The notes beneath the pieces were generated by a model. It was given only the letters and a program-made list of their open reading frames with translations. It had not been told where the DNA came from and did not search any database. Of a DNA stretch of 64,000 nt, positions 1 to 64,000 are shown in pieces. Made by a program: the position numbers and the translations under genes. Positions within the stretch are counted from its first letter, which is position 1, and every line of letters starts with the position of its first letter. Source of the DNA: Prevotella sp. (GTDB taxonomy: Bacteria; Bacteroidota; Bacteroidia; Bacteroidales; Bacteroidaceae); assembly GCA_017449495.1 (NCBI GenBank), contig JAFTFO010000001.1:1-64000 (forward strand), written 5' to 3'.

Positions 1-1
1 G

Positions 2-265
2 CAGGGCAAGACCAATCTGGCCGACGCCGTGGCCGCTGGTCCCGAAGCGATGATCAACGGCATCCACCTGAACTTCACGCCCGAGAACACGAAGGGTGAG
101 CAGCTCACCAGCCGCGCCTTCAAGGAGGAGTGCCTGTTCGAGTTCGGCTACCTGGTGGAGAGCGAGGTGCGCACCGTCGGCGGCAAGAAGAAGCGCTTCC
201 AGAAGAAGACCCCGCTGAGCTACGTGCTGGCTCCCGAGGCCGACCAGACTGGTGGCGAAGGCTAA
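2..265 (+). CDS. 3' end of an unidentified small protein (truncated by window edge)
   Basis: The frame is open from base 2 to a TAA at 263-265, and the true start lies outside the window. The visible 87 residues carry a segment with LTSRAFKEECLFEFGYLV, then a basic patch (GGKKKRFQKK) and a Gly/Glu-rich end (QTGGEG). This resembles the C-terminal part of Bacteroidota HU-like DNA-binding domain proteins, which often end in Gly/acidic tails, but I cannot confirm that. Codon use is normal for the window and a strong terminator follows, so it is very probably a real gene. Function is not assigned. Confidence 0.6.
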   Translation, partial: QGKTNLADAVAAGPEAMINGIHLNFTPENTKGEQLTSRAFKEECLFEFGYLVESEVRTVGGKKKRFQKKTPLSYVLAPEADQTGGEG

Positions 266-299
266 GCCACGTCGCAGAAAGACAATGGCCTCTACCCTG

Positions 300-330
300 C
301 CCCTCCTGATGCAACAGGAGGGGATTTTTT
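300..330 (+). terminator. Rho-independent terminator of the truncated first gene
   Basis: CCCCTCCTG (300-308) pairs perfectly with CAGGAGGGG (315-323) around a 6-nt loop, followed by ATTTTTT. It sits 35 nt after the stop codon and overlaps the last bases of the convergent tetR-type gene. Confidence 0.9.
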
Positions 331-955
331 ATCCTATCTGGCTGTCGAGGACCCGAACACCTTGCTCGGTACACATGCCCCGAAGGGATACAAAGATAAG
401 ACCGTGGAAGATATCCTCGATGCTGTACTGCTGGTAGAGACGACTCTCGACCACGTACTTGCCCAGGGCGTCGAAGAGACGACCGACAAGCTCGTAGTTC
501 ACGTCGCTGCGGAAGTAACCTTCCTCCACGCCTCGCTCGATGAACTGCTTGGTCTTTGAGCTCATGAGCTGATTCTGCTGGGCCAAGTACCGTCCCACCT
601 GAGGATATTTCACCATATCGGCATAGAAGAGCGGGTTGGTGCGACGGAAATCCTCCACCTTGATCTTATAGACGGCCAGGATGATCTCCATCACGTTCTC
701 ACAATGAGCCAGCTTCACCTCCATCCGCGCCGTGCGCGTCTCGTGCATCTCCTTGACACCCTCAAAGAGCAAATCCTCCTTCTTGTCGAATATCTCATAG
801 AGCGTTCGCTTGGAGATACCGAGCTCAGCCGCCACATCATCCATCGTCACCGAACGGATGCCCCTCTCGCGGAAGGCGTTCATCGCCGCTTCGATAATGC
901 GCGCACGCAACCCCTTCTTATAATCAGAAATATGGTTTGTATCTTGCATATTCAT
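329..955 (-). CDS. TetR/AcrR family transcriptional regulator
   Basis: A 208-aa protein of standard TetR length. The N-terminal helix-turn-helix region (about residues 18-64) contains VTMDDVAAELGISKRTLYEI, the family signature, followed by KKEDLLF. The C-terminal part is an all-helical ligand-binding/dimerisation domain without a recognisable ligand motif. It is divergent from maeB, with 137 bp between the starts, and both strands carry a TAnnTTTG -7 box there. It could control itself or maeB, but no inverted-repeat operator is obvious. Two near N-terminal Met codons exist (residues 1 and 3); the first is used here. Confidence 0.9.
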   Translation of the reverse strand: MNMQDTNHISDYKKGLRARIIEAAMNAFRERGIRSVTMDDVAAELGISKRTLYEIFDKKEDLLFEGVKEMHETRTARMEVKLAHCENVMEIILAVYKIKVEDFRRTNPLFYADMVKYPQVGRYLAQQNQLMSSKTKQFIERGVEEGYFRSDVNYELVGRLFDALGKYVVESRLYQQYSIEDIFHGLIFVSLRGMCTEQGVRVLDSQIG

Positions 956-967
956 TCATTTTGCGGA

Positions 968-975
968 CAAAGGTA
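968..975 (-). promoter_or_regulatory. -7 box (TACCTTTG) of the TetR-type gene
   Basis: The minus strand reads TACCTTTG, matching the Bacteroidota TAnnTTTG consensus, 13 nt upstream of the start codon. No clear TTTG -33 element is seen at 19-21 bp. Confidence 0.5.
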
Positions 976-1018
976 CAAATTTTTCTGGGATAATCTGCGC
1001 AATCTGAGGCTTTTTTTG

Positions 1019-1026
1019 TAATTTTG
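1019..1026 (+). promoter_or_regulatory. -7 box (TAATTTTG) of maeB
   Basis: TAATTTTG lies 66 nt before the maeB start. The -33 region is not a good match. It implies a leader of about 60 nt. Confidence 0.5.
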
Positions 1027-1092
1027 CAGGCGATTTCCAAAGTAGACATCAAATTATAAGGATAATAACAAGGATAATAAAACACGTAAACT

Positions 1093-3393
<2,301 letters not shown>

Positions 3394-3416
3394 GCTACAC
3401 CTATTTATATTTATAG

Positions 3417-3448
3417 AGCACCGTGCCGTTTGGTTGCGGTGCTTTTTT
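3417..3448 (+). terminator. Rho-independent terminator of maeB
   Basis: AGCACCG (3417-3423) pairs with CGGTGCT (3437-3443), followed by a run of six T. Confidence 0.9.
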
Positions 3449-3550
3449 GTGTTCGGGCACAAGAAAAGCCTAAAGCAATGACCTTTTGCCTTGATTTATG
3501 TCAATTAAGTAACAAAACGTAAGCGTTTGCGTAATTTTTCTGGCAAAATG

Positions 3551-3582
3551 TTTGGTTTTTAATTGCTTTTACTGTAATTTTG
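3551..3582 (+). promoter_or_regulatory. Bacteroidota-type promoter of gdhA (-33 TTTG, -7 TAATTTTG)
   Basis: TTTG at 3551-3554 and TAATTTTG at 3575-3582 are separated by 20 bp, a textbook match. Transcription should start near 3588, giving a leader of about 55 nt. Confidence 0.85.
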
Positions 3583-3643
3583 CAACCGCAAACAAGAATA
3601 AACATATTATTCAATCAGTATAACAACTAAAAAATAAAAGATT

Positions 3644-4981
3644 ATGAATGCAGCACAAGTTGTAGAGCAGCTGAAACAGCGCTTCCCCAATGAGCCGGAG
3701 TACATCCAGGCCGTGAGTCAGGTTCTTCCCACCATCGAAGAAGAGTACAACAAGCACCCCGAGTTCGAGAAGGCCAACCTTATCGAGCGTCTGTGCATCC
3801 CCGACAGAGTTTGCGAGTTCCGCATCACCTGGGTTGATGACAAGGGTAACGTTCAGACTAACATGGGTTATCGTATCCAGCACAACAACGCCATTGGCCC
3901 GTACAAAGGCGGTCTCCGTTATCACAAGAGCGTGAACCTCGGTATCCTGAAGTTCCTCGCCTTCGAGCAGACATTCAAGAACTCTCTGACAACCCTGCCT
4001 ATGGGTGGTGCCAAGGGTGGTTCAGACTTCTCTCCCCGTGGGAAGAGCGACGCTGAGGTGATGCGCTTCTGCCAAGCATTCATGAACGAACTGTATCGCG
4101 TGATTGGTCCGGACGAGGACGTTCCCGCTGGTGACATCGGTGTTGGTGGCCGTGAGGTTGGCTATCTGTTCGGACAGTACAAGAAGCTCACACACCAGTT
4201 CCAGGGCGTGCTGACCGGTAAGGGTATCCCCTTCGGCGGTTCGCTGATCCGTCCTGAGGCTACTGGTTACGGTACCGTTTACTTCCTGACCTCTATGCTG
4301 GCTACCCGCAACATCGACATCAAGGGTAAGAAGGTGCTGATCTCCGGTGCTGGTAACGTGGCTCAGTATGCTGCCGAGAAGTGCCTGCAGCTGGGTGCTA
4401 TCCCCATGACCATGTCTGACTCTGACGGTTACATCTATGATCCGGATGGTATCGATCGCGCTAAGCTCGACTACATCATGGAACTGAAGAACGTAGAGCG
4501 TGGACGTATCAAGGAGTATGTTGAGGAGTATCCTACAGCTAAGTACTACGAGGGCAAGCGCCCCTGGTATGAGAAGGCCGACATCGCCCTGCCTTGCGCT
4601 ACTCAGAACGAGATCAACGGTGACGAGGCTGCTGCCCTGGTGAAGAACGGTGTGATTGCCGTTGCCGAGGGTGCCAACATGCCTTCACTGCCCGAGGCTA
4701 TCAAGATCTTCCAGGATGCCAAGATCCTCTACTCTCCTGGTAAGGCTTCTAACGCCGGTGGTGTGTCAGTATCAGGTCTGGAGATGTCGCAGAACTCCGA
4801 GCGTCTGTCGTGGACGGCTGAGGAGGTCGACAACTACCTGAAGCGCATCATGAACGACATTCACGAGAACTGCGTGAAGTACGGAACTGAGAAGGACGGC
4901 TACATCAACTACGTGAAGGGTGCCAACGTGGCCGGCTTCATGAAGGTTGCCAAGGCCATGATGGCTCAGGGCATTGTTTAA
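3644..4981 (+). CDS. gdhA: Glutamate dehydrogenase (hexameric type)
   Basis: Reversible reductive amination of 2-oxoglutarate to glutamate, the main ammonium assimilation step in many gut and rumen Bacteroidota. At 445 aa it has the length of the small hexameric enzymes. The N-terminal domain shows the substrate-binding signatures GPYKGGLRYH and LPMGGAKGGSDF, and the C-terminal Rossmann domain has VLISGAGNVAQYAAE. Coenzyme preference (NADH or NADPH) cannot be told by eye. It has a strong consensus promoter and its own terminator, and codon use is strongly biased, which suggests high expression. Confidence 0.96.
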   Translation: MNAAQVVEQLKQRFPNEPEYIQAVSQVLPTIEEEYNKHPEFEKANLIERLCIPDRVCEFRITWVDDKGNVQTNMGYRIQHNNAIGPYKGGLRYHKSVNLGILKFLAFEQTFKNSLTTLPMGGAKGGSDFSPRGKSDAEVMRFCQAFMNELYRVIGPDEDVPAGDIGVGGREVGYLFGQYKKLTHQFQGVLTGKGIPFGGSLIRPEATGYGTVYFLTSMLATRNIDIKGKKVLISGAGNVAQYAAEKCLQLGAIPMTMSDSDGYIYDPDGIDRAKLDYIMELKNVERGRIKEYVEEYPTAKYYEGKRPWYEKADIALPCATQNEINGDEAAALVKNGVIAVAEGANMPSLPEAIKIFQDAKILYSPGKASNAGGVSVSGLEMSQNSERLSWTAEEVDNYLKRIMNDIHENCVKYGTEKDGYINYVKGANVAGFMKVAKAMMAQGIV

Positions 4982-5057
4982 AAATGAAAGATTGAAAGAA
5001 TGAAAAAATGAAAGATTTGGAAGATCGAAAGATCGAAAATCTGAAATAATCAAAGGT

Positions 5058-5084
5058 CGGGTGGCTATAAAGTCATCCGCTTTT
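5058..5084 (+). terminator. Terminator after gdhA, within a 328-bp gap
   Basis: An 8-bp stem (5058-5065 with 5072-5079, two G-U pairs) has a TATAAA loop and is followed by CTTTT. The bases between the gdhA stop and this hairpin (4982-5045) are low-complexity purine-rich sequence with repeated GAAAGAT-like units. Confidence 0.65.
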
Positions 5085-5159
5085 GTTAATTAATCATAAA
5101 TGTTTATCGGCTAAAGGCTTTTCATTTCTTCAACTTTTCATTTCTTCATTTTTATTTAG

Positions 5160-5167
5160 TACCTTTG
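5160..5167 (+). promoter_or_regulatory. -7 box (TACCTTTG) of rpsA
   Basis: TACCTTTG lies 142 nt before the rpsA start. No exact TTTG is found 19-21 bp upstream; that stretch is TTTC-rich. It implies a 5' leader of about 135 nt. Confidence 0.6.
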
Positions 5168-5173
5168 CAGCCG

Positions 5174-5309
5174 CTTTGTCCCCATACGGGGAAATAGGGG
5201 TCGGAACAGGCGCCAGTCCCTATCAAATATTAACCCTTTAAAGATGGTCTGGTAAACGTCTGTTCAGACCCCGCCCCGACAACAACGAGGGGCAACAGTA
5301 TTTTATATT
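5174..5309 (+). promoter_or_regulatory. Structured 5' leader of rpsA
   Basis: The leader has several G/C-rich pairings: CCCC/GGGG (5180-5183 with 5188-5191), ATAGGG/CCCTAT (5194-5199 with 5218-5223), a long-range GGGGTC/GACCCC (5197-5202 with 5267-5272), and CCCC/GGGG just before the start (5274-5277 with 5289-5292). The second and third helices share bases 5197-5199 and so exclude one another. Autogenous control of S1 translation is known in other bacteria, and this leader would be the natural place for it. Function here is inference. Confidence 0.45.
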
Positions 5310-7103
5310 ATGTCAGATTTAACAAAGAACGTTCAGCCGCTCGACGACTTCAATTGGGAAGAGTTTGAGAATGGCACGCCCGCCGGTGTCAGCAAAGAAG
5401 AACTTGACAAGGCGTACGACGAAACCCTCAACAAGGTGGCCGACCATCAGGTGGTGGAAGGTACCGTGATCTCTCTCGACAAGAAAGAGGTGGTGGTAAA
5501 CATCGGCTACAAGAGCGATGGTATCATTCCCGCTTCCGAGTTCCGCTACAACCCCGACCTGAAGATCGGCGACAAGGTGGAAGTGTATGTTGAGAGCGCT
5601 GAGGACAAGAAGGGTCAGCTGATCCTCTCTCACAAGAAGGCCCGTCTGAGCAAGTCTTGGGACGAGGTTAACGCAGCCCTCGAGCAGGATCAGATCATCC
5701 AGGGCTTCATCAAGTGCCGCACAAAGGGCGGTATGATTGTCGACGTGTTCGGTATCGAGGCCTTCCTCCCCGGTTCACAGATCGACGTTCACCCCATACG
5801 CGACTACGACCAGTTCGTAGGCAAGACCATGGAGTTCAAGGTTGTCAAGATCAACCAGGAGTTCCGCAATGTCGTTGTCTCTCACAAGGCCCTCATCGAG
5901 CAGGAGCTGGAGGCACAGAAGAAGGAGATTATCGGTCGCCTGGAGAAGGGACAGATCCTCGAGGGTACCGTGAAGAATATCACCAACTACGGCGTGTTCG
6001 TAGACTTGGGTGGTGTAGACGGACTGATCCACATCACCGACCTGAGCTGGGGCCGCGTCGACGATCCTCACAAGGTGGTCGAGCTCGACCAGAAGCTCAA
6101 TGTCGTTATCCTCGACTTCGACGACGAGAAGCGTCGCATCGCCCTCGGTCTGAAGCAGCTCACACCGCATCCTTGGGATGCTCTGGATGCCGACCTGAAG
6201 GTTGGTGACCACGTGAAGGGTAAGGTTGTCGTGATTGCAGACTACGGTGCATTTGTGGAGATCCAGCCTGGTGTTGAGGGACTGATCCACGTGAGCGAGA
6301 TGTCTTGGAGCCAGCACCTGCGCAGCGCTCAGGACTTCCTGAAGGTTGGCGACGACGTGGAGGCTGTCATCCTGACCCTCGACCGCGACGAGCGCAAGAT
6401 GTCACTCGGCATCAAGCAGCTGCGTGAGGATCCCTGGGAGTCTATCGAGAACAAGTATCCCGTTGGCTCTAAGCACACTGCAAAGGTTCGCAACTTCACC
6501 AACTTCGGTGTATTCGTAGAGCTGGAGGAGGGTGTCGACGGTCTGATCCACATCAGCGACCTGTCTTGGACGAAGAAGGTGAAGCACCCCTCAGAGTTCA
6601 CAAAGGTTGGCGAGCCCATCGAGGTGATCGTGCTCGACATCGACAAGGAGAACCGTCGCCTCAGCCTCGGCCACAAGCAGCTGGAGGACAATCCCTGGGA
6701 TGCCTTCGAGGAGAAGTACACCGTCGGTTCTATCCACGAGGGTAAGATCATCGAGTTGCTCGAGAAGGGCGCTGTGGTATCTCTCGAGGAGAACGTCGAG
6801 GGCTTCGCTACTCCGAAGCACCTGGTGAAGGAAGACGGCAGTCAGGCCGCCAACGGCGAGACCCTGCCCTTCAAGGTGATTGAGTTCAACAAGGACAGCA
6901 AGCGCATCATCCTCTCTCACAGCCGCACCTTCGAGGATCCCCAGCGTGAGGAGAAGAAGGCCGCTGCCAAGAAGACCCGCGCTGCCAAGAAGGACGACAC
7001 GCCGAAGATCGAGAATGTCGCCGCCAGCACCACGCTTGGTGACATCGACGCCCTCGCACAGCTGAAGGCTCAGATGGAGGAAGGCGAAAGCAAGAAGAAG
7101 TAA
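5310..7103 (+). CDS. rpsA: 30S ribosomal protein S1
   Basis: RNA-binding ribosomal protein that helps unfold and capture mRNA on the 30S subunit. The 597-aa protein contains repeated S1 (OB-fold) domains, recognisable by recurring GxVVxxxxYGxFVxLxxGVxGLIHxSxxSW patterns (for example near residues 210-275, 300-365 and 385-450), six in total by spacing. A Lys/Ala-rich tail (KKAAAKKTRAAKKD) ends the protein. Length is slightly above the E. coli protein and usual for Bacteroidota. A structured leader precedes it and a strong terminator follows. Confidence 0.96.
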   Translation: MSDLTKNVQPLDDFNWEEFENGTPAGVSKEELDKAYDETLNKVADHQVVEGTVISLDKKEVVVNIGYKSDGIIPASEFRYNPDLKIGDKVEVYVESAEDKKGQLILSHKKARLSKSWDEVNAALEQDQIIQGFIKCRTKGGMIVDVFGIEAFLPGSQIDVHPIRDYDQFVGKTMEFKVVKINQEFRNVVVSHKALIEQELEAQKKEIIGRLEKGQILEGTVKNITNYGVFVDLGGVDGLIHITDLSWGRVDDPHKVVELDQKLNVVILDFDDEKRRIALGLKQLTPHPWDALDADLKVGDHVKGKVVVIADYGAFVEIQPGVEGLIHVSEMSWSQHLRSAQDFLKVGDDVEAVILTLDRDERKMSLGIKQLREDPWESIENKYPVGSKHTAKVRNFTNFGVFVELEEGVDGLIHISDLSWTKKVKHPSEFTKVGEPIEVIVLDIDKENRRLSLGHKQLEDNPWDAFEEKYTVGSIHEGKIIELLEKGAVVSLEENVEGFATPKHLVKEDGSQAANGETLPFKVIEFNKDSKRIILSHSRTFEDPQREEKKAAAKKTRAAKKDDTPKIENVAASTTLGDIDALAQLKAQMEEGESKKK

Positions 7104-7130
7104 CTAACTACGTTAATATTTTCATCAAGG

Positions 7131-7166
7131 GCTCCCTCTCACGTGATGTGAGGGGGAGCTTTTTTC
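7131..7166 (+). terminator. Rho-independent terminator of rpsA
   Basis: GCTCCCTCTCAC (7131-7142) pairs with GTGAGGGGGAGC (7148-7159) across a 5-nt loop, followed by seven T. Confidence 0.95.
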
Positions 7167-7222
7167 TTTGGCACACTTTTTGCAAGACCAATAGCCAAAG
7201 GATTATAGTAAAATTTATCATT

Positions 7223-9280
7223 ATGCAGAAAGGTAACATCGGGGTTACAACTGAGAACATCTTCCCCGTCATCAAAAAGTTTCTCTATAGCGACCACGAG
7301 ATATTCCTCCGTGAGATGGTTAGCAATGCCGTCGACGCCACACAGAAGTTGAAGACCCTCGCACAGCAGGGAGAGTATAAGGACGAACTGGGCGACCTGA
7401 CCGTCCGCGTGAACTTCGATGCCGACAAGGGCACCATCACCATCAGCGACCATGGTATCGGCATGACCGAGGAGGAGATCGACAAGTATATCAACCAGAT
7501 CGCCTTCTCTGGCGTCACCGACTTCCTCGAGAAGTACAAGGACAATGCCAACAACATCATCGGCCACTTCGGACTGGGTTTCTATTCTTCGTTCATGGTA
7601 TCGAAGAAGGTGGAGATCATCACCAAGTCGTATAAGGAAGGTGCGAAGGCCGTGAAGTGGAGTTGCGACGGCAGCCCTGCCTACGAGATCGACGATGCTG
7701 AACGCGCTGAGCACGGATCGGACATCATCCTCTACATCGACGACGACTCGAAGGAGTTCCTCGACAAGTACAAACTCGAGGGCCTGCTCCAGAAGTACTG
7801 CAAGTTCATGGCCGTACCTGTGGCCTTTGGCAAGAAGACCGAGTGGAAGGATGGCAAACAGGTAGATACCGACGAGGATAATATTATTAATAATGTGGAG
7901 CCGCTGTGGACGAAGACCCCGTCGACGCTGAAGGACGAGGACTACAAGTCGTTCTACCGCACCCTCTACCCCATGAGCGACGAGCCCCTGTTCTGGATCC
8001 ACCTGAACGTCGACTACCCCTTCAACCTCACGGGTATCCTCTACTTCCCGAAGATCAAGTCGAACATCGAGTTGCAGCGCAACAAGATCCAACTCTACTG
8101 CAACCAGGTCTTCGTGACCGATCAGGTGGAGGGCATCGTGCCTGAGTTCCTCACCCTGCTCCACGGCGTGATCGACTCACCCGATATCCCCCTGAACGTC
8201 AGCCGTTCCTATCTCCAGAGCGACCGCGAGGTGAAGAAGATCTCCACCTATATCACCAAGAAGGTAGCCGACCGTCTGAACTCGATCTTCAAGGAGAACC
8301 GCAAGGAGTACGAGGAGAAGTGGGACGACCTGAAACTCTTCATCAACTACGGCATCCTCTCCGAGCAGGACTTCTACGACCGTGCGAAGGACTTCTCACT
8401 CTTCAAGGACACCGATGGCAAATACTTCACCTTCGAGGAGTACCGCAAACTCATCGAGGCCAATCAGAAGGACAAGGACGATATGCTCGTCTACCTCTAT
8501 GCCACCGACAAGGAGGAGCAGTACTCCTATATCAAGGCCGCCCAGGACAAGGGCTACTCGGTGCTGCTGCTCGACGGCCAGCTTGACGTGCCCACCATCC
8601 AGACCTTAGAGCAGAAGTTCGAGAAGAGCCGCTTCACCCGTGTCGACTCCGACATCATCGACCGTCTGATCGTGAAGGCTGACGCCCCCAAGTCAGGCCT
8701 CTCCGAAGAAGAGAGTGACAATTTGTCAGCCGTCTTCCGCACCCAGATGCCGAAGATCGACAAAGCGGAGTTTATGGTGCAGGTCGATGCCCTCGGCGCC
8801 GAGGCCCGTCCCGTCGTCATCACCCAGAACGAGTACATGCGCCGTATGAAGGACATGAGTAAGTTCCAGGCCGGCATGGGCTTCTACGGACAGATGCCTG
8901 ACTCCTACAACCTCGTGCTGAACGCTGACCACCCGCTGGTGAAGAAGGTGCTCGACGAGAGCCGCGCCGCTACCGAAGAGGCCCTGAAGCCCATCGAGAG
9001 CGAACTGAAGGGGCAGGAGGCCCGCCTCGCCGCCATCCGTCAGGCTCAGGACAAGAAGAAGTACGACGAACTGACACAGGAGGACAAGGACCAGAAGGCC
9101 GAAGCCGAGAAGGCCGTGCAGGAGCAGAAGGACAAGAAGCAGGCCGTCATCGCCGACTATGCGAAAGGCAACTCCATCGTCCACCAGCTTATCGACCTCG
9201 CCCTGCTTCAGAACGGCATGCTCAAGGGTGAAGCCCTCGACCGCTTCCTCAAGCGCAGCGTAGAACTGATCAAGGGATAA
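7223..9280 (+). CDS. htpG: Molecular chaperone HtpG (Hsp90)
   Basis: ATP-dependent cytosolic chaperone of the GHKL ATPase fold. I place the start at 7223 (MQKGNIGVTTENIFPVIK), giving 685 aa; the open frame extends upstream to 7148 but that part lies in the rpsA terminator and reads like non-coding sequence. ATP-binding motifs are in order: NAVDAT, DHGIGM, and GHFGLGFYSSFMV. The middle and C-terminal domains follow, with a charged stretch near residues 590-650 (repeated KDKK/EKAVQEQ). No consensus promoter is visible between the rpsA terminator and the start. Confidence 0.96.
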   Translation: MQKGNIGVTTENIFPVIKKFLYSDHEIFLREMVSNAVDATQKLKTLAQQGEYKDELGDLTVRVNFDADKGTITISDHGIGMTEEEIDKYINQIAFSGVTDFLEKYKDNANNIIGHFGLGFYSSFMVSKKVEIITKSYKEGAKAVKWSCDGSPAYEIDDAERAEHGSDIILYIDDDSKEFLDKYKLEGLLQKYCKFMAVPVAFGKKTEWKDGKQVDTDEDNIINNVEPLWTKTPSTLKDEDYKSFYRTLYPMSDEPLFWIHLNVDYPFNLTGILYFPKIKSNIELQRNKIQLYCNQVFVTDQVEGIVPEFLTLLHGVIDSPDIPLNVSRSYLQSDREVKKISTYITKKVADRLNSIFKENRKEYEEKWDDLKLFINYGILSEQDFYDRAKDFSLFKDTDGKYFTFEEYRKLIEANQKDKDDMLVYLYATDKEEQYSYIKAAQDKGYSVLLLDGQLDVPTIQTLEQKFEKSRFTRVDSDIIDRLIVKADAPKSGLSEEESDNLSAVFRTQMPKIDKAEFMVQVDALGAEARPVVITQNEYMRRMKDMSKFQAGMGFYGQMPDSYNLVLNADHPLVKKVLDESRAATEEALKPIESELKGQEARLAAIRQAQDKKKYDELTQEDKDQKAEAEKAVQEQKDKKQAVIADYAKGNSIVHQLIDLALLQNGMLKGEALDRFLKRSVELIKG

Positions 9281-9307
9281 ATCCACTTACCGTAAAATGC
9301 TGAAGTT

Positions 9308-11068
9308 ATGAAGAAATCATTATTCATGACGTGCCTTATGCTCCTGACAAACCTGCTTGGGGCAAAAGCTGAAGTAGACCCGAACTTTTATGTCTACCTC
9401 TGTTTCGGACAGTCGAACATGGAGGGTAACGCACAGTGGGATGCCACTGACAATGAGTTTGTTGACGAGCGGTTCCAGATGTTGGCGACCACCAATTTCG
9501 ACAATCCCAAACGCACGATGGGAGAATGGTATACTGCCTATTGCCCCATTGTCAGTCCGATGGGAAAGTTAGGCCCCACAGACTATTTCGGCCGTACAAT
9601 GGTCTCCGTCCTCCCAAAGGATAAAAAGGTTGGTGTGGTGGCGGTTGCCATGGGGGGCAGTCCCATTGAGATGTTCGACAAGGACTTGTATGAGAAGAAG
9701 TTGGCGCAAAGTCCTGGCGAGTGGTGGGCTACGTTGTCGAAGAACTACTACGGCGGCAACCCCTACGGTCGTCTGATTGAGATGGCCAAGAAGGCTCAAG
9801 AGGTAGGTGTCATCAAAGGCATCCTGCTCCATCAGGGCTGTTCAAACAATGGCGACCCGAAGTGGCCCGGCATGGTAAAGAAGATCTACGACGATATACT
9901 TACCGACCTCGGCCTGGATGCTGCCGACGTACCCATCTTTGTGGGTGAGACCGAGCGTCAGGACATGGGCGGAGGCTGCTGGCATCACAATGCCGTGGTG
10001 GCCAAGATCCCCGAAGTCATCCCTACAGGACACGTCGTCAGTTCGGAAGGACTGCCAGGAAACGGCTCTGACGCTTGGCACTTCTCGGCAGCTGGTTACC
10101 GGACCTTTGGCAAGCGCTACGCCTTCGAGGTACTCCGCACAATGGGAATAGACCCCAAGGCCAATCCCGAATACACGATGCCCGACAACCTGAAGAACTT
10201 CTTCACCCCTAAGAGTTATAACGACTATATCGTGAAGAAGCCCGGCACCACCATCCCCTTGAAGCTGACATGTACGTTTGCCGACAACCACAAGGAAGAT
10301 ATAAGTGAGGCGACCTTCAGCAGCACTGACTACACCATCACCGACGGTGCCGTGAAACTGGGTGAGGCCGGCAGCAAGGGCACGGTCACAGCCGTCTATA
10401 CAGACTTCTTCGGAGAAAGCCGTGAGGTGGTCATCACCCTCGAGGCATCCGATGGAGGTCCCAACCACGTACTCGCCGTCAACAACGGTACCGCAGGCAC
10501 CAATGCCTGGGACAGACAGTGTAACACGATGCTCAATGCGCCCATGGTGATAGGCAAGACCTACGTGGTCAAGGCTACCATCAAGGCCGACAATCCTGGC
10601 GAGTGCGCACTCTGGCCTATCTGGACAACCAGTCCAAACCGTAACCAATGGGACGGCAGCACAGACGTGCAGTATCTGGAGGCGAAGAGAGTGTCTTCCG
10701 ATTTTCAGGAATACACCTGGGAGTTCGTGGCGCAGTATACCAACGACAAGATACAGTTTGCCTTCGGAAAGATCGGTGGTATGATATACTTCGACGATGT
10801 ATCATGCACAGAGAAAGGCTCAGACGTGGAGATGGTCGTCAATGGCAACTTTGAGCTCGAAGACCTTTCGAAATGGGAGGTTATCAGCTGGGCAGGCCAG
10901 ACGATGGCCATTGAGGAAGATGCCAACTCCACAGCCATCAGTAACGTGCCAGTCAACCAGTCGAAGAGCGATGCCACCTATGATCTTAACGGGCGCCGCA
11001 TCAGCGAAGGTAGCCTACGTCCAGGCATCTACATAAAAGGTGGTCGGAAGTTCGTTAGCCGACTGTAG
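9308..11068 (+). CDS. Secreted SASA-family carbohydrate esterase (CE6-like acetylesterase)
   Basis: The 586-aa protein begins with a signal peptide (cleavage near residue 21). The catalytic domain (about 26-285) has the SGNH/SASA signature: the nucleophile Ser36 in CFGQSNMEG, a HQGCSN block, and an Asp255-x-x-His258 pair in SDAWHFSAAGYR. A carbohydrate-binding-like beta domain (about 390-510) follows, then a C-terminal tail (YDLNGRRISEGSLRPGIYI) like those on secreted Bacteroidota enzymes. Likely substrates are acetyl groups on xylan or pectin; sialate O-acetylesterase is an alternative reading of the family name. It lies 27 nt after htpG without a visible terminator between them, so some read-through is possible. 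Confidence 0.82.
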   Translation: MKKSLFMTCLMLLTNLLGAKAEVDPNFYVYLCFGQSNMEGNAQWDATDNEFVDERFQMLATTNFDNPKRTMGEWYTAYCPIVSPMGKLGPTDYFGRTMVSVLPKDKKVGVVAVAMGGSPIEMFDKDLYEKKLAQSPGEWWATLSKNYYGGNPYGRLIEMAKKAQEVGVIKGILLHQGCSNNGDPKWPGMVKKIYDDILTDLGLDAADVPIFVGETERQDMGGGCWHHNAVVAKIPEVIPTGHVVSSEGLPGNGSDAWHFSAAGYRTFGKRYAFEVLRTMGIDPKANPEYTMPDNLKNFFTPKSYNDYIVKKPGTTIPLKLTCTFADNHKEDISEATFSSTDYTITDGAVKLGEAGSKGTVTAVYTDFFGESREVVITLEASDGGPNHVLAVNNGTAGTNAWDRQCNTMLNAPMVIGKTYVVKATIKADNPGECALWPIWTTSPNRNQWDGSTDVQYLEAKRVSSDFQEYTWEFVAQYTNDKIQFAFGKIGGMIYFDDVSCTEKGSDVEMVVNGNFELEDLSKWEVISWAGQTMAIEEDANSTAISNVPVNQSKSDATYDLNGRRISEGSLRPGIYIKGGRKFVSRL

Positions 11069-11141
11069 ACACTAAAGTAACCAAATTACTTTACACATTC
11101 TAAGAGCATGAGGAAATCTTGGAGAAAATAGGCACATTTCC

Positions 11142-11218
11142 GGGAGTTTAGATAGACTAAAGTGGGAGTTTAGATAAACTAAACTCCCACTTTAGTGCCT
11201 GTAAAGTCCGAGCGCCGG
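11142..11218. repeat. Dispersed palindromic repeat, family A, copy 1
   Basis: Lies in the 298-bp convergent gap between the esterase and nqrF. It contains a 17-bp perfect inverted repeat (11157-11173 with 11179-11195, loop ATAAA). The right part, read on the minus strand, starts CTCGGACTTTACAGGCACTA and continues nearly identical to 41003-41083. The rest of this gap holds only the nqr terminator. Confidence 0.85.
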
Positions 11219-11297
11219 TTTTTGGCTATTTTTAGATGGTTAAGCAAAAATATTAATAAAACGATTTTTTATTACAAGAAACCATCTACATGCTCAT

Positions 11298-11330
11298 AAA
11301 AAAGATTAGGAACCTCTTGGGTTCCTAATC
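11298..11330 (-). terminator. Terminator of the nqr operon
   Basis: On the minus strand GATTAGGAACC (11330-11320) pairs with GGTTCCTAATC (11314-11304), followed by a run of six T. It lies 37 nt after the nqrF stop. Confidence 0.9.
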
Positions 11331-11366
11331 CTTTATGAAACGTTGTAATAAAAGTGTCGCTGGCAG

Positions 11367-12635
11367 TTAGCCTCCGAAGTTATCGTACATGATCGATTCG
11401 GGATCGACGCCAAGTGAATCGAGCATCGAGACGACGGCAGCCGACATCGGGCCAGGACCGCACATGTAGTACTCTACATCCTCGGGGGCCTCGTGATCTT
11501 TCAGATAGGTGTTGAGCATCACCTGATGGACGAAGCCCGGGGTGTACTTCACGCCAGCTGCATCGGCAGCAGGATCGGGACGGTCGAGAGCCAGATGGAA
11601 GTGGAAGTTGGGGTACTCCTTCTCCAGACCGAGGAAGTCGTCGAGATAGAATACCTCGTTCAGGGCGCGGGCGCCATAGAAGTAGTGCATCTCGCGATCT
11701 GTCGTGTGGAGGGTCTTCGTCATGTGCATGATCTGTGCACGTAGCGGAGCCATACCGGCACCACCACCAACCCAAATCATCTCCTTCTTCGAGTCGAAGT
11801 GCGGGTGGAAATCGCCGAAAGGACCAGACATCGTCACCTTGTCGCCTGGTTTCAGCGAGAAGATATATGACGAGGCGATACCCGGGTTCACCTCCATGAA
11901 TCCGCTCTTGTCGGGCTTGAACGGCGGTGTGGCGATACGTACCGTCAGCATGAATACGTCGCCCTCGGCAGGATAGTTGGCCATCGAGTAAGCACGGATG
12001 GTAGGCTCGGGATTCTTACACTTCAGCGGGAACAGTCCGAACTTCTCCCATGACGGCAGATACTCATCGCCAATCAGCGACTTGTCGATATCCTTGTCAT
12101 AGTCGATGCAGTCGAAGGCAGGGATCTTGATCTGGGCGTAAGAGCCAGGCAGGAAGTCCATGTGCTCACCCGGAGGCAGCTGCACCTTGAACTCCTTGAT
12201 GAACGTAGCCACATTCTTGTTCGAGATGACGGTACACTCGTACTCCTTGACGCCGAGTATCGACTCGTCGACATGGATCTTGAGGTCGCCCTTCACCTTA
12301 CATTGGCAACCGAGACGCCAGCCAGCCTTGATCTCTTTACGTGAGAAGTGAGGCTTCTCTGAGTCGAGAATCTCGCCACCACCCTCCAGCACCTGCACCT
12401 TGCATTGTCCGCAAGAGGCCTTACCACCGCAGGCAGAGGGCAGGAACACACCATTCTCGTTGAGCGTAGACATCAGGCTGTTACCCTGAGCTACGGAGAT
12501 GGTACGGTCGCCGTTGATTTCAATATTCACATTGCCTGAAGGCGAAAGATACTTCTTTGCCACCAGCAGAACGATCACCACAAGGATGATCAACGAAAGG
12601 AAAACTCCTATACTTATTGCTATAAACTGTGCCAT
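11367..12635 (-). CDS. nqrF: Na+-translocating NADH:quinone reductase subunit F
   Basis: NADH-oxidising subunit of the sodium-pumping respiratory complex. The 422-aa protein has an N-terminal membrane anchor (about residues 5-27), a 2Fe-2S ferredoxin domain with CGGKASCGQC and a fourth Cys in GWRLGCQC, and then an FAD/NADH reductase domain with RAYSMANYP and GGGAGMAPLRAQ. It is the last gene of nqrABCDEF and lies 7 nt after nqrE. Length is normal. Confidence 0.97.
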   Translation of the reverse strand: MAQFIAISIGVFLSLIILVVIVLLVAKKYLSPSGNVNIEINGDRTISVAQGNSLMSTLNENGVFLPSACGGKASCGQCKVQVLEGGGEILDSEKPHFSRKEIKAGWRLGCQCKVKGDLKIHVDESILGVKEYECTVISNKNVATFIKEFKVQLPPGEHMDFLPGSYAQIKIPAFDCIDYDKDIDKSLIGDEYLPSWEKFGLFPLKCKNPEPTIRAYSMANYPAEGDVFMLTVRIATPPFKPDKSGFMEVNPGIASSYIFSLKPGDKVTMSGPFGDFHPHFDSKKEMIWVGGGAGMAPLRAQIMHMTKTLHTTDREMHYFYGARALNEVFYLDDFLGLEKEYPNFHFHLALDRPDPAADAAGVKYTPGFVHQVMLNTYLKDHEAPEDVEYYMCGPGPMSAAVVSMLDSLGVDPESIMYDNFGG

Positions 12636-12642
12636 ACCTTCA

Positions 12643-13269
12643 TCAAATATTTAAGCCAGAGAAACACATCATCGCCATAGCCATCAGGCCGACGGTGATA
12701 AACACAATGCCGAGGCCCTGCAGGGGCTTGGGCACATCCGAATACTGCATCTTCTCACGGATGGCACCCATGGCCACAATGGCGAGTGCCCAGCCAAGAC
12801 CAGAGCCGAAGCCATAGATGATGGCATCCCAGACGCTGGTGATAGCCTGCGAGTTAGAGGGGTCCATGAGGATGCGCTGCTGCATGAAGAGCGAGGCACC
12901 CATGATGGCGCAGTTCACGGCAATCAGCGGCAGGAAGATACCCAGGGCTGCATAGAGCGAGGGCGAGTACTTCTCGACCGTCATCTCCACCAACTGTACC
13001 ATACCCGCAATCACGGCGATGAAGAGGATGAACGACAGATAGCTCAGGTCAACACCCTCAACGAGGCAGTCGGGACCCAGCACCTTGGTCTGCAACAGAT
13101 AGTTCACAGGCACGGTGACGGTGAGCACGAAGGTCACAGCCAATCCGAGGCCCATAGAGGTCTTCACGGTCTTCGATACGGCAAGGTAGGAACACATGCC
13201 GAGGAAGAAGGCGAAGATCATATTATCGACGAAAATCGAACGAAATAAAAGACTTATTGCGTGTTCCAT
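12643..13269 (-). CDS. nqrE: Na+-NQR subunit E
   Basis: Integral membrane subunit of 208 aa with about six transmembrane helices (for example [13 protein letters not shown] and [16 protein letters not shown]). NqrD and NqrE are paralogs that bind an iron centre between them in the membrane; that is family knowledge. It lies 3 nt after nqrD. Confidence 0.97.
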
Positions 13270-13272
13270 ATC

Positions 13273-13896
13273 TTACTTCTCCTTATAAAAATATGCACGA
13301 TGTACCCAAATCACACAACCAACGAGGATGAGCGCCATAGCCGGCATCGTCATCATACCGTTGTTCACGTAGCCGAGGTCGTAGCAGCCGTCAGGGATTA
13401 TCTGGAAGCCCAGCAGGCTACCGCGCCCAAAGAACTCACGGAAGGCACCGACGATTACGAGGATCATGGCATAGCCAAGGCCATTGCCAACACCATCGAG
13501 AAACGAGGGCCAGGGCTTATTCATCATGGCGAACGCCTCCAGGCGACCCATCAGGATACAGTTGGTGATGATCAGTCCTACATACACGCTCAGTTGAACA
13601 CTCACGTCATAGGCGAAAGCCTTCAGAATCTGAGAAACGATAGTCACGAGAGCAGCCACAACGACCAATTGCACCACGATACGGATGCGGTTAGGGATAG
13701 TGTTGCGGATGATGGAGATGATTACGTTAGAGAAAGCGGTAATCACGGTTACGGCCAGTCCCATCACGATGGCAGGCTTCAACTGCGAGGTGACGGCGAG
13801 TGCCGAGCAGATGCCCAATACCTGTCCGAGTATCGGGTGGTCAACATTCAACGGGTTTGTGAAAACCTCCTTATTTTGTTTACTGAATAATGCCAT
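13273..13896 (-). CDS. nqrD: Na+-NQR subunit D
   Basis: A 207-aa membrane protein, paralogous to NqrE. It shows conserved helices such as VYVGLIITNCILMGRLEAFA, and GNGLGYAMILVIVGAFREF. Its Cys in ITNCILMGR matches the conserved NqrD/E cysteine position. It lies 3 nt after nqrC in the operon. Confidence 0.97.
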   Translation of the reverse strand: MALFSKQNKEVFTNPLNVDHPILGQVLGICSALAVTSQLKPAIVMGLAVTVITAFSNVIISIIRNTIPNRIRIVVQLVVVAALVTIVSQILKAFAYDVSVQLSVYVGLIITNCILMGRLEAFAMMNKPWPSFLDGVGNGLGYAMILVIVGAFREFFGRGSLLGFQIIPDGCYDLGYVNNGMMTMPAMALILVGCVIWVHRAYFYKEK

Positions 13897-13899
13897 AAT

Positions 13900-14601
13900 T
13901 TACTCCTCCTCTGCTTTAGGTTCTTCTGTGGCTGTAGAGTCTGCAGGCTCGGGGGTACACACCATCACAGAAAACAGTTCTACTGCATTCTTGCCTGCAT
14001 CCTTAAGACACGTTTTAATCATATCATCAACGCCATTAGAGGTCAGGGTGGCTCCTGTCACGCAGTCAACCTGCGTGCTTGGGTCTTCCACCTTCTTGAC
14101 AACAGAGAGTGCTACCTCGTGTGTATCAGAGCCATCAACAAATACTTTCTTGCCGATGAACTTCTCCTGCCAGGCCTGGGAGTCCTTAATCTCTGCACCA
14201 AGACCGGCAGTTTCACTCTCATGATTGAAATAGGCGCCATAGACGGTAGGTGTTTCATCACCATGGATGGAGATGAAACCACTTATTCCACCCCAGAGGC
14301 CCATACCTTTTAGAGAGACTACGAGGATATCCTCACCGTCAATCTCGCAACGGTAATACTTCTGACCGTCTTTCTCTGCTTCCTGCTTCACCACCTCGGC
14401 GTATTTGGCTTCGGCCTCTGCACCATCCAGGTTGCGGATGTTGAGCGAGTAGAGAATCTGCTTCTTCACGTCGAGGGCCACGTTCGCATCCTGCATCGGC
14501 TTGAGCGCCTGGAAGACGAAAGCCAGCAGGAAGGCCACGATGACCACAAGTATCGCGCTATATATAATAATGTACGCGTTAGAATTAGTGTTCAGTTTCA
14601 T
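13900..14601 (-). CDS. nqrC: Na+-NQR subunit C (covalent FMN subunit)
   Basis: A 233-aa protein with one N-terminal membrane helix (about residues 9-30) and a periplasmic FMN-binding domain. The flavinylation motif is visible as VTGATLTSNGVDDMI near residues 188-202, where the Thr of the GATLT core is the expected FMN attachment site. The C-terminus is acidic (EEPKAEEE). Its start overlaps the nqrB stop by 4 nt (ATGA), indicating coupling. Confidence 0.96.
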   Translation of the reverse strand: MKLNTNSNAYIIIYSAILVVIVAFLLAFVFQALKPMQDANVALDVKKQILYSLNIRNLDGAEAEAKYAEVVKQEAEKDGQKYYRCEIDGEDILVVSLKGMGLWGGISGFISIHGDETPTVYGAYFNHESETAGLGAEIKDSQAWQEKFIGKKVFVDGSDTHEVALSVVKKVEDPSTQVDCVTGATLTSNGVDDMIKTCLKDAGKNAVELFSVMVCTPEPADSTATEEPKAEEE

Positions 14602-15758
14602 TTGGTACCTCCTCTCTTTAAACGTTTCGAGATATTACGCTCCACGATGAAGTGGTCGATCGTGGGAGCAAACATATTACCAAAGAAGATGGCCAGCATC
14701 ATACCCTCCGGATAACCGGCGTTCATCACGCGGATGATAACGGCCATCGCGCCGATGAGGAAACCGTAAATGTACTGTCCACACGTCGTACGACAAGAGG
14801 TGACAGGATCAGTAGCCATAAACACGGCTCCGAAGGCAAAGCCGCCGAGGATAAAGTGATGCCACCAGATCATATCCGTCTTACCAGTCTGCTCGAAGAT
14901 GATTGCCATCAGGGCACCACCTACGAACACGCTCAGCATCGTACGCCAAGATGCTATGCCCGTCCAGAGCAGGATCACAGCACCAATAGCTATCGCAATC
15001 ACACTGGTCTCACCAATAGAGCCAGGGATAAAGCCACAGATCATATCGCAGATAGAAGCGTCTGGTGCAATCCCCTGCCCTATCTGGCCGAGCGGCGTAG
15101 CAGCCGTGAATCCGTCGGGCAGCATATTGCCAAGACCGAATATCTTATCTTGCGCTACCCAAACCTGATCACCCGTCATCTTTGAGGGATATGAGAAGAA
15201 CAGGAACATACGCGCACAAATGGCGGGGTTGAAGATATTCATACCCGTGCCACCGAAGATCTCCTTACAGAAGATGACGCTGAAGGCACAGGCCAAGGCC
15301 AGCATCCACAGCGGACAACCGATGGGAACAATCAGGGGAATGAGGATACCCGAGACAAGGTAACCCTCCTGAATCTCCTCACCTTTCCATTGGGCCCAGA
15401 TGAACTCGATGCCCAGACCAACGATGTAACTAACCAGAATCTTCGGCAGAACGGCGAGGAAGCCGTAGCAGAAGATCTCGAAGAAACCAGCCGTAGCAAG
15501 CTTACCAGCAGCCAGATAGTTCTGGTAGCCAATATTATACATACCGAACAGCATGGCCGGCATCAGGGCGATGACCACCATACTCATGATGCGCTTCGAG
15601 TCGATTGCGTCGTGGATGTTGACACCTGTCTTGGCCGTCGTGTTCGGCACATAGAGGAAGGTCTCAAATCCGTCGAACACGCTGCGGAAGGCATGTAACT
15701 TACCACCCTCCTCGAAGTTCGGCTTAATCTTATTGAGATAATTTCTTAAAAAGCTCAT
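14598..15758 (-). CDS. nqrB: Na+-NQR subunit B (covalent FMN, Na+ channel subunit)
   Basis: A 386-aa polytopic membrane protein of the NqrB/RnfD family. Many helices are visible, and FIPGSIGETSVIAIAIGA corresponds to the conserved GETS region near the FMN-binding threonine. It is the second operon gene, 5 nt after nqrA, and overlaps nqrC by 4 nt. Confidence 0.96.
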   Translation of the reverse strand: MSFLRNYLNKIKPNFEEGGKLHAFRSVFDGFETFLYVPNTTAKTGVNIHDAIDSKRIMSMVVIALMPAMLFGMYNIGYQNYLAAGKLATAGFFEIFCYGFLAVLPKILVSYIVGLGIEFIWAQWKGEEIQEGYLVSGILIPLIVPIGCPLWMLALACAFSVIFCKEIFGGTGMNIFNPAICARMFLFFSYPSKMTGDQVWVAQDKIFGLGNMLPDGFTAATPLGQIGQGIAPDASICDMICGFIPGSIGETSVIAIAIGAVILLWTGIASWRTMLSVFVGGALMAIIFEQTGKTDMIWWHHFILGGFAFGAVFMATDPVTSCRTTCGQYIYGFLIGAMAVIIRVMNAGYPEGMMLAIFFGNMFAPTIDHFIVERNISKRLKRGGTK

Positions 15759-15763
15759 AGTCC

Positions 15764-17107
15764 TTATGCGTTTTCTTTACGTAAAATATTCAGTCCTTCA
15801 CGCACGATGCGCTGCAATTCAAGTTTTGAACTGTCCACGAACTCTGCCAGCGCAAAGTCCTCAGGACTCACCTCATAGATACCCAGAGCCTCCTGACGGT
15901 CGATATCTCCTGCTATGATGGCCTTGATGAGATATTCGCCATAGATGTCCATCGGCAGCACTTTGTCGTACTCACCGCTCATAATCATGTGGCGCTCACC
16001 GCCCTTCACGCGTGCATCGAGGGCATAGTCTTTCTTGCCGCAGAGCCAAGAGAAGTAACTGCGGTTCACGGAGAACTGCTTGAAGCGCGGCAGAATCCAT
16101 CCGAGGAACTCATCAGCCTGGTCACCTTCGGGAATGACGGTGATCTCTGAGGTGTGAGCCCCCAGATAGCCATCCTTCGTTGTCGGCTTGCCCGTCAGCA
16201 CGTTGCCGTTGATGATGCGCACGCTCTTCGAAGCATCATAACTGTTCGAGAGAAGTGTTGACAGTTCCTCACCCACGAGCATATTCACGTAGGCGGGACT
16301 CTTGATCTCGCTGCCGCAGAGGGCTACGGTACGTGTCAGGTTCACCTTACCTGTGTTGAACAGGCGTCCGATGAAGAGCACCACCGTCGGGTCGCCAATC
16401 GTCCAGACCACCTCACCCTTGTTCACGGGGTCGACATTGTTCACCTGAACACCCACGTTACCTGCGGGGCACTTACCGTCAAAGACGTTCACCTCTACAT
16501 CCTTCATGCCCTCCAGAGCAGAGCCTACACCAACGCCGAGATACGTCTTGGCAATCTTGGCGAGTGCAGAGAGTCCTGTCTGGAAGTCCTGTTCCTGACC
16601 CTTCACCTCATACTGGAAGTCTGCAGCCAGAGGCTTGTCGCGTAGGGCAGACACAAAAATGGCCTTAGGCATCACCGACGGATTTGTCGATACAGCGTAA
16701 GGCAATTGGTTGATGTAACCAAACAATCCTGCCTCCAGCAATGCATTGATCACTTGCTCTCCCGTCAGACTACTGACCTCCTTCTTGCCGAAGTCCGTAA
16801 ACTCCTGCTGGCTGTCAGCGTCAATCTTGATGCAGAGCACTTTCCTTCGTTCCCCTCGCACCACCTCGCGGACGGTACCGCTGACAGGCGAGGCAAACTT
16901 AATTTCAGGATACTGCTTGTTGACAAATAGCGCATCCCCGGCTTTGACTTTGTCGCCCTCCTTGACCACGACCTTCGGAGTCACTCCTTCGAAATCATCA
17001 GGCACCAATGCGTACTTGCCATTTGATTTCAGCTGGATCGTCTTCTCCTCAGCCCGTCCTTTCAGGTTGATGTCCAAGCCTTTCCGTAACTTAATTACAT
17101 TTGCCAT
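15764..17107 (-). CDS. nqrA: Na+-NQR subunit A
   Basis: A peripheral subunit of 447 aa that in the Bacteroidota form opens with VIKLRKGLDINLKGRAE, a typical NqrA start. It contains a lipoyl-like hammerhead fold near the N-terminus (KVVVKEGDKVKAGDALF) and the SLBB-like region further on (VAPN-type quinone region not resolved by eye). First gene of nqrABCDEF and divergent from tamB. Confidence 0.96.
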   Translation of the reverse strand: MANVIKLRKGLDINLKGRAEEKTIQLKSNGKYALVPDDFEGVTPKVVVKEGDKVKAGDALFVNKQYPEIKFASPVSGTVREVVRGERRKVLCIKIDADSQQEFTDFGKKEVSSLTGEQVINALLEAGLFGYINQLPYAVSTNPSVMPKAIFVSALRDKPLAADFQYEVKGQEQDFQTGLSALAKIAKTYLGVGVGSALEGMKDVEVNVFDGKCPAGNVGVQVNNVDPVNKGEVVWTIGDPTVVLFIGRLFNTGKVNLTRTVALCGSEIKSPAYVNMLVGEELSTLLSNSYDASKSVRIINGNVLTGKPTTKDGYLGAHTSEITVIPEGDQADEFLGWILPRFKQFSVNRSYFSWLCGKKDYALDARVKGGERHMIMSGEYDKVLPMDIYGEYLIKAIIAGDIDRQEALGIYEVSPEDFALAEFVDSSKLELQRIVREGLNILRKENA

Positions 17108-17145
17108 TTATATAAAAATTGATTGAATAGTAGGACTAAACGACG

Positions 17146-17153
17146 CAAAATTA
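17146..17153 (-). promoter_or_regulatory. -7 box (TAATTTTG) of the nqr operon
   Basis: The minus strand reads TAATTTTG 39 nt upstream of nqrA. A TTTG lies at 17177-17180, 23 bp away, slightly longer than the usual spacing. Confidence 0.6.
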
Positions 17154-17218
17154 ATAAAAATTAGGTATATAAAGCACAAAAAGTGACAGAAAAATGAAAA
17201 ATAACAGATTATTTGTAT

Positions 17219-17226
17219 TATTTTTG
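17219..17226 (+). promoter_or_regulatory. -7 box (TATTTTTG) of tamB
   Basis: TATTTTTG lies 75 nt before the proposed tamB start. No good -33 element is visible. Confidence 0.45.
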
Positions 17227-17300
17227 CAAAATAATTGGGCCGAAGGCTTTTCTTTTGCTACCTCGGACTAACAAAATGACAACAAAATCACAGCTATTAA

Positions 17301-20300
17301 GTGAGAGTTTTTAAGTGGATTATCAACATTGTCCTATGGACAGTTATCGCGCTGAACGTTCTTTTCTTCAGTGTTACACGACTGCCTATGACGCAGCGCT
17401 TCATCGGTGAGCAGATGGCAGGTGTCATCAGCGACCTTCTGGGCACTCAAGTCAGCGTCGGACGAGTAGATATCGGCATTCTTAACCGTATCATCATAGA
17501 CGACCTGATCATCCACGACCAGAACCAACATGAAATGATCCGTGCAGCACGACTGTCGGTAAAAATGGATGTGATGCCGCTCATGAAGGGGAAGGTAGCC
17601 ATCAACTCTGCTCAGCTCTTTGGCGCCCATTTCCATCTCTACAAGCCTGACGAGCGGTCCGAAACCAATTTCCAGTTCATGATCGACTCGCTATCATCCA
17701 AAGATACCACCAAACATACACCTCTTGATGTCCGTATCAACACACTCATCGTCCGTCATACGAGTGTAGACTACGACCAGTTTGATAAGCCAGAGACGGA
17801 AGGACACTTCAATACCGCCCATATCAAACTCCATGATATCAGTGCCCATATCAACCTACGGGCACTGACTGAAGACTCTCTGAACATCAACGTAAAGCGA
17901 CTGAGTTTCAACGAAATGTCGGGGCTCTCCATCAATCGTCTGGGATTTCATGCTATAGCTAATCGTCAGCATGCCGTACTCCAGAGTTTCCTACTGGAAA
18001 TGCCCAGTTCGTCGATTAAAATCGACTCTGTTACAGCCTCCTATCAGTTCAATGGACAAGAACTAAGTCCAGGCACGCTATCCTTCTCTGGAGAGATATC
18101 AGAGTCACACATAACACCCTCAGACCTAAGATGTTTCGAACATTCTCTCAAGAACCTCCAAAGGCCAATAAACCTCGCAACAGCTTTCAATGGTACAGAC
18201 CTACGACTGAATGTTCCCCGTTTCCGACTGACGACCTCTGAGAATGATATAGACATCAACGTAGACGGATGGCTCGAGAACTACAAACAACTCTCTGCCT
18301 GGCATCTACAGATGCACCACATTCAGCTCTCTGACGCCAGCATCGATTTCCTTACGAAAGCCATTCCTGACATTCCGTCGGAGATGACACGCCTTGACGG
18401 TCTCCAGATGCTTGGCACGTTCGATAAAGATCACAAAGGCCTTATGACGCTGAACAGCACTATCCTCTCTGGTGCAGGCAACATCGACCTTCAAGGCACG
18501 ATGGACCGTCAACAGCACTTCAACTGCCAACTGCAGACCGAAGAGTTTAATATGCGACAGCTGCTCGATGAGCCAGACCTCGGCGGACTCGGAGCCCGTC
18601 TATCTATCCAAGGACAATTGCACGACCAACAGCACCCAGACATCCAGGCCGAAGGACTCATCAGCCATTTTGACTATAAAGGCTATCCCTATCAGGACAT
18701 CCACCTTGCCAGTGAGTACGTTAACAACACGCTCTCCGGCTCCGTCAGTATCGATGACCCAAATGTAAAGTTCGACCTCACAGGACAATTGAGCAATCTC
18801 ATCGCAGAAAAGAAAAACCCAGTCCGTGAGGTATTGGTCGACGGTATTGTCAGCCATTTCGCACCTGCAGCGCTGAACCTCTCCGATGTGGTGGAAGAAG
18901 CTACCATCTCTGCCAATATCCACGCTGCCTTCGCCGCCAGCGGTCTGAATGATGCCCAAGGCAGTATCCGCATCAGTAACGCGAGCGTGTCAGCCACACA
19001 GCACTTCCGTCCATACCATCTCGACAACCTCATTGTCACCACAGGCTATGAGAACGACATCCATTTCGTTTCGCTGAAGAGCGACTTTACCGATGCCACC
19101 ATCCGTGGCGTTTTTGATTATGCCACACTGCCACAGAGCATCGTTAATCTCGTGGGATACCGGCTCCCCACCCTACCGGGACTGCCAGACATCCAACACG
19201 TCACGCATAATAACTTTAGCCTGCGACTATTGATGAGCAAGACCGACTGGTTGCAGCGCTTCCTCGGTGTCGACCTTGTGTTACGACAGCCTATGCTGGT
19301 TAATGCCCGCGTAAATGATCATACACGTGAGATATATCTTGAAGGTGATATCCCCGCTTTCTCTTACAACGGCGCACAATATGCTGACGGTATCGTCAAC
19401 ATCACCACGCCCAGTGACACTCTCAAGTGCGACATAGGTATTCGCAAACTGCTCAATGACGGTCATACGATGACAGCTATCGCCAACATCCAAGCTGCCC
19501 ACAACAAACTCAATACCTCGCTGTCGTGGGACAACCACAACCCCGCCGAACATATCAGCGGACAAGTGAATGGCATTATCCAGCTTTACCACAATCTCCA
19601 CAATGAGCCCGAAGCACACATGCGCATCATGCCATCGCACGTTACTATTAAAGAAGGAGTCTGGGAGGTTGAGCCCTCCGACATCATCTATAATAAACGG
19701 CATCTGCTCGTCGACAACTTTATGGTGCGTCGTGGACAGCAGCATATCATTGTCGACGGCATCGCCTCGAAAGAATACGACGACTCGCTATCCGTCGACC
19801 TGAATCAAGTGGAAGTGGGATATATCCTCGATCTCGTCGATTTCCACTCTGTAGAGTTCAGCGGCAAAGCCACAGGACATGCCTCTGGACGAGCACTCTT
19901 CGATAAGTTCGCTGCCCACGCTGGCCTACGCGTTGATGACTTCAAATTCGAAAACGGTCGCATGGGTGTGCTTTATGCTGACGTAGACTGGAACCAGGAG
20001 GAACAACAGATTGACATCCGGGCTGTGGCGAAAGACGGTCCTGGAGTCAACACTTTCATCAACGGCTATGTTTCACCCGTCCACAACACCATCGATCTCG
20101 CTATTCAGGCCGACAGCACCTACATCAACTTCATGCATAGCTTCACCCAGAGCTTCCTCAGTCAGGTTACGGGCCATGCCGACGGTAACCTCCGTCTAGC
20201 AGGCACACTCGATAACATCAACCTCACGGGACAGCTCGTCGTAGATGGTAATCTCACCGTCGAGGCACTAAACACAACTTACTATCTTAATCGCGATACG

Positions 20301-21722
20301 GTCACCTTCATCCCTGACGACATCCGCCTAAGCCGTATTCCAGTTCACGACCGTGATGGGCACACAGCATATATCACGGGCGGTATCCATCATCAGCACC
20401 TCACCCATCTCACCTTCGACCTTCAGGCTGAGACAGACAACCTACTGGCCTACGATTTCCCAAGTTTCGGCGAGTCGGCTTTCTATGGTACCGTCTATGC
20501 CTCTGGCATCGTTAATATTGAAGGGCGTCCTGGAGAGGTGACTATCGACTGCGACGTCACACCTTTGAGAAACTCTTTCTTCGTCTACAACGCTGCTAAC
20601 CCCGACGCCATTTCCGGCTCAGAGTTCATCCAATGGGAAAATTCGACGGAAAGTGCACTTTCATCTTCCTCCCACCGACTGCCACCAAACGAGCGTATAT
20701 CCAAGACCGACATCTATCTTAACTTCCTCATCACCGCCACGCCCGATGCCACGCTGCGGCTGCTCATGGACGCTAATACAAACGACTACATTACCCTCAA
20801 CGGAGAAGGAGCCATCCGTGCAACCTATCATAACAAAGGCGGTTTCAATATGTTCGGCACCTACAATGTCGATCACGGCACCTACGGCGTTACCATTCAG
20901 AACATCATCAAGAAGAACTTCATCTTCAATTCTGGTGGCACCATCATCTTCGGCGGTGACCCTTATCAGGCTGCTCTCAATTTACAGGCCGTACACACTG
21001 TCAGCGGTGTCAGCCTCTCGGACCTGAACGTCGGCAACTCTTTCTCCAGCAATACTATCCGCGTGAATTGTTTGATGAATATCACGGGCATCGCTGCTGC
21101 CCCGCAGGTAGACTTCGACCTCGAGATGCCTACCGTCAATGCCGACGAGCAGCAGATGATACGTTCCATCATCAATGGTCAGCAGGAGATGAATCAACAG
21201 GTAATCTATCTGCTGGGCATCGGACGCTTCTACACCCAGGGTGTGAACAACATGGACAACACGACTCAGGGTGATCAAACATCGCTTGCCATGCAGAGCC
21301 TCCTGTCGGGCACCCTCTCCGCACAAATTAACAATATTCTGAACCAGTTCCTCAAAAACGACAACTGGAACTTCGGTGCGAACATTACCACTGGCAATGA
21401 GGGCTGGCATAACGCTGAATATGAGGGCATCGTTAACGCCCGCATGCTCAACAACCGTCTGTTGCTCAACGGACAGTTCGGCTACCGCGACAATGCCAAG
21501 CAGGCCACTCCATCATTTATCGGCGACTTCGACCTACAATACCTTCTCTTCCCCAACGGCAACCTCGCTCTGAAGGTGTACAACCAGACCAATGACCGTT
21601 ACTTCACTAAGTCCTCACTCAACACCCAGGGGTTGGGCATCATCATGAAAAAAGACTTTAACAATTTCCACGACCTCTTCTCCACAAAGAAACGCAAGAA
21701 GAAATCGCAACAGAGAAAATGA
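17301..21722 (+). CDS. tamB: TamB-like translocation and assembly module protein (DUF490)
   Basis: A 1473-aa envelope protein with an N-terminal membrane anchor (about residues 6-26, IINIVLWTVIALNVLFFSV), a very long beta-rich region of the AsmA/TamB type, and a C-terminal TamB domain (about 1100-1460). TamB-like proteins link inner and outer membranes and act in outer-membrane protein assembly or lipid transport. The start is GTG at 17301, because an in-frame TAA directly precedes it and the first ATG would remove the anchor. An out-of-frame ATG at 17276 opens a 12-codon frame that overlaps the GTG. The C-terminus is very basic (KKRKKKSQQRK). Confidence 0.88.
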   Translation: MRVFKWIINIVLWTVIALNVLFFSVTRLPMTQRFIGEQMAGVISDLLGTQVSVGRVDIGILNRIIIDDLIIHDQNQHEMIRAARLSVKMDVMPLMKGKVAINSAQLFGAHFHLYKPDERSETNFQFMIDSLSSKDTTKHTPLDVRINTLIVRHTSVDYDQFDKPETEGHFNTAHIKLHDISAHINLRALTEDSLNINVKRLSFNEMSGLSINRLGFHAIANRQHAVLQSFLLEMPSSSIKIDSVTASYQFNGQELSPGTLSFSGEISESHITPSDLRCFEHSLKNLQRPINLATAFNGTDLRLNVPRFRLTTSENDIDINVDGWLENYKQLSAWHLQMHHIQLSDASIDFLTKAIPDIPSEMTRLDGLQMLGTFDKDHKGLMTLNSTILSGAGNIDLQGTMDRQQHFNCQLQTEEFNMRQLLDEPDLGGLGARLSIQGQLHDQQHPDIQAEGLISHFDYKGYPYQDIHLASEYVNNTLSGSVSIDDPNVKFDLTGQLSNLIAEKKNPVREVLVDGIVSHFAPAALNLSDVVEEATISANIHAAFAASGLNDAQGSIRISNASVSATQHFRPYHLDNLIVTTGYENDIHFVSLKSDFTDATIRGVFDYATLPQSIVNLVGYRLPTLPGLPDIQHVTHNNFSLRLLMSKTDWLQRFLGVDLVLRQPMLVNARVNDHTREIYLEGDIPAFSYNGAQYADGIVNITTPSDTLKCDIGIRKLLNDGHTMTAIANIQAAHNKLNTSLSWDNHNPAEHISGQVNGIIQLYHNLHNEPEAHMRIMPSHVTIKEGVWEVEPSDIIYNKRHLLVDNFMVRRGQQHIIVDGIASKEYDDSLSVDLNQVEVGYILDLVDFHSVEFSGKATGHASGRALFDKFAAHAGLRVDDFKFENGRMGVLYADVDWNQEEQQIDIRAVAKDGPGVNTFINGYVSPVHNTIDLAIQADSTYINFMHSFTQSFLSQVTGHADGNLRLAGTLDNINLTGQLVVDGNLTVEALNTTYYLNRDTVTFIPDDIRLSRIPVHDRDGHTAYITGGIHHQHLTHLTFDLQAETDNLLAYDFPSFGESAFYGTVYASGIVNIEGRPGEVTIDCDVTPLRNSFFVYNAANPDAISGSEFIQWENSTESALSSSSHRLPPNERISKTDIYLNFLITATPDATLRLLMDANTNDYITLNGEGAIRATYHNKGGFNMFGTYNVDHGTYGVTIQNIIKKNFIFNSGGTIIFGGDPYQAALNLQAVHTVSGVSLSDLNVGNSFSSNTIRVNCLMNITGIAAAPQVDFDLEMPTVNADEQQMIRSIINGQQEMNQQVIYLLGIGRFYTQGVNNMDNTTQGDQTSLAMQSLLSGTLSAQINNILNQFLKNDNWNFGANITTGNEGWHNAEYEGIVNARMLNNRLLLNGQFGYRDNAKQATPSFIGDFDLQYLLFPNGNLALKVYNQTNDRYFTKSSLNTQGLGIIMKKDFNNFHDLFSTKKRKKKSQQRK

Positions 21723-21760
21723 GAGAAAGAAACAACTAATACATTATTTGAGAAATAAAG

Positions 21761-21787
21761 AAAGGCATCGTTTATAAGATGCCTTTC
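21761..21787. terminator. Bidirectional terminator between tamB and trpS
   Basis: AAAGGCATC (21761-21769) pairs with GATGCCTTT (21778-21786). A/T-rich flanks on both sides suit both convergent genes. Confidence 0.8.
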
Positions 21788-21794
21788 GATTTAT

Positions 21795-22964
<1,170 letters not shown>

Positions 22965-22978
22965 TTAAATAAAATATG

Positions 22979-22986
22979 TATCTTTG
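22979..22986 (+). promoter_or_regulatory. -7 box (TATCTTTG) of pepP
   Basis: TATCTTTG lies 30 nt upstream of the pepP start. Confidence 0.55.
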
Positions 22987-23015
22987 CATCAAAATTGAAT
23001 AATTAAAAAGAAATT

Positions 23016-24422
23016 ATGTTCAGTAAAGAGACTTATATCCAACGCCGAAGCGAGTTAAAACGACTCGTGGGTAAAGGTGTTATCATCCTTTTCGGCAACA
23101 ATGAAGCTCCCGCCAACTATCCCGCTAATGCTTACTCACCGATGCGTCAGGACTCATCATTCCTGTACTATTTCGGTCAGCACCGTGACGGATTAGTTGG
23201 TGTGATCGATATCGACAATGACGAAGAATGGCTTTTCGGAGATGATATCGACATTGAGGACATCGTGTGGATGGGCTTTGTGCCCAGTGTAGCAGACCTT
23301 GCCGCTGAGGTTGGCATTATAAAGACCGCCCCAATGAAGGAACTAAGCACCATTTGTTGCCGTGGCACGGCAACAAATAGGACAGTTCATTTCCTACCAC
23401 CCTACCGCCATGACACAAAGATTCAAATCATGGATCTCTTGGGCATCCATCCCTTACAACAGAAGGAAAAAGCATCGCTACCTTTGATACAAGCAGTTGT
23501 AAAGATGCGATCAACCAAAGAAGCACAAGAAATTGAGGCCATTGAGCGAGCATGTGACGTAGGCTACGCCATGCATACCACAGCCCAATCACTCATCCGT
23601 CCTGGCATCACTGAACGTTTTGTTGGTGGTCAGGTGGACGGCGTTGCCCGGAGTCTGGCACAGGGTGTAAGCTTCGCAACAATTTTCTCCCAACATGGTG
23701 AGATTATGCACGGCAATCCATCCGACGCCAAGCTGGAGGCAGGCCGTCTGGCTCTCTGTGATGCGGGCTGCGAACTGGATGACTATTGTTCTGACAACAC
23801 TCGCACAATGCCTGTTTGTGGTAAGTTCGACCAACGCCAGTTGGAAATCTATTCCATCGTGGAAGCCTGTCACGACTATGTACTCGAGGTGGCTAAGCCT
23901 GGTGTCAAGTATGCAGACGTACATTTTGCTGTTTGTCGACTGATGACGGAACGTCTGAAGGAACTCGGTTTGATGAAGGGTGACACCAATGAGGCTGTTG
24001 CTGCTGGCGCCCATGCCATGTTCCTGCCGCACGGATTAGGCCACATGATGGGTATGGACGTTCACGACATGGAAGGTTTAGGACAGATATACGTGGGTTT
24101 TGACGAGGAGACTCGTCCGAACCTTGAACAATTTGGCACCAACTGTCTGCGCATGGGTCGTCGCCTGCAGGAAGGTTTTGTGGTGACCGATGAGCCCGGC
24201 ATCTATTTCATCCCTGCGCTCATCGACGACTGGAAAGCCAGCGGACATTGCAAGGAATTCCTCAACTTCGACAAGTTAGAAACCTACAAGGACTTCGGAG
24301 GTATCCGTATTGAGGACGACCTCCTTATTACCAATGAAGGCTGTCGCTTCCTTGGCAAACAGCGCATACCTTATCATCCTCAAGAACTGGAGGAGTTTAT
24401 GGCCAATAATCATTTAGATTAA
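23016..24422 (+). CDS. pepP: Xaa-Pro aminopeptidase (M24B, aminopeptidase P)
   Basis: Cytosolic metallopeptidase that removes N-terminal residues before proline. It has 468 aa. The N-terminal AMP_N-like domain (about 1-130, with PMRQDSSFLYYFG) is followed by the pita-bread catalytic domain. Metal ligands are visible: Asp pair in CDAGCELDDYCSDNTRT, His in HGLGHMMGMDVHDM, Glu in VTDEPGIYF and Glu in GIRIEDD. It precedes pepC-like gene by 25 nt, forming a two-gene peptide-utilisation unit. Confidence 0.95.
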   Translation: MFSKETYIQRRSELKRLVGKGVIILFGNNEAPANYPANAYSPMRQDSSFLYYFGQHRDGLVGVIDIDNDEEWLFGDDIDIEDIVWMGFVPSVADLAAEVGIIKTAPMKELSTICCRGTATNRTVHFLPPYRHDTKIQIMDLLGIHPLQQKEKASLPLIQAVVKMRSTKEAQEIEAIERACDVGYAMHTTAQSLIRPGITERFVGGQVDGVARSLAQGVSFATIFSQHGEIMHGNPSDAKLEAGRLALCDAGCELDDYCSDNTRTMPVCGKFDQRQLEIYSIVEACHDYVLEVAKPGVKYADVHFAVCRLMTERLKELGLMKGDTNEAVAAGAHAMFLPHGLGHMMGMDVHDMEGLGQIYVGFDEETRPNLEQFGTNCLRMGRRLQEGFVVTDEPGIYFIPALIDDWKASGHCKEFLNFDKLETYKDFGGIRIEDDLLITNEGCRFLGKQRIPYHPQELEEFMANNHLD

Positions 24423-24447
24423 CATTATCATCATTAATATCAAAATT

Positions 24448-25653
24448 ATGAAAAAATTTCTATCTATTGCACTCATGGCGATAATCGCCCTTAGTGCATC
24501 GGCAGCCAAGAAGAATACTCCTGCCAAAGACGCTAACAAGCCTGTATTCACCGTCATCAAGGAGATTCCCGTCACCAGCATGAAGGACCAGAACCGTTCG
24601 GGTACCTGCTGGGACTACTCCACCCTCTCTTATTTCGAGGCCGAAATATTGAAGGCCACTGGTAAGAGTTATGACCTCTGTGAGAGTTTTGTTGCCAACA
24701 AGACTTACATGGACCGCGCCATCCAAGTGGTGCGCTACCATGGTGACTGTCAGTTCTCGCAAGGTGGTTCTGCGGAAGACGTTCTCGCCACGCTGAAAAC
24801 GTGGGGTATCTGTCCCGAAGATGCGATGCCTTTCCCTGGATCACTTTATGGTGACTCTCTCAACAACTTCAACGAGTTCTTCTCGCTGATGGAGCCCTAT
24901 GTAGAAGCCGTCGCCAAGAACAAAGCTAAAAAGATCAGTGGCCAGTGGAAGGTAGGTTTGCAGGGTATCCTCGACGCCTATCTCGGCCAATGCCCTGAAA
25001 AGTTCACCTTCGAAGGCAAGGAGTACACCCCGAAGTCGTTTATGGCATCCCTTGGCATCGACCTGAATGACTACGTGAGCATCACCAGCTATTCTCATCA
25101 CCCTTTCTACACAACCTTCGCTGTAGAGGTGCAGGATAACTGGCGTTTTCCACAGAGCTACAATCTGCCGATGGACGAGATGATGCAAATCATCGACAAT
25201 GCCATCGAACAGGGTTACACGATAGCCTGGGGCGGTGACGTATCAGAGGAAGGCTTCACCCGCAAAGGCCTTGCTTATGCTATCGACGCTAAGGCCGCAC
25301 AGAGTCTCGGTGGCAGTGACATGGCCCGTTGGCTAAAACTCACCGCCGAGAAGAAGCGCAACGTCATCGACTCACTCGGTTGTACCGTTCCAGAGATTGT
25401 TCCCACCCAGGAATTGCGCCAAGAGCGCTTCGACAACTGGGAACTGACCGACGACCACGGCATGCACATTTACGGTATTGCCAAGGACCAGAATGGCAAG
25501 GAGTATTACATGGTGAAAAACTCTTGGGGCGAGACTGGTGACTATAAAGGCACTTGGTACATGACCAAGGCCTTCATCGCTGCCAACACGATGGACTATC
25601 TCGTAAACAAAAACGCCATTCCTGCCGAAATTCGGAAGAAACTCGGTATTTGA
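24448..25653 (+). CDS. Secreted C1-type aminopeptidase (bleomycin hydrolase-like)
   Basis: A cysteine peptidase of 401 aa. It has a signal peptide (MKKFLSIALMAIIALSASA), so it is exported, unlike cytosolic PepC/bleomycin hydrolase of other phyla. Catalytic residues are recognisable: Cys54 in NRSGTCWDYS, His337 in TDDHGMHIYG and Asn358 in VKNSWGETG. The region between has the insertions typical of the C1B group. Co-transcribed with pepP, then a long terminator. Confidence 0.92.
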   Translation: MKKFLSIALMAIIALSASAAKKNTPAKDANKPVFTVIKEIPVTSMKDQNRSGTCWDYSTLSYFEAEILKATGKSYDLCESFVANKTYMDRAIQVVRYHGDCQFSQGGSAEDVLATLKTWGICPEDAMPFPGSLYGDSLNNFNEFFSLMEPYVEAVAKNKAKKISGQWKVGLQGILDAYLGQCPEKFTFEGKEYTPKSFMASLGIDLNDYVSITSYSHHPFYTTFAVEVQDNWRFPQSYNLPMDEMMQIIDNAIEQGYTIAWGGDVSEEGFTRKGLAYAIDAKAAQSLGGSDMARWLKLTAEKKRNVIDSLGCTVPEIVPTQELRQERFDNWELTDDHGMHIYGIAKDQNGKEYYMVKNSWGETGDYKGTWYMTKAFIAANTMDYLVNKNAIPAEIRKKLGI

Positions 25654-25673
25654 GAACAACTTTAATTTGTTAA

Positions 25674-25727
25674 AAACAGCATAATCTGTTAAATTTTGGA
25701 CAGATTATGCTGTTTATTCGTTTTTTA
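25674..25727 (+). terminator. Terminator of pepP-C1 peptidase unit
   Basis: A 16-bp perfect stem (25674-25689 with 25700-25715), followed by ATTCG and then seven T. Confidence 0.88.
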
Positions 25728-25731
25728 TTCG

Positions 25732-25739
25732 TACCTTTG
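25732..25739 (+). promoter_or_regulatory. -7 box (TACCTTTG) of recJ-recQ
   Basis: TACCTTTG lies just after the preceding terminator and 66 nt before recJ. Confidence 0.55.
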
Positions 25740-25804
25740 GGCGCTATATTGCCTTTATAGGCCCTATAGTCATCGAAGCGACAAGAATAAATAATAATAT
25801 ATTA

Positions 25805-27532
25805 ATGCATTTCAAATGGAATTACGAACCACCTACATCAGAACAACAGACGGCAGCTAAAGAGCTGGGAGAGAAGATCGGCATGAGCCCGATCATCGCT
25901 GGCCTGCTCATTCAGCGAGGCATCAAAACGGAGAGTGCTGCCAAGCGCTTCTTCCGTCCGATGTTAAACGAGCTGATAGATCCGTTCCTGATGAACGACA
26001 TGGACGTGGCGGTAGACAGACTGAATGACGCCATGGGGCGCAAAGAGCGTATCATGGTTTATGGCGACTACGATGTTGATGGATGTACGGCGGTAGCTTT
26101 GGTGTATAAGTTTCTGCAACAGTTCTATTCCAATATTGAATACTATATCCCTGATCGTTATGAAGAGGGCTACGGTATCAGTATCAAGGCATTAGACTAT
26201 GCGGCAGAAAAGGGTATCAAACTCATTATTGTACTCGACTGTGGTATTAAGGCACTCGACGAGATTGCCTATGCCAAACGCATAGGCATTGACTTCATCA
26301 TCTGCGACCATCATGTGCCAGATGATGAACTGCCTGAGGCTGTAGCCATTCTCAACCCCAAGCGCGAAGACTCCACCTATCCATTCAAACATCTATGTGG
26401 GTGTGGTGTAGGCTTCAAGTTTATGCAAGCCTTTGCTAAGAACAATGGCATCCCCTTCTCACGGCTTATCCCCCTACTCGACTTCTGCGCAGTAAGTATC
26501 GCTGCCGATATCGTGCCTATCATGGGAGAAAACCGCATCCTTGCCTATCACGGACTGAAACAACTGAACACCAGCCCCTCAATGGGACTGAAAGCTATCC
26601 TTGATATCTGCGGGCTCACAGGCCGAGAGATTACCATGAACGATATCGTCTTCAAAATTGGGCCACGTATCAATGCCTCTGGCCGTATGCAGAACGGTAC
26701 GGAGGCTGTGGACCTGCTTGTAGAACGTGACTTCACGAAAGCTCTTTTGGAGGCCCATCTCATCAATGAATACAATGAGCAACGCAAGGATGTAGATAAG
26801 CAGATGACCGAAGAGGCCAACCAGATCGTAGAGAAACTTGTGCATCAGGATCATCCCTCAAGCATCGTACTCTACGACGAGAACTGGAAGAAAGGCGTTA
26901 TCGGCATTGTCGCTTCCCGTCTGACAGAATTCTATTACCGTCCTACTGTGGTCCTGACAAAATTCAACGGTATCGCCACGGGTTCTGCCCGTAGCGTAGC
27001 AGGCTACGACATCTATGATGCCATTAAGAATTGCCGCGACCTACTTGAGAACTTTGGCGGTCATACTTATGCTGTAGGTTTGTCGTTAAAGATCGAAAAT
27101 ATTCCCGAGTTCCGTCGTCGGTTCCAAAAATATGTTGACGAGCATATCCTGCCAGAACAGACAGAGGCCACCCTCGATATTGATGCAATCATCGACTTCA
27201 AGGATGTCACCAAGAAATTGCACAACGATTTGAAGAAGTTAGCACCACACGGACCAGACAATCCCAAGCCAAACTTCTGCACACGCAATGTCTATGACTA
27301 CGGTACGTCAAAAGTCGTAGGTCGTCAGCAAGAGCATATCAAATTGGAGCTTGTCGACTCGAAATCAAGTAACGTACTTAATGGCATTGCCTTCGGACAA
27401 AGCGAGTCTGCCCGTTATATCAAGTCCAAACGATCATTTGATATCGTCTATACTATCGAGGATAATATCTACAAACGTAGTGAGGTGCAGTTACAGATAG
27501 AAGACATTAAGCCTTCGGAAACTGAGAGCTAA
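25805..27532 (+). CDS. recJ: Single-stranded-DNA-specific exonuclease RecJ
   Basis: 5'-3' exonuclease for recombination and repair. The 575-aa protein carries the DHH-family motifs: VYGDYDVDGCTA, VLDCGIKA, ICDHHVPDD and CGCGVGFKF, with the DHHA1-domain motif ENFGGHTYAVG around residue 420 and a C-terminal OB-fold. Only 2 nt separate it from recQ, so the two work as one operon, matching the known RecQ-RecJ cooperation in end processing. Confidence 0.96.
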   Translation: MHFKWNYEPPTSEQQTAAKELGEKIGMSPIIAGLLIQRGIKTESAAKRFFRPMLNELIDPFLMNDMDVAVDRLNDAMGRKERIMVYGDYDVDGCTAVALVYKFLQQFYSNIEYYIPDRYEEGYGISIKALDYAAEKGIKLIIVLDCGIKALDEIAYAKRIGIDFIICDHHVPDDELPEAVAILNPKREDSTYPFKHLCGCGVGFKFMQAFAKNNGIPFSRLIPLLDFCAVSIAADIVPIMGENRILAYHGLKQLNTSPSMGLKAILDICGLTGREITMNDIVFKIGPRINASGRMQNGTEAVDLLVERDFTKALLEAHLINEYNEQRKDVDKQMTEEANQIVEKLVHQDHPSSIVLYDENWKKGVIGIVASRLTEFYYRPTVVLTKFNGIATGSARSVAGYDIYDAIKNCRDLLENFGGHTYAVGLSLKIENIPEFRRRFQKYVDEHILPEQTEATLDIDAIIDFKDVTKKLHNDLKKLAPHGPDNPKPNFCTRNVYDYGTSKVVGRQQEHIKLELVDSKSSNVLNGIAFGQSESARYIKSKRSFDIVYTIEDNIYKRSEVQLQIEDIKPSETES

Positions 27533-27534
27533 TC

Positions 27535-29448
27535 GTGATAAAAAAATGTTCTCAACTTCTAAAGAAGTACTGGGGCTATGATGACTTTCGAGGCATACAG
27601 CGCGAAATCATCGAGTCGATATGCGCAGGGCACGACACTTTAGGCTTGATGCCGACTGGTGGTGGCAAAAGTATTACCTTTCAGGTACCGGCATTAGCCA
27701 AGGATGGTGTCTGTATCGTTATTACTCCCCTCATTGCCCTGATGAAAGACCAGGTAGATCATCTGCTCCACCGAGGTATCAAGGCAGCAGCCATCTATTC
27801 TGGTCTGACACACGAAGAGATTGTCATAACCCTCGAGAATTGTATTTTTGGCAATGTCAAGTTGCTCTATGTATCCCCAGAGCGCCTTACCTCTGAACTT
27901 TTCCAGAAAAAACTGCGCCACATGCGCGTTAGTTTCATCACGGTCGATGAAGCTCATTGTATATCACAATGGGGCTATGACTTCCGGCCCTCCTATCTTG
28001 AAATAGCGAACATCCGAAAGATATTGCCTCATGTGCCTATATTAGCCCTCACAGCCACAGCTACAAAACAAGTCGTAGAGGATATTCAGGAGAAGTTATC
28101 ACTTACCGTTCCTTATACATTCAACGTTTTCCGCATGTCGTTCGAACGCAAAAACCTTGTTTACGTCGTGCGACAGGCTAATGATAAACAAGAACAACTG
28201 ATTCACATTCTCAATAGCATTCAGGGCACAGCTATCGTCTATGCACGCAGCCGACTGAGAACGAAGGAGTACGCAGAACTTCTTATGAAAACAGGCATCT
28301 CCGCCACATTCTATCATGCTGGTCTCGACACCAGCGTGAAAGACGAACGACAACAGGCATGGCAAGAAGGGAGAGTCCGCGTGATGGTAGCGACCAATGC
28401 CTTCGGTATGGGCATCGACAAGCCTGACGTGCGGATAGTGATTCACATAGACTGCCCAGACAGCATCGAAGCCTATTTCCAAGAAGCTGGCAGAGCCGGG
28501 CGCGACGGTCTGCGCTCTTACGCGGTATTGCTTTATAACAACAGCGACAAGCGGAAATTAGAAAAGCGTGTATCCGACACCTTCCCCGAGAAAGACTATA
28601 TCCGTCAGGTCTACGAGCATCTGGCCTTTTACTATCAGATAGGCATAGGCTCTGGCTATAACCACACCTTTGAATTTAACATCGACAAGTTCTGCCATGC
28701 TTTCCATCACTTCCCCATCCAGGTAGACTCCGCCCTAAAAATTCTCAATCGCGCCGGTTACATTGAATATACAGAGGAACAAGACAATCAGGCCCGTCTG
28801 ATGTTCACAGTCTCACGGGGAGAACTCTATAAACTTGAGAACACCTCGCCCAACGAAGAGAAGATTATCACGACCCTGTTACGCAACTATGGCGGACTTT
28901 TCACTGAATATCACTACATTGACGAAGGTTTCCTTGCCAGCCAGACCGCCCTGCAACCCCAGCAAGTATACCAAATCCTAAAGGGACTGGGACAAAGGCA
29001 CATCCTTCATTTCATACCACAGAGAAAAACGCCTTATATCCGCTATACGCAACGACGCGAGGATAAGGCACTCGTTCGGATATCCCCCGACGTCTACGAA
29101 GAACGTCTGGCTCAGTTCCGCCAGCGCATCAAGGCTGTCATTGAATATGCCACCAACGAAAGTGTTTGTCGCAGTCGTCAGCTGTTACGCTATTTTGGAG
29201 AAACGAATAGTCACAACTGTGGCTTGTGTGATGTCTGTCTGAATCATCGCAAGGAAGGTCTCGTTTCAGAACCGTGTCTGAATACAGCCAAAGAACAAAT
29301 CCTCTTGCTGCTCACCGACCGGAAACCCCACCCCATCACAGACTTACGCGGCATCCAGTTGTCTACCGACGAACTGGACACCGCGCTAACCGATCTTCTT
29401 CAGGAGGAATATATCTCTCAGCAAGACGGTTTCCTCCAATTAGTGTAA
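27535..29448 (+). CDS. recQ: ATP-dependent DNA helicase RecQ
   Basis: A 637-aa superfamily 2 helicase. Motif 0 and I are in GYDDFRGIQ and PTGGGKS, motif II is DEAHCISQWGYDFR, motif III LTATAT, and motif VI QEAGRAGRDG. The RecQ C-terminal zinc cysteines are present (CRSRQLLRYF... CGLCDVC). The C-terminal HRDC domain of E. coli RecQ is not evident. The start is GTG at 27535, 2 nt after the recJ stop. It converges on the purF-like gene with only 9 nt between stops and no visible terminator. Confidence 0.95.
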   Translation: MIKKCSQLLKKYWGYDDFRGIQREIIESICAGHDTLGLMPTGGGKSITFQVPALAKDGVCIVITPLIALMKDQVDHLLHRGIKAAAIYSGLTHEEIVITLENCIFGNVKLLYVSPERLTSELFQKKLRHMRVSFITVDEAHCISQWGYDFRPSYLEIANIRKILPHVPILALTATATKQVVEDIQEKLSLTVPYTFNVFRMSFERKNLVYVVRQANDKQEQLIHILNSIQGTAIVYARSRLRTKEYAELLMKTGISATFYHAGLDTSVKDERQQAWQEGRVRVMVATNAFGMGIDKPDVRIVIHIDCPDSIEAYFQEAGRAGRDGLRSYAVLLYNNSDKRKLEKRVSDTFPEKDYIRQVYEHLAFYYQIGIGSGYNHTFEFNIDKFCHAFHHFPIQVDSALKILNRAGYIEYTEEQDNQARLMFTVSRGELYKLENTSPNEEKIITTLLRNYGGLFTEYHYIDEGFLASQTALQPQQVYQILKGLGQRHILHFIPQRKTPYIRYTQRREDKALVRISPDVYEERLAQFRQRIKAVIEYATNESVCRSRQLLRYFGETNSHNCGLCDVCLNHRKEGLVSEPCLNTAKEQILLLLTDRKPHPITDLRGIQLSTDELDTALTDLLQEEYISQQDGFLQLV

Positions 29449-29457
29449 AGCCGTGAC

Positions 29458-30909
29458 TTAAAACTCCAATTTCAACTGCCTTTCATCCTCATTATCATAC
29501 TCATGACAATAGCTGCTGCCATCGAAACAATGCGTACAAAGCTTACATTTCGGCATACCGATGGCTTCTACAAGATCCTCCAAACGGGCGAACTTCAACG
29601 TTGTCAGACCTAAGCGCTTGGCAATCTCATCCACCATCCGCTTATACTCAGGGGAATCTGTCTGGGCATATTTCTCGAGGTTCTTCTTGTCATCGCCCTC
29701 AAAGTCCTTGATGATACGACGCGTAATAAGTTCCATATCACTCTTCGATGTAGTAAAGCCGATAAACGGGCAGCCATACACCAGTGGCGGACAAGAGATT
29801 CGGCAATGCACCTCCTTGGCACCGTATTCGAAGAATGTCTTCACATTATCCTTCAGCTGCGTGCCACGCACGATGGAGTCATCGCAGAACACCACGCGCT
29901 GGCCTTTCAACAACGATGGGTTTGGAATCAGTTTCATCTTTGCCACCAAGGCACGGCGCTCCTGATTGCCAGGTGTAAAAGAGCGAGGCCATGTAGGCGT
30001 GTACTTCAGCACGCTACGTTTGTAGGGTACTCCCTTACCCTCGGCATAACCCAGCGCCATACCGACACCAGAGTCAGGCACACCACAGACGCTGTCAACC
30101 TCCGTATCATCAGTCTCACCCATCATCTTACCGTTAGCCTCACGCACGGCCTCCACATTGATACCGTTGTAATCAGAGGCGGGGAAGCCATAGTACACCC
30201 AAAGGAACGAGCATATCTGCTCCCGTTTGAAAGGCTCCTGCAGAACCTCCATCGAGTCTGCCGTGAGATACACGATCTCACCAGGGCCGAGGTCTCTCAC
30301 CCTGTGATAGTCGAGGTTAGGGAAACTCGTCGTCTCACTCGATACGGCATAGGCCCCATCCTTCTGTCCCACCACGATCGGTGTGCGCCCTAAGAAATCA
30401 CGGGCGGCAATGATGCCCTTCTCTGTGAGAATGAGCATCGAGCACGAACCCTCTATCTTCTTGTATACCAGGTTGATGCCTTCGACGAAAGTGCGCCCCA
30501 TATTGATGAGTAGCGCCACGAGCTCCGTCTGGTTGATGGTATTGGCAGAATACTCGCTGAAGTGCATCCTGCGTTCCAGCAGTTCCTGCGATATTTCCTC
30601 CAGGTTGTTGATCTTCGCCACCGTCACCACGGCATAGCGGCCTAAGTGTGAGTTCACAAGTATTGGCTGCGGATCGGTATCGCTGATAACGCCGATGCCC
30701 TGATTGCCGGAAAAGGAGTCGAGCTCATCTTCAAACTTAGAGCGGAAATAGTCACGCTCCAGGTTATGGATTTTTCGGCTGAAGCCTTTTTCACAATCAT
30801 AGGTCACCAACCCGGCACGACGGGTTCCGAGGTGAGAGTTATAGTCGGTGCCGTAGAACAGGTCATTTACACAGCACTTTATAGATATGGTTCCAAAGAA
30901 TCCTCCCAT
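29458..30909 (-). CDS. PurF-like amidophosphoribosyltransferase paralog lacking the catalytic Cys
   Basis: A 483-aa protein with the class II glutamine amidotransferase fold at the N-terminus (HLGTRRAGL, ISDTDPQPI, LVALLIN) and a phosphoribosyltransferase domain with the PRPP loop VVFCDDSIVRGTQL. Four cysteines in the C-terminus (CKLCTHC, SSYC) resemble the iron-sulfur or structural cysteines of some PurF enzymes. The odd point is the N-terminus: it reads MGGFFG, whereas active PurF begins Met-Cys-Gly, with Cys as the glutamine-hydrolysing nucleophile. The DNA is unambiguous (ATG GGA GGA). It may use free ammonia or have another role. It is the last gene of ilvC-maoC-purF-like, 38 nt after maoC. 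Confidence 0.85.
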   Translation of the reverse strand: MGGFFGTISIKCCVNDLFYGTDYNSHLGTRRAGLVTYDCEKGFSRKIHNLERDYFRSKFEDELDSFSGNQGIGVISDTDPQPILVNSHLGRYAVVTVAKINNLEEISQELLERRMHFSEYSANTINQTELVALLINMGRTFVEGINLVYKKIEGSCSMLILTEKGIIAARDFLGRTPIVVGQKDGAYAVSSETTSFPNLDYHRVRDLGPGEIVYLTADSMEVLQEPFKREQICSFLWVYYGFPASDYNGINVEAVREANGKMMGETDDTEVDSVCGVPDSGVGMALGYAEGKGVPYKRSVLKYTPTWPRSFTPGNQERRALVAKMKLIPNPSLLKGQRVVFCDDSIVRGTQLKDNVKTFFEYGAKEVHCRISCPPLVYGCPFIGFTTSKSDMELITRRIIKDFEGDDKKNLEKYAQTDSPEYKRMVDEIAKRLGLTTLKFARLEDLVEAIGMPKCKLCTHCFDGSSYCHEYDNEDERQLKLEF

Positions 30910-30947
30910 ACGTTGTTATCCTTTTTACCTTTTACTTTTATACCTTC

Positions 30948-31412
30948 TTATATAAAATAGTACAGGAACGAGGCTATGCCCTCCAGGGCAGGTTTGCGCT
31001 GTCCCTCAATCTCTATCTTGAAGTCAATCTCGACTTTGCAGATGCCGCGCAGGTTCTGAATATTGTGTAGTTTCGTAGTCATCCTCACCCGGGAGCCCGT
31101 CACTACGGGCTGTCCAAAGCGCATCTTATCCATGCCATAATTCACGAGCATCTTGATGTTATTTACCTCGATGATCTGGGCCCAAAGGTATGGCAACACA
31201 GAGAGTGTCAGGTAGCCATGGGCAATGGTACTGTGATACTGGCTCTCCTCCTTAGCCCTTTCCACGTCGACATGAATCCATTGGTGGTCGAGTGTAGCGT
31301 CGGCAAATAGGTTGATACGGTCTTGGTCGATGAGCAGCCAGTCCGAGACGCCAAGTTCCTGTCCCAAGTGGGCTGCAAATTCATCATACGAATTGATTAT
31401 TAATTTTCCCAT
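30948..31412 (-). CDS. MaoC-family hydratase
   Basis: A 154-aa hot-dog-fold protein. The open frame extends upstream to 31526 over the ilvC end, but the natural start is MGKLIINSYDEF at 31412. The catalytic hydratase-2 signature is seen as INLFADATLDHQWIHVD (Asp and His), followed by IAHGYLTLSVLP. Family members hydrate enoyl-CoA; the exact substrate is not predictable. It follows ilvC by 59 nt, with a perfect-looking hairpin between. Confidence 0.9.
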   Translation of the reverse strand: MGKLIINSYDEFAAHLGQELGVSDWLLIDQDRINLFADATLDHQWIHVDVERAKEESQYHSTIAHGYLTLSVLPYLWAQIIEVNNIKMLVNYGMDKMRFGQPVVTGSRVRMTTKLHNIQNLRGICKVEIDFKIEIEGQRKPALEGIASFLYYFI

Positions 31413-31429
31413 ATTATGTTTTAAAATGA

Positions 31430-31460
31430 ATTGCGGAGGTACGCTCCGTACCCCCGCAAT
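31430..31460 (-). promoter_or_regulatory. Hairpin between ilvC and maoC
   Basis: A 14-bp stem with one mismatch (31430-31443 with 31447-31460, loop 3 nt). It is followed on the minus strand by TTCATTTTAA, a poor U-tract, so it is more likely a processing or stability hairpin or partial terminator than a full stop. Confidence 0.6.
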
Positions 31461-31471
31461 CTTATACTTGT

Positions 31472-32521
31472 TTATACGTCTTGGTTCTCTGGACGCAGTT
31501 TGCGTACGGTCTCGCCAGCGCGCCACATCTCCTGATTGCGCATGGCCTCGAGCTCCTTCTCCAGACCCGCACGATAGTCGGGCTTCGAGTTGGCGTCGAT
31601 GGTGATCTGCGCCTCGTTACCCGTCTGCACCGAGTAGTAGAGCCACTCCATCACAGGCTTGATGGCATCGTGGAAACGGGGAGCCCAGTCGAGGGCACCA
31701 CGCTGAGCGGTGGTCGAGCAGTTGGCATACATCCAGTCCATTCCCTTTGCACCGAAGAGCGGGCCAAGGCTCTGGGTGAGCTCCTCAACAGTCTCGTTGA
31801 AGGCCTCCGAGGGAGAGTGTCCATGCTCACGGAGCACCTCATACTGTGCCAGCAGCAGACCCTGGATGGCACCCATCAGCGAACCGCGCTCACCAGTGAG
31901 GTCTGAGGTAGCCTCGCGCTGGAAAGTGGTCTCGAACATATAGCCAGCGCCAATGCCGATACCGAAGGCCAGCGTCTTCTCCTTGGCCTTGCCCGTTGCA
32001 TCCTGATAGACGGCATACGAGCAGTTCAGTCCGCGACCCTCGCAAAACATCGTGCGGAGGCTCGTGCCGGAACCCTTCGGAGCCACCATGATCACGTCGA
32101 CATCCTTCGGGGGAATCACGCCCGTGCGGTCACTCCAGTTGATAGCAAAGCCGTGAGAGTAATAGAGGGTCTTACCCGGCTTCAGGTATTTCTTGATGGT
32201 AGGCCATTGCTGAATCTGACCAGCATCACTCAGAAGCATGCAGAGGATCGTACCCTTCTCGGCAGCCTCCTCGATGGAGAACAGCGTCTCACCTGGTACC
32301 CATCCGTCGGCCACGGCTTTATCGTAGGTCTTACCCTGACGCTGACCGACAATGACGTTGAAGCCGTTGTCGCGCAGATTGCAGGCCTGACCAGGTCCCT
32401 GAACACCGTAACCGATCACGGCAATCGTCTCATTCTTCAATACTTCACGTGCTTTCTCCAAAGAGAACTCTTTGCTGGTGACTACTGTTTCCATCACGCC
32501 ACCGAAATTCATTTCTGCCAT
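31472..32521 (-). CDS. ilvC: Ketol-acid reductoisomerase
   Basis: Second common step of valine/isoleucine (and leucine) synthesis: rearrangement and NADPH reduction of acetolactate or acetohydroxybutyrate. The 349-aa protein has the Rossmann motif VIGYGVQGPGQACNLRD and the metal site DLTGERGSLMGAIQGL. Length matches the class I enzyme. Here ilvC is about 12 kb from ilvDBN and sits at the head of its own operon with maoC and the purF paralog. It has a perfect promoter and a long leader. Confidence 0.97.
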   Translation of the reverse strand: MAEMNFGGVMETVVTSKEFSLEKAREVLKNETIAVIGYGVQGPGQACNLRDNGFNVIVGQRQGKTYDKAVADGWVPGETLFSIEEAAEKGTILCMLLSDAGQIQQWPTIKKYLKPGKTLYYSHGFAINWSDRTGVIPPKDVDVIMVAPKGSGTSLRTMFCEGRGLNCSYAVYQDATGKAKEKTLAFGIGIGAGYMFETTFQREATSDLTGERGSLMGAIQGLLLAQYEVLREHGHSPSEAFNETVEELTQSLGPLFGAKGMDWMYANCSTTAQRGALDWAPRFHDAIKPVMEWLYYSVQTGNEAQITIDANSKPDYRAGLEKELEAMRNQEMWRAGETVRKLRPENQDV

Positions 32522-32669
32522 AATAGCTTTTGTTTTTAATTGTTATACATATCCCTTGCGTACTATGCCAGCCCTACCCGAGAGCCGGACGCTCGGTGCT
32601 CACCACCGTCTTCTTATTTGTCCGCTCAGGGCTTGCTCGAAGCCCCAACGAGGGGTTAACTTTAGAATT
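32522..32669 (-). promoter_or_regulatory. Long structured 5' leader of ilvC
   Basis: From the predicted start near 32669 the minus-strand RNA has about 148 nt before ilvC. Helices read by eye: GGGG/CCCC (32652-32655 with 32643-32646), AAGCCC/GGGCTT (32640-32645 with 32629-32634), AGGGCT/AGCCCT (32628-32633 with 32570-32575), CGGAC/GTCCG (32586-32590 with 32620-32624), and CTCGG/CCGAG (32592-32596 with 32578-32582). The first three share bases in a chain, so alternate folds exclude one another. No Leu/Val/Ile-rich leader peptide and no U-tract are seen. This is a candidate regulatory RNA, function unknown. Confidence 0.5.
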
Positions 32670-32675
32670 CGGTTG

Positions 32676-32706
32676 CAAAATTAATCAAATTCGGCCAATA
32701 TTCAAA
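32676..32706 (-). promoter_or_regulatory. Consensus promoter of ilvC (-33 TTTG, -7 TAATTTTG)
   Basis: On the minus strand TTTG (32706-32703) and TAATTTTG (32683-32676) are 19 bp apart. Confidence 0.8.
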
Positions 32707-32758
32707 ATAAAACACCAATATTTTTGCTAAAAAGCATCGGAGTTAACAAATAAATGCG

Positions 32759-32766
32759 TAACTTTG
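32759..32766 (+). promoter_or_regulatory. -7 box (TAACTTTG) of the GH3 gene
   Basis: TAACTTTG lies 42 nt before the chosen GH3 start at 32808. It falls inside the upstream in-frame extension (ATG at 32754), which shows that the upstream ATG is not the start. Confidence 0.6.
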
Positions 32767-32807
32767 CAACGAAAACATTAAAATCTAACTTATTAAACTA
32801 TTCAGAT

Positions 32808-35405
32808 ATGAAGAGAAAGATGATCCTGACTGTCTTGGCCGCGCTGACACTAAGTGTCTCGGCCCAACAAAAGTACCCGTGGCAGAATCCACAGCTGCCG
32901 ACGGCAGAACGAGTAGAGAACCTCATCGGTATGCTGACGCCCGAAGAGAAGGTTGGCCTGATGATGAACAAGTCGGTCTCTGTCGACCGTCTCGGCATCC
33001 CCTCCTACAACTGGTGGAGCGAGGCCTGCCACGGCGTGCGGCAGGGTGGCTATACCGTATTCCCCCAGCCCATCGGCATGGCGGCAGCCTTCAGCGAGAA
33101 ACTGTTCTTCGACGTGTTCTCTGCCGTCAGCGACGAAGCCCGTGCCAATTGGAACCGTTCCGACCACAACGTGTTCAACGTGCCAATGGGCACCATCTAT
33201 TACCCGGGCAACCCCGAGCTGACATTCTGGTGCCCGAACGTGAACATCTTCCGTGATCCCCGATGGGGGCGCGGTCAGGAGACCTGCGGCGAAGACCCCT
33301 ACATGAACGCCGTGCTTGGCGTACAGACCGTGCTCGGCATGCAGGGCAACGACTCGCGCTACTTCAAGACCCATGCCTGTGCTAAGCACTACGCCGTTCA
33401 CAGTGGCCCCGAGCCCCTGCGACACTCCATGAACGTGGAGCCCTCGAACCGCGACCTTTGGGAAACCTACCTCCCCGCCTTCAAGGCCCTGGTAAAGAAG
33501 GCCGACGTGCGCGAGGTGATGTGCGCCTACCAGCGCTTCGAGGGGAAGCCCTGCTGCACCAGCGACCGCCTGCTCATCGACATCCTGCGCAACAAGTGGA
33601 GCTACGACGGTATCGTGCTGACCGACTGCGACGCCATCAACAACTTCTATAACAAGGGACAGCATGAAACCCACAAGGATCCCCTCTCCGCCTCTGTCGA
33701 CGCCGTGCTCAACGGTACCGACCTGGAGTGCGGCAAGGTGTTCATGGTTCTCACCGAGGCCCTGCAGAAGAATCTCATCAAGGAGAGCGACCTCGACCAG
33801 CACCTACGCAAGACCCTCACCGGGCGCTTCGAGCTCGGCATGTTCGACCCTGCCGACATGCTGCCCTGGGCCAGCCTCGGCCCCGAGGTTATCAGCAGCG
33901 AACAGTTCGATGCCCTCGCCACTCAGGCCGCCCGTGAGTCGATGGTACTGTTGGAGAATAAGGGTGTGCTGCCCCTCTCAAAGAGCATCAAGACGCTGGC
34001 CGTCGTTGGTCCTAATGCCGACGATGCCGCACTGCTCAACGGCAACTACGGGGGCACGCCCACCGAGGCCCACACCCACTCACTGCTCGACGGTATCCGT
34101 GCCGCCGTGCCCGATACGAAAATCATCTACCAGAAGGCCTGTGAGCTTAACGACGAATATACCACCATCCACCACCTGCAGGACTTCAACGACGGCCAAG
34201 GCGTGAAGGTCGAGTTCTGGAACAACCGCAACCTCGAGGGCGACCCCGTCAAGACCGATTACTACAACGAGATCAACTTCTCCACCTTCGGGGCATGGGG
34301 CTTTGCCCAAGGTGTGAGTCGCGACTCGCTCTCCGTGCGCATCAGCGGACAGTATAAGTCCACCTTCACGGGCGATATGAAATACACGCTGATGACCGAT
34401 AACGGCTACACCCTGCGCGTCAACGGCGAGGTTGTAGAGCAAGCCGAGGCTGGCGGGCGTCGCGGCTTCGGATTCTTCGGCAGGAAGCCCGAGTACAAGT
34501 CGTTCCCCGTCGAGGAGGGCAAGACCTACGACGTGGAGATCGAGTACCGTCACGGCAACGGACAGTTCGCCATGCTCCGCGGTGACATCTGCGAACGCAA
34601 CCTCGTCGACTTCACCGAGCTCGCCAACGAAGTGAAGGCTGCCGACGCCATCATCGTCATCGGCGGCATCTCCGCACAAATGGAGGGCGAAGGCGGCGAC
34701 AAGCAGGACATCGAACTGCCAAAGGTGCAGCAGATGCTTGTCCGCGCCATGCACCAGACGGGCCGTCCCGTAATCTTCGTCAACTGCTCTGGCTCCGCCA
34801 TCGCTTTTGGCAGCGTCGAGGGTGAATACGACGCCCTGCTGCAGGCCTGGTATGCCGGTCAGGGAGGCGCAAAGGCTCTGGCCGACGTGCTCTTTGGCGA
34901 CTACAACCCCGGCGGCAAACTGCCCGTCACCTTCTATCGCTCGAACGACGACCTGCCCGACTTCCTCGACTACTCGATGAAGAACCGCACCTATCGTTAC
35001 TTCGAGGGCCAGCCGCAATACGCCTTTGGCTATGGCCTCTCCTACACCACCTTCGCCGTCGGCAAGGCCAAGCTTTCCAAGCCCTCGATGAAGGCCGACG
35101 GCAAGGTAACCCTGACTGTGCCCGTCACCAACACGGGCAGCCGTGAGGGCACTGAGACAGTACAGGTCTACGTGAAGGCCCTCGACGACCCCGGCGCACC
35201 CATCAAGGCGCTGAAGGGATTCCAGAAACTCTCCCTCGCTGCGGGCCAGACCGCCAAGGCCACCATCACCCTCGACGGCGAGGCCTTCGAGTACTACAAT
35301 GAGATGATCGACGAACTCTCCGTCCGTCCCGGCCGCTACCAGATTCTCTACGGCACCTCCTCCCGCGACGAGGATCTCCAGTCGCTCGACTTCACGGTCA
35401 GATAG
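32808..35405 (+). CDS. GH3 beta-xylosidase/beta-glucosidase with inserted PA14 domain
   Basis: Exported glycoside hydrolase of 865 aa that removes sugar units from the non-reducing ends of oligosaccharides. The signal peptide is MKRKMILTVLAALTLSVSAQ. The GH3 N-domain includes NWWSEACHGV, KHYAVHSGPE and the nucleophile Asp273 in GIVLTDCDAINNF. The GH3 C-domain is interrupted by a PA14-like domain (about 460-610, with YTLMTDNGYTLRVNGE), and a fibronectin-III-like domain ends it. This layout matches Prevotella Xyl3-type enzymes, so beta-xylosidase is the leading guess. Note that the codon bias is strongly GC3-rich and produces long antisense shadows. Confidence 0.92.
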   Translation: MKRKMILTVLAALTLSVSAQQKYPWQNPQLPTAERVENLIGMLTPEEKVGLMMNKSVSVDRLGIPSYNWWSEACHGVRQGGYTVFPQPIGMAAAFSEKLFFDVFSAVSDEARANWNRSDHNVFNVPMGTIYYPGNPELTFWCPNVNIFRDPRWGRGQETCGEDPYMNAVLGVQTVLGMQGNDSRYFKTHACAKHYAVHSGPEPLRHSMNVEPSNRDLWETYLPAFKALVKKADVREVMCAYQRFEGKPCCTSDRLLIDILRNKWSYDGIVLTDCDAINNFYNKGQHETHKDPLSASVDAVLNGTDLECGKVFMVLTEALQKNLIKESDLDQHLRKTLTGRFELGMFDPADMLPWASLGPEVISSEQFDALATQAARESMVLLENKGVLPLSKSIKTLAVVGPNADDAALLNGNYGGTPTEAHTHSLLDGIRAAVPDTKIIYQKACELNDEYTTIHHLQDFNDGQGVKVEFWNNRNLEGDPVKTDYYNEINFSTFGAWGFAQGVSRDSLSVRISGQYKSTFTGDMKYTLMTDNGYTLRVNGEVVEQAEAGGRRGFGFFGRKPEYKSFPVEEGKTYDVEIEYRHGNGQFAMLRGDICERNLVDFTELANEVKAADAIIVIGGISAQMEGEGGDKQDIELPKVQQMLVRAMHQTGRPVIFVNCSGSAIAFGSVEGEYDALLQAWYAGQGGAKALADVLFGDYNPGGKLPVTFYRSNDDLPDFLDYSMKNRTYRYFEGQPQYAFGYGLSYTTFAVGKAKLSKPSMKADGKVTLTVPVTNTGSREGTETVQVYVKALDDPGAPIKALKGFQKLSLAAGQTAKATITLDGEAFEYYNEMIDELSVRPGRYQILYGTSSRDEDLQSLDFTVR

Positions 35406-35411
35406 TAAACG

Positions 35412-35457
35412 TTAAGAAGAGCCACCGCGATATGTGATGGCTCTTCTTAATGTTTTA
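35412..35457 (+). terminator. Terminator of the GH3 gene
   Basis: A 13-bp perfect stem (35412-35424 with 35438-35450), then TGTTTT. Confidence 0.8.
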
Positions 35458-35546
35458 TACTATTTCTGCGAGACAATACTTGTAGTAACCGATGCGGATC
35501 TGGTGGTAGCCATAGCATTAGATGCTTTTTACCTTTACAGATAGAG

Positions 35547-38063
35547 TTATGACTGGTGTTGGTACTCTTCTACTGTTATAACGGTACTATAACCACCAAC
35601 CATCTTTTCTCCCTCATGGCGATCGATGCCCGCATAAGAGAGACTGGAATCCTCATACCGCTTAAACTTATAGACTGCATCATTCATCAGGGCCTCGTTG
35701 AACACATTCAGGCTGACCAATAAAGCAAAGTCCTGCTTCGTCAGACCTGTGACGCGCTCGAACAGTCTGGGCTCCAGTTGCAAGATAACGTCTTTCAGAG
35801 AATACTCACGATAATCTGTCAGATACATAAAGATAGGGATGCGCGTTGCAAACTTCATCAGTTTCTCTTGTATCTGGCGCCGCTTGCTCTTGATTTCCTT
35901 TTCAGCATCGCTCAGTTCTTTCTTCTCTTTCTGGCTTAAGCCTTCCTCGTGCTCCTTGCGTTTCTTCTTGATAGCATCCGTCTTGTTGATAATTGTTTCT
36001 ATGTCCTGATTCAGCGAACGAAATCCCTCTATCTTCATCAGGGCTGCCATCGCCTCGGCATTGTTCATCAAGCGTTGGAGGGTAAAGTTATCTACATTCA
36101 CCAGCAAGGCACTCTCCCATCGGCGAGCCAATAGCGTGGCCGATGTGTTGTTCATGGCCATGTCGAGTACATCGCTTGCCGAAAGTGCTTTCATGACTCC
36201 ATTCTCATAACAAAGCACAGGCAGGAACTTGATGAAATCATCTACGCATTTCTCCGGATTTCCCTCTTCGACATTCAACTGACATGAATAGTCGGCCACC
36301 TTTCTTAACGCCCTGTTTGGAGAAAAGTCGAACACATAGCACACCTGCTTCAATATCTCCACCCGATTCGGATGTAGCCCGTCGCTATTGGTGATGGTCC
36401 AAGGCGACTGCACACGGAAAGCCGACTGGAAGTAAGTCTCTGGCGACGATGTGTCGCGCAGCATGAAGATACCCGTCCAGGGACGAACAGTCACACCCGT
36501 TGTCAGTTTACCACAGGTCAGCGTGATGGTCTTACAATGTAGCGGGTCTGGGTGCGACATAGCCTTCTCAACAGGCGGGAGTGCCTGCTGTCCAATGCCA
36601 GCACGAGTACCAGCACATACAATGACCCGATAGTCATGATAGAAGGTGTTCTGCAGCTCTGTCAGCAGATTCCGCATGGCGAAACACGAAGCCACATTAG
36701 GCAAGAACCACAAAGTATGGTTCATGTTCGAATAGAGATCGCCATTGAGGAATGGCAATGGCGGTTTACGATTACCAGTCTTCAGGTCGTTGACGGACGT
36801 CGGCAGATACTGTCCTCGCAGCATATCGAGCCATTTCTGCACCTCGTCATGATGCTTGAATACGGCATTCTCTCCCTTGCCTTCTGCCTCGAAGAATGAG
36901 TTCAGATCAAATTCATCAAACTCCCCTTCTTCTGCCACTCTCGATATTTCCGCAGGCAACTGATAGGTCAACAATACCATCTTCGGCAGCGAGGCGTATG
37001 GATTATCTGGTTTATCGCCCCATTCTTCTTTTGAACGTTGTTCGTCAGAATAAGTCCAGTTGTAAATCTGTTCCTCAATGAACTCTCCAGAAGCGATGGC
37101 ACGGAAGGGCGTACCCGAGAGATAGAGGTAATGATTAGAGGTGATGGGAATCAAATCCTCGTCGAAGTAATCGGGATTCTCAATCTCGCTGCCTAAGTCT
37201 TCGCTGACACCAATCAATTCCTTTGCATTTTCGCGCCAGGCACCATAGTGATACTCGTCGAGCACGATGCAGTCCCAATTGAATTCCCGAGCCCACTCGT
37301 GTTTCAGTTTCATACCGCCGCTGGCCGTATTCTTCCCAAGGAAGTCCTGGAATGAGCCGAACACCACCATCGGCTTCGACTGGTCGGCATGTGCGAACTG
37401 ATAGTCAATCGTAGCCTCTGGATTACGAGCAATAAATTGCCAGTCTTTGAAATCCACGTGCGTCATCAGATCTTCTTCCCATGCTTGAGCCACGGCGGGC
37501 TTGAAGGTGAGAACCAGCACTCGCGTCCATCCCATACGCTTTGCCAACTGATAGGTGGTAAAGGTTTTGCCGAAGCGCATCTTACAGTTCCAAAGGAAGT
37601 GAGGAACACGTCCATCTTCCAACTTGTAACTGTCAAAATATGCTGCCGTCTTGTCAACGGCCCTCTTCTGTTCGGGGCGCATGCCAAAGGTCTTATCGCG
37701 ATTCCATGCCACATCATCCCTTTCTCTGACGGCCACGATGGCTGACCTAACCTGTTGAGGGGTACAGCGATACCATTCACCTTCTACGTTTTGGCACCCC
37801 ATCTTTACTAACATATGATGCACATCATGGTCCATAAACGCTGTACCATCCTGTCGCATGGCTGACTCTTCTACCAAGATTCGGTATGGTGGTTCTCCTG
37901 GGCGCACAATATTATACTGCTGGCGCACCCGTTCCTGCACACCTATGGTAGTATAGCCCACCTTCAGGAGTCCTTTCAGGTTGGGGTCATACTTGTCTTC
38001 GTAAGCATAAATCGTCGGAGCCGAGTCCGACTTTTTCGGAAAATAGTAGTTATTGGTTGCCAT
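35547..38063 (-). CDS. GIY-YIG nuclease domain fused to a DEAD/DEAH-type helicase (restriction-like)
   Basis: An 838-aa protein. The N-terminus (about 17-115) looks like a T5orf172-type GIY-YIG nuclease: TIYAYEDKY, then LLKVGYTT, a conserved Arg in VQERVRQQY and a putative catalytic Glu96 in EGEWYRC. A superfamily 2 helicase follows with Walker A CKMRFGKT (160-167), DEYH (269-272) and SGTPF (316-320), and a Lys/Glu-rich coiled coil near residues 680-730. It is the last of three genes with two methyltransferases (15-nt gap), so it is probably the DNA-cleaving translocase of a restriction-modification-type system. The type cannot be named from sequence alone. Confidence 0.8.
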   Translation of the reverse strand: MATNNYYFPKKSDSAPTIYAYEDKYDPNLKGLLKVGYTTIGVQERVRQQYNIVRPGEPPYRILVEESAMRQDGTAFMDHDVHHMLVKMGCQNVEGEWYRCTPQQVRSAIVAVRERDDVAWNRDKTFGMRPEQKRAVDKTAAYFDSYKLEDGRVPHFLWNCKMRFGKTFTTYQLAKRMGWTRVLVLTFKPAVAQAWEEDLMTHVDFKDWQFIARNPEATIDYQFAHADQSKPMVVFGSFQDFLGKNTASGGMKLKHEWAREFNWDCIVLDEYHYGAWRENAKELIGVSEDLGSEIENPDYFDEDLIPITSNHYLYLSGTPFRAIASGEFIEEQIYNWTYSDEQRSKEEWGDKPDNPYASLPKMVLLTYQLPAEISRVAEEGEFDEFDLNSFFEAEGKGENAVFKHHDEVQKWLDMLRGQYLPTSVNDLKTGNRKPPLPFLNGDLYSNMNHTLWFLPNVASCFAMRNLLTELQNTFYHDYRVIVCAGTRAGIGQQALPPVEKAMSHPDPLHCKTITLTCGKLTTGVTVRPWTGIFMLRDTSSPETYFQSAFRVQSPWTITNSDGLHPNRVEILKQVCYVFDFSPNRALRKVADYSCQLNVEEGNPEKCVDDFIKFLPVLCYENGVMKALSASDVLDMAMNNTSATLLARRWESALLVNVDNFTLQRLMNNAEAMAALMKIEGFRSLNQDIETIINKTDAIKKKRKEHEEGLSQKEKKELSDAEKEIKSKRRQIQEKLMKFATRIPIFMYLTDYREYSLKDVILQLEPRLFERVTGLTKQDFALLVSLNVFNEALMNDAVYKFKRYEDSSLSYAGIDRHEGEKMVGGYSTVITVEEYQHQS

Positions 38064-38078
38064 AGACTTCTCTTTATA

Positions 38079-39608
38079 TTATTCCATTGGTCGTATCATC
38101 GATTCGATGAACTGGATTTCCTCGTCCTTTAGTCCGTACTTCTTGTAGAGTTCCTCATCCGTCCAAGGCTTGCTGAAGTCTTGGAGGGGGACATAAGAGT
38201 ATGTCTTTTGTGTCATATTCTTATTCTTCCTAATTCCAACAAGAATTCGAAAAAACTTTGTTTGCATATATGATGCCACATTTAATGTTTCATTCTTGTC
38301 AACGAAAGGACCTATAGTTAGAAATGTTTCTGAACATATCATATCCTTTTCACCAAATTCTGCTTTCCCTATTATTCTAGCAGGAATAGGATTGCCTATC
38401 TGACCAGCAGCTCCATCTGCTTTGGAAATAAACAATTTATACTTGCCTAAATATTCATCACCTCGTGCTAATATATATGTATCTTTTATCGGAAGAATCT
38501 CTCGCTTTGAGTCAATTCTACATAGTATTCTTCTTTTTGTTGTCACGTTTGATAGAAGTGATTTTATATCTTCTCTAATAGCAAAAGGATTTCTTGGAGA
38601 TACTATGCTATCAAAAGTGAGTTCTTTTTGTGCTAAGACTTTATTAAGAATTCCTATTAAATTCGGATCTCTGATTACAATATCGCTTGTCCCATCCTCA
38701 TTTAATGTTTTTCGTGTATACAGGATGTTACCACTTGATTGATGGAGATAATACTCACATTCCCCAGAATAGTTAGCATTCCACAACAAATAGCACACCC
38801 CTCCTTCAATACTTACGCCAGTAAAGCATTGAGAAGAATCAAGATAATCATGTAAAACTTGGATTCGTCTGTCTTGAATCATCATTTCTCGAAATGAATC
38901 TAATCCTTTTCCTCCAGTCATCCATCTTGAAGGTATTATCATTGTCAAGTACCTCGGGTTAAGTTTCTTTGCTTGGATAATAAACTTATCATAGATTGGT
39001 TTAGCGCTAGAACCTGCCCCACCTCCATCGTTCATTTGATACGGCGGATTGCCGATAATTACATCGAAAGTCATATTGTTATATAGTTCGTTTGGGTTAT
39101 CTGTGTGAATAAACTCGTAGGCATGGGTTTCGAGGTCGTCGCCTCGGTCATATACCTCTTGCGAGGCACCACAATAGCGGCATTTCCCATTCTGCCAGGT
39201 ATGCTGGATTTCGTTAAAATGGATGTTGCCGTCGGCATCGTCAAAGTGCGAAAGGCTGTATTTGCCGCTGGCATTCTTCGTGCAATAGAGGCTGCGTCGG
39301 CTCATTAGCGAGGTCAGGCGAGTGATGGCGATACCGTAAAGCTGATGGTGCATAATATGGTCTATGCGGCTCTGCAGGTCGGGAATGGTATCGGCCAATC
39401 CTTCAATCAGTCGTTTGGCAATCTCTCGTAAGAATACGCCGCTCTTGGTGCAAGGGTCCAGGAACTTCGTGTCGGGACTGCTGAAGAGTTCCTGCGGCAG
39501 CATGTCCAGCATCTGGTTGGCCAATTGTGGCGGGGTGAACACCTCATCGTTGCTAAGGTTAGCAAGACATGACAACACGTCGGGGTTGTAATTCAAATGA
39601 TTATTCAT
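38079..39608 (-). CDS. N6-adenine DNA methyltransferase with target-recognition part (Eco57I-like)
   Basis: The 509-aa protein has motif X (NDEVFTPPQLANQML), motif I in variant form (FLDPCTKSGVFLREIAKRL, about 49-67) and catalytic motif IV NPPY (187-190, IIGNPPYQMND). A CxxC pair (CRYC, 143-146) may bind metal. The C-terminal half (about residues 200-509) is probably the target-recognition region and is clearly more AT-rich than the N-terminal half (change near 39000). Overlaps the preceding methyltransferase gene by 8 nt. Probably modifies the sequence that the neighbouring nuclease-helicase attacks. Confidence 0.85.
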   Translation of the reverse strand: MNNHLNYNPDVLSCLANLSNDEVFTPPQLANQMLDMLPQELFSSPDTKFLDPCTKSGVFLREIAKRLIEGLADTIPDLQSRIDHIMHHQLYGIAITRLTSLMSRRSLYCTKNASGKYSLSHFDDADGNIHFNEIQHTWQNGKCRYCGASQEVYDRGDDLETHAYEFIHTDNPNELYNNMTFDVIIGNPPYQMNDGGGAGSSAKPIYDKFIIQAKKLNPRYLTMIIPSRWMTGGKGLDSFREMMIQDRRIQVLHDYLDSSQCFTGVSIEGGVCYLLWNANYSGECEYYLHQSSGNILYTRKTLNEDGTSDIVIRDPNLIGILNKVLAQKELTFDSIVSPRNPFAIREDIKSLLSNVTTKRRILCRIDSKREILPIKDTYILARGDEYLGKYKLFISKADGAAGQIGNPIPARIIGKAEFGEKDMICSETFLTIGPFVDKNETLNVASYMQTKFFRILVGIRKNKNMTQKTYSYVPLQDFSKPWTDEELYKKYGLKDEEIQFIESMIRPME

Positions 39609-40311
39609 AGTCGGGCAGTTTTAGGTAGTCGGTCAAAGGGTATTCTCGTTTGGGCAGATGCACAAAAGTCGGTTCACCAGTATCTGCAAATAGCAGGCCC
39701 TCTTCGCCAGGCTTTGGCTTGTCGTATTCCACATTGCGTAGTAGCTCTGCCAGTTCGAAGTCACGGCGTTTCACTTTGCCATCCATACCGATGAACGTCC
39801 ATTCACAGAAGGTGATGGGCAAGCCCCCTCCAACCTCCCCCCTAAGGGGAGGCTCTGTCAGCATGGTGAGGGCATCGCCACAGAGAATGTTCTTTTTCAG
39901 AAGGAATCTGATGCATCTTGTCAACTCCGACGTGGCCTCTGCGTGTTGATGCTGCTGGTAAGTGTCGAGATATTGATCCAGCAAGCGGTTCCGGCATATA
40001 TCAACATTGTCGGGCAACAGTTCAACGCCATACATCGAACTGACGGCCTGTGCCGAAGCAAGGTCGTACTCATGGCGATTCTTGGCGTGCTTCCTGTGCA
40101 CCGCCTCCATCTTTCTGTTAAGGATTTCCACGAGGAAGTTCCCCGTTCCGCAGGCTGGCTCTAAGAAGCGTGAGTCTATTCGCTCCGTCTCTTCTTTCAC
40201 CAGGTCGAGCATCGCGTTCACCTCCCTTTTGGCGGTATATACCTCGCCATGATCAGCCACGCGCTGCTTCGATATTACCTGCCTTTCCTGTTCATCGTTC
40301 GTTACTGTCAT
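39601..40311 (-). CDS. Second methyltransferase subunit, with SAM motif but no NPPY motif
   Basis: A 236-aa protein with motif X (HGEVYTAKREVNAML), a perfect motif I (FLEPACGTGNFLVEIL, 49-64) and NILCGDALTM. No catalytic (N/D)PP(Y/W) motif is present, so it is unlikely to methylate alone; it may bind SAM or pair with the next gene as a split enzyme. It heads the operon, overlapping the next gene by 8 nt. The C-terminal half carries an unusual EPPLRGEVGGGLP segment encoded by a palindrome, which looks like an in-frame insertion. A long structured leader precedes it, and an 11-bp inverted repeat covers the start codon. Confidence 0.78.
   Translation of the reverse strand: MTVTNDEQERQVISKQRVADHGEVYTAKREVNAMLDLVKEETERIDSRFLEPACGTGNFLVEILNRKMEAVHRKHAKNRHEYDLASAQAVSSMYGVELLPDNVDICRNRLLDQYLDTYQQHQHAEATSELTRCIRFLLKKNILCGDALTMLTEPPLRGEVGGGLPITFCEWTFIGMDGKVKRRDFELAELLRNVEYDKPKPGEEGLLFADTGEPTFVHLPKREYPLTDYLKLPDYE
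39824..39858. repeat. Palindromic insertion inside the methyltransferase gene
   Basis: CCTCCCC (39836-39842) and GGGGAGG (39848-39854) form a hairpin. The surrounding 35 bp encode PPLRGEVGGGL between two segments (GDALTMLT and ITFCEW) that read as one continuous protein. Confidence 0.55.
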
Positions 40312-40588
40312 TTGGTCGGATTTTAGCGTGAAACGATAAAATGCAGATATAAAGAAAGTGTACCACGTTCACATATACGCTTCGCGCAAGGTATCCGACC
40401 AAAGAAACCCGTAACAGATACATATATGGAACGGGTACACCTATATTACAAGGTGTATCCCGATTCCACGAGGCTCTGTTACTATTCTGGTCGGAATTTG
40501 CAGAGGCCTCTATAGAATATAGATACAACTATCTATTCACCCACGAAAGTCGCACCGCCACCCGCACTCGGGCATCTTGGCGGTGTTC
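40312..40588 (-). promoter_or_regulatory. Structured leader of the restriction-modification-type operon (397-bp gap)
   Basis: The gap between the methyltransferase start and the 36-aa gene. On the minus strand the predicted RNA has nested stems at 40553-40585 (CACCGCCA/TGGCGGTG enclosing CCCG/CGGG) and a hairpin at 40432-40462. An 11-bp inverted repeat (40311-40321 with 40393-40403) includes the first base of the start codon. A third copy of its core, GGTCGGA, at 40489-40495 could pair with the middle copy instead. The set-up suggests a choice between hiding and exposing the start codon, or operator sites. No coding sequence is seen here. Confidence 0.5.
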
Positions 40589-40594
40589 AAGGGG

Positions 40595-40602
40595 CAAAGA
40601 TA
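40595..40602 (-). promoter_or_regulatory. -7 box (TATCTTTG) for the methyltransferase operon
   Basis: The minus strand reads TATCTTTG; the nearest TTTG upstream is 14 bp away, which is too close. It would give a leader of about 277 nt. Confidence 0.45.
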
Positions 40603-40641
40603 CGAAAGTTTTTCGACAAACGAAAGAAAAATAGAAAAAAG

Positions 40642-40673
40642 TTTGGAAGATTTCATGATTCTTGCTATCTTGC
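40642..40673 (+). promoter_or_regulatory. Promoter of the 36-aa gene (-33 TTTG, -7 TATCTTGC)
   Basis: TTTG at 40642-40645 and TATCTTGC at 40666-40673 are 20 bp apart. The -7 box lacks the third T of the consensus. Confidence 0.55.
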
Positions 40674-40708
40674 ACCTGTTAACATCATTATTCACTTAAA
40701 TTGAAGTT

Positions 40709-40819
40709 ATGGGAATGTATCTGATCTTTCTGGTTTACGGTGTACCGTGCATCTTGTTCCTGCTGTTCTGCCTGACACCATACGGCAAGCAGTGTTTACG
40801 TCAGCATAACATACTTTAA
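40709..40819 (+). CDS. Small single-span membrane peptide, 36 aa
   Basis: ATG at 40709 to TAA at 40817-40819. The peptide begins MGMYLIFLVYGVPCILFLLF, a hydrophobic helix, followed by a polar basic end (YGKQCLRQHNIL). A promoter-like pair sits 36-67 nt upstream. It is divergent from the restriction-type operon. Function unknown: it could be a small membrane protein of the kind common in Bacteroidota, possibly a toxin-like peptide, or chance. Codons are ordinary. Confidence 0.5.
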   Translation: MGMYLIFLVYGVPCILFLLFCLTPYGKQCLRQHNIL

Positions 40820-40844
40820 TTGAATGATAGAATGATATATAGGT

Positions 40845-40886
40845 TATCCGCCGAGACATCCGAATTGAAGATGGACTCGGCGGATA
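40845..40886 (+). promoter_or_regulatory. Hairpin downstream of the 36-aa gene
   Basis: TATCCGCCGAG (40845-40855) pairs perfectly with CTCGGCGGATA (40876-40886) around a 20-nt loop. There is no U-tract, so it is a weak terminator at best. From here to 41000 I see only a 12-bp palindrome (AACAGGCCTGTT, 40907-40918). Confidence 0.55.
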
Positions 40887-41000
40887 TCATTATACCATCG
40901 TCATGTAACAGGCCTGTTTGTTAGATTCAGATCTCACTGTAAAAATAATTCCAAATCACACTCTTTGCTAAAAACCGCCTTGAATCGCCCTAATGCGCGT

Positions 41001-41083
41001 ACTCGGACTTTACAGGCACTAAAGTGGGAGTTTAGTCTATCTAAAGTCCCAGTTTAGTCTATCTAAAGTCGAAGTTTATTTAA
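41001..41083. repeat. Dispersed palindromic repeat, family A, copy 2
   Basis: From CTCGGACTTTACAGGCACTA at 41003 onward this matches the minus strand of 11142-11214 with few differences. Two units of TTTAGTCTATCTAAAG (41031-41046 and 41053-41068) are repeated in tandem. Confidence 0.85.
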
Positions 41084-41090
41084 GGGTGTG

Positions 41091-41121
41091 TTTGGGGGTA
41101 AATAAAGTGCTTGTATCTTGT
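41091..41121 (+). promoter_or_regulatory. Promoter-like pair before the inverted-repeat element
   Basis: TTTG at 41091-41094 and TATCTTGT at 41114-41121 are 19 bp apart. The -7 variant is the same TATCTTG as for the 36-aa gene. Confidence 0.45.
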
Positions 41122-41153
41122 TAATATTATTCATAAATTCGTATGTTATTGTT

Positions 41154-41280
41154 GGTGTCATGGTGTCAAGGTGTCATTGATTTCATAGAGTAATTGAAAA
41201 AAAGAAAAAGGTATATATCATGCTGTATATACTTTTTAATCAATCTGTAGAAACTGATGACACCTTGACACCATGACACC
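41154..41280. repeat. 24-bp perfect inverted repeat with triple GGTGTCA units
   Basis: Arms are 41154-41177 and 41257-41280, perfect over 24 bp. Each arm is three copies of GGTGTCA at 8-bp spacing. Inside, further pairings extend the stem: ATTGA/TCAAT (41193-41197 with 41240-41244), AAAAA/TTTTT (41205-41209 with 41233-41237) and GTATATA/TATATAC (41211-41217 with 41226-41232). Confidence 0.9.
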
Positions 41281-41342
41281 ACTAAAAGATCTCTGGATTG
41301 TGCATGCGCTCAATATCGGCGGCGGTGAAGGCTAAGCCTATG

Positions 41343-41371
41343 CTCCCCCTCTCAAGAAGGGGGAGTTTTTA
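41343..41371 (+). terminator. Plus-strand terminator at the end of the candidate RNA
   Basis: CTCCCCCT (41343-41350) pairs with AGGGGGAG (41358-41365), followed by TTTTT. The orientation is plus although the adjoining gene (DUF554) is on the minus strand, so a plus-strand transcript is implied. Confidence 0.75.
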
Positions 41372-42052
41372 TTTGAATAAGAACCAGATGACGGGAATGA
41401 GCAAGGCGGGCAGAAGGTTGAGCGTCTTGCAGTCCTTGAGTCTGAGGAGGGCGAGGCCGCTGCCGGTGATCAGCAGTCCGCCAACGATCAGGAGCTCGGC
41501 CATTAGCGCATTGCTGATGGCTGAGCTTGATATATGGGCGATGAGCCAGAACATGCCTTGCCAGAGAAACAGTACCGGGGCGGCAAGGATCATGCCGATG
41601 CCATACGTGGAAGCAAAGACCATCGAAGAGACGAAGTCGAGGGTGGCGTTGGTGAAAAGAAAGGTATGGTCACCTTTCAAGGCTGAGATGACAGGACCAA
41701 GCATCGACAAAGGACCGATGCAATAGAGCAGGATGGCAGTGGCAAGTCCGTCGGCGAGACGGCTCTCACCCTTCTCACCCTTCTTCAGACGGTCGACGAG
41801 CCGTTTGAACCGTCCGTCGATATCGATAGCCGTCCCCACGACACCGCCGACAGCCAGCGACACGATGAACAGGACAGGGTATTCCGACTGCGAGAAATGC
41901 GAGATAGTGGCATTGAGGCCAATGGCCAGCGAAGCCAGACCAAGACCTGTATAGAGTACCTCCTTGTATTTCTCCTTGACACCACGATGCAACACGGTAC
42001 CGATAATGGTGCCTGCGATGATGGTGACAGTATTGACGATGGTGCCTATCAT
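41369..42052 (-). CDS. DUF554 family membrane protein
   Basis: A 227-aa protein with about six to seven hydrophobic segments and the family start MIGTIVNTVTIIAGTIIGT. YCIGPLSMLGPV is a typical DUF554 block. Function is unknown; a transporter role has been suggested for the family. Its start overlaps the thioesterase stop by 4 nt (ATGA), so it is the last gene of the ilvD operon. Confidence 0.9.
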   Translation of the reverse strand: MIGTIVNTVTIIAGTIIGTVLHRGVKEKYKEVLYTGLGLASLAIGLNATISHFSQSEYPVLFIVSLAVGGVVGTAIDIDGRFKRLVDRLKKGEKGESRLADGLATAILLYCIGPLSMLGPVISALKGDHTFLFTNATLDFVSSMVFASTYGIGMILAAPVLFLWQGMFWLIAHISSSAISNALMAELLIVGGLLITGSGLALLRLKDCKTLNLLPALLIPVIWFLFK

Positions 42053-42804
42053 ACGAAGACCACTTTACTGCGGCAGACCTCAACGGGATCGGGTTGGCCG
42101 GGAACAGTCTTGACGATACGAATGGAGTTGTCGCCATCTGCCCCTTCTTCCTTGTAGAAGGAGAGCCGGTCGCCCTGATGAGCCTCGGCGACATAGGCGA
42201 TCTCGAAGCGGCGGATGCGATGGTTGCGATACCAGTCGAGGGGCCAGAGGTCGAGCACGTGCTCGATGTACTTCACGGAGTTGATGTGGCCATTGATGTC
42301 GACATCGTTATAATAGGTATCGATGGTTCGCACGAACTCAGCGTCGTCGGTCATCTTCACGCGGCCGCCCTTGTCGATAGGGCACTCCTTGTCTTTGACG
42401 ATCCATTGGTTGATGGCACCATTGTCGATGGCGAAGATGTCGGTAGGCTGGCGGCTCTCTGTGTCGATCATCGCCCAGATGCTGCGGCCATAACCGTAGA
42501 CATGGCCATCCTCACCTACTACGCGGAAGTTGCGGCTGGTGAAGTAGCGCATGGCCGACTCCACCCACGTCTCGACACGGAATTTCGTGTACTGCAGGGG
42601 CATCTCTTCCATCTCGATGGCGAGGCGGGAGAGCACCCATGAACGATTGATGGACATGAGATACTTCATGCCGAAGCCGCGGGCTGAGGAATGGAAGTCA
42701 GCGGCGTTGAGCATGTGGTTGCCGAGATGCCCCATGAAGAGTCGCTGCGAGAAGTCGCAGTGGAAGGGCTCAGCCATGAATTCGTAAGAACCTACTTTAT
42801 CCAT
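42049..42804 (-). CDS. Acyl-ACP thioesterase
   Basis: Releases fatty acids from acyl carrier protein. The 251-aa protein has two hot-dog domains, with the active-site motif YNDVDINGHINSVKYIE (about 164-180) typical of the FatA-like bacterial family. In Bacteroides such a gene commonly lies between ilvN and ilvC; here the gene is kept next to ilvN but with a GH53 gene in between, and ilvC is elsewhere. Overlaps the GH53 stop by 13 nt. Confidence 0.92.
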   Translation of the reverse strand: MDKVGSYEFMAEPFHCDFSQRLFMGHLGNHMLNAADFHSSARGFGMKYLMSINRSWVLSRLAIEMEEMPLQYTKFRVETWVESAMRYFTSRNFRVVGEDGHVYGYGRSIWAMIDTESRQPTDIFAIDNGAINQWIVKDKECPIDKGGRVKMTDDAEFVRTIDTYYNDVDINGHINSVKYIEHVLDLWPLDWYRNHRIRRFEIAYVAEAHQGDRLSFYKEEGADGDNSIRIVKTVPGQPDPVEVCRSKVVFV

Positions 42805-44084
42805 GTTTTCTTTCCATTTTGGATATAAAGTCCAGGACGAAAGGGCCTCTCAGCAAGGCTAATGCCCTGGAGAGTGTACCAGTCATCAGAAGAGGTGAGA
42901 AGTGAGGGGCGAGAAGTGAGAGGAATAACGGCCGTGGGATCGTCGAGGAAGGCCTTCATCTCATAGAGGGCAGGCAGGGCCCGTCCCGTCTCGTTGTCGA
43001 AGAGCGAGGCATTGTACCACCCTGTGGTGAGACTGCCCGTACAGCCTTTGGCATTTGCCTCGGCATACCACCAGGAGAGCCCGTTGACCTGTGCATGCTT
43101 CTTCAGCATTGTGATCAGATCAGCAGTGTATCGACGCTGCCCTTCATGGCTATAGGGATAGGTCTTGGTGTAGTCAAAGGTAGAGCCGTCCACCTTCCAC
43201 TTCGAGGGATAGCCCGTCTCAACGAGCTGTATCTCCTTGTTGGGAAAGTTCTGCTCCAACAGCGTCAGTCCTTTGTCGAGGTTCGATAGCACACCTTTAT
43301 AATAGGGATAGTACGAGGTTCCGATGACGTCGTAGTCGATGCCATTCTCCTCGATACGCTTAAAGAAGGCGACGTCGAGCGTGGGGTTGTTGGCACATTG
43401 CTCCGTATGGATAATGATTTTAGCCTCTGGGCAGACCTCACGACAGGCTTTGCCGGCAGCTTTCAGCATATTCGTGAAGTTGTCCCAGTGCTTATCGGTA
43501 TAGCCTTTCCAATCTGAGGTTGGTACGAGATGACCCCCATATTCCTCCCAATCCTCATATTTACCATCGAGATTAAATCCCCACAGCATGCCGAAGCTGA
43601 TTTCATTACCAGTCTGAATCAAGTCGGGTGTCGCTCCCGCAGTCACCAATGCTTCAAGACATTCCTTCGTGTATTCGTAGACCGTTTCTTCCGGGGGCCA
43701 GCTCCAAATAGCCCATGAGGCGGGTATCGTCTGCTTTCCCGGGTCGGCCCATGTGTCGCTATAGTGGAAGTCGAGCATGAAGAAAAGTCCGGCATCCTTA
43801 ATACGCTTACCGAGCGTCTTCACATACTCCAGATCCTGGCACACATTCTTGTCCTGGTCCTTTGAGGGATCTACAAAAAGCCTCACACGCATCGTGTTCC
43901 AGCCTTGCTCCTTCAGGAATACTAACAGGTCAGAAATGTTTTCGCCATCCAGATTGAAATAGGTGGCCTTCTGTTCCTCATATTTCAACAACACGGAGAT
44001 GTCACCTCCAACATAACGCTGCTGTGCCTGGGCCTGCAAGATGGCAGCCAGCATAACCACCATCATCGTTAGTAGTTTTCTCAT
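42792..44084 (-). CDS. GH53 arabinogalactan endo-beta-1,4-galactanase
   Basis: Exported endo-galactanase attacking the beta-1,4-galactan side chains of pectin. The 430-aa protein has a signal peptide (cleaved after about residue 20), HYSDTWADPGKQ, the acid/base Glu161 in QTGNEISF and the nucleophile Glu289 in LVETGYPSK. The C-terminus has a short tail PFRPGLYIQNGKKTWIK, like that of the esterase at 9308. The linker before it is encoded by a direct repeat (GAGAAGTGAG at 42897-42906 and 42911-42920). It sits 7 nt after ilvN and inside the branched-chain amino acid operon, an unusual place. Confidence 0.93.
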   Translation of the reverse strand: MRKLLTMMVVMLAAILQAQAQQRYVGGDISVLLKYEEQKATYFNLDGENISDLLVFLKEQGWNTMRVRLFVDPSKDQDKNVCQDLEYVKTLGKRIKDAGLFFMLDFHYSDTWADPGKQTIPASWAIWSWPPEETVYEYTKECLEALVTAGATPDLIQTGNEISFGMLWGFNLDGKYEDWEEYGGHLVPTSDWKGYTDKHWDNFTNMLKAAGKACREVCPEAKIIIHTEQCANNPTLDVAFFKRIEENGIDYDVIGTSYYPYYKGVLSNLDKGLTLLEQNFPNKEIQLVETGYPSKWKVDGSTFDYTKTYPYSHEGQRRYTADLITMLKKHAQVNGLSWWYAEANAKGCTGSLTTGWYNASLFDNETGRALPALYEMKAFLDDPTAVIPLTSRPSLLTSSDDWYTLQGISLAERPFRPGLYIQNGKKTWIK

Positions 44085-44091
44085 ATTCCGA

Positions 44092-44649
44092 TTATATCTT
44101 TTGAACAGTTTCCTTCTCGCGCTGCTCTAGGAACTCGCTCACCTGTTCCTGCTTGCCACGGGTAACGGCAATACGACCGCTGCGAGTGTACTGCAGCACG
44201 CAGCCGAAGGTGTCGAGAGCGCGGTAGAGCGAGATGATATCCTCCGTGACACCATGCATCTGAACGATGACATAGGTGGGGTTCACCTCGATGATACTGG
44301 CTTGGAAACGGCGCACGGTACGAGAGATCTCCGGGTTCTCCATCACCATCGGCGTAGAGAGCTTATAGAGTCCTGACTCGCGGATGAACAACTGGTCGTC
44401 GGTGAAGTAGTTGGCCTTCACCACGTCAATCTTCTTTTCAATCTGGCGCACAATCTTCTGTATCTGGTCTTCGTCGCTCCAGGCAGTGATGGTATATTTA
44501 TGTACCCCGGGGATGCTCGAGGCCGACACGTTCAGACTCTCGATGTTCACCTGACGGCGCGTGAAAACGGCCGTCACCTGGTTCAGAATACCAGCCACGT
44601 TCTCAGAATAAACCAACAGGGTATATAATTTCTTCTTATTCTCTTCCAT
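44092..44649 (-). CDS. ilvN: Acetolactate synthase small (regulatory) subunit
   Basis: Regulatory partner of IlvB that gives feedback control by branched-chain amino acids. The start is set at MEENKKKLYTLLVYSEN (44649), giving 185 aa; an upstream ATG adds seven residues from low-complexity sequence (44664-44695). The ACT domain is at the N-terminus (ENVAGILNQVTAVFTRRQVN), with a second ACT-like domain in the C-terminal half. It lies about 44 nt after ilvB and 7 nt before GH53. Confidence 0.94.
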   Translation of the reverse strand: MEENKKKLYTLLVYSENVAGILNQVTAVFTRRQVNIESLNVSASSIPGVHKYTITAWSDEDQIQKIVRQIEKKIDVVKANYFTDDQLFIRESGLYKLSTPMVMENPEISRTVRRFQASIIEVNPTYVIVQMHGVTEDIISLYRALDTFGCVLQYTRSGRIAVTRGKQEQVSEFLEQREKETVQKI

Positions 44650-44693
44650 ATGCAGTAGCAAATTCTTCACTCTTCACTTTTCACTCTTCACTT

Positions 44694-46403
44694 CTAAATC
44701 TCCAACATCATTTTATCGATATCCATACCAGGAGGCGTCATTGGCAGCACATTGTCTTCCTCACGAATGGCACACTCAAGGATAAACGGGCCATCGGTGG
44801 TAAGCATCTGCTGAATGGCTGCTGCCAAGTCCTGACGGTCTGCCACGAACCGATAAGAAATGCCGTAACCCTGGGCGATGGGGCCGTAGTCGGGATTCAT
44901 CATCTTCGTGAACGACTTGCGGCGCATCCAGAACATATCCTGCCATTGGCGTACGTTGCCTAAGTAGTGGTTGTTCATCACGATCATCTTCACAGGTGCT
45001 TTCTGCTCCATGATGGTGCCGAGTTCCTCGATACACATCTGGAAGCCGCCATCGCCCATGAAACAGCAGACGGTACGGTCGGGGGCTGCAAACGTAGCAC
45101 CAATGGCGGCGGGCATGCCATAGCCCATCGTACCAAGACCGCCGCTGGTGCAGATGCTGCGCTTGTGGTGATACTTGAAGTAACGGGTTGCAAACAATTG
45201 ATTCTGACCGACATCCGTCACGAGGATAGCGTCGTCAGGGGCTTGCTCTGCCACGGCGTTGACCACCTCACCCATCAGCAGCGGGCCCTCCTTAGGATGG
45301 ATGGCGGGCTCGATGACTTTCGCACGTTCCTTCTCGTCGAGCGGTTTGAAAGAGTCGCGCCATTCCTGATGGTCGTTCTTGTCGAGCAGAGCCGTGATGG
45401 CAGGCAGCGATTCCTTACAGTCGGCAATCACCGCCACGTCGGTCTTCACGTTCTTGTCGATTTCACTATGGTCGATATCGAGGTGGATGACCTTCGCCTG
45501 CTTGGCATAAGTCTTCAGATTTCCTGTCACACGGTCGCTGAAGCGCATGCCGATGGCGATGAGCACGTCGCACTCCTGCTCCTTCAGGTTCACCGCATAG
45601 TTGCCGTGCATGCCCAGCATGCCGACATTGAGCGGATGGTTGGAGGGCAGGGCCGAGAGTCCGAGCATTGTACGGCCTGCGGGGATATCGGCTTTCTCCA
45701 GGAATGCCTTCAGTTCGCCCTGGGCATTGCCCAGTTCTACGCCCTGCCCGACGAGTGCCAGCGGCTTCTTAGCATTATTGATGAGTGTCGCTGCCTGACG
45801 CACAGCCTCCATATCGAGCTTGGGATATGGCACATAGGAACGGATGAAGTTGACCTTCTGCGGATTATAGTCTATCTCTTCGACCTGGGCGTTTCTGGCA
45901 AAGTCGAGAACGACAGGACCCGGACGGCCCGTACGGGCGATATAGAACGCACGGCTGACAGCCCACGCCACGTCTTCAGCATGACGTATCTGATAGCTCC
46001 ACTTAGAGATAGGCTGTGCCACACCCACGAGGTCCACCTCCTGGAAGGCGTCGGTACCGAGGGCGGAGATAGCCACCTGTCCGGCGATGACGACAATCGG
46101 TGTGGAGTCCATCATGGCATCGGCAATACCTGTTAGGGTATTGGTCACGCCAGGACCGCTGGTCACCAGAGCCACACCTACCTCACCAGAGACGCGGGCA
46201 TAACCCTCGGCAGCGTGAGCGGCTCCTTGTTCATGACGCACCAGGATATGGTCGAAACATTTCTTCTCACCACGTGTATAATCGAACAGCGCGTCGTAGA
46301 CAGGCATAATCGCACCACCGGGGTATCCGAAGATGGTCTTCACCCCTTCTGCCTGCAACGCCCGCATCAACGCCTTCGATCCTGTAATTTTATCCTTCAG
46401 CAT
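44694..46403 (-). CDS. ilvB: Acetolactate synthase large (catalytic) subunit
   Basis: ThDP-dependent enzyme that makes acetolactate or acetohydroxybutyrate. The true start is ATG at 46403; the open frame begins two codons earlier with TTG in a repeat. The 569-aa protein has FGYPGGAIMPVYDAL (N-terminal ThDP contact), VTSGPGVTN and the C-terminal cofactor motif GDGGFQM through VMNNHYLG. It is between ilvD (27-nt gap filled with ATTATCAATT-type repeats) and ilvN. Confidence 0.96.
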   Translation of the reverse strand: MLKDKITGSKALMRALQAEGVKTIFGYPGGAIMPVYDALFDYTRGEKKCFDHILVRHEQGAAHAAEGYARVSGEVGVALVTSGPGVTNTLTGIADAMMDSTPIVVIAGQVAISALGTDAFQEVDLVGVAQPISKWSYQIRHAEDVAWAVSRAFYIARTGRPGPVVLDFARNAQVEEIDYNPQKVNFIRSYVPYPKLDMEAVRQAATLINNAKKPLALVGQGVELGNAQGELKAFLEKADIPAGRTMLGLSALPSNHPLNVGMLGMHGNYAVNLKEQECDVLIAIGMRFSDRVTGNLKTYAKQAKVIHLDIDHSEIDKNVKTDVAVIADCKESLPAITALLDKNDHQEWRDSFKPLDEKERAKVIEPAIHPKEGPLLMGEVVNAVAEQAPDDAILVTDVGQNQLFATRYFKYHHKRSICTSGGLGTMGYGMPAAIGATFAAPDRTVCCFMGDGGFQMCIEELGTIMEQKAPVKMIVMNNHYLGNVRQWQDMFWMRRKSFTKMMNPDYGPIAQGYGISYRFVADRQDLAAAIQQMLTTDGPFILECAIREEDNVLPMTPPGMDIDKMMLEI

Positions 46404-46430
46404 TATCAATTATCAATTGTCAATTATCAA

Positions 46431-48248
46431 TTAATCTATGATTCTCACGCCACCCTTGTCGGCCGATGACACACTCTGAGCGTAGGCTCTGAGGGCCTTC
46501 GACACCACTCGGTTACGCTTCAGCGGCTGCTGTTCCCGGGCAGCCAGTTCCTCGTCGGAGAGTTTCACATTGATGCTACGGGTCGGTATGTCGATGACGA
46601 TGATGTCGCCATCCTTGATCTTACCGATATTACCGCCGTTGGCAGCCTCGGGCGAGATATGGCCGATGCTGAGTCCGCTGGTGCCACCCGAGAAGCGGCC
46701 GTCGGTAATCAGGGCACACTCCTTGCCGAGGTGCATCGACTTGATATAAGAGGTGGGATAGAGCATCTCCTGCATGCCGGGGCCACCCTTCGGACCCTCG
46801 TGGGTAATCACCACGCAGTCGCCGCTCTTCACCCGTCCGCCGAGAATGCCCTCACAGGCATCTTCCTGGGAGTCGAACACCACGGCGGGACCCTCGAAGT
46901 GCCACAGCGCCTCGTCTACGCCAGCGGTCTTCACCACACAACCGTCCTGGGCAATATTGCCGAAGAGTACGGCCAGACCGCCGTCCTTCGTGTAGGCATG
47001 TTCGAGGTCTCTGATGCAACCGTTGGCACGATCTGTGTCGAGTGAAGGATACTGCTCGCTCTGCGATCCCATCTTAGTGGAGAAGCGGTTGCCGGGAGCA
47101 GAGAAGTAAATATGACGTGGATCATCACTCCCCTCACCCATTGGAGAGGGGTCGGTGGTGAGGCTATATCTTTTCATGGCTTCACCTAACGTCATGCCGT
47201 CCACGCGGATGGCGGAGCCGTCGATGAGTCCCCCTTTGTTCAGTTCGTTGAGGATGCCGAGGATACCACCGGCACGGTTGCACTCCTGAACAGAATACTT
47301 CTGGGTGTTCGGTGCCAGTTTGCAGAGGCAGGGCACCTTGCGGCTCAACTCGTCAATATCCTTCATCGTGAAGTCAGTACCGGCCTCCTGGGCCACGGCC
47401 AATAGATGGAGCACGGTATTGGTAGAGCCACCCATGGCGATATCGAGTGACATGGCGTTGAGGAAAGCCTGACGGGTGGCGATGCTGCGCGGCAGCACCG
47501 ACTCGTCGCCATCCTCATAGTAGGCGAAGGCGTTCTTGACAATCTGACGGGCAGCAGACTTGAACAATTCTATGCGGTTGGTGTGCGTGGCCAGGATCGT
47601 GCCGTTGCCGGGCAACGAGAGACCGATGGCCTCGGTCAGCGAGTTCATCGAGTTGGCGGTGAACATGCCGGAGCAGCTTCCGCAGCCCGGACAGGCGCAG
47701 GCCTCCAACTCTGCCATCTCTTCATCAGAGACTGTCGGGTCGGCACCCTTCACCATGGCCGTAATCAGGTCGGCATTCTCGCCGCGCCAGCGGCCTGCCT
47801 CCATCGGGCCTCCCGAACAGAACACCGTCGGGATGTTCAGTCGCATCGAGGCCATCAGCATGCCGGGCGTCACCTTGTCGCAGTTCGAGATACAGATCAT
47901 GGCATCAGCCTTATGGGCGTTGACCATATATTCCACGGAGTCGGCGATGATGTCGCGGGAGGGTAGCGAGTAGAGCATGCCATCATGACCCATGGCGATG
48001 CCGTCGTCGATGGCGATGGTGTTGAACTCGGCTGCATAACAGCCCATCTTCTCGATCTCCTCACGGACAATCTGACCTATCTCATGCAGGTGGGTATGAC
48101 CCGGCACAAACTGTGTAAACGAATTGACAATGGCAATGATAGGCTTGCCGAACTGCGCTTGTTTCATACCTGTGGCCACCCAGAGGGCACGGGCCCCAGC
48201 CATTCTACGGCCTTCCGTGCATACTGCACTTCTCAACTGATGCTTCAT
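46431..48248 (-). CDS. ilvD: Dihydroxy-acid dehydratase
   Basis: Iron-sulfur dehydratase, third common step of valine and isoleucine synthesis. The 605-aa protein has the cluster and substrate signatures [13 protein letters not shown] and [17 protein letters not shown], and [15 protein letters not shown]. Around residue 367-380 it has [16 protein letters not shown], longer than I expect from IlvD proteins and encoded by a palindrome (47128-47151). It heads the ilvD-ilvB-ilvN-GH53-thioesterase-DUF554 run and has its own promoter. Confidence 0.95.
47128..47151. repeat. Palindromic insertion inside ilvD
   Basis: CCCCTC (47130-47135) and GAGGGG (47146-47151) are inverted and surround ACCCATTGGA. 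The segment encodes SPMGEGS in frame. Confidence 0.5.
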
Positions 48249-48292
48249 CTGATATTCTGTTGTTATTCTGTTTAATTTCCTGAAATTAGCTG

Positions 48293-48324
48293 CAAATTTA
48301 CATTAATTCCTCCAAATAGCCAAC
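48293..48324 (-). promoter_or_regulatory. Promoter of ilvD (-7 TAAATTTG)
   Basis: The minus strand reads TAAATTTG at 48300-48293 and GTTG (a weak -33) at 48324-48321, 20 bp apart. Leader about 38 nt, too short for an attenuator. Confidence 0.6.
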
Positions 48325-48342
48325 TATTTCGGGATTTTTTCG

Positions 48343-48350
48343 TATTTTTG
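48343..48350 (+). promoter_or_regulatory. -7 box (TATTTTTG) of the GH2 gene
   Basis: TATTTTTG lies 38 nt before the GH2 start. Confidence 0.55.
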
Positions 48351-48387
48351 CACCAAAATAATGATAACTCATAACAAATAATAAGGA

Positions 48388-50916
48388 ATGAAAGCAAAAC
48401 TACTGACAGCGTTTCTGGCAGCCGTCACGACGGTTTCCGCCCAACAACGACAAGAAATCACCCTCAGCGACAACTGGAGTTTCTCCCACGACCGACAGAC
48501 ATGGGAAAGCGTGTCCGTGCCCCACGACTGGGCCATCGCCGGACCCTTCGACAAGAAGTGGGACCTGCAGATGGTAGCCATCGAACAGAACGGCGAGAAG
48601 GAGGCCACCGAGAAGAGCGGGCGCTCTGGTGCCCTGCCCTGGATTGGTGAGGGTCACTACCGCCGTACCATCCACATCCCGGCCGACTGCCCACACGCCG
48701 AACTGGTGTTCGACGGTGCCATGGCTGAACCTACCGTCAGCCTGAACGGTCAGGAGGCGGGCTACTGGGCCTATGGCTATAACACATTCCGGGTGGACAT
48801 CACGCCCTATATGAAGGCGGGCGACAACCTGTTGGAGGTAGACCTGAAGAACGTGGAGGAGAGTTCACGCTGGTATCCCGGCGCCGGCATCTACCGTCCC
48901 GTGAAACTTGTGCTGACGGGCGAAGGCTGGATAGACCCGTGGAAGACCTTCATCCGCACTACCGAACTCAACGGTAATCAGGCGGTGGTCGACGTGACCG
49001 TCGGCTGTGGCAGCCCCCTCGACGGCGGTCTGGGCTTCGACGTGGAACTGCGCGACGCTCAAGGCAAACTGGTGGGTCATGAACATTCTTCTGAGGTCGA
49101 TAATGAAGGGTGCAGCCAACTGCGGTTTACCGTCGACCAGCCCCATCTGTGGACACCCGAGACCCCCTACCTCTATACCGCCCATATCATGTACATGCAG
49201 AACGGTCAGCAGCTCGACAAGGTGACTCAGAAGTTCGGCATCCGCACGGTAATGGTGTCGAAGGAGGGCGGCTTCCAGTTGAACGGCGTGACCCGCAAAC
49301 TGAAGGGTGTCTGCCTGCACCACGACCTCGGCCCCCTCGGTGCTGCCGTGAACAAGGCGGCCCTCATCCGCCAGATCAAGATGATGAAGGCGATGGGCTG
49401 CGACGCCATCCGCACCTCCCATAACATGCCCTCGCAGATGCAGATGGACATCTGCGACTCCCTCGGCATGATGGTGATGGCCGAGTCGTTCGACATGTGG
49501 CTCTACCCGAAGTGCAAGAACGGCTATGCCCGCTTCTTCGAGAAGTGGTGGTACGACGATATCGAGCACCTGATACTGGCCAACCGCAACCACCCCAGCA
49601 TCGTCATGTGGTCGATAGGCAATGAGATTCCCGAGCAGGGCAATAAGCAGGGGCGCGAGTGGAGCGAGAACCTGCAGGAGGCTTGTCACGGCCTCGACCC
49701 TACCCGCCCCGTCACCCAGGGACTCGACCATGCCGAGGCTTCCATCAAGAGCGGCGTGGCCAAACTGATGGACGTGCCGGGGTTCAACTACCGCGTACAT
49801 AAGTATCAGCAGAACATCGAACAGTTGCCACAGGGATTCCTCCTCGGCTCCGAGACGGCCTCGACGGTCAGCAGCCGAGGCGTGTATAAGTTCCCCGTCA
49901 AGGTCACCGACAACTCACAATATGCCTCCTGGGCACCGACCTACGATCCCAACGCCATCAAGAAGGCCGACGGCCAATGCTCCAGTTACGACGTGGAATA
50001 CTGCTCGTGGTCGAACCTGCCCGACGACGACTGGGTGTGGCAGGACGACCAGCCGTGGGTCATCGGTGAGTTCGTGTGGACAGGCTACGACTATCTCGGC
50101 GAGCCCACACCCTATGATGAGTACTGGCCCTCGCGCTCCAGTTACTTCGGCATCTGCGACCTCGCCGGACTGCCCAAGGACCGCTACTATCTGTATCGGA
50201 GCCGTTGGAACAAGGACGAGCACACCATCCATCTCCTGCCCCATTGGACCTGGGGCACCAGCAAGAAAGAGAAAGGCAACCGCATCGGCCAGGTGACGCC
50301 CGTCTACTGCTATACCGACTATCCCTCGGCTGAACTCTTCGTGAACGGCAAGAGCCAGGGCAAGGTGACGAAGAATCCTGCCGAGCGTCTGGATCGTTAC
50401 CGCCTGCGCTGGAACGATGTGAAGTATGAGCCGGGCGAGTTGAAGGTGGTGGTCTACGATGCCGAAGGTAAAGCCGTCGGCGAACAAACCGTCCGTACTG
50501 CCGGCAAGCCCACCGCCCTCAAGCTCGACGTCTGGACGGAACACATGGAACACATGGGGTCAGGAACACCTGTGTTCTCGCCAGAACACATTGTTCCTGA
50601 CCCCGTGTGTTCTCTCGCCGCCTCTGGCTCCGACCTCGCCTTCATCACCGTCTCGCTGACCGATGCCGACGGCAACCTCATCCCCCAGGCCGACGACCAG
50701 CTGACCTTCGAAGTCACGGGTGCAGGCTCCTTCGAGGCCGTCTGCAATGGTGATGCCACCAGTCTTGAGTCCTTCCGTCAGCCCACGATGCGCCTCTTCA
50801 ACGGCCAGTTGGTGGTCATCGTCCGTGGCAGCAAACAGCCCGGCACCCTCACCCTGAAGGTCACCGACACCACGCTGGCCCTCTCTGAGACCATCGATAT
50901 AATAGTCGGAGAATAG
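48388..50916 (+). CDS. GH2 beta-galactosidase
   Basis: Exported beta-galactosidase of 842 aa with a signal peptide (MKAKLLTAFLAAVTTVSAQ). The order is sugar-binding jelly-roll (about 25-180), Ig-like domain (185-285), TIM barrel with acid/base Glu413 in WSIGNEIPEQ and nucleophile Glu489 in LLGSETAST, then DUF4982-like and Ig-like C-terminal domains. Residues about 717-742 (TEHMEHMGSGTPVFSPEHIV) come from a palindromic element and sit in the linker before the last domain. It fits galactan or galactoside breakdown beside the GH53 gene. Confidence 0.93.
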   Translation: MKAKLLTAFLAAVTTVSAQQRQEITLSDNWSFSHDRQTWESVSVPHDWAIAGPFDKKWDLQMVAIEQNGEKEATEKSGRSGALPWIGEGHYRRTIHIPADCPHAELVFDGAMAEPTVSLNGQEAGYWAYGYNTFRVDITPYMKAGDNLLEVDLKNVEESSRWYPGAGIYRPVKLVLTGEGWIDPWKTFIRTTELNGNQAVVDVTVGCGSPLDGGLGFDVELRDAQGKLVGHEHSSEVDNEGCSQLRFTVDQPHLWTPETPYLYTAHIMYMQNGQQLDKVTQKFGIRTVMVSKEGGFQLNGVTRKLKGVCLHHDLGPLGAAVNKAALIRQIKMMKAMGCDAIRTSHNMPSQMQMDICDSLGMMVMAESFDMWLYPKCKNGYARFFEKWWYDDIEHLILANRNHPSIVMWSIGNEIPEQGNKQGREWSENLQEACHGLDPTRPVTQGLDHAEASIKSGVAKLMDVPGFNYRVHKYQQNIEQLPQGFLLGSETASTVSSRGVYKFPVKVTDNSQYASWAPTYDPNAIKKADGQCSSYDVEYCSWSNLPDDDWVWQDDQPWVIGEFVWTGYDYLGEPTPYDEYWPSRSSYFGICDLAGLPKDRYYLYRSRWNKDEHTIHLLPHWTWGTSKKEKGNRIGQVTPVYCYTDYPSAELFVNGKSQGKVTKNPAERLDRYRLRWNDVKYEPGELKVVVYDAEGKAVGEQTVRTAGKPTALKLDVWTEHMEHMGSGTPVFSPEHIVPDPVCSLAASGSDLAFITVSLTDADGNLIPQADDQLTFEVTGAGSFEAVCNGDATSLESFRQPTMRLFNGQLVVIVRGSKQPGTLTLKVTDTTLALSETIDIIVGE
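50538..50612. repeat. Palindromic element inserted in the GH2 coding sequence
   Basis: Outer arms 50548-50568 and 50592-50612 are complementary over 21 bp with one mismatch, inner arms TGTGTTCT/AGAACACA (50571-50578 and 50583-50590) are perfect, and GGAACACAT is duplicated at 50538-50546 and 50547-50555. The reading frame continues through. Confidence 0.85.
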
Positions 50917-50940
50917 AAAACTGTCACTCAAATTATTAAC

Positions 50941-51083
50941 GTTAGCGTTTGGCTATAGGCGAACGGTTGTTTGAGTACAGCCAAACGGTAGTAAGGATAG
51001 GGTAAAACCCCTGTGCTCATACCTGGTAACCCCTATAAACAGGCATCATCGTCCCTGTTATCAGGCATCTGCAACAACGTAAG
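50941..51083. repeat. Dispersed intergenic repeat, family B, copy 1
   Basis: In the 301-bp convergent gap. It runs from GTTAGCGTTTGGCTATAGGC to GCAACAACGTAAGG and matches 58482-58653 closely, with one 22-bp unit fewer. It includes GATAGGGTAAAACCCCT and AACAGGCATCA blocks common to both copies. Confidence 0.85.
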
Positions 51084-51139
51084 GTGCCACCTCTCTCCGA
51101 GTTCTCTGGCTCCTTCCTCCGACATTCAGAAAGTCGCAT

Positions 51140-51199
51140 GGTCGCATATGCGACCGTGCAACCATTCGGGGCGCAAAAGTGCCTGACCCCTTTGCGCCC
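51140..51199. repeat. Two palindromes after repeat B
   Basis: GGTCGCATATGCGACC (51140-51155) is a perfect 16-bp palindrome. GGGCGCAAA (51169-51177) pairs with TTTGCGCCC (51191-51199). No gene is seen between 50917 and 51217. Confidence 0.75.
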
Positions 51200-51217
51200 T
51201 GCTTGCCCTAAAAACTA

Positions 51218-51943
51218 TCATCTGATGCGGTCGTACCATTCCTTCAGGACGCCGCGTGGCGTGCCGTGGGAAACAAGGGCGTCGAGGGCCTCACGGGCTT
51301 CACGCTTGCGTCCCAGAAGGAGCAGAAGGTCGACCTTTGATACCGTAAATCCGGCATTGGCGGGCTTCAAGCGGATGGCCTCGCCCCAATCGAAGAGGGC
51401 CACCTCGTACTGCTGCTGCTCTGTCTCGAAGGCGGCACGGGCGGCATAGGCATCGGCGCTGTCGGGGAACATCTGGACGATATGGTTCAGCTCGTCCATC
51501 GTGTCAGACTTGCGCCCCATCTTCTGCAACACATGAGCCAGACCAAGACGAGCCTCGAGGTGCAGGGGCTCTATGGCGAGAAACGCGTCATAGTCGGCCT
51601 TCGCCTGACCATAGTGTTTCTGTCGCTCATGGACGTAGGCCCGGAAGAAGAGGGCCGCGAGGTTCTTCTCGTCGGCACGCAGGATGCGACCATACTCCGC
51701 CAGCGCATAGTCCCACCGCTCCAACTGGATGTCGGCCTCCGCCTTGCGCAGACGGAGGTCGATGTTGTTGGGGTCTTGCTTGAGGCTGGCGCTGAGCACC
51801 TCCAGGGAGTCACGCCATTGTTGACGTGTTAGAGATTGAGAAAAAGAGGAAAGAAGAAAATGGGAAAGAAATACCGCAGTCAGCAGCACACGCCATTTCC
51901 CATTTCCTCCATCTCTCATTCTCTCTTTTTCTTTACTTCTCAT
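51218..51943 (-). CDS. Tetratricopeptide-repeat protein
   Basis: A 241-aa protein with a signal-type hydrophobic stretch ([17 protein letters not shown]) and about four TPR units, for example [20 protein letters not shown] and the next unit [20 protein letters not shown]. The start is chosen at 51943, where ATGA overlaps the leuB stop (TGA 51942-51940); an upstream ATG at 51970 is also in frame. The protein is probably exported and a scaffold; function unknown. Last gene of the leu operon. Confidence 0.82.
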
Positions 51944-53001
51944 TGTCTCATGATATAATCCACGATCCACGATCCTACCTCACGGGTGCCATACTTGGCT
52001 CCGCCTTCTACTTGGATCTCGGGAGTGCGGACATGGGCATCGAGCGAAGCATTGACGGCCTCACGGACGAGGGCGCCCTCCTTGTTCAGACCGAAGTGCT
52101 CGAGCAGCATGGCGGCGGAGAGTATCTGTGCCAAGGGGTTGGCGAGATTCTGACCAGCGGCCTGAGGCCATGAGCCATGAACGGGCTCGAACAGCGGCGT
52201 ATGCTCGCCCAACGAGGATGAGGGCTGCAAGCCCATAGAGCCCGTGATGCAAGAAGTCTCGTCGGTGAGGATGTCGCCGAAGGTGTTCTCCGTCACGATG
52301 ACATCGAAGAACCGGGGATCTGTCAGCACACGCATAGAAGCGTTGTCGATGAACATATAGTCGGTCTTCACCTCGGGATACTGTGGTTCCATCTCCTGGG
52401 CGATCTGTCGCCACAGACGGGAAGAGGCCAGCACGTTGGCCTTGTCGACCACCGTCAGGTGCTTCCTTCTGGTCATAGCCATCTCGAAGGCCACCTTCAG
52501 GATACGCTCAATCTCGGGGCGGGTGTAGATGTCGGTATCGTAGGCCTTGTCGTTGTCCTGATACTTCTCACCGAAATACATGCCACCCGTCAGCTCACGG
52601 ATCACCACGAAGTCGGCACCACGCAGCAGTTCGTCCTTCAGCGGTGACTTGTGGAGCAGACAGTCGAAGGTGGCTACGGGGCGCACATTGGCAAAGAGCC
52701 CGAGTTTCTTACGCATGGCCAACAGGCCTGTCTCGGGACGTACCTTCGCCGTCGGGTTATTGTCATACTTCAGGTCGCCCACGGCAGCGAAGAGTACTGC
52801 ATCTGCACGCATACACACCTCGTGAGTACTTTCGGGATAAGGATCGCCCACCTCGTCGATGGCATGAGCACCGCAGATGGCAGGCTCGTATTCAAACTCG
52901 TGGCCGCATTTCTTGGCAATCGCGTCAAGCACAGCCACACCTTGTTTCATAATCTCGGGGCCGATACCATCGCCCTCAAGAATCGCAATCTTTAATTTCA
53001 T
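51940..53001 (-). CDS. leuB: 3-isopropylmalate dehydrogenase
   Basis: NAD-dependent oxidative decarboxylation in leucine synthesis. The 353-aa protein has [11 protein letters not shown] at the N-terminus, [10 protein letters not shown], and the metal/NAD segment [13 protein letters not shown], with [18 protein letters not shown] near the C-terminus. It is 15 nt after the leuA2 gene and couples to the TPR gene by ATGA. Confidence 0.97.
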
Positions 53002-53016
53002 ATCTTAATCTCTAAA

Positions 53017-54591
53017 CTATAAACTATCAACTTGTTCATTCTCATAGATGTTCAACATCTTAAACGTCGCCTTAATGGCGGCCTCCGTCTGGTCGGCATC
53101 GAGACCGCGGGTGCGGATGATCTTGCCGTTGTCATTCCAGGTGATGACCGTCTGCACGAGGGCGTCGGTTCGTCCGCCCGGGGGGATGGTGACGGCGTAG
53201 TTCTGCAGGATGGGGAACGTGCGGTTCAGGTACTTCTTATAAATATAGCGCAGCGACTTCACGAAGGCGTCGTACTGACCGTCGCCCGTGGCGCTGGCCT
53301 CATACTCCTGACCGTTGATCTCGACTTTAATGTTTGCTCCAGGCTTCAGACCGTAAGCTGTTGAAACAACATAACTTACCAACTTGACATTATCCTCTGG
53401 TGCGTCGTGCTTCAGCACGTCGCTGACGATGAAGGGCAGATCGTCTTGAGTGACGCGCTCTTTCTTGTCGCCCAGTTCTGTGATGCGCTGGGTGACGCGA
53501 CGAGTCTGCTCCGGAGTCAACTCCAAGCCGAGTTCCTCTAAATTCTTGATGATGTTCGCCTTGCCGCTGTTCTTGCCGAGGTCGTACTCCCGGCGACGAC
53601 CGAAGCGCTCAGGCACAAGGGCGTTCTGGTAGAGGCCGTTTTTCTTGTCGCCGTCAGCATGGACACCGGCCACCTGCGTAAACACATTGTCGCCGATGAT
53701 CGGCTGATTGGGCGCAACGGCAATACCACTATAGCTCTCCACCAGACGGGAGATGTCGTTGAGTTTATCCTCGCGGATGTTCGTCTTGGCGTTGAACTGG
53801 TCCTTCAGGATCACTTGCACACTCGACAGCGGCGCATTGCCACAACGCTCGCCCAGACCGTTCACCGTCACATGGAGTCCCTTCGCGCCGCTAAGCACGG
53901 CAGCGAGGGAGTTAGACACGGCCAGGTCGTAGTCGTTATGGGCGTGGAAGTCGAAGTGGGTATCGGGATAGCGCTTCATCATCTTACGGAAGTACTCGAT
54001 ACATTGCAGGGGGTTCATAATGCCAAGCGTGTCGGGGAGCATGAAACGGCGGATGCCGATGTCGCAGAGGGCATCCATCATCTGATAGACATAGAAGGGC
54101 GAATCCTTCATGCCGTTCGACCAGTCCTCGAGATAGAGGTTCACGGTCATGCCCTTGCTGCGGGCATATCTCACCGTCTGGCAGATGTCCTCGATGTGTT
54201 CCTCGGGCGTTTTCTTCAACTGTTCCTGACAATGGCGCAGCGAGCCCTTTGCCAACAGGTTGACGGTCTTACAGCCACAGGAGTCGATCCAGTCGATGCT
54301 CTTGCCACCGTCGATGAATCCAAGTACCTCTACCTGGCTAAGCTTGTCGATCTTCTCGGCAAAGCGGCAGATCATACCGACGGCCTCCTTCTCCCCTTCC
54401 GACACGCGGGCCGAGGCCACCTCGATGCGGTCTACGTTCAGGTCGTCGAGGAGCATGCGGGCGATGATGAGCTTCTCGTGTGGCAGGAAACTGACACCGC
54501 TGGTCTGCTCGCCGTCGCGCAACGTAGAGTCCATGATCTCTACAAAGGGTTGCAGGCGTCGATACTGTCCTACTTGTTCTGCTGTTCCCAT
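53017..54591 (-). CDS. Second 2-isopropylmalate synthase-type enzyme, probably citramalate synthase
   Basis: The 524-aa DRE-TIM metallolyase starts at MGTAEQVGQYRRLQPFVEI (54591), overlapping leuD by 22 nt; a longer in-frame extension inside leuD is not expected. It has IMDSTLRDGEQTSGVSF, DFHAHNDYDLAV and NGLGERCGNAPLSS, and a LeuA-type C-terminal dimer domain. It is a paralog of leuA in the same operon. Such second copies in Bacteroidales are often annotated as citramalate or isopropylmalate synthases; citramalate synthase would supply 2-oxobutyrate for isoleucine. That assignment is inference. Confidence 0.85.
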   Translation of the reverse strand: MGTAEQVGQYRRLQPFVEIMDSTLRDGEQTSGVSFLPHEKLIIARMLLDDLNVDRIEVASARVSEGEKEAVGMICRFAEKIDKLSQVEVLGFIDGGKSIDWIDSCGCKTVNLLAKGSLRHCQEQLKKTPEEHIEDICQTVRYARSKGMTVNLYLEDWSNGMKDSPFYVYQMMDALCDIGIRRFMLPDTLGIMNPLQCIEYFRKMMKRYPDTHFDFHAHNDYDLAVSNSLAAVLSGAKGLHVTVNGLGERCGNAPLSSVQVILKDQFNAKTNIREDKLNDISRLVESYSGIAVAPNQPIIGDNVFTQVAGVHADGDKKNGLYQNALVPERFGRRREYDLGKNSGKANIIKNLEELGLELTPEQTRRVTQRITELGDKKERVTQDDLPFIVSDVLKHDAPEDNVKLVSYVVSTAYGLKPGANIKVEINGQEYEASATGDGQYDAFVKSLRYIYKKYLNRTFPILQNYAVTIPPGGRTDALVQTVITWNDNGKIIRTRGLDADQTEAAIKATFKMLNIYENEQVDSL

Positions 54592-55166
54592 AGTTCTGTC
54601 TTTTCTTTGTTCTGTACGAGGAAGTCGATGTCGTCGAGCCCGTTCATCAGGCAATGTTTCTTGTAGCCGTTGATATCGAAGTGCTCGCTGTGGCCGGTGG
54701 CCTTGTTGGTCACGGTCTGCGCGGGGAGGTCGACCTCCACCTCTGTCTTCGAATCAGCCTTGATGCTGTCGAAGAGTTCCGTCAGGAATGCCTCAGACAC
54801 AACTACCGGCAGCACGAAGTTGTTCAGTTCGTTGTTCTTGTGGATATCGGCAAAGAAACTGCTGATGACCACTCTGAAGCCGTAGCCAGCGATGGCCCAG
54901 GCGGCATGTTCACGGCTCGATCCAGAACCGAAGTTCTTGCCTGCCACGAGGATACAGCCCGAGTAGCGGGGGTCGTTGAGCACGAAGTCCTTGTTCACGG
55001 TGCCGTCGCTGTTGTAGCGCCAGTCGCGGAACAGGTTGTCGCCAAAGAAACTCTCCTCACGCGTCGTTGCTTTCAGGAAACGAGCGGGGATGATCTGGTC
55101 GGTGTCCACATTCTCTAAAGGAAGGGGCACACAGGTGGATGTTATAACGTTGAATTTCTGTTTCAT
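54570..55166 (-). CDS. leuD: 3-isopropylmalate dehydratase small subunit
   Basis: A 198-aa swivel-domain subunit working with LeuC. Typical blocks are PLPLENVDTDQIIPARFLK and GKNFGSGSSREHAAWAI. It lies 27 nt after leuC and overlaps the leuA2 start. Confidence 0.96.
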   Translation of the reverse strand: MKQKFNVITSTCVPLPLENVDTDQIIPARFLKATTREESFFGDNLFRDWRYNSDGTVNKDFVLNDPRYSGCILVAGKNFGSGSSREHAAWAIAGYGFRVVISSFFADIHKNNELNNFVLPVVVSEAFLTELFDSIKADSKTEVEVDLPAQTVTNKATGHSEHFDINGYKKHCLMNGLDDIDFLVQNKEKTELWEQQNK

Positions 55167-55193
55167 ATTTATTGTTCAATCATCAATGCTCAA

Positions 55194-56588
55194 TCAAATC
55201 ATCTCTCTGGGGTCGGTGATGACACCTGTGACGGCAGCAGCGGCTGCGACGAGGGGACTTGCCAGGATGGTGCGGGCACCAGGACCCTGACGACCCTCAA
55301 AGTTACGGTTAGAGGTCGACACGCTGAGTTTACCGGCAGGAATCTTGTCGTCGTTCATGGCCAGACAGGCCGAGCAACCTGGCTGACGAATCTCAAAGCC
55401 CGCAGCCTCAAGCACCTTGTCAAGGCCTTCCTCTCGGATCTGACGATCCACAGCCCATGAGCCGGGAACGAGCCAGGCAATGACATCTTTCGCCTTCTGA
55501 CGACCCTTCACGATGGAGGCAAAGGCACGGAAGTCCTCAATGCGGCCATTGGTGCAGGCACCAAGGAACACGTAGTCCACCTTCTTACCCAACAGTTTCT
55601 CGCCGGGCTGGAATCCCATGTAGTCCAGTGCTTTCTGGAAGCCCTGCTCAGGCGACTTGGCCTGGGCAGCCGTCTCAGGAATGTTCTCCGTAATCCCGAT
55701 GCCCATGCCGGGGTTGGTTCCATAAGTGATGCGCGGTTCGACATCTTCCGCCTTGAAAATCAACTCCTTATCAAACACAGCATCGTCTCCACTCTTCAAT
55801 GTCTTCCAATAGGCAACGGCCTTATCCCAATCATCACCCTTCGGGGCGAAGTCACGCCCCTTGATATAGGCGAACGTGGTCTCATCAGGCGCGATGAAAC
55901 CGCCTCTGGCACCCATCTCGATAGAGAGGTTACAGAGCGTCAGGCGACCCTCCATCGATAATGTTGTAATGACATCACCGGCATACTCCACGAAATAACC
56001 AGTAGCGCCTGAGGTCGTCAGTTGTGCCATCAGATAGAGGGCCACGTCTTTCGCTGTTACACCCTTACCCAACTGACCGTTGATGGTGATGCGCATCGAC
56101 TTCGGCTTCTGCTGAAGGATGCATTGCGAGGCCAATACCATCTCCACCTCTGAGGTTCCTATGCCGAAGGCCACGGCTCCCATCGCTCCATGCGTCGACG
56201 TATGCGAGTCGCCACAGACAATCGTCATGCCTGGCAGAGAGAGTCCTTTCTCAGGTCCTACCACGTGGATGATACCATTGCTCTTATCCATCATGCCGTA
56301 GTGCGCAAGTCCGAACTCAGCGGCATTCTTGGCCAGCGTGTCCACCTGTTTCTTGCTCACGGGGTCCTCGATGGGTTTGTCTTGATCGTGCGTCGGCGTA
56401 TTATGGTCAGGCATACAGAATATCTGTCCCGGGCGGAAACACTTCAGTCCACGGGCACGCATTCCGTCGAAGGCCTGCGGCGACGTTACCTCATGACAGT
56501 ACAGCCGATCGATATACAACTGTGTCGGACCATCCTCCACCTGCTGAACCACGTGCTTGTCCCAAATCTTATCAAATAGTGTATTCAT
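55194..56588 (-). CDS. leuC: 3-isopropylmalate dehydratase large subunit
   Basis: A 464-aa aconitase-family Fe-S isomerase. The start [14 protein letters not shown] is preceded by leuA with a 1-nt overlap (TGATG). Signatures include [14 protein letters not shown] and the cluster Cys in [14 protein letters not shown] and [11 protein letters not shown]. Pairs with LeuD. Confidence 0.97.
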
Positions 56589-58090
56589 CAGTCTTCTTTC
56601 TTAAATTTATTGATACAGTCGATATATGCCTCGACAGAAGCCGTCACGATATCCGTGTTGGCACCGAAGCCATAGTAAAGCGAACCGTCGTACTCCACCT
56701 GCATGTGAACCTTACCCACATCGTCAGAGCCCTTCGAAATGGCCTGGATGGTGAACTCCTTCAGTGTCATCTGCTTCATGATGATCTTCTTCAGCGCCTT
56801 GATGGCGGCATCCACAGGACCGTTGCCCGAGGCAGCAGCCTCAAACTTCTGTCCGCTGATGTCAAGCCCGATGGAGGCCACGCTCTTCACACCCTTACCA
56901 GTGGTCACCTGCAGGAAGTCGAGACGTACAGCATGGGCGTCGGCCATATCGGCACCAGCCAGCATCAGCACATCAGCATCGGTCACCTCCTTCTTCTGAT
57001 CGGCCAATGACAGGAACTTCTCATAAATCTTGTCGAGTTTCTCTTCCTCGAGGTCTACGCCGTTCACGTGCAGACGGTGCTTCAGGGCTGCACGGCCACT
57101 GCGGGCGGTGAGCACGATCGAGTTATCGTCGATGCCCACATCCTTCGGGTCGATGATCTCGTAGGTATGCACATTCTTCAATACGCCATCCTGATGGATG
57201 CCACTTGAGTGAGCAAAGGCATTACGACCCACAATGGCCTTGTTCGGCTGTACGGGCATGTTCATCAGACTCGAAACCATACGGCTGGTCGGATAGATTT
57301 TCGTGGTGTTGATATTCGTGTCGATGCCGAGACCCTTGTGGCACTTCAAGATCATGGCGATCTCTTCGAGCGAGGTGTTACCAGCCCGCTCACCGATGCC
57401 ATTGATGGTCACCTCCACCTGTCGGGCGCCCGCCATCACGCCGTTAAACGTGTTGGCTGTGGCCATGCCTAAGTCATTGTGACAATGGGTCGAGATGATG
57501 GCACGGTCAATGCCGTCGACATGCTCTTTCAGATACTTAATCTTCTCATAATACTCCTGCGGCAGACAGTAGCCCGTCGTGTCGGGGATATTTACAACTG
57601 TTGCGCCAGCCTTGATCACAGCCTCTACCACACGGGCGAGGTACTCGTTGTCCGTGCGGCCGGCATCCTCGCAGTAGAACTCCACGTCGTCGACGAAGCG
57701 CTTGGCATACTTCGTGGCAGCCACAGCCCGTCCGAGAATCTCCTCACGGGTGGAGTTGAACTTGTACTTGATGTGCTCGTCGCTTGTGCCGATACCCGTG
57801 TGGATGCGCTTGTGCTTGGCATACTTCAGGGCGTCGAAGGCCACGTCGATATCCTTCTCCACCGCCCGCGTCAGGGCACAGATCACGGGCCACGTCACGG
57901 CCTTTGAGATTTCAATCACCGAATTATAGTCTCCGGGGCTCGAAATGGGAAATCCTGCTTCGATCACGTCCACGCCCAACTGCTCCAGGGCCTTTGCCAC
58001 CTGAATCTTCTCTACGGTGTTTAACTGGCATCCGGGAACCTGCTCGCCGTCGCGCAGGGTTGTGTCGAAAATAAACAATCTGTCATTCAT
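56588..58090 (-). CDS. leuA: 2-isopropylmalate synthase
   Basis: First committed step of leucine synthesis, condensing acetyl-CoA with 2-oxoisovalerate. The 500-aa protein has [33 protein letters not shown] and [14 protein letters not shown], followed by the regulatory C-terminal domain ([20 protein letters not shown]). It heads leuACD-leuA2-leuB-TPR and is preceded by a leader-peptide attenuator. Confidence 0.97.
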
Positions 58091-58151
58091 CGTCTTGTTT
58101 GTTTTTATTAATGTTGTTAATATGTATTCTGTTCTCTTGAGATGTTTGTTT

Positions 58152-58189
58152 AAAAATTAAGCCCTTCACACTCGGAAGTGAGAAGGGCT
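58152..58189 (-). terminator. Attenuator terminator of the leu operon
   Basis: On the minus strand AGCCCTTC (58189-58182) pairs with GAAGGGCT (58167-58160), with an inner CACT/AGTG pairing, then TTAATTTTT. It stands 62 nt before leuA and 33 nt after the leader-peptide stop. Confidence 0.92.
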
Positions 58190-58222
58190 CTATATCGTTT
58201 CGTATGTTTCTTACCTTATTAA

Positions 58223-58303
58223 TTATATATACGCCTTATCACTTCCGCCTGCTCCCTGCAGTCGAATAATAATCAGGCCACCCAGTAGATTAAGATTCAT
58301 CAT
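58223..58303 (-). CDS. leuL: Leu/Ile-rich leader peptide of the leuA operon
   Basis: A 26-codon frame on the minus strand from ATG at 58303 to TAA at 58225-58223. It begins MMNLNLLGGLIIIRL, so five of the first fifteen residues are Leu and three are Ile, then ends in GGSDKAYI. Bases 58246-58234, which encode GGSDK, read GGAAGTGATAAGG and can pair with 12 of 13 bases of the terminator's 5' arm (58186-58174). A ribosome stalled on Leu/Ile codons would leave the antiterminator free; a ribosome at the stop would cover it. This is the layout of translation-controlled attenuation. Confidence 0.87.
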   Translation of the reverse strand: MMNLNLLGGLIIIRLQGAGGSDKAYI

Positions 58304-58333
58304 ACTTTTCTTACATTTTCTCGTTTTCGGCTG

Positions 58334-58365
58334 CAAAAGTAAACATTTTCATTGTAACCAACAAA
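58334..58365 (-). promoter_or_regulatory. Consensus promoter of the leu operon (-33 TTTG, -7 TACTTTTG)
   Basis: On the minus strand TTTG (58365-58362) and TACTTTTG (58341-58334) are exactly 20 bp apart. The start should be near 58327, about 24 nt before the leader peptide. Confidence 0.85.
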
Positions 58366-58416
58366 TATTTTGTCACTTTTTTGCCCAAAACTCTTTCTTA
58401 ATGTCATTTTTTAACA

Positions 58417-58455
58417 AAAGAAACCGCTGATTCTATGAGAGTCAGCGGTTTCTTT
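58417..58455. terminator. Strong hairpin upstream of the leu promoter
   Basis: AAAGAAACCGCTGA (58417-58430) pairs with TCAGCGGTTTCTTT (58442-58455). Flanks are A/T-rich on both sides. It probably insulates the leu promoter from the exbD transcript. Confidence 0.75.
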
Positions 58456-58481
58456 ATTAAATGCCCTTTGAAATTTTTGTC

Positions 58482-58668
58482 GTTAGCGTTTGCCTATAGG
58501 CGAACGGTCGTTTGAGTATAGGCAAACGGTTGTTTGAGTACAGGCAAACGGTAGAAAGGATAGGGTAAAACCCCTATGCTCATGCCTGTTAACCCCTATC
58601 AACAGGCATCACTATCCCAGTTAACAGGCATCATCAACAACGTAAGAAGGCATCAGCAACAACGTTAC
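58482..58668. repeat. Dispersed intergenic repeat, family B, copy 2
   Basis: A 22-bp unit (consensus TGTTTGAGTAYAGGCAAACG) occurs in tandem between 58484 and 58553, then GATAGGGTAAAACCCCT, then a 9-bp inverted repeat ATGCCTGTT/AACAGGCAT (58582-58590 and 58601-58609), and a CATCARCAACAACGT repeat. It shares its whole plan with 50941-51083. No gene lies between 58304 and 58768. Confidence 0.85.
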
Positions 58669-58712
58669 AAGGTATCCCTACCAAGGGTGCAAGGCTTCTA
58701 TGGCACCAATCC

Positions 58713-58746
58713 AAAACATCCTTTCTGTATTGAAGGGATGTTTTTA
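58713..58746 (-). terminator. Terminator of the exb operon
   Basis: AAACATCC (58714-58721) pairs with GGATGTTT (58736-58743); on the minus strand the stem is followed by TTGGATTGG with a short U-tract, so strength is moderate. It could work in both directions. Confidence 0.5.
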
Positions 58747-58768
58747 ATTTAAATCTAAACTTTTTTAT

Positions 58769-59227
58769 TCAGGGAGCTATCTCTGTCGCACTGTAGTTAA
58801 TTTTCAGGGCATAGGACTGTTGCAAAGCCTGTTTTACATCACTGACGAGTCCCATAGGAGCACGACGGTCAGCCCTGAAACAAACGGTGAGACGTTCGAC
58901 ATTCTCTGGTGAGAGTTTGCTACGAATAGCACTGATGTGTGCCGGAATATCCTCTGGCGACACAATGTCACCATTGAGTTGCACCAGCCATTCCTGCGTA
59001 TTTGACAGACCTATATATATATTCACGATGGCAGGATGACCCACGAGCTTCTTCACTTCAGAACCAGCAGGCACCTCGAGACGAACCTTCACCTCGTCGC
59101 TGCGCATGTGAGTGACAATCATAAAGAAGAACAGTACCGTGAAGATAAGGTCAGGCATCGATGCCACATTCAATGAGGGCACCCCATGACGACGACGTCC
59201 CAAGAACATGCTACGCATAGGTCTCAT
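58769..59227 (-). CDS. exbD: ExbD/TolR-family protein
   Basis: A 152-aa protein with one N-terminal membrane helix (LIFTVLFFFMIVTHM) containing the conserved Asp of ExbD/TolR in ASMPDLIF. The periplasmic part follows. Its start overlaps the preceding exbD stop by 4 nt (ATGA). It is one of two ExbD paralogs in this operon, a common arrangement in Bacteroidota. Confidence 0.9.
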   Translation of the reverse strand: MRPMRSMFLGRRRHGVPSLNVASMPDLIFTVLFFFMIVTHMRSDEVKVRLEVPAGSEVKKLVGHPAIVNIYIGLSNTQEWLVQLNGDIVSPEDIPAHISAIRSKLSPENVERLTVCFRADRRAPMGLVSDVKQALQQSYALKINYSATEIAP

Positions 59228-59748
59228 GGCATACCTCCTTTCTTAGAGGTAAAAGATTCACTGATACGCTGGGGATAGTAGTCATTGACCAACGCTCGTT
59301 CGTCTGACGTGAGATGACGGTAGCTCTTGCCATAGTGCGTTTTAGCATACTGCTCGCGCAGCTGATGATAGGCAGCGACGATGGCATTCTGCATACGGAA
59401 ATAGGCTTCGTAAGTGGTGGCACGGTCTGCCTGAATGGCAACGACGTGGTCGGTTCTATGGACGGAAGCCATAGAGACGACGGCCTCGGTCAGTTGCTGA
59501 CAGGTTAGAGGACGGTCGTTGCATGTGAGTTGGTCGTTGGCATCGAGTGCAACACGCATGACGAGATCCTGGTTGACGTCCTGTGGCTGTGCGTTCTCCA
59601 TGGGAGGAGGAGCCATCTGGCGCAAGAGACCCTTGTCCGTGTCCATCGACGATGTCACGAGGAAGAAGATCAACAACATGAACGAGATGTCTGCTGTCGA
59701 TGTGGTGTTCAGCTCTGGAATCTGCTGACGAAAGCGCTTATGAAACAT
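59224..59748 (-). CDS. exbD: ExbD-family proton channel/TonB energiser subunit
   Basis: The 174-aa protein has the typical start IPELNTTSTADISFMLLIFF, with the channel Asp and one membrane helix. In the ExbB-ExbD motor it couples proton flow to TonB. It starts 40 nt inside the end of the preceding 119-aa gene, an unusually long overlap, and overlaps the next exbD by 4 nt. Confidence 0.92.
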   Translation of the reverse strand: MFHKRFRQQIPELNTTSTADISFMLLIFFLVTSSMDTDKGLLRQMAPPPMENAQPQDVNQDLVMRVALDANDQLTCNDRPLTCQQLTEAVVSMASVHRTDHVVAIQADRATTYEAYFRMQNAIVAAYHQLREQYAKTHYGKSYRHLTSDERALVNDYYPQRISESFTSKKGGMP

Positions 59749-60068
59749 CCGATGATCAGGAGGGTTGCCGTATAGATAAACATATCCGTAGCCTTCAGCC
59801 AGAACACGCTGGTATAAGGCTTACCGTTAGTCATGACTGGCTCAGAGGATCCCAAGAGGAACGTAACAACGAGACAGAGAAGCAGGCCGATGATAACACA
59901 CCACCCTATCCTACCCGCTGGCACACGGTTGACTATATCGTCACCCTTACGACGGGTACGCATGCCATGCCACACGCTATAGGCTGTCACCAGCAGGGCG
60001 GCAACCAGCACAATGTACATCAGCCAAAGCATCACATCAGCAAAAAAAGAGGAAGCCAGACTACCCAT
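59709..60068 (-). CDS. Uncharacterised three-span membrane protein between exbB and exbD
   Basis: A 119-aa protein with three hydrophobic segments (VMLWLMYIVLVAALLVTAYS, WCVIIGLLLCLVVTFLLG and IYTATLLIIGCFISAFV). I do not recognise a named domain. Position between exbB (29-nt gap) and exbD (40-nt overlap) strongly suggests that it belongs to the same energy-transduction complex or its assembly. Hypothetical proteins in this slot are known from Bacteroidales exb operons. Confidence 0.78.
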   Translation of the reverse strand: MGSLASSFFADVMLWLMYIVLVAALLVTAYSVWHGMRTRRKGDDIVNRVPAGRIGWCVIIGLLLCLVVTFLLGSSEPVMTNGKPYTSVFWLKATDMFIYTATLLIIGCFISAFVSRFQS

Positions 60069-60097
60069 GTTGAGATTTAACCTTTAGACTTTACGCA

Positions 60098-60937
60098 CTA
60101 AGCATTATGCTTTAAATTACCTTGGGATTTATATTCCGTAATCAGGTCGAGGAGCGTGATGGCAGACTCTTCCATCTGAGCCGTCAGACGCTCGATCTTC
60201 GAGAGGATATAGCTATAGAAGAGCTGTAGGATGAGTGCCACGACAATACCAAAGATGGTCGTAATGAGTGCCACCTTCATACCACTCGCCACAATCGTAG
60301 GGCCGATATCACCCGCCTGTTGAATCTGGTCGAAAGCCATCACCATACCAATCACCGTACCGAGGAATCCTAACGACGGTGCCATGGCGATGAAGAGCTT
60401 GATCCACGAGCAGCCCTTTTCAAGGTTGGCAGCCTGCAGACCGCCATAGTTCGTGATGGAGCGTTCAATGGCATCCATCGACTGGTGGATATGCAACAAC
60501 CCCTGATAACACACACTCGCCACTGGTCCACGGGTGTTGCGACAGAGGGCCTTCGCACCTTCCACATCGTCTTGTTTGAGACGACTCTCAATGTCCTCCA
60601 TGAGCTTATGGGCCTTGATTTCCGAAAGCGTCAGGTAGATGATACGCTCAATGCAGAAGGCAAGTCCTAACACGAGGGCAAGGGCAACAAGCGACATGAA
60701 TCCCGCATTACCGTCAATAAACTTCGTCTTCAACTGTTTGTGGAAACCTCCTTCCTCGACGTCAGCCTCGGCATCATCCGCCAGCATAGCCTCTGTAGCC
60801 AGAGAGTCGGCAATCGCCAATGAGTCGTTTGCCACGACAACAGTGGAAGACACACTGTCTATAGGAGAATCTTTTTGAGCTTGGATGGCTTGCGAGAAAC
60901 ACAGCAAACCAATTAATGTAAACAGAATAGATTTCAT
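60098..60937 (-). CDS. exbB: ExbB/TolQ/MotA-family proton channel
   Basis: The 279-aa protein starts at MKSILFTLIGLLCFSQA (60937); the longer open frame reads through tRNA-Ser and is not real. It has a signal-like N-terminus, an acidic spacer (EAMLADDAEADVEEG), and the MotA/ExbB channel helices (FIAMAPSLGFLGTVIGMVMA and ALITTIFGIVVALILQLF). It forms the channel around the ExbD dimer. Confidence 0.93.
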   Translation of the reverse strand: MKSILFTLIGLLCFSQAIQAQKDSPIDSVSSTVVVANDSLAIADSLATEAMLADDAEADVEEGGFHKQLKTKFIDGNAGFMSLVALALVLGLAFCIERIIYLTLSEIKAHKLMEDIESRLKQDDVEGAKALCRNTRGPVASVCYQGLLHIHQSMDAIERSITNYGGLQAANLEKGCSWIKLFIAMAPSLGFLGTVIGMVMAFDQIQQAGDIGPTIVASGMKVALITTIFGIVVALILQLFYSYILSKIERLTAQMEESAITLLDLITEYKSQGNLKHNA

Positions 60938-60996
60938 AAGTCCCATTCTATAATAAACAGGATTCGCTTGAAGGCGTTTTGAACCTGTTATTCCTG

Positions 60997-61084
60997 CGGA
61001 GAGAACAGGATTCGAACCTGCGAACCAGTTTTGCCGGTTACACGCTTTCCAGGCGTGCCTCTTCAACCACTCGAGCACCTCTCC
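60997..61084 (-). tRNA. tRNA-Ser (anticodon GGA)
   Basis: 88 nt on the minus strand. Acceptor stem GGAGAGG pairs with TCTCTCC, discriminator G; anticodon stem CACGC/GCGTG with loop CTGGAAA (anticodon GGA); long variable arm with an ACCGG/CTGGT pair; T arm GCAGGTTCGAATCCTGT. CCA is not encoded. It lies between tatD and exbB, 59 nt before exbB. Confidence 0.95.
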
Positions 61085-61101
61085 TTTTTGAATTGCGACT
61101 G

Positions 61102-61109
61102 CAAAGGTA
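61102..61109 (-). promoter_or_regulatory. -7 box (TACCTTTG) of tRNA-Ser
   Basis: The minus strand reads TACCTTTG 17 nt upstream of the tRNA. It may also supply the exb operon by read-through. Confidence 0.55.
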
Positions 61110-61161
61110 ATCATTTTCTTTGAACTATAAACTTTGAACTTATATCTTTATGATTTGTTAA

Positions 61162-61923
61162 CTATAGATGAAAAATACGCGTCGCATTGGCAGTAGTCAC
61201 TGCATTCACGGTATCCTCACTAACACCATAGACCTCAGACAGCTTGCGACACACATGAGCCACAAAGGCAGGTTCGTTGCGCTGACCACGCATGGGTACA
61301 GGAGCCATATAGGGAGCATCGGTCTCAAGAACAATACGATCCAAGGGGACAACTTCTGAAAGGGTCTCTGGCAACTTCGATTTCTTAAATGTCAGCACAC
61401 CACCGATACCCAACACAAAACGGTCGAAGTGTAACAGTTCCTGAGCTTCAAGCACATTGCCTGTGAAACAATGGAACACACCACCGGGCAGGTCACCCTC
61501 ATATTTCTTTAAGATATGTATCATCTCATTCTGCGCTTTCCGGCAGTGTATCATCAACGGCAACTGCAGTTCAACCGACCATCTTACTTGTTCCTCAAAT
61601 ACCTGTAACTGAGCTTGTTCAAACTCTCGACTCCAGTAGAAGTCGAGACCCACTTCACCGATGGCGATAGCCTCACGCACCGCGGGGGCTATTGCCATCA
61701 GGACCTCACGCCAGTCAGCACGCACTTCCTCTGGATGGAGACCAAGCATGGGAAAGCAGTAGTCAGGATAACGGCGACAAACCTCCATCACCGACTTACA
61801 AGACTTCAGGTCGATGCCTGGCACGCCAACAGCCTTCACTTCAGCCTCACGAGCCCGCTGTACCACAGCATCGAGATCCTCGCGAAACTCCTCTCCGTCC
61901 AGATGACAATGCGTATCGATCAT
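61162..61923 (-). CDS. tatD: TatD-family metal-dependent hydrolase
   Basis: The 253-aa protein starts at MIDTHCHLDGEEF (61923), with ATGA overlap to the preceding gene. TIM-barrel metal ligands are visible in THCHLD, IGEVGLDFYW, MIHCRKA, VFHCFTG and VLETDAPYMAP. Members are DNases or tRNA/peptide-processing hydrolases; the exact job is open. Confidence 0.94.
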   Translation of the reverse strand: MIDTHCHLDGEEFREDLDAVVQRAREAEVKAVGVPGIDLKSCKSVMEVCRRYPDYCFPMLGLHPEEVRADWREVLMAIAPAVREAIAIGEVGLDFYWSREFEQAQLQVFEEQVRWSVELQLPLMIHCRKAQNEMIHILKKYEGDLPGGVFHCFTGNVLEAQELLHFDRFVLGIGGVLTFKKSKLPETLSEVVPLDRIVLETDAPYMAPVPMRGQRNEPAFVAHVCRKLSEVYGVSEDTVNAVTTANATRIFHL

Positions 61924-62894
61924 GACTGACGTTTCATCATCGCTGCAGCATAGGCCTTCAGAATAGCCTTCCGCTCCTCGCTCACACTCACTTGATCCAT
62001 ATAGGTCTTGGCACAGGCATAACACTCATCTATCTTCTGCTCGCACAACTGACGGATACCTATCTCGTCGTAAAGTGCCGTCACAGCCTTCACCTTCTCT
62101 TGACGGTCGAAGTTCTTTGCCTCAATCCATCGGGTCAGTTCTTCTTTTTGCCGGGCATCAGCACGGTTCACGGCATTGATAAGCATATAGGTCTTCTTGT
62201 TCGAAGTGATATCACCACCAATATTCTTGCCAAACACCTTCGGATCACCATACACGTCGAGCAGGTCGTCCTGCAACTGGAAGGCAAGGCCTATCTGCTC
62301 ACCAAAGCCATAGAGATTCTCCTGATCCTCCTTCGAAGCATCGGCCAGGATTGCCCCGATCTTCAGGGCACAAGCCAGAAGCACACTCGTCTTTAGGCGG
62401 ATCATCTCTATATATTCCTCTTCCTTGACGTCATCACGTGTCTCGAACTCCACGTCAAGTTGCTGACCTTCACCAATCTCATAAGTGGTCTGCAAGAACG
62501 TTTCGAACACATCTTTCAGTTTGTCCACTTCACAGGCCTCTACACGTTCAAAGGCCTGTAGCAGCATGGTGTCACCAGAGAGGATGGCCTGATTGGCGTT
62601 CCATTTCTTGTGCACCGTCTCATGACCACGACGCATATCGGCTTGGTCCATTAAATCGTCGTGCAACAAAGTAAAGTTATGATAGGTCTCCAGTCCGATG
62701 GCCTGCGACAGGATGCGTTCTGGGTCATCCTTAAACAGATTGTAGCCCATCAGCATCAGCACTGGTCTAACGCGCTTTCCACCCAATGAGAGCACATAAC
62801 GGATCGGTTCATACAACGAGGCTGGCTGGCGGTCGTACGCCAGATTGGCGAGTGCCTCGTTCACTTTCTTCAACAATTCTTCTGCGTTGTACAT
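61920..62894 (-). CDS. Polyprenyl (all-trans) diphosphate synthase
   Basis: Isoprenoid chain elongation for quinones or carrier lipids. The start is MYNAEELLKKVNEAL (62894), giving 324 aa. The two aspartate-rich motifs are LLHDDLMDQADMRRG and LQDDLLDVYGD, with GGKRVRPVL near the N-terminus. It lies 19 nt after tonB and is coupled to tatD. Product length cannot be told. Confidence 0.93.
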   Translation of the reverse strand: MYNAEELLKKVNEALANLAYDRQPASLYEPIRYVLSLGGKRVRPVLMLMGYNLFKDDPERILSQAIGLETYHNFTLLHDDLMDQADMRRGHETVHKKWNANQAILSGDTMLLQAFERVEACEVDKLKDVFETFLQTTYEIGEGQQLDVEFETRDDVKEEEYIEMIRLKTSVLLACALKIGAILADASKEDQENLYGFGEQIGLAFQLQDDLLDVYGDPKVFGKNIGGDITSNKKTYMLINAVNRADARQKEELTRWIEAKNFDRQEKVKAVTALYDEIGIRQLCEQKIDECYACAKTYMDQVSVSEERKAILKAYAAAMMKRQS

Positions 62895-62913
62895 ATCTCT
62901 TACATTAATTATA

Positions 62914-63612
62914 TTACAAATTAAACACCACAGGGATGCAGACTTTCGTTCGACATGGCTTGGCATCCATCAGTCCCGGTTGCCACTTCGGCATCATCCG
63001 CAACACACGCAGCACCTCATTGTCACAGGCTCTGTTCAGATGTTCTGTCAATTGGAGGTCTGTCACACTGCCGTCACGGTTAACGATGAACTGTGCCACA
63101 ACCCTGCCCTTCACCTGTTGTTGCTGGGCAGAGGCGGGATATCTTAGATTCTTCGTCAGCCACTTCATAAACTCAGCGGCCCCACCAGGGAACTGTGGCA
63201 GATCCTCTACCACACGGATATCCACAGGAGCATCATACATATCGACCACCTCGGGCTGTTCCTTTTGTTCCTGATCCTCTGGAGGCTCAGGTATCTCTGA
63301 TTTCATCTCTTCCGTGATATCAGGAGCCAATTCTACATCATCCTCCACCAGTCTCAGCTCTTCACTCTTGGGCTGTTCAGGCACCTTTTCTTGTGGCAAC
63401 ATCATGGGGATCTCATCCTTGTCACGCTTCAATGGCTCCAGTTCCAGTTCGGCTTCCAGATCGTCATCTTGCTCGAAGAAAGCCCAGCCAGAGTCGCTGC
63501 TGTTCCATTCCAAAGCCACAAAGAACAGGGCGAGCACAACGATGAGTCCCAGAAGGAACCCCTGCACCCGTTTGCTTTCAAGGTCGGCCTGACGACTTTT
63601 CTTCTCTTCCAT
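62914..63612 (-). CDS. tonB: TonB
   Basis: Energy-transducing protein linking ExbBD to outer-membrane TonB-dependent receptors. The start is MEEKKSRQADLESKRV (63612), 232 aa. A membrane helix at about 17-36 is followed by a long acidic/Pro-rich spacer (for example PEPPEDQEQKEQPEV) and the C-terminal domain, with FPGGAAEFMKWL, YPASAQQQQVKGRVV and the last beta-strands. Unlike classical TonB the spacer is Glu-rich instead of Pro/Lys-rich, as usual in Bacteroidota. Confidence 0.93.
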   Translation of the reverse strand: MEEKKSRQADLESKRVQGFLLGLIVVLALFFVALEWNSSDSGWAFFEQDDDLEAELELEPLKRDKDEIPMMLPQEKVPEQPKSEELRLVEDDVELAPDITEEMKSEIPEPPEDQEQKEQPEVVDMYDAPVDIRVVEDLPQFPGGAAEFMKWLTKNLRYPASAQQQQVKGRVVAQFIVNRDGSVTDLQLTEHLNRACDNEVLRVLRMMPKWQPGLMDAKPCRTKVCIPVVFNL

Positions 63613-63654
63613 AATAAATACGGCTTTCTTCCGTTTATTAACTGAATGGTTATG

Positions 63655-63662
63655 CAAAGGTA
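63655..63662 (-). promoter_or_regulatory. -7 box (TACCTTTG) of tonB
   Basis: The minus strand reads TACCTTTG 43 nt upstream of the chosen start, so the upstream ATG of the open frame (63657) lies inside the promoter and is excluded. Confidence 0.6.
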
Positions 63663-63714
63663 AGAATAAATTAAGAATTAAGAATTAAGAATTAATGGAT
63701 AAGAATTAAGAATT
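63663..63714. repeat. Tandem ATTAAGAATT-type low-complexity repeat
   Basis: Five or so copies of a 9-10-bp unit AATTAAGAATT between divergent tonB and porQ-like promoters. Confidence 0.8.
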
Positions 63715-63720
63715 ATTTCG

Positions 63721-63728
63721 TAATTTTG
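63721..63728 (+). promoter_or_regulatory. -7 box (TAATTTTG) of the porQ-like gene
   Basis: TAATTTTG places transcription start near 63735, only about 16 nt before ATG 63751. Confidence 0.55.
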
Positions 63729-63750
63729 CACCCGAAACAGAAATTTTAAG

Positions 63751-64000
63751 ATGTTAAGTAGATATAGGAAGATAGAGGAAGATAGCCGTCTGACGACGAC
63801 GGAAGATAGAGGACAATACTCTGCAAGCCATCATCCTGCAGCAAAACTATTGTCCTTTATCTTCCTCTATCTTCTTCTATCTACTTCCATCTACTCACAA
63901 GAAAGCGAAACCGCCTACAATTTCCTCCGTCTGCCCGTGAGTGCCCATGTGGCGGCCTTGGGTGGTGAGAACATCACCATCGTCGATGACGACGCTACCG
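63751..64000 (+). CDS. porQ: PorQ-like protein, 5' part (truncated by window edge)
   Basis: From ATG 63751 the frame is open to the window end (83 codons). After a hydrophobic stretch (LLSFIFLYLLLSTSIYSQ) it reads YNFLRLPVSAHVAALGGEN, which matches the start of the mature PorQ family of type IX secretion accessory beta-barrels. The first 33 residues (MLSRYRKIEEDSRLTTTEDR...) are charged, come from an inverted low-complexity repeat, and are odd before a signal peptide. A TTG at 63850 could be an alternative start giving a normal signal peptide. Confidence 0.72.
   Translation, partial: MLSRYRKIEEDSRLTTTEDRGQYSASHHPAAKLLSFIFLYLLLSTSIYSQESETAYNFLRLPVSAHVAALGGENITIVDDDAT
63756..63886. repeat. Nested inverted repeats at the start of the porQ-like gene
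   Basis: Arms 63756-63784 and 63858-63886 (29 bp) are inverted copies with a few mismatches, built of GAAGATAGAG units. Inner arms 63805-63818 and 63848-63861 match 13 of 14. Confidence 0.8.

Follow-up and report, generated by a model that had tools for sequence, protein, structure and literature searches.

A probable ribosome-mediated attenuator upstream of leuA in a Prevotella genome and related leaders in Bacteroidales

Little is known about how amino-acid synthesis is controlled in Bacteroidales, which are dominant in the gut and the rumen. The question raised by the locus described here is whether a short frame rich in Leu and Ile codons, lying before leuA in a Prevotella sp. genome (contig JAFTFO010000001.1; the window, i.e. 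the whole stretch of DNA that was analysed, comprises 64,000 nucleotides), serves as the leader of a transcription attenuator, and which amino acids it would read. We consider it very probable, from sequence and folding models, that the region acts on the leuA-leuC-leuD-cimA-like-leuB operon as a ribosome-mediated transcription attenuator. What was observed, and what this reading is built on, is the anatomy of the region, its conservation, its pairing, the position of its codons and the match between codon content and operon type. If such attenuators form a recognisable family before leuA and ilvD, the sequence would tell which amino acids control which operon.

The leader region and the operon downstream

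Read directly at the base level, the minus strand carries in order a promoter, a leader frame, an antiterminator inside that frame, a terminator and leuA. The promoter (58334..58365), TTTG-N20-TACTTTTG, consists of TTTG at 58365-58362, a 20-nt spacer and TACTTTTG at 58341-58334; it was named as such because it exactly matches TTTG / TAnnTTTG, which we take to be the Bacteroidota promoter consensus. The leader peptide frame MMNLNLLGGLIIIRLQGAGGSDKAYI (58223..58303, 26 codons plus stop) has five Leu among residues 1-15 and three consecutive Ile at positions 11-13. Among the 655 short ATG frames (15-40 aa) on both strands of the window, only two had at least 8 Leu and Ile among residues 2-16; these were the leader's own two in-frame ATGs, each scoring 8. 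The putative control codons Ile11 Ile12 Ile13 Arg14 Leu15 (58259..58273), so designated from their conserved positions and from the stall model below, build together with the GGSDK codons the hairpin 1:2 (58233..58278; GCCT...AGGC), a predicted fold that competes with the antiterminator. Strand 2, the antiterminator CGGAAGTGATAAGG (58234..58247), lies within the coding frame and pairs with strand 3 (58173..58186), the 5' arm of the terminator, as assigned by fold and pairing counts: between GGAAGTGATAAGG (58246-58234) and CCTTCTCACTTCC (58186-58174), 12 of 13 positions pair. The intrinsic terminator stem-loop 3:4 (58159..58190; -20.1 kcal/mol in the fold) is followed by TTAATTTTTA, its U-tract TTAATTTTTAA (58150..58160) is interrupted by AA, and leuA starts at 58090. 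The original prediction had named the consensus promoter, the 26-codon frame with five Leu and an Ile triplet, the terminator and leuA, and had placed the antiterminator inside the peptide-coding part through the 12/13 pairing of the GGSDK codons; all of this was confirmed base by base.

A generic promoter/terminator scan, which did not have the window's leuA terminator among its calls and returned a lone promoter-like match elsewhere, was dropped because its promoter type was unfit for the phylum and the terminator was missed. Our first terminator script, which picked an upstream stem-loop in the window and missed several loci, was also dropped and was replaced by a motif search and a duplex-based detector.

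The operon genes all lie on the minus strand. The first, leuA (56588..58090), encoding 2-isopropylmalate synthase, matched TIGR00973 with 666.3 bits (cutoff 598.7); leuC (55194..56588) matched TIGR00170 with 636.2 bits (cutoff 560.25), leuD (54570..55166) matched TIGR00171 with 184.8 bits (cutoff 116.25) and leuB (51940..53001), the last, matched TIGR00169 with 423.6 bits (cutoff 353.2). The fourth gene (53017..54654; start codon uncertain) was named cimA-like from its NCBIfam and solved-relative matches. Its best NCBIfam match was CimA NF042433 with 610.9 bits, below the cutoff of 950, and its best solved relative was the Leptospira citramalate synthase 3ble (E 1.5e-116; next 5.3e-57), which makes a citramalate synthase likely by sequence, not certain.

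Conservation, pairing and control codons in related leuA loci

A LeuA search gave at least 586 loci, of which the best 80 were taken as the related loci; by their titles, these came mostly from Prevotella and Prevotellaceae. The motif pair with an overlying frame was found at 60 of them, and L010, L069 and L071 were added by eye. A homologous leader, antiterminator and terminator were thus recognised at 63 of the 80 loci, which together with the window form the alignment A1 of 64 sequences. In the motif search six of the 60 frames were extended (L002, L003, L009, L067; TTG starts) or read in another frame (L066, L077); the codon figures given here were counted on the aligned frame. The other 17 of the 80 loci had no leader in the aligned set, L038 among them possibly having a shifted form. 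At the remaining 16, 18-61 nt before leuA, the promoter was exact in ten and had one mismatch in four, and no promoter was found before leuA at two (L029, L065). Since most of the leaderless loci have a promoter near leuA, gain or loss of the leader has occurred within the group. A second match of the leader DNA in the window's own genome (L082) was rejected, being by eye a promoter-like stretch alone with no leader.

For 60 of the 80 loci plus the window, an exact promoter was found upstream of the leader in 58 of 61 (shuffles 9/1220), and an exact consensus promoter between antiterminator and leuA in none of the 61. A transcription start downstream of 58223, which would have told against the original prediction, thus has no exact-consensus candidate in these sequences.

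In the 64 sequences, helix 2:3 was paired in 95.5% of cells, and sliding the partner by 1-3 columns left 42-61%. This helix is nearly invariant in the close set: two pairs were changed on both sides, a number reached by 141 of 500 shuffles, and covariation is weak here because strand 2:3 hardly varies. Helices 1:2 and 3:4 jointly were paired in 87.1% of cells and had 14 pairs changed on both sides versus 7.5 in shuffles that preserve column make-up, not kinship (0/500 reached 14). Taken separately, the core of hairpin 1:2 was paired in 89.9% of cells, its outer pairs being poorly kept (61-68% of cells), and the terminator helix 3:4 was paired in 93.3%; in this core and in the terminator helix alike, 5 of 13 pairs had changes on both sides. 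From the entire alignment, RNAalifold returned helix 2:3 as the sole helix. Furthermore, in eight of the 64 leaders strand 2 is read in a different frame, giving a peptide that ends in RK, WK or WKC, yet the GGAAGTG core is kept, which favours selection on these bases as RNA.

The complete window leader, folded to minimum energy, contains hairpin 1:2. In an equilibrium model without ribosome, with the RNA ending just after strand 3, P(2:3) was 1.0 and P(1:2) 0.0 for the window, the means of the set being 0.65 and 0.28. Because 2:3 is favoured without a ribosome, shut-off of an untranslated leader would need hairpin 1:2 to form first; default termination, with no ribosome on the leader, is left unexplained at equilibrium in this model.

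The control codons keep a fixed place. Some 15 nt before strand 2 stands a Leu codon in 64/64 sequences, the next codon upstream is Arg in 59/64 and Leu in 5/64, and the codon two before the conserved Leu is Ile in 60/64 and Leu in 4/64. The conservation of the Leu and Ile codons and of the pairing, without which the original prediction would have lost its ground, was therefore found, and its reading as ribosome-mediated attenuation is supported by the conserved leader, codons and pairing, as far as sequence can tell. The leading edge of a ribosome lies 12 nt beyond the A-site codon, and with this value stalls were modelled on the 56 in-frame leaders. A stall anywhere between 48 and 15 nt before strand 2 gave a mean P(2:3) of 0.97-0.99; the mean dropped to 0.85 for a stall at 12 nt and to 0.39 at 9 nt, and was 0 at 6 nt or closer. 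For a stall at the last Leu codon it was 0.99, and at the next codon 0.85. Since P(2:3) falls past 15 nt, the last Leu would be the edge of the responsive zone. The control codons are thus placed so that a modelled stalled ribosome frees the antiterminator, and all 64 leaders share the position of the last one.

Codon choice before strand 2 also differs from that of the leuA genes at the same loci: CTA makes up 68/226 Leu codons (30% vs 1%), ATT 242/262 Ile codons (92% vs 34%) and CGA 70/101 Arg codons (69% vs 5%), in a sample of 64 leaders from related loci whose shared ancestral bases are not independent. These ATT and CGA codons make up the first strand of helix 1:2, and the bias towards them may instead serve that helix. 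In the Salmonella leu attenuator CUA is described as the control codon, and its replacement by CUG lowered the sensitivity (PMC1183508).

From these features we infer leader translation, a starvation signal, stalling and readthrough in the following manner. RNA polymerase would start near 58327, a position derived from the promoter, and a ribosome would translate the 26-codon leader behind it. When Leu and Ile are plentiful, the ribosome would pass Ile11-Leu15 onto the GGSDK codons and cover strand 2; terminator 3:4 could then form and transcription would end before leuA. Under a shortage of charged tRNA-Leu or tRNA-Ile, the ribosome would stall at or before Leu15, holding strand 1 with its leading edge just short of strand 2. 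Strand 2 would then be free to pair with strand 3, no terminator would form and the operon would be transcribed.

Leaders before leuA and ilvD across Bacteroidales

A covariance model (R1) had matches in 33 of 148 sampled Bacteroidales genomes, the window's own included. Of the 29 other R1-matched loci that were read, 19 lie before leuA, six before ilvD and four have neither key motif. In the window's own genome, which is 68% complete, R1 found solely this locus, the second match being its other strand.

For a wider survey we used a content-blind detector, which requires a terminator, an upstream duplex partner at -14 kcal/mol or below and an overlying ATG frame, and ignores codons. It was run on leuA upstreams from 60 of the 63 genomes with a match (the own genome and two N-terminally incomplete matches were left out) and on ilvD upstreams of the order from 60 of 67 (own, six low-rank others and second copies left out). 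Detections were made at 22/60 leuA and 30/60 ilvD upstreams, with at least two of them doubtful (L159 before leuA, L178 before ilvD), and at 0/180 and 1/180 shuffles, respectively; the strict detector failed at 38/60 leuA upstreams across the order. The residues before strand 2 were 24.5% Leu, 22.7% Ile and 0.8% Val in the 22 detected leuA leaders (396 residues), and 19.8% Leu, 17.0% Ile and 21.1% Val in the ilvD leaders (541 residues). Val accounted for 3/396 residues before leuA versus 114/541 before ilvD (Fisher p 7e-26, residues not being independent), and leaders with at least two Val in the whole peptide numbered 4/22 versus 27/30 (p 2e-7). With Leu and Ile codons frequent and Val nearly absent in the leuA leaders, codon content matches the type of operon.

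Pairing was also compared between loci, without an energy threshold, an earlier thresholded version of the test having been biased; 75 of the 120 upstreams had a suitable hairpin. Duplexes of a locus's own strands 2 and 3 averaged -15.8 kcal/mol versus -11.5 kcal/mol with foreign leaders, 0/10000 permutations being as low, and at 35 of the 75 upstreams the own duplex was better than at least 90% of foreign leaders. The compensatory changes in helix 2:3 that the original prediction had called for were few in the close set; they were seen among distant Bacteroidales, where pairing is changed but kept, for example, at L097 (CTGAGAATGG with CCATTCTCAG) and L108 (GGTAG with CTACC).

Outside Bacteroidales, the strict detector was run on ilvD upstreams from 20 of 20 genomes of the same class and 20 of 65 from elsewhere in the phylum, and found 2/20 and 1/20, respectively. 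By eye, three ilvD loci outside the order that this detector did not accept (L236, L237, L267) have Val/Ile-rich short frames followed by a stem-loop and are possible attenuators. The 5' region of the window's own ilvD (46443-48248, minus strand) is short, at some 45 nt after TAAATTTG, and no leader was seen in it by eye.

Signals probably read by the leader and comparison with known systems

LeuCD and LeuB also act when Ile is made by way of citramalate. At E 1e-60, the TIGR01127 model for threonine deaminase matched in five of 25 relatives (the own genome included in the sample). A strong IlvA match was absent in 13 of 14 same-genus genomes and present in one of the eight of these that are at least 90% complete, and the own, 68% complete genome had none; the model missed 4 of 14 control genomes, one a Bacteroides, so such absence is not proof. 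PF00291 was dropped for this purpose, being too broad to separate threonine deaminase from its relatives. Given the absence in 13 of 14 genomes, citramalate would be the likely route to Ile. The leaders themselves were compared by operon content in 34 of the 60 loci plus the window, each leader being hand-picked among the frames with the most Ile, Leu and Val. At least three Ile were present in 28/28 leaders with cimA in the operon and in 3/7 others (Fisher p 0.0007, with the cut chosen post hoc); when G049 and G065, whose contigs end too soon, were left out, the latter became 2/5 (p 0.002). The share of Ile was 0.30 in non-cimA versus 0.49 in cimA leaders, with no significant difference (Mann-Whitney p 0.16). 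Taken together, this is suggestive at most: operons that include cimA would have leaders richer in Ile, and whether Ile codons come and go with that gene is directly testable.

The sequences indicate that Ile is probably sensed beside Leu, because the Ile codons are about as conserved as the Leu codons, a cimA-like gene lies in the operon and Val runs are absent from the leuA leaders; what the original prediction had held merely possible for Ile is raised to probable. The same attenuator might instead have Leu as its sole signal, the Ile run being present for the AUU codons that form strand 1 of hairpin 1:2. We think this unlikely: Leu is indeed invariably the codon closest to strand 2, and an ATT share of 92% exceeds what the tRNA argument needs in bases that pair in helix 1:2, but Ile-rich leuA leaders recur in distant Bacteroidales (the 22 detected), leaders without cimA are poorer in Ile under the post hoc cut (p 0.16 for Ile share), and the nearly general lack of a strong IlvA match in the genus makes citramalate the likely source of Ile.

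Readings without tRNA-dependent stalling fare far worse. The terminator could set a constant basal level, with the leader peptide irrelevant or a hydrophobic small protein; the peptide is hydrophobic, but this is very improbable, as Val content tracks operon type, the peptide tail shifts frame in 8/64 leaders with the RNA core kept and the control codons stand at a fixed distance from strand 2. Equally hard to credit is nascent-peptide arrest, in which a conserved I-R-L, as in the run of Ile, Arg and Leu codons in 60, 59 and 64 of the 64 leaders, would stall the ribosome on the free amino acid and not on uncharged tRNA, since distant leaders by eye keep the Ile/Leu richness and not the I-R-L motif, and hairpin 1:2 can account for the conserved bases.

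Beyond ribosome-mediated attenuation of this operon by Leu and probably Ile, we incline slightly towards a broader reading, in which the branched-chain attenuators of Bacteroidota would form one family, old and modular. In such a family the control codons would be strand 1 and the antiterminator would lie in the frame; codon content would be rewritten with the operon genes (mainly Leu; Leu and Ile once a citramalate synthase joins; Val, Ile and Leu before ilvD), and the final Leu would be locked at the stalled ribosome's edge, one switch reading two amino acids.

The proposed mechanism is of the known enterobacterial kind. Enterobacterial leu has a short leader frame, alternative hairpins and a terminator before leuA, and in ilvGMEDA and ilvBN one leader reads several branched-chain amino acids. 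What the window leader has in common with leuL is its Leu control codons, which include CUA (PMC1183508, on the leader of Salmonella); it differs, by description, in having Ile beside Leu codons, a cimA-like gene in the operon and the antiterminator inside the frame. The same paper names ilvGMEDA and ilvBN as attenuation systems of enterobacteria (PMC1183508). The Bacteroidales ilvD leaders resemble these in having Val, Ile and Leu codons, a likeness of codon content and not of compared sequences, whereas the leuA leaders are almost without Val codons before the antiterminator (3/396). In Actinobacteria, another phylum, leader-frame control of branched-chain operons (Corynebacterium ilvB and others) is alike by description (PMC10272879; PMC11857589; PMC1262725).

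Within Bacteroidota, a transcriptome study of Flavobacterium psychrophilum reported "strong clues" for leader-peptide attenuation before amino-acid operons, its section on 5' cis-regulatory RNAs naming pheA and hisG, among other conserved 5' elements, and no leu or ilv operon (PMC9723704), so that the earlier statement that Leu/Ile attenuators are little described in this phylum is fair, though the field is not empty. A transcript map of Bacteroides thetaiotaomicron mentions leader-like short frames in general (PMC7366714). Among the open-access matches listed, no description of a leu or ilv attenuator in Bacteroidota was found by title and start of abstract. A comparative survey by Vitreschak et al. 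in 2004 reportedly lists Bacteroidetes/Chlorobi cases. Rfam models run over the window gave a tRNA alone at gathering score and no leader family (e.g. Leu_leader); on 58100-58400 there were eight matches up to E 10, none a leader family. Two things make the locus of interest: a recognisable family of such switches, which we found hardly described in this phylum, and codon content tied to operon content. The likeness points to a recurrence of the classical mechanism, down to the CUA choice of the Salmonella leu leader, in a phylum whose promoters are different.

Some neighbouring features were also observed. Upstream of the leader, an inverted repeat at 58420-58452 may end the preceding gene, and at 58487-58552 a partly palindromic unit of 22 bp is repeated in tandem, three copies in all. 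Across the own genome there are 14 occurrences of the pattern GTTTGCCTRTANNCAAAC, alone or in twos and threes spaced 22 bp apart, and 0 of the reversed pattern. A tRNA-Ser (gga; 60996-61114, minus strand) lies inside the start of the called frame 60098-61114; the first residues of that frame would thus be translated tRNA, with the actual gene, which by eye is ExbB-like, starting further in.
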